Positions 1-15,328 of a stretch of DNA of 15,328 bases are shown in pieces. Within the stretch, counting starts at the first letter, position 1, and each line of letters begins with the position of its first letter. Under the pieces are notes generated by a model, which worked only from the letters and a program-made list of their open reading frames with translations, did no database searches and had not been told where the DNA came from. The stretch lies in contig JAAAIG010000893.1 in NCBI GenBank assembly GCA_015852425.1, positions 1-15,328 of the forward strand, read 5' to 3'. This DNA is from Gryganskiella cystojenkinii. Lineage: Eukaryota; Mortierellomycota; Mortierellomycetes; Mortierellales; Mortierellaceae. The translations under genes were made by a program, and so were the position numbers.

Positions 1-2
1 AC

Positions 3-59
3 AAGAGAACAGCTGCCGACTATGTCAAATACGTTTACGAGAATGTTCTCTTGACGTAG
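3..59 (+). CDS. Possible 3' end of an upstream gene (partial)
   Basis: A reading frame enters from the left edge and stops at TAG 57-59. It gives an 18-residue tail, KRTAADYVKYVYENVLLT, with a plausible amphipathic helix composition (alternating Y, V and L with charged residues). The other two forward frames are also open over this short distance, so the evidence is only that this frame has the most protein-like composition. No family can be named from so few residues. It may equally be untranslated sequence. Confidence 0.2.
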   Translation, partial: KRTAADYVKYVYENVLLT

Positions 60-167
60 CATAGGAAATTATTGTTTTTCAAAAATTTATGTCCACCATG
101 ACTTCTTCAGTGGTACTGTACAAGATCTGCCAACTCATAGTGAAAATGGTGATTTTCGGCTTTTTTT

Positions 168-1211
168 TTGCAATTGCCCTGTCAATATTTTTTCTACTAC
201 TGTAAAATCTTACTGGAGACCCTCCTGAACAGTATCCTTGTGGATGCATTCCAGGACTTTGAGCCGTTCTTGCAAAAGATGTCTCAACTCACGGATCTGG
301 ATATTGGCAACTTCTTTCCAGTAATTACGGATGCGAATCTGACATGTCTTGTTGATGCGCTGCCAAGACCGCGTTGGTTATTGATCGCGAACACTCAGAT
401 CACGAACACGTCCTTGATTTATTTGGCGGAAAGGGTCACTCAACTCTGTGATCTCTTTATCCTTGGATGCGATCAAGTGACGAAACTGGGGTTGATCGAG
501 TTTTTGGAACTTATCCAACAGGCGTCAGTTCCGCCGACTGGACATCACATATTGTCGATTGGATGGGGCCTCCGTGACAGAGATCCGAAAGACAGTTCAG
601 TGGATGGCCCAAGAGTTTGGAGTTACGGAGGAGATCGAGGTCGAGGGTGATGATCAGTTTTCGGATAGTCTTGCCGAGGGTGAGGAGGAAGAAGGGGAAG
701 AACACGACGAGGATGAAGAAGAGGAGGAAGAAGAGGACGAGGAGGAGCAAGACACTGATCAATTTGCCGATCAAGAAAACGACCATCACGGAGCCGAGGA
801 ATTTGAGTCTCTAGAGCAGGTCACTGATCTCGACGAGGATGAGCTTGCAGCCGTTTTGGAAGAGAACAGTCTGGCGCAGGATACCGCCTTACCAGCAGCA
901 AACCACTCTGGTTTCGGCACAAGCCACGATGCTATCGGCGAGGATTAGGAAATCGAGTCAAACGAGTCGAATCAAGACAAAGGCGACGACAGTGACAATC
1001 ACGGCTCCCATGATGAGGGAGAGAATGAGGTCTTCAGCGAATTCAGTGATACATTCTCCGATCAAGAGGATGATTCGTTTTTCGCTCGATCTTCGTTATC
1101 TTCGTGGTCATTGTCCAGATCAAGAAAGTATCCTCTTTCTCTCAGTCGTCATCAGCCCCGGTGTTTGCCAACCAAGGCATCTTACAGATGCTGCAGGAAA
1201 GCCAGTTTTGA
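168..1211 (+). pseudogene. Broken F-box/LRR-type gene with acidic C-terminal region
   Basis: Three successive frames read as one leucine-rich-repeat protein. Frame 3 (about 180-525) has LRR-like units such as LTDLDIGNF, NLTCLVDAL and LCDLFILGCDQVTKLGLIEF. Frame 1 continues with an LRR unit (FRRLDITYCRLDGASVTEIR, from about 529), then a very acidic E/D-rich stretch (about 625-860), and meets TAG at 946-948. Reading past that stop keeps an acidic S/D/E composition to about 1085. A third frame then ends with APVFANQGILQMLQESQF and TGA at 1209-1211, which looks like a natural C-terminus. This implies a frameshift near 520-530, a nonsense codon at 946 and a second frameshift near 1085-1130. No F-box is visible, and the 5' end is unclear and preceded by T-rich sequence. 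LRR proteins of this style are usually substrate receptors of SCF ubiquitin ligases; this copy is probably non-functional. Introns could explain one shift, but I saw no convincing splice pair. An AATAAA lies downstream at 1422-1427. Confidence 0.55.
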
Positions 1212-1574
1212 AGGACGCAGCGTCTGTATGCGGTTATCGTCAATAGCCCTAATAAGTTGGAGTGCGGAGGAGTGATGTGATAAGATGGACGGATAGTTCG
1301 TCTACATGTTTGAAGTGGAAGGAACCTATCATCATCATAGACTGGCAATAAAGTATAGATCCTTAGACAATAATAGCGCTTCATTTCTCTTTTGGTCTCT
1401 GATGAGCACAGTTTGAGAGTTAATAAAATAATCCCCAAAAAGGACTGATCGACTCTGACGGAACGAGGATGGTGTCATAAGTCATTAGATATCAACCAAG
1501 TCCTTGCCTGAATTATTACTACTTTCCAAGGCTCCGCCACTTTTTATTTGTACAGCACGTGTTTAAAAGGTTAG
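1212..1574. other. Intergenic sequence, no gene seen
   Basis: No reading frame with protein-like composition is visible on either strand. The only recognisable signal is an AATAAA polyadenylation-type hexamer at 1422-1427, about 210 bases after the last recognisable codon of the upstream pseudogene. Confidence 0.4.
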
Positions 1575-1697
1575 TCATCTCGAGGTAATGGATCTGACAC
1601 TGCTCTTGGCTCTAGACATCAAACGTCGCTCCACGAATCCATGTGCAACTACCAAGGCGAACAATGTGAACGTAGCAATCACTGCTGTGACTATCGC
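1575..1697 (-). CDS. Possible terminal exon with a membrane segment
   Basis: Read on the minus strand, the frame ending in TGA at 1575-1577 encodes a hydrophobic stretch (AIVTAVIATFTLFALVVAHG) of transmembrane length, then a basic Arg/Lys/Ser-rich tail ending SITSR. That is the usual shape of a single-pass anchor with a cytoplasmic tail (positive-inside rule). The frame is closed upstream by TAA, so this would have to be a last exon; AG acceptors are available just inside (near 1685). Further upstream on the minus strand (near 1875-1895) a CTAAC plus TTTATTTCCAG arrangement resembles an intron 3' end, but I could not join the pieces into one coherent gene. It could be a gene remnant or chance. 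Confidence 0.3.
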   Translation of the reverse strand, partial: AIVTAVIATFTLFALVVAHGFVERRLMSRAKSSVRSITSR

Positions 1698-2374
1698 TGC
1701 GACAAGTTCCCATATTTAAAAAAAATGAAAACAATACTGTTTCGCTGATACTTTGAAGTCTTGGTGGCGAATTAGGTATTTTCAGCTCATTAAAGAAGAG
1801 GGAAAAGATCGTAAAGTTGACAATGCAGTGTCAGGCGGGTGGGTCTTGCAGTATGTCTTGGCGGGACGAACAAGTGGTGACCTGGAAATAAACCTAGGTT
1901 AGATAAATATAAATGCGAGTGAAGCGGTGAGTGCACGCTAGGTGAAACTCGTGGGATCATGCGCTTTTAGCACGAAACTCATACTCGGCTGTTTCTTGAA
2001 GGAAAAATCGATCGATTTCGATGCAAATGCAGCGGAGAACTATCTGCCCCATCCCTCCATCCACCCTACTTTCCTGCGGGAGGCCGAGATACAAAAGGAG
2101 TGATTATTGGACGTGATTTGTCCCTTCATTTTTGTGCAACGCGATTCCTGCAAAAAAATCTTGTTCCTAGCAGAAGACATGATTCTCGTCGCCACAAGAG
2201 AACGGAACGACTACAGTAAGTCGCCATGTATCCTTATGAAAATAGATCGATGATTGGAGATTGCGAACGACACACTATTTCGCTAATGGATAGGTTCAGT
2301 CCAGCGCATTTGCCAGCAGTTGCTGTGTGGTTTTATTCATTTTTTTTTTGGGATCACCTTGCATATATTCTCTT
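1698..2374. other. Intergenic sequence, no confident gene
   Basis: Apart from the splice-acceptor-like motif on the minus strand near 1875-1895, I see no reading frame with protein-like composition. There are short A and T runs, for example the T run at 2340-2349. Confidence 0.35.
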
Positions 2375-2610
2375 TATTCGTTACCCACGCTCTCGCACGT
2401 TCCTAATGCCTGAAATCAGTCTGCGTGTATTCTCTTCATTCTTTACCCACGCTCTCACACGCTCTTGTGCCCCAAGCCCACTTGAATGTAGACTACTCTC
2501 TTTCTTTCGTTGCCCATGCTTTCGCACGGTTCTTGTGCCCATGTCGCCTTGCATGCATCTCCTTCATCAGAAACTGGACTTTCGAGTATTTCCCCACGCT
2601 CGAACTTCGT
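2375..2610. repeat. Degenerate pyrimidine-rich tandem repeat, about 62-80 bp period
   Basis: A core similar to TTACCCACGCTCTCGCACG occurs at 2381-2399, 2443-2461 and 2510-2528, with a more diverged copy (CCCCACGCTCGAAC) at about 2591-2604. Intervals are about 62, 67 and 80 bases. Each core is preceded by a T/C-rich stretch (ATTCTCTTTATTC, ATTCTCTTCATTC, CTCTTTCTTTC) and the second and third are followed by TTGTGCCC. The open frame across this region (2226-2720) is explained by the repeat composition and is not a believable protein. Confidence 0.6.
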
Positions 2611-2817
2611 TATGCATGGTGAACATATTCTTTCTTGAGCTAAGCGCCATGGTTGCTTCCATTTACCTTTCCCTCGCCCTTTGTCATCTCATGCAAGTGC
2701 GCTTATGCAATTCTCATTAGTCTAGACGCACCCACAGTTTTGGCAAGAATCAGCAGGGAGTAGGTTGGTATCATACACTGTTGTACTTCAATTGGCCCGG
2801 GTTACCCGTACTTTAAG

Positions 2818-2823
2818 TATAAG
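2818..2823 (+). promoter_or_regulatory. TATA-like box of the beta-trefoil gene
   Basis: TATAAG lies about 120 bases upstream of the ATG at 2940. It is followed by a C/T-rich leader with several ACATTT(C)CAGTC-like repeats (2887-2930), typical of fungal 5' untranslated regions. Position and composition support a promoter; this was not tested. Confidence 0.4.
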
Positions 2824-2939
2824 AGAGCAAGCTCATACCTGAATTGCACCATCTCATCCTTCTTTCAACGCACCTTCCACCTCCCTTACATTTCCAGTCA
2901 TACCTTTACATTTCCCAGTCAAATCTTTACATTCACACG

Positions 2940-3341
2940 ATGTCCCCAACTGGTATCCCCCAAACCGCGGTCCGTATCAAGAACGTCCAAACCGGCCGTT
3001 GCTTGTACGATAACGCCAACAAAGGCTTGATCTCTTGGCAAGATTCGACCAACGATGATGGTTATTGGTACATCACGCCTATCGCCGACAACGAGTACAA
3101 GATCAAGAACCGTCTTACCGGCAATTGCATTTATTACAACGTCGGTCACAAGAAGCCCATTTCCTGGGAGGATTCGGCTAACGCAGATGGAAAATGGGAA
3201 CTGCAGCGGCTGCATGATGGCAACTTCAAGATTCGAAACCTTCTCACGTCCAATATGTGGTTGTTCGACAACCAAGAGAAGGGCCTCATCGGTTACCCAG
3301 ACAACAACAACACAGATGGCATGTGGACCATTTTGGCCTAG
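2940..3341 (+). CDS. Three-repeat beta-trefoil (ricin-B/fascin-like fold) protein
   Basis: The 133-residue protein is built from three homologous units at about residues 11-48, 53-90 and 96-131. Each starts with an (R/K)IKN or KIRN strand, has an xTG/xTS turn, and ends with a DGxW motif (DGYW, DGKW, DGMW). Three such units of about 40 residues each are the signature of a beta-trefoil; DGxW sits where the QxW motif lies in ricin-B lectins. No signal peptide or membrane segment is visible, so a cytosolic or unconventionally released protein is likely. Ligand binding, perhaps carbohydrate, is inferred from the fold and not shown by specific residues. The ATG at 2940 is chosen because upstream in-frame codons include only a non-ATG start and read through the leader. 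The gene is intronless, with a TATA-like box and C/T-rich leader, and stands isolated between repeat-rich spacers, which suggests strong independent expression. Confidence 0.85.
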   Translation: MSPTGIPQTAVRIKNVQTGRCLYDNANKGLISWQDSTNDDGYWYITPIADNEYKIKNRLTGNCIYYNVGHKKPISWEDSANADGKWELQRLHDGNFKIRNLLTSNMWLFDNQEKGLIGYPDNNNTDGMWTILA

Positions 3342-3987
3342 ATCGATTGACCGATCAGAACAAGGAGTGTTCCTGAGCTCTCTTTTTTTTTTTTTTTTTG
3401 CGCATGGCATTCTTGGTCTTCAACGATATCCATAGTTTCCTTTAAAACACTTGCGTCTTTGAAAATATAAACGTCCCCTAGTTTTTTTTTTTTTTTTGTA
3501 AATTTTCGCTGGCAATTGGCGGGCATTGTGCTCTGTTTGAAAACTTTCGATGTTGGTGAGCACAAAGAGTAAGATGGCTATCGATGGTTTTTAGCGCTGC
3601 AACAAAAATCTTGCGATGACATTTGACAGATGAGATGTACTGTATACCACACTTCCCGAACCCTCTTTATTTGAACATCGTTTGTTGCGTCCCACTTAAA
3701 AGGACGCAGGAATGATGGTTTTCCAAAAGGGAAAATTGAGTAACGAGAAAAAGAGTTGTTTTATATCCGTGCTTGTGAGGTGCGACACTTGGCAAGGAGA
3801 AAACTCTTAATGAATAAGAGAATGGAATCTTTTCGTTCAAAAGCATCGCCGGGTACTTGTCAAATTTCATCCCAAAATGGCCTGTGATTTACACGGTGTG
3901 GATCTTGGTTGCAGTATTCGTGCGCTCACTACTTTTTAATCTGCATTCATCAAGTGACCCCAGTGGAAACGCAAAGGATAACTAACT
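3342..3987. other. Intergenic spacer with two long poly-T tracts
   Basis: This stretch holds the 3' region of the trefoil gene, a 17-base T run at 3383-3399 and a 16-base T run at 3482-3497. The frames that cross it are low-complexity or lack domain features. I see no RNA gene or convincing reading frame here before the SINE-like element. Confidence 0.4.
3978..3987. repeat. Left target-site duplication of the SINE-like element
   Basis: The 10-mer ATAACTAACT is repeated exactly at 4131-4140, directly flanking the tRNA-derived element on both sides. Confidence 0.65.
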
Positions 3988-4130
3988 ATTACGGGAGCCA
4001 GGCCCGATGGCTCACTTAGCACAGTGATTAGGCTCCCCGCTTTGAAAGTAAAGCGGCCGGGTTCGAGTCCCGGTTAAGGCACAGCTTAAAACGGCTATAT
4101 AGGTCCGCTAGAAGAAAGCGGCAAAAAATC
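3988..4130 (+). mobile_element. tRNA-derived SINE-like retroelement, 143 bp
   Basis: The element carries a Pol III A-box-like sequence TGGCTCACTTAG at 4008-4019 and a perfect B box GGTTCGAGTCC at 4060-4070, spaced about 40 bases apart as in tRNA genes. The T arm is canonical: stem CCGGG/CCCGG (4057-4061/4069-4073) with a 7-base loop. The anticodon region is a 7-bp hairpin (4037-4043/4050-4056) with a non-standard 6-base loop, and the would-be acceptor stem (4002-4008 against 4074-4080) pairs at only four of seven positions. It is therefore tRNA-derived rather than a working tRNA. A tRNA-unrelated tail follows (4081-4121) with a small hairpin CCGCT/AGCGG and a short A6 run at 4123-4128. There is no internal TTTT, so Pol III could transcribe the whole unit; TTTT occurs just past it at 4140-4143. 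Exact 10-bp direct repeats flank it, the mark of retroposition by LINE machinery. Known family: none recognised. Confidence 0.65.
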
Positions 4131-4140
4131 ATAACTAACT
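4131..4140. repeat. Right target-site duplication of the SINE-like element
   Basis: Exact copy of the ATAACTAACT at 3978-3987, immediately after the A-rich end of the element. Confidence 0.65.
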
Positions 4141-4632
4141 TTTAGTACGCCAACAAGAAGCCATACCAGGGCAAGCTCCAAAGTTGAAGTCCGACGGTTT
4201 CAAGCATACCAATAACCCAAAGTAGACAAATATACAGGTGGTGGAGAAAAAGTACATCCACGGGGGGTGTGGCGTGTGTTGCCACGGGGGGGGGGGGGTG
4301 ATTGTTCCTTTTTCCCTTAAAAAAACTCTGTTATGGAGCATAGCCCACATGCGGCGTGCGCAAAATTATCTCCCATAGACAAAATGACAAATCGAAAACA
4401 GGCAGATGATCACCCCGTTGAGGGTTTCATTTAATGACAGAGGCAGACATCGCCAGTTGATGCTCACCTACAAGCGAGAGGACGTAACATTATAAAACTG
4501 CAGAGGCACATAAAAACGAGGTCATCTCTTTTTCTTTCTGAAAAGGTCTCAAGTTTTTTCTCTCTGCATTGCCCCTCGCATTCTAACCCCAATTACACAG
4601 CTCATTTTCATTACCACCTACAGAAAAAAAAA
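4141..4632. other. Intergenic spacer with G13 tract and promoter of the small secreted gene
   Basis: It contains a duplicated CCACGGGGGG motif (about 4258-4266 and 4282-4298), the second grown to a run of 13 G at 4286-4298. It ends in a pyrimidine-rich leader upstream of the ATG at 4633. The minus-strand frame at 4135-4350 is crossed by the G tract (a Pro run) and has no recognisable domain. Confidence 0.4.
4491..4497 (+). promoter_or_regulatory. TATA box of the small secreted protein gene
   Basis: A consensus TATAAAA lies 136 bases upstream of the ATG at 4633. It is followed by a T/C-rich stretch (about 4526-4565), where transcription start and leader are expected. Confidence 0.5.
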
Positions 4633-4851
4633 ATGAGATCCATTGTTACTCTTGCACTTTTGGCCGTCATGGCTGCGACCGTCGTCTCTGCTACACCCAT
4701 GACAGGACGCGATCTAGTTACCTTTGGATCGTCCGAGCATGAATCTCAACCAGATGGTGCAGACCGATATGACACTGCATCCGAGCCTACGAACGAAGAC
4801 GGTCTCTGGGTGGATACACCATTTCCCGATGAACAACGAGACGACAACTAG
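4633..4851 (+). CDS. Small secreted acidic protein, 72 residues
   Basis: The product has a clear signal peptide at residues 1-20 (MRS, then hydrophobic IVTLALLAVMAATVV, then SA before TPM), with a likely cut after Ala20. The mature part is about 52 residues, hydrophilic and acidic (many D and E), with no cysteine, so it is not a disulfide-rich effector. I recognise no family. Support for a real gene comes from the TATAAAA at 4491, the A-rich context directly before the ATG and the AATAAA at 4993-4998 about 140 bases after the stop. The product is expected to be secreted or placed in the cell wall; any role is unknown. The short length and lack of domains leave some doubt that it is a complete gene. 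Confidence 0.65.
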   Translation: MRSIVTLALLAVMAATVVSATPMTGRDLVTFGSSEHESQPDGADRYDTASEPTNEDGLWVDTPFPDEQRDDN

Positions 4852-5160
4852 CACCGTCATTGATGACGTGTCTTGACTTCAGATTTTTCTTCATCTTTAT
4901 CCTCCCCTCAAGTTCTTTTTCGTAACTCCCATAATTTAACCATCTATCTTGATTCCTGATCCACATGCAGAAATACGATGTCAAGATATGCAAATAAAAA
5001 AGAACATTCTTTCCTTGGAAAGGATCGTTATCAACATCGAACTAAAGAGGGAAAAAAAATCAGAGCATAGGACGTACTGTATTGCTGTTTCGACATATTT
5101 TACACTTTCACTTGTTAAGCAGTGTTCCTTTTATTTCAATATCACTTTTCTTTTTTTTGG
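4852..5160. other. 3' spacer with a polyadenylation signal
   Basis: AATAAA at 4993-4998 is the likely poly(A) signal of the small secreted protein gene. The rest is A/T-rich with no believable reading frame. Confidence 0.4.
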
Positions 5161-5919
5161 TCATTCAATGCCATGGCTATGAAAGAAATCGTTCAACTCT
5201 TGGACCGTATCCCAGTCTGGATTTGCAGAAGTTACGTCCACGTGTGAAAGTCTTGGCCAATGATCTACCATCCACTGAGTCTTGGCAAGGCCCATCTCTT
5301 GTTGAAAATCATCTTTGAGTATCAAAACCTGTAGCGATTTCAAATCACGTAATCGGTCAAGGCCGTGATCTAGTCGAATTTGTTGATAGAGGACCAGACC
5401 TTGGTAATTTCCTTTTGAGCTTAGCAACTCCCAGGTCTGAAGACACTTCGGGGCCGCGATTTGATCCAAGAAAATGGTTGAAGGGGTCCATGGTGATGAC
5501 GAGAACGACAAAGCCAAGGACGAGAGGACGACGACTCTGCTTCCAATGGCTCCGTAGCCGCGGTCACCACAACTGGAACTGGTATAGTCACCGCAAGTGG
5601 AATTGGGGTTTGATGCACAAGGGTTAAACACAGCTCTCAAAGATTCTTGCACACCCAGGGACGAGGATCGGATCAGGATCAAAGTGTTGAGGCTGATCAA
5701 AATTTGTCGGGATCACTCGCTCATCTTCTCCACAGGCAGATCGACAAATTCGAAATCCAATCGAGAGAGTCTCGGCAGTTGTCCCGGTGTCTGAAGAGAG
5801 GAGACAGGAGGGCAACAACCTTCAAGCACATCCCAAGCCGACGAATACGGAAGATCTGGACCAAAGTTATAAAAGATAGTAAGAAGCACAGGAACATGCG
5901 GGGAAATGTGTGCTCGCAC
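5161..5919 (-). pseudogene. 5'-truncated LRR (F-box-family-like) pseudogene
   Basis: One minus-strand frame runs from 5919 to the TGA at 5161-5163, broken by a single in-frame TGA at 5713-5715. The upstream part has an LRR-like unit (LPRLSRLDFEFVDLP). The downstream part contains KCLQTWELL, then LDRLRDLKSLQVLIL, WMVDHWPRLSHVDV and a short acidic C-terminus. This order (low-complexity Ser/Thr stretch, then two or three LRRs, then a WMVxHWPRL-type end) matches what I recall of C-termini of fungal F-box/LRR proteins; that recall is not a database result. No F-box or start codon is present, and a TAA at 5920-5922 closes the frame on the 5' side, so the front half of the gene is missing. Its broken front end lies next to the broken front of the WD40 fragment on the other strand. 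It is probably non-functional. Confidence 0.55.
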
Positions 5920-5949
5920 TTAGGCGAGAAAGTTGGCGTCAACAAGATT

Positions 5950-6625
5950 ATATAAGAGTGCAGCTGGTCTTGTTTTGACAAGCCATGCCGAGGCTGCTAC
6001 AAGCGTAACTTGTTCTCTTAGTGGCCATCAGATCGCATTAGGAAGTTTCGATAATACTGTGCGACTATGGGATTCGCGAACCGGTGCAGCTGGTCTTCTC
6101 TTGATTGGCCATACCGGCTGTGATAACAGCGTGGCATATTATTATTCCAGTGGCCATCAGATCGCGAGTGGCAGTAACGACAACACCGTGCGGATATGGA
6201 ATGCACAAACCGGCATGGCTGGCCATGTCTTGACTGGTCATAAATGCGGGGTTAGAAGCGTGGCATATTCACCCAGTGGCCATCAGATCGCGAGTGGCAG
6301 TGTTAATGAAACTGTGCAGCTGTGGGGCACGGATACAGGTCGATGTTTGGCGGTTGTCAGCGATCTCCCTGGTGCGGTCCGTAGCGTTTCATGGAGATTG
6401 ACCGACGTTGGCAGTTATTTTATAACTGGCTGTGATAGTGGCTCGGTTTCTATGTGGGAAGTTGCCGAAAACAAAGACGATGTTTTTTTTTTTGACATTC
6501 AGGTGCGCCTACAATTGAACTCTGCGCAGAGTAGTCTTGTTCTGTCTCGCGTATCTATCGAAGGCGTACACGGCCTGAGTGAGTCCAATATTCGATTATT
6601 ACAGCAGCGCGGGCAGTGGGGATGA
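5950..6625 (+). pseudogene. 5'-truncated WD40 tail of a NACHT/STAND-type protein
   Basis: The frame closed upstream by TAG at 5921-5923 has no ATG near its start. Family-like sequence begins at about 5953 (AAGLVLTSH) and contains three WD40 blades with GHQIA(L/S)GS and (D/E)(N/T)TVRLWD-type motifs, then a diverged fourth blade (SYFITGCDSGSVSMWEV). A C-terminal region follows with VEGVHGLSE-like and IRLLQQRGQ sequence. The N-terminal NACHT ATPase and most blades expected in such proteins are absent, so only the sensor tail remains. Blade starts share a 16-base identity (GTGGCCATCAGATCGC at 6021, 6150 and 6276; periods 129 and 126 bases), meaning recent blade duplication or homogenisation. The end RGQWG then TGA may come from loss of one G in a GGGG run near 6611, since the neighbouring frame would read RGAVG. 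Intact relatives act in self/non-self recognition; this copy is most likely a relic. Confidence 0.6.
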
Positions 6626-6823
6626 CTAGATAGTATGGCATCCCTCCAACAAGAAGCCGTATATGCACCATCCCGTCAACATCCCCCCGGTCATGGATGG
6701 CCATATACTAGTCACTTGTAGAAAATATAAATACTTTCAAAACAAAACAAAAAAAAAAAAGATTAGCAAACGGATCCGAAAGACCTTAGCAGGTAACAGA
6801 AACGGGACAAACGTTTTCCGTGA
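6626..6823. other. Short A-rich spacer
   Basis: It holds an A-rich run (about 6741-6762) and no believable gene. It lies between the WD40 relic and the inverted-repeat structure. Confidence 0.3.
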
Positions 6824-6890
6824 TATATTTAACGGGCATATGGTTTTTACTGGCAATCTGTTTACTGGCAGTGCTCGAATAATTTATTCT
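6824..6890 (+). repeat. Left arm of a long inverted repeat
   Basis: This 67-base arm is the reverse complement of 7261-7329 with two substitutions and a 2-base indel. A 46-base core (6834-6879) is identical. The arm itself contains TTTACTGGCA twice (about 6846 and 6862). Confidence 0.85.
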
Positions 6891-7260
6891 TTGAGTATTT
6901 CCCTTGAATAGTTCAACTATCCGGGCGCTTCCCCAACATTTTCTCGATGCCCCGCTGCTGCCCTCGCTCTCTTTGATGACCACCTCACAAAATTCAACGT
7001 ATGAATGACACCATATATGATATAAAACCACTGCCGTTACCATGGGCTCTGGAGTGACCAAACAATGTACAACCTCCTTAGCAGTGAAATTGAGTTTACC
7101 ATTCAAAGAGAAACCAACAAATCTGAATGCAAATACGGGTGAGTTGGATTGTAGAAAGATTAACTGTAGGTACAGTGCATGAAGTGGAGGAGTACTGAGG
7201 GTATGGCCGAAAATATGATACGCAATTCAATTCTCAAAACTATTCAATGAAAAAGAACTA
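6891..7260. other. Interior of the inverted-repeat structure
   Basis: A 370-base interior lies between the arms. On the minus strand it has an open frame (7106 down to 6786, ending inside and past the left arm) preceded by a good intron-end motif (pyrimidine-rich, then TTTGCATTCAG at about 7126-7136). It may hold a last exon of the decayed minus-strand gene to its right. No transposase or other domain is recognisable. Confidence 0.35.
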
Positions 7261-7329
7261 AGAATAAAAATTGTTCGAGCACTGCCAGTAAACAGATTGC
7301 CAGTAAAAACCATATGCCCATTAAATATA
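7261..7329 (-). repeat. Right arm of a long inverted repeat
   Basis: Partner of 6824-6890. The distance between the outer ends is 506 bases. The outer ends share TATATTTAA, so an AT-rich or TA target is possible but not clear. Confidence 0.85.
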
Positions 7330-7411
7330 CACCAGAAGGGAAAGTAGAAAAAGGCGACAAAGAAGGGAGAGAGAGAGAGACAATGAAAGAGTACGGTCAT
7401 CGAAAAGCCCT

Positions 7412-7837
7412 TCAGGGCCACACCTGCTGCTTGATACCACAAGGAGTCCACAGTGGGATGAACAACAGTACAAAGATCACACAAAAGCAGTCAGCAAAGA
7501 GAGCTGTTGTCAATATGTTGACCTTCCACACTGCGCGAAAGCCTTTTTCTTTGGTCGGACCAAATTAACCGAACAGCAATAAAGAAAACGAGATAACAAA
7601 CCCCACAATAGTAAAATAATTCGAATAAATGCATTCTTGTCCATTGATGGCACAATGTGATCCAAGAAGCGACGAGCCGAGTCCCATTGTCCATCCGTAA
7701 TTGGTTGGTTGTCTCACTCGCATCATGTTCGCAATTATCTCCGACAAGAAGACACTTTCAATCTTCAAAATGTGTTTCTTGGTTTTTTTCAGCAAGGGTG
7801 CTTTCTTGTGTGATTCCAATAAAGACTTGTCATACAA
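7412..7837 (-). pseudogene. Possible decayed multi-pass membrane protein gene
   Basis: One minus-strand frame runs from 7837 to a TGA at 7412-7414, with one in-frame TAA at 7565-7567. On either side of that stop are two hydrophobic segments of membrane length: SNYFTIVGFVISFSLLLF (about 7568-7625), and LTTALFADCFCVIFVLLFIP (about 7450-7510) preceded by a basic linker (TKEKGFRAVWK). This alternation looks like consecutive transmembrane helices with a cytoplasmic loop. An intron-end motif at about 7126-7136 could lead to a further exon at 7125-6900. No start codon or family is recognised. T-rich antisense sequence can mimic hydrophobic protein, and the region may simply be spacer downstream of TGS1. 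Confidence 0.3.
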
Positions 7838-7870
7838 AAGAATGAAGCGAGGTTTTGATCCTTTTTACTA

Positions 7871-8186
7871 CTACTCGTCGTCATCGTCATCGTCATCGTC
7901 ATCATCATTATCATCGCTGTCACTGTCGGCACTCTGATCGGCGCTGCTCTCGTTGTCCTCTTCTTCCTCCTCCTGATCTTCGGCCTCAGGTTCGACCTCT
8001 GGTGGCACAGCTAGTTCTCCAAAGTAAGCCGTCCAAGCCTTGACGACGTTGTTAAGGACATTTTCCTCGATCTCGCAAATACCGTCTGGTCCAGCCAGTT
8101 CGCCGATTTGCTCCGCATTCGAGTTTCGTGGCAAAAAATATGCAATGTTCTTTGTGATCTTGCAGGTTTCGTTGAACAGGAATTCT
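7871..8186 (-). CDS. TGS1: TGS1 exon 2 (C-terminal part)
   Basis: This is the second exon of trimethylguanosine synthase. The joined codon GG|A restores the frame and gives DIPMDGEFLFNETCK, then ITKNIAYFLPRN, the conserved end of the TGS1 methyltransferase fold. After the catalytic domain comes IEENVLNN...KAWTAYFG and then a very acidic tail rich in E and D, ending in about ten consecutive Asp before Glu and TAG (7871-7873). The acceptor is TTTCTTTCTAAATAG with AG at 8187-8188. The poly-Asp end is encoded by a GAT/GAC-type trinucleotide run (7874-7910) and may vary in length between strains. Confidence 0.88.
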
Positions 8187-10315
<2,129 letters not shown>

Positions 10316-10823
10316 ATGGCTTCTCTTTCCAGATCAGCCCGTATGGTGCTGTCCCATACTTCTTCCTCCTCTTCGACTAAATCAGCTCTTCAACAAATCC
10401 GATTCGCCTCGACCAAGAAGGCCGTTTCTTCTTCAACGGACAATGAGAAGGACCTGATCACCCTGCAACGTCAACGGGAATACACCACTGGAGTCAGCCG
10501 TCTTCGCGAACACTACAGCAGCACGGTGCAGGACGACCTCATGGTCCTGACTTACAACCACAGCTTCAAACCCAAGGCCAAGATTCCCGAGGGTGTCCGT
10601 ATCGAATTGAAGGGCAACAAGCACATCAAGCCCTCGCCCAAGGCCTCTTCACCCGACAAGGTCCCCGAGCTGATCAAGATTGATGTTCACTGTATGATGA
10701 AGGAGGCTTTGACGAGCAAGTACAACCTGCTCAGTGGATTCATGGCGATTCAGTCCATCACCGGAGAGATGCCCGAGCTGATCAACTCCAAGAAGGGTGT
10801 TCACCCCTGGAAGCTTCGTGCCG
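10316..10823 (+). CDS. MRPL7: Mitochondrial large-subunit ribosomal protein uL5m, exon 1
   Basis: With exon 2 this encodes about 293 residues, close to the size of yeast MRPL7. uL5m lies in the central protuberance of the mitochondrial 54S subunit and contacts 5S-equivalent structures and tRNA. The first about 32 residues lack acidic residues and are rich in S, R, K and A (SLSRSARMVL..., IRFAS), a mitochondrial presequence. The L5 N-terminal domain follows, with VPELIKIDVHCMMKEAL, FMAIQSITGEMPELINSKKG and the start of the KLRAGNPIGC signature, which crosses the intron. The ATG at 10316 has a fungal ACACC context. Donor: CCG then GTAATT. Confidence 0.92.
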
Positions 10824-10954
10824 GTAATTTGACGCTGATCTTAAAGGAACTCGATTGAAGTCGATTGAAGTCGATTGCTTGGTCTCCGAGGTCGTTTTTG
10901 TTTCCTTGTTCTTTTTTTTACTCACATTGTTGTTTTCCCCTTCCTCTCTTCCAG
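10824..10954 (+). other. MRPL7: MRPL7 intron, 131 bp
   Basis: The donor GTAATT is at 10824 and the acceptor TCTTCCAG ends at 10954, after a T/C-rich tract. Splicing joins G|GA and gives RAGNPIGCKVTL, the conserved L5 signature. The intron contains about three tandem copies of a 10-mer TCGATTGAAG (about 10849-10876). Confidence 0.85.
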
Positions 10955-11328
10955 GAAACCCAATTGGTTGCAAGGTCACGTTGAAGGGCGACAAGATGTA
11001 CCAGTTCTTGGACAAGTTGGTCGAGGTTGTTCTGCCAAGGATGAAGGAATGGCCCGGTTTGCCCGAGTCTGCTGGAGACGCAACCGGCAACATTGGCATG
11101 GGCTTCCCTCCCTCGGCAATGTCATTATTCCCCGAGATTGAACAAAACTTTGACATGTTCCCCCGTATGACCGGATTCGATGTCACGTTCACGACCACGG
11201 CCAGCACCAACCTCGAGGCTCGTCTCCTGCTCAGTGGATTCAACATGCCCTTCCAACACAAGGACCGATCTGCACCAGTAACGAAAAAGACTACCACGGA
11301 AGCACCAGCACCCTCAGCATCATCATAG
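10955..11328 (+). CDS. MRPL7: Mitochondrial uL5m, exon 2
   Basis: This exon carries the L5 C-terminal domain: NPIGCKVTLKGDKMYQFLDK, LVEVVLPRMKEWPGL, then MGFPPSAMSLFPEIEQNFDM and GFDVTFTTTASTNLEARLLL, all in the order expected of ribosomal protein L5. It ends in a short low-complexity K/T/A/P/S tail and TAG at 11326-11328. The tail is not part of the conserved fold. The frame across the intron is exact. Confidence 0.92.
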
Positions 11329-11765
11329 ACACAGGACAGGACAAACGTTTTATCCTATCGAGTGGAAATAGACAGGGTTCACGCCAGGGAACAACAGTAA
11401 CCATAGAAATCCTCCTCCCACCCGCTCCTCCCTACTACCAACCACCAATTGAACACTCAAACCTCTCATTCATATTTTGTTATCATAAAAAAAATATTCA
11501 TATTGTTTCTACGTGGACCGTATGTCAAATAATGTTTTGTATATGAGGATTTGAGGTCTTTGAGTCCATAACAAAAGCACACACGACCTTCCTTGTTTCC
11601 CTGAACCTGGTTTTTTTTGGTCCAGCAGACGCTTTGTTGGCGTTTTCCCACGTCCCGTTGTTTCGTTCAGAGTCAGATATTGTGAGAGAGGCAGTGCACC
11701 ACATACACTAAAGATCCAAACCGACTTTGCCATCCTTCTTTACTTGTTCTTTTACTTTTTCTTTA

Positions 11766-11805
<40 letters not shown>

Positions 11806-11826
11806 ATTTTTCCAACCTTCAAAATA
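11329..11826. other. Spacer with TC microsatellite upstream of the F-box gene
   Basis: It contains the 3' region of MRPL7 and, just before the next ATG, a (TC)n tract at 11766-11804 that forms a polypyrimidine promoter or leader. No gene is seen. Confidence 0.5.
11766..11804 (+). repeat. (TC)n microsatellite in the F-box gene promoter/leader
   Basis: About 39 bases of nearly pure TC dinucleotides with one TT interruption, ending 22 bases before the ATG at 11827. Confidence 0.8.
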
Positions 11827-14415
11827 ATGCTGCTTTCAGACCTTACACCCACAAGTGGGCTCCCACATCAACCCCGGTCGCCGTTGTACCTCACCGAGAT
11901 TTTGGAATCCGTTTTTGCGCTGTTGTCGCAATCAAAGCTGCGCTCTGTCTCGCTCGTCTGTCGTCAATGGCGTCAGGTCGCCCTTCGTCTCCTCGACTTT
12001 TCCTTCCACTGGCATGGACTCCAGACCACCAAGGACGAGGAAGGATACGCCAAAGAACTGGAACAGACTCGTCGAAAACTCAACCTGGCCCAGATTCTCA
12101 TCTGTGGAAACGCCAATAACGATCGTCATTATCGTTCGGTCGAACGTTGGCCCCTTCACCACACACCGACCGAGGATCAAAATCCAGAGACTGTTGCTGG
12201 ATGGAATGCCGCCCTGGAGTTGGTCGAGAAAGTCGTTCAGGACTTTGGTCCTCTGAAAGCTCAACAGCTCAAGTTGTTTCTCGGACTCAACAACTGGGAT
12301 TTTGGTGTTGGACTGTTTCCAATCTTGGACGACTCAAACCGTCTTGCAAAGACAAATCCCTGTGGTCTGCTGCGTGAGCTTGAGATCGAGACCGAGGCTG
12401 GATATTATTCCCTCCCGCTACAGAGAATCCTAGAGGGTTGCCCTCGACTTCTTCGCCTGACCTTACGAGCAACAAGCACCGCTGTCGAGACTCAACTGGA
12501 CAGGTATCGTGCACCACCAACTGTTCCAGCGTCAACTACCGAAGGAGATGATGGATTATCACTATTACAGACATGGCCCTTGAAATCTCTGACGCTCGAG
12601 GGTCTGGCCATCAAAGCCACTCAACTCCAGCTCTACTTCCCCCGACTGGCTCATCTGACTGAATTTCGATTGGTATGCGCTTACCCAGGTCCCACCGAGG
12701 GACCCACGACCTTGGTTCTCAGTACGGTCACGCAGCGCCGCTTTTTTCAGGAACTGGCGCTTCACTGTCCCAATATCGATTCTTTACATTACAGCCAGCA
12801 CAAGTTGGCCATGAATAGTAGTCAATATGACAAGGACAGTGGAGTCTATCGGATCGCATTCGGTCTCTTCCCTTTGGTTCGATCCTGGGGTCTGTCCTTT
12901 GATCGCTTCGCAGTACGTGATCCAAGCGCGACACTAGTTCGCCATTTGACCACTCAACCAAGCCTTGTCGAGAATCGAATCACAAGTTTGGAAATCGTTC
13001 CCGGGACGTGGCCACTACTTTCGGCCTATTGGGATTCCTCTGAGTGCCTTCGTGGACGCTACCACCTGCCTATTCGGCAGCACGATGAAGGCGTGCGGGT
13101 GCTGAACCTGTTCCTCAGAGATTCTCCACAACTCCTACATTTCAAAGCCAAGGGAATTCCCATTTATTTCCTTCGAGAGATACACGTTTGGGGCTGTCGT
13201 CGGCTGGAGACCCTCTGGATTCAATACCGTCACATGTATGCAATGAATCGATCAGAACATCATGGATATGTACCCACGAGGTACCGAAAGGGTCTGGACG
13301 GTCGAGAGGTCTTTGGCTACCTGAGTCGGATCTGTCCCCGGTTGAAGGAATTAGATGTTGATTTTGCTGGGGAAGATGAATATTCAAAATGTGGAGGTCG
13401 GGGCGATATCCTGAATCTGAGAGCTGGGTTATGTCTGTTGACACGATGTCAGTTTCTGGAGCGGTTGCGGATCCGGCTTTATTTGGAGGAGTGCAGCGAC
13501 TTTGATCCACTGCTGACAACGTCTTTGGACAAGGAGGATGTGGCTTGGATGCTCCCGTTATCATTGCCGTTACCACCTTATTGTTCCTCTACTCCTCCAC
13601 CGTCGACGTCAACGACTGGGATCGTGACGGAAAAGGTGTCTCAGCTGCTAGGGTATATGACAACTACGTCCGAATTGCGATCTCGCCTGACTCGACTTCA
13701 GGAATCCTTGAACAAGATTCAAAGCGAGGATTACTACGGTTGTCTCACCGAGCTGCCCTGGTCGAGTTGTTACAATCGTCGACAATATTATCGAGCCAGA
13801 CGAGCCCGGGAAGCTTCCTCCGCTTTCTCTTTCACCGGGTTGGCCTGGTACACGATCAAGATGACTGAATTTTGGCTCTCAGAGGAACCCAAAAGCGCTT
13901 ACAAGCACTGGAGAGCGCCTCAGGAACGAAGGAACCAAAGTCTCCAGATCCTGGCACCCTGTCAAAAGTCCAAGTTTTGGACGGATTATGATCGACCCAA
14001 AGTTGAGGGGAATGCTTGGCCATTGGTTGATGGACTAAACCAAGACGCGATCGGGAAAACGGCTGATGTTGAGGCGAGGATCTTGGCGCTGATCGAGGTT
14101 CAAGAGTATGTGATCAGGAAATCAAGAGAACCACAAGGCGGCAAGCTCGGTGATTTTGAGGATCATGGTCATACAACACAAACCTCGGCGCAAAACTGGA
14201 AGGCTTGTGGGACCGTTGGGGAGATCACGATCGCTGACGGTCATCCTTGGTCCAAGATGGAAGAGTTCAAGATTGTCTATGAACTGAATGCTAAAGGTTT
14301 GACTGACAAGGAAGTGGTCCTTCAGGAACAAACACGCAAGGTTCAGAAGTTTTTTCAAGAGACTCGACCGGATATATCGGTCCAGGTATCAGTGGATCGA
14401 GTTTGGAAGAGATAA
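11827..14415 (+). CDS. F-box/LRR protein, 862 residues
   Basis: This is an intact single-exon frame. Residues about 19-58 form an F-box: PLYLTEILESVFALLSQ, then LRSVSLVCRQWRQVALRLL, the helical Skp1-binding motif. The rest carries leucine-rich repeat-like units (for example PRLLRLTL, LKSLTLEGL, LAHLTEFRLV, CPNIDSLHY, CRRLETLWIQY, CPRLKELDVDF, FLERLRIRL), followed by a Ser/Thr/Pro-rich segment and a charged C-terminus. F-box/LRR proteins are substrate receptors of SCF ubiquitin ligases; the LRR part should choose the substrate, which cannot be predicted here. Mortierella-type fungi carry many such genes. The ATG follows a TC-rich leader. Overlapping AATAAA signals at 14416-14427 come directly after the TAA stop. 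The gene converges with the LRR gene at 14665. Confidence 0.85.
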   Translation: MLLSDLTPTSGLPHQPRSPLYLTEILESVFALLSQSKLRSVSLVCRQWRQVALRLLDFSFHWHGLQTTKDEEGYAKELEQTRRKLNLAQILICGNANNDRHYRSVERWPLHHTPTEDQNPETVAGWNAALELVEKVVQDFGPLKAQQLKLFLGLNNWDFGVGLFPILDDSNRLAKTNPCGLLRELEIETEAGYYSLPLQRILEGCPRLLRLTLRATSTAVETQLDRYRAPPTVPASTTEGDDGLSLLQTWPLKSLTLEGLAIKATQLQLYFPRLAHLTEFRLVCAYPGPTEGPTTLVLSTVTQRRFFQELALHCPNIDSLHYSQHKLAMNSSQYDKDSGVYRIAFGLFPLVRSWGLSFDRFAVRDPSATLVRHLTTQPSLVENRITSLEIVPGTWPLLSAYWDSSECLRGRYHLPIRQHDEGVRVLNLFLRDSPQLLHFKAKGIPIYFLREIHVWGCRRLETLWIQYRHMYAMNRSEHHGYVPTRYRKGLDGREVFGYLSRICPRLKELDVDFAGEDEYSKCGGRGDILNLRAGLCLLTRCQFLERLRIRLYLEECSDFDPLLTTSLDKEDVAWMLPLSLPLPPYCSSTPPPSTSTTGIVTEKVSQLLGYMTTTSELRSRLTRLQESLNKIQSEDYYGCLTELPWSSCYNRRQYYRARRAREASSAFSFTGLAWYTIKMTEFWLSEEPKSAYKHWRAPQERRNQSLQILAPCQKSKFWTDYDRPKVEGNAWPLVDGLNQDAIGKTADVEARILALIEVQEYVIRKSREPQGGKLGDFEDHGHTTQTSAQNWKACGTVGEITIADGHPWSKMEEFKIVYELNAKGLTDKEVVLQEQTRKVQKFFQETRPDISVQVSVDRVWKR

Positions 14416-14427
14416 AATAAAAATAAA
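14416..14427 (+). terminator. Tandem AATAAA polyadenylation signals
   Basis: Two AATAAA hexamers (14416-14421 and 14422-14427) follow immediately after the F-box gene stop codon. Such close spacing is unusual for a poly(A) signal, so a later site may be the one used. Confidence 0.4.
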
Positions 14428-14664
14428 AATCATAAAGTGAAGGGCGACAAAAGATCATGATAAGTTGTTTCAGAACAGCGATACAACTTGGCATTAACAC
14501 GTATGACCAATCGACACACAATATATAGTGTTACATAATTATCAATCGTTAGGATTCAAGCCGGTCTTTGTTAATAAAAATATTTCAACGATGACAATAG
14601 GATCTGCTCCCTCCCACTCACTCGCCTGACTCTCATCATCGTTCTCTATTTTTTTTATCTCTCT

Positions 14665-15328
14665 CTAATACTCCTCATCGATCAGAGGAGGCGTCAGGAT
14701 CGAACGGGGTCCCTTCCAACAGATGATCCGTCTCAATCTCGGGTACGTCCGCTTGATCAGTAAGAAATCGTTGTAATCCATCGTACCTGTCCGTTCTAAC
14801 TGCAACTCCTCGAGCGAGTCTCGGCTGGACATCTCCAAGGTCTGCAAGATCCTGTTTCGGTCTCGGATGTTGCTGCCGTTATTGTTGTTCCCCCCCTCTT
14901 CGCCTCCTCCTCCTTCCTCCTCTTCAATGTCTCTACCAAGATCAATCATCAACGATTTAAGTACCAAAGACCCTAGGACTCCAAACAGACCAGCCTCGAA
15001 TGTCTTCCCGACCGGATTTGATACTGGTGTAGGCCCAGGGGCCGGTGTCAGCGGCGACATTGGGGGCGGTTGATCCTGAGCAGACGATGGCGCTTTTCGT
15101 CTCCGGGCATGGTTCTCGTTCAAGTAGAGCCGCTCAATTTTGGGACAATACTGTGACAACGTCAAAAACACTCGCTCACATTCCTCTTGTTTATACAAGG
15201 TCGGTAAAGTCAGCTCCAAGAGTTCTGGGCATTGTTTCAACAGCCAGATCAAGATTTCGACCCCACCAAAGTCCTCGGACGATCGGGCTTGGAAAGAAAA
15301 CCGGGTCAAGGACAAAAACGGCGCGAGC
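14665..15328 (-). CDS. 3' part of an F-box/LRR-type protein (runs off the window)
   Basis: The frame is open from the right edge to TAG at 14665-14667, giving about 220 C-terminal residues. LRR-like units are seen at FGGVEILIWLLKQCPELLEL, then YCPKIERLYLNE, then LVLKSLMIDLG, SLEELQLE and YPRLRRIICW. Two low-complexity stretches sit between repeats: a Pro/Ser-rich insert (APSSAQDQPPPMSPL) and an E/G/N-rich insert (IEEEEGGGGEEGGNNNN). The N-terminus, where an F-box would be, lies outside the window, so that class is inferred from the LRR style and the neighbouring convergent F-box gene. A substrate-receptor role is likely if the F-box exists. Confidence 0.7.
   Translation of the reverse strand, partial: LAPFLSLTRFSFQARSSEDFGGVEILIWLLKQCPELLELTLPTLYKQEECERVFLTLSQYCPKIERLYLNENHARRRKAPSSAQDQPPPMSPLTPAPGPTPVSNPVGKTFEAGLFGVLGSLVLKSLMIDLGRDIEEEEGGGGEEGGNNNNGSNIRDRNRILQTLEMSSRDSLEELQLERTGTMDYNDFLLIKRTYPRLRRIICWKGPRSILTPPLIDEEY

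Follow-up and report, generated by a model that had tools for sequence, protein, structure and literature searches.

The 15,328-nt stretch of Gryganskiella cystojenkinii DNA analyzed here (hereafter the window, which is contig C955 of the 35.0-Mb, 1050-contig assembly that we searched) contains a 143-bp insert bounded by exact direct repeats, and it raises the question of whether this insert belongs to a tRNA-derived SINE family or entered the genome in some other way. It occupies an intergenic position, with a lectin gene on one side (2940-3338; seven relatives listed from Linnemannia, Modicella, Mortierella and Podila, best identity 65%) and a small reading frame, judged by eye to begin at about 4634, on the other. 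Elsewhere in the window, open reading frames gave matches to an RNA cap guanine-N2 methyltransferase, an F-box protein, a WD40 protein and ribosomal L5. The insert and its borders are composed of the following features:

3978..3987, plus strand: 5′ copy of the direct repeat, ATAACTAACT, 10 bp, a putative target-site duplication (TSD)
3988..4130, plus strand: the insert, 143 bp, single copy in the 35.0-Mb assembly
3993..4037, plus strand: predicted closed domain with a perfect 7-bp outer stem (GGGAGCC/GGCTCCC) and two small hairpins inside
4016..4073, plus strand: tRNA-Asp-like region, from alignment compared with shuffles
4017..4032, plus strand: A-box-like motif TAGCACAGTGATTAGG, with the B box starting 43 nt later
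4037..4056, plus strand: hairpin CCGCTTT/AAAGCGG where the anticodon arm is expected, with predicted pairing of 4038-4044 with 4049-4055
4057..4073, plus strand: complete 5-bp T arm containing a perfect B box, GGTTCGAGTCC, at 4060-4070
4082..4122, plus strand: tail unrelated to tRNA, single copy, with a hairpin CCGCT/AGCGG (4105-4109/4117-4121)
4123..4128, plus strand: A6 run, separated from the 3′ repeat by TC
4131..4140, plus strand: 3′ copy of the direct repeat, ATAACTAACT, 10 bp
4140..4143, plus strand: TTTT in flanking DNA, a possible Pol III terminator

The anatomy on which the original prediction of a retroposed SINE was based stood up in every detail. The A-box-like motif and the perfect B box start at 4017 and 4060, and the 43 nt between these starts correspond to tRNA spacing; the canonical T arm is present as a full 5-bp arm at 4057-4073; and the acceptor stem is indeed degenerate, with GCCCGAT (4002-4008) and TTAAGGC (4074-4080) pairing at 4 of 7 positions. 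The tRNA-unrelated tail (4082-4122) is followed by the short A run (4123-4128), no TTTT is found internally (the first one past 3990 is at 4140-4143), and the exact 10-bp repeat ATAACTAACT occurs in the window at 3978-3987 and 4131-4140 only. The GGTTCGAGTCC at 4060-4070 is the sole GGTTCGANTCC in the window, where 0.04 would be expected on average and where 7 of 200 shuffles contain one. The A-box-like TAGCACAGTGATTAGG shows a single departure, G19 to A, from what we take to be the consensus; judged against that consensus, both Pol III boxes are present in a tRNA-related head.

Comparison with tRNAs agrees with the proposed tRNA-derived character. Among 42 distinct ARAGORN-called tRNA sequences, a sample of the genome drawn from the best 63 of 1042 RF00005 candidates scored, tRNA-Asp aligned best to the element (three of the 63 places lay outside this comparison, and one of them, C1030, was obtained later with a tRNA-Asp-like pattern search). 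The score of 4016-4073 was reached by none of 2000 dinucleotide shuffles, and by 2 of 2000 when the T arm was left out; with 42 tRNAs compared, the latter result makes the T arm the strongest part of the likeness, and the putative similarity outside it is only suggestive. ARAGORN (default, bacterial, standard code) found no tRNA in the element, RF00005 was absent from its Rfam matches even at E≤10, and no cloverleaf of the kind expected from a functional tRNA gene was recognized by tRNA models. An intron-containing tRNA gene was discarded, as relaxed or intron settings of ARAGORN yielded implausible calls only, and so was a known RNA family, as both Rfam matches obtained were at chance level.

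The family claim, on the other hand, fails in the 35.0-Mb assembly. A whole-element search returned one match, the element itself; each of four patterns from the element (lengths 27, 26, 25 and 23 nt; 3 mismatches allowed) matched one place in the genome, as did the exact A-to-B-box pattern, while a tRNA-Asp-like pattern found seven places, namely six tRNA-Asp sequences and the element. The same tools recovered other repeats: a tRNA-Lys control pattern yielded seven places, three of them with 1-3 mismatches, and dispersed repeats were retrieved from the same assembly at 75-84% identity with a query from the flank and at 74-90% with a query from locus L022. These copy counts depend on the 1050-contig assembly and on genome searches that score the best candidates. 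A sequence-only model (R1), run over the window and 30 tRNA loci, matched the element alone, and one 24-base exact pattern for each of the bacterial/archaeal and viral collections gave no match, as expected for a fungal sequence. Instead of the many copies at about 75-95% identity that had been anticipated we thus found a single-copy locus, the outcome named beforehand as refuting, and no dispersed multicopy family. Of the retroposed SINE that had been proposed, the SINE-like anatomy stands, retroposition is supported and the family is not borne out in this assembly, and the element is best read as a one-off SINE-like retroposition, not classifiable as a SINE family.

We also searched the assembly for an empty paralogous site with positions 3450-4620 as a query, and found no second copy of the locus; all ten additional matches were to the dispersed repeats at 3682-3787 or 4223-4314. 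The former is a partial copy of a repeat found at 75-84% identity on seven other contigs in matches of up to 106 bp. By eye, its fuller copies span about 230 bp, and the one at L087, starting with TGTTG and ending with CAACA, resembles a solo LTR or a MITE. The latter consists of two short overlapping stretches rich in G runs, with 88% matches in C297 and C329. Elsewhere in the window, 6824-6896 and 7257-7329 form an inverted repeat (73 nt, 90% complementary, 360-nt spacing), a possible fold-back element.

How telling, then, are the flanking repeats and the A run? A direct repeat by itself is weak evidence for insertion: exact matches of at least 10 occurred in 28 of 4000 random 40x40 windows from this window and in 83 of 20000 random 30x30 windows from other loci, and non-simple direct-repeat pairs of at least 10 bp, 100-350 bp apart, enclose 6.5% of sampled positions. 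When an A6 within 10 nt before the 3′ copy is required as well, this proportion drops to 0.14%, genuine insertions included (379,538 strand-bases, 58 sources), so that the combination seen here, exact 10-bp copies with A6, is rare by chance. A scan of the 58 sources for this combination (repeats of at least 10 bp at a distance of 100-350 bp, the 3′ copy preceded by A6) produced 12 rows that reduce to four events: the window, one at L015 and two in L022. The L015 event is AT-rich, on a contig presumed mitochondrial (C269 is so presumed from its many tRNAs), leaving the two L022 inserts as the only nuclear pairs besides that of the window.

These two inserts flank a tRNA-Ile gene, the locus having been sampled because it bears a tRNA. 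One, at L022:1682-1820 on the plus strand, is bounded by exact repeats of 14 bp (1682 and 1807), and the other, at L022:1096-1220, by exact repeats of 13 bp (1854 and 1966 in reverse-strand numbering); each has an A run. A genome search showed both to be members of dispersed families with A-rich 3′ ends (families a and b), indicating that the scan captures genuine retroposed inserts, and the 143-bp element is captured by it too. Pairwise matches between copies extend over varying distances upstream of the 3′ end, roughly 100-640 nt in family a and 70-680 nt in family b, with contig ends shortening some of these extents; such variable reach matches what is expected of 5′-truncated LINE-like elements, which both families probably are. 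Widening the scan to repeats 60-800 bp apart (87 sources, 522,306 strand-bases) brought in two more cases of doubtful nature, at L026 and L046, and here the pair in the window was alone in enclosing a B box. Two family-b copies, L100 and L101 (C146:30124-30228 and 28666-28770), lie about 1.4 kb apart in opposite orientation, with equal score and printed sequence. Reverse-transcriptase (RVT_1) matches in the genome number 11 over the Pfam cut-off, with stops inside 5 of them, and by eye comprise LTR-type as well as LINE-type elements; Pfam and protein searches linked none to family b.

A LINE sharing the 3′ tail had been predicted as the partner, and no such LINE was found. Patterns from the tail were unique to the element in the assembly; against 14 loci from the 11 reverse-transcriptase places the best tail score, 36.0, was exceeded by 8 of 20 shuffled tails; and when hand-made tail strings of the two A-tailed families were the target, 1521 (family a) and 3806 (family b) of 5000 shuffles did as well as the tail. 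When the whole element was compared with 19 copies of the two families, 17 fell below the best of 20 shuffles, and the remaining two (L101 and L108) exceeded it by one point, which we take as chance. A common 3′ tail is therefore not seen, and a partner recognizable by it is rejected. Poly(A)-type LINEs do not require a shared tail.

With a probability of roughly 0.55, we regard the element as a tRNA-like Pol III sequence retroposed on one occasion, either solitary or the last recognizable copy of an otherwise lost family. Its source would have been a tRNA-like Pol III transcript, nearest to tRNA-Asp, with an added domain at its 5′ end and a tail at its 3′ end, and now lost or absent from the genome. 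This transcript may have been reverse-transcribed once into the intergenic site by target-primed machinery of the poly(A) type, presumably of the kind that made the A-tailed inserts elsewhere in the genome, and the A6 run and the 10-bp TSD would be the traces of insertion. The exact repeats with A6, an arrangement shared among the sampled nuclear pairs with the A-tailed L022 inserts only, the B box between these repeats, the tRNA-Asp likeness, the single copy and the presence of reverse-transcriptase matches in the genome argue for such an event. Against it are the fairly common occurrence of lone direct repeats by chance, the TC intervening between the A run and the repeat, the lack of resemblance between the tail and any LINE-like 3′ end, a tRNA-Asp likeness that is suggestive once the T arm is removed, and the lack of a source copy in the assembly. 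The last point creates a conflict, since the intact repeat suggests youth, while the lack of any relative at up to 3 mismatches suggests age; under a simple neutral model, the probability of an intact 10-bp pair combined with failure of all four patterns to hit the source was highest, at 0.4%, for a divergence d of 0.2 (of the values tried). It is because of this conflict that we hold one-off retroposition at only 0.55; the conflict would disappear if the source were lost or unassembled, or if the repeats were due to chance.

In the latter case, the element could be a resident gene for a non-coding RNA, present once and transcribed by Pol III from an internal promoter of the tRNA type, which we consider unlikely. 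Its single copy in the assembly and the perfection of its stems and T arm are in line with such a gene, as is the TTTT immediately downstream, at 4140, a terminator of the type seen at tRNA genes of this genome, 46 of 54 of which in our sample (presumed mitochondrial loci excluded) have TTTT no more than 10 nt past their end. However, 1673 of 5000 random points have a TTTT no more than 66 nt away, which makes one commonplace, and the 10-nt bin directly upstream of the tRNA-like part has an A+T content of 0.2 or 0.3, depending on which of two possible starts is chosen, versus a mean of 0.66 at the 54 tRNA genes. Moreover, no Rfam family is matched beyond chance, the repeat and A-run arrangement is rarely produced by chance, and the plus strand of the insert has only a modest folding advantage over its shuffles (z −1.92, equalled by 4 of 200), ranking 30 (z −2.18) in a fold scan of 762 windows with strands pooled. 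In the same scan, the minus strand of 3988-4130 ranks 4 of 762 (z −3.61), thus comparing better with its shuffles than does the tRNA-like strand.

It is quite improbable that the element belongs to a true SINE family, the remaining copies of which reside in related strains or species or have diverged past detection: the hallmarks that a single SINE can display are there, in a genome bearing traces of retroposition, but no second copy was detected with the whole element or with the four 23-27-nt patterns at up to 3 mismatches, while repeats at 74-90% were found elsewhere. Equally doubtful is a functional single-copy Pol III RNA of Mortierellaceae, in which a tRNA-Asp-like promoter and T arm would be joined to new hairpin domains, perhaps recruited after one retroposition. 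Finally, in-place decay of a tRNA-Asp duplicate made at the DNA level, between repeats due to chance, is very improbable, even though tRNA-Asp tops the 42 tRNA sequences compared, as a perfect 7-bp stem in place of the anticodon arm, next to an intact T arm, is not what random decay should leave, and the 5′ and 3′ extensions, found nowhere else in the assembly at up to 3 mismatches, are not duplicated tRNA flank.

Classical tRNA-derived SINE families have a tRNA-like head, Pol III boxes, a tail and flanking repeats. The element shares all of these, but such families are multicopy and it is single in the 35.0-Mb assembly. In tRNA retropseudogenes, a tRNA-related RNA is inserted as a one-off; the element differs from them in its additional 5′ domain and tail of about 50 nt, and is too unlike tRNA-Asp to have been copied from it directly and recently. 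It resembles families a and b (the L022 inserts and their relatives) in its A-rich 3′ end and exact flanking repeats, the latter being 13-14 bp in L022, whereas these families are dispersed and multicopy, and their likeness to its tail is at shuffle level. Strictly defined, a SINE family requires more than one copy. Of the classical families, Mg-SINE of Magnaporthe has about 100 copies, as quoted in a section of PMC5063351. The closest precedent appears to be AfuSINE2 of Aspergillus fumigatus, described in parts of the same article as low-copy tRNA-related elements of 140-493 bp with 4-14-bp TSDs, a tRNA-unrelated region and no cloverleaf; AfuSINE2-3a, -4a and -5d are reported there as single copies by Southern blot, with Table 1 listing 2 for -5d (PMC5063351). 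As far as those parts describe them, these elements have in common with ours the tRNA relationship, TSDs, tRNA-unrelated region, single copies and lack of a cloverleaf, but belong to a different fungus, have degenerate A and B boxes as opposed to the perfect B box seen here, and were named SINEs although single copies (PMC5063351); the likeness is one of description. As to the initial remark that SINEs are poorly described in early-diverging fungi, literature searches returned no paper on tRNA-derived SINEs in Mortierella, on SINEs among transposable elements of Mucoromycota or on SINEs and tRNA in early-diverging fungi, but a passage of PMC6123716 reports SINEs to be abundant in fungi closely related to Rhizophagus.

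If the one-off retroposition is true, it shows that copy number should be tested before a SINE-looking single element in a fungus is called a SINE. The A-tailed inserts in L022, for their part, indicate poly(A)-type retroposition in this genome recent enough for the flanking repeats to be still intact, and offer a starting place in the search for real SINEs.
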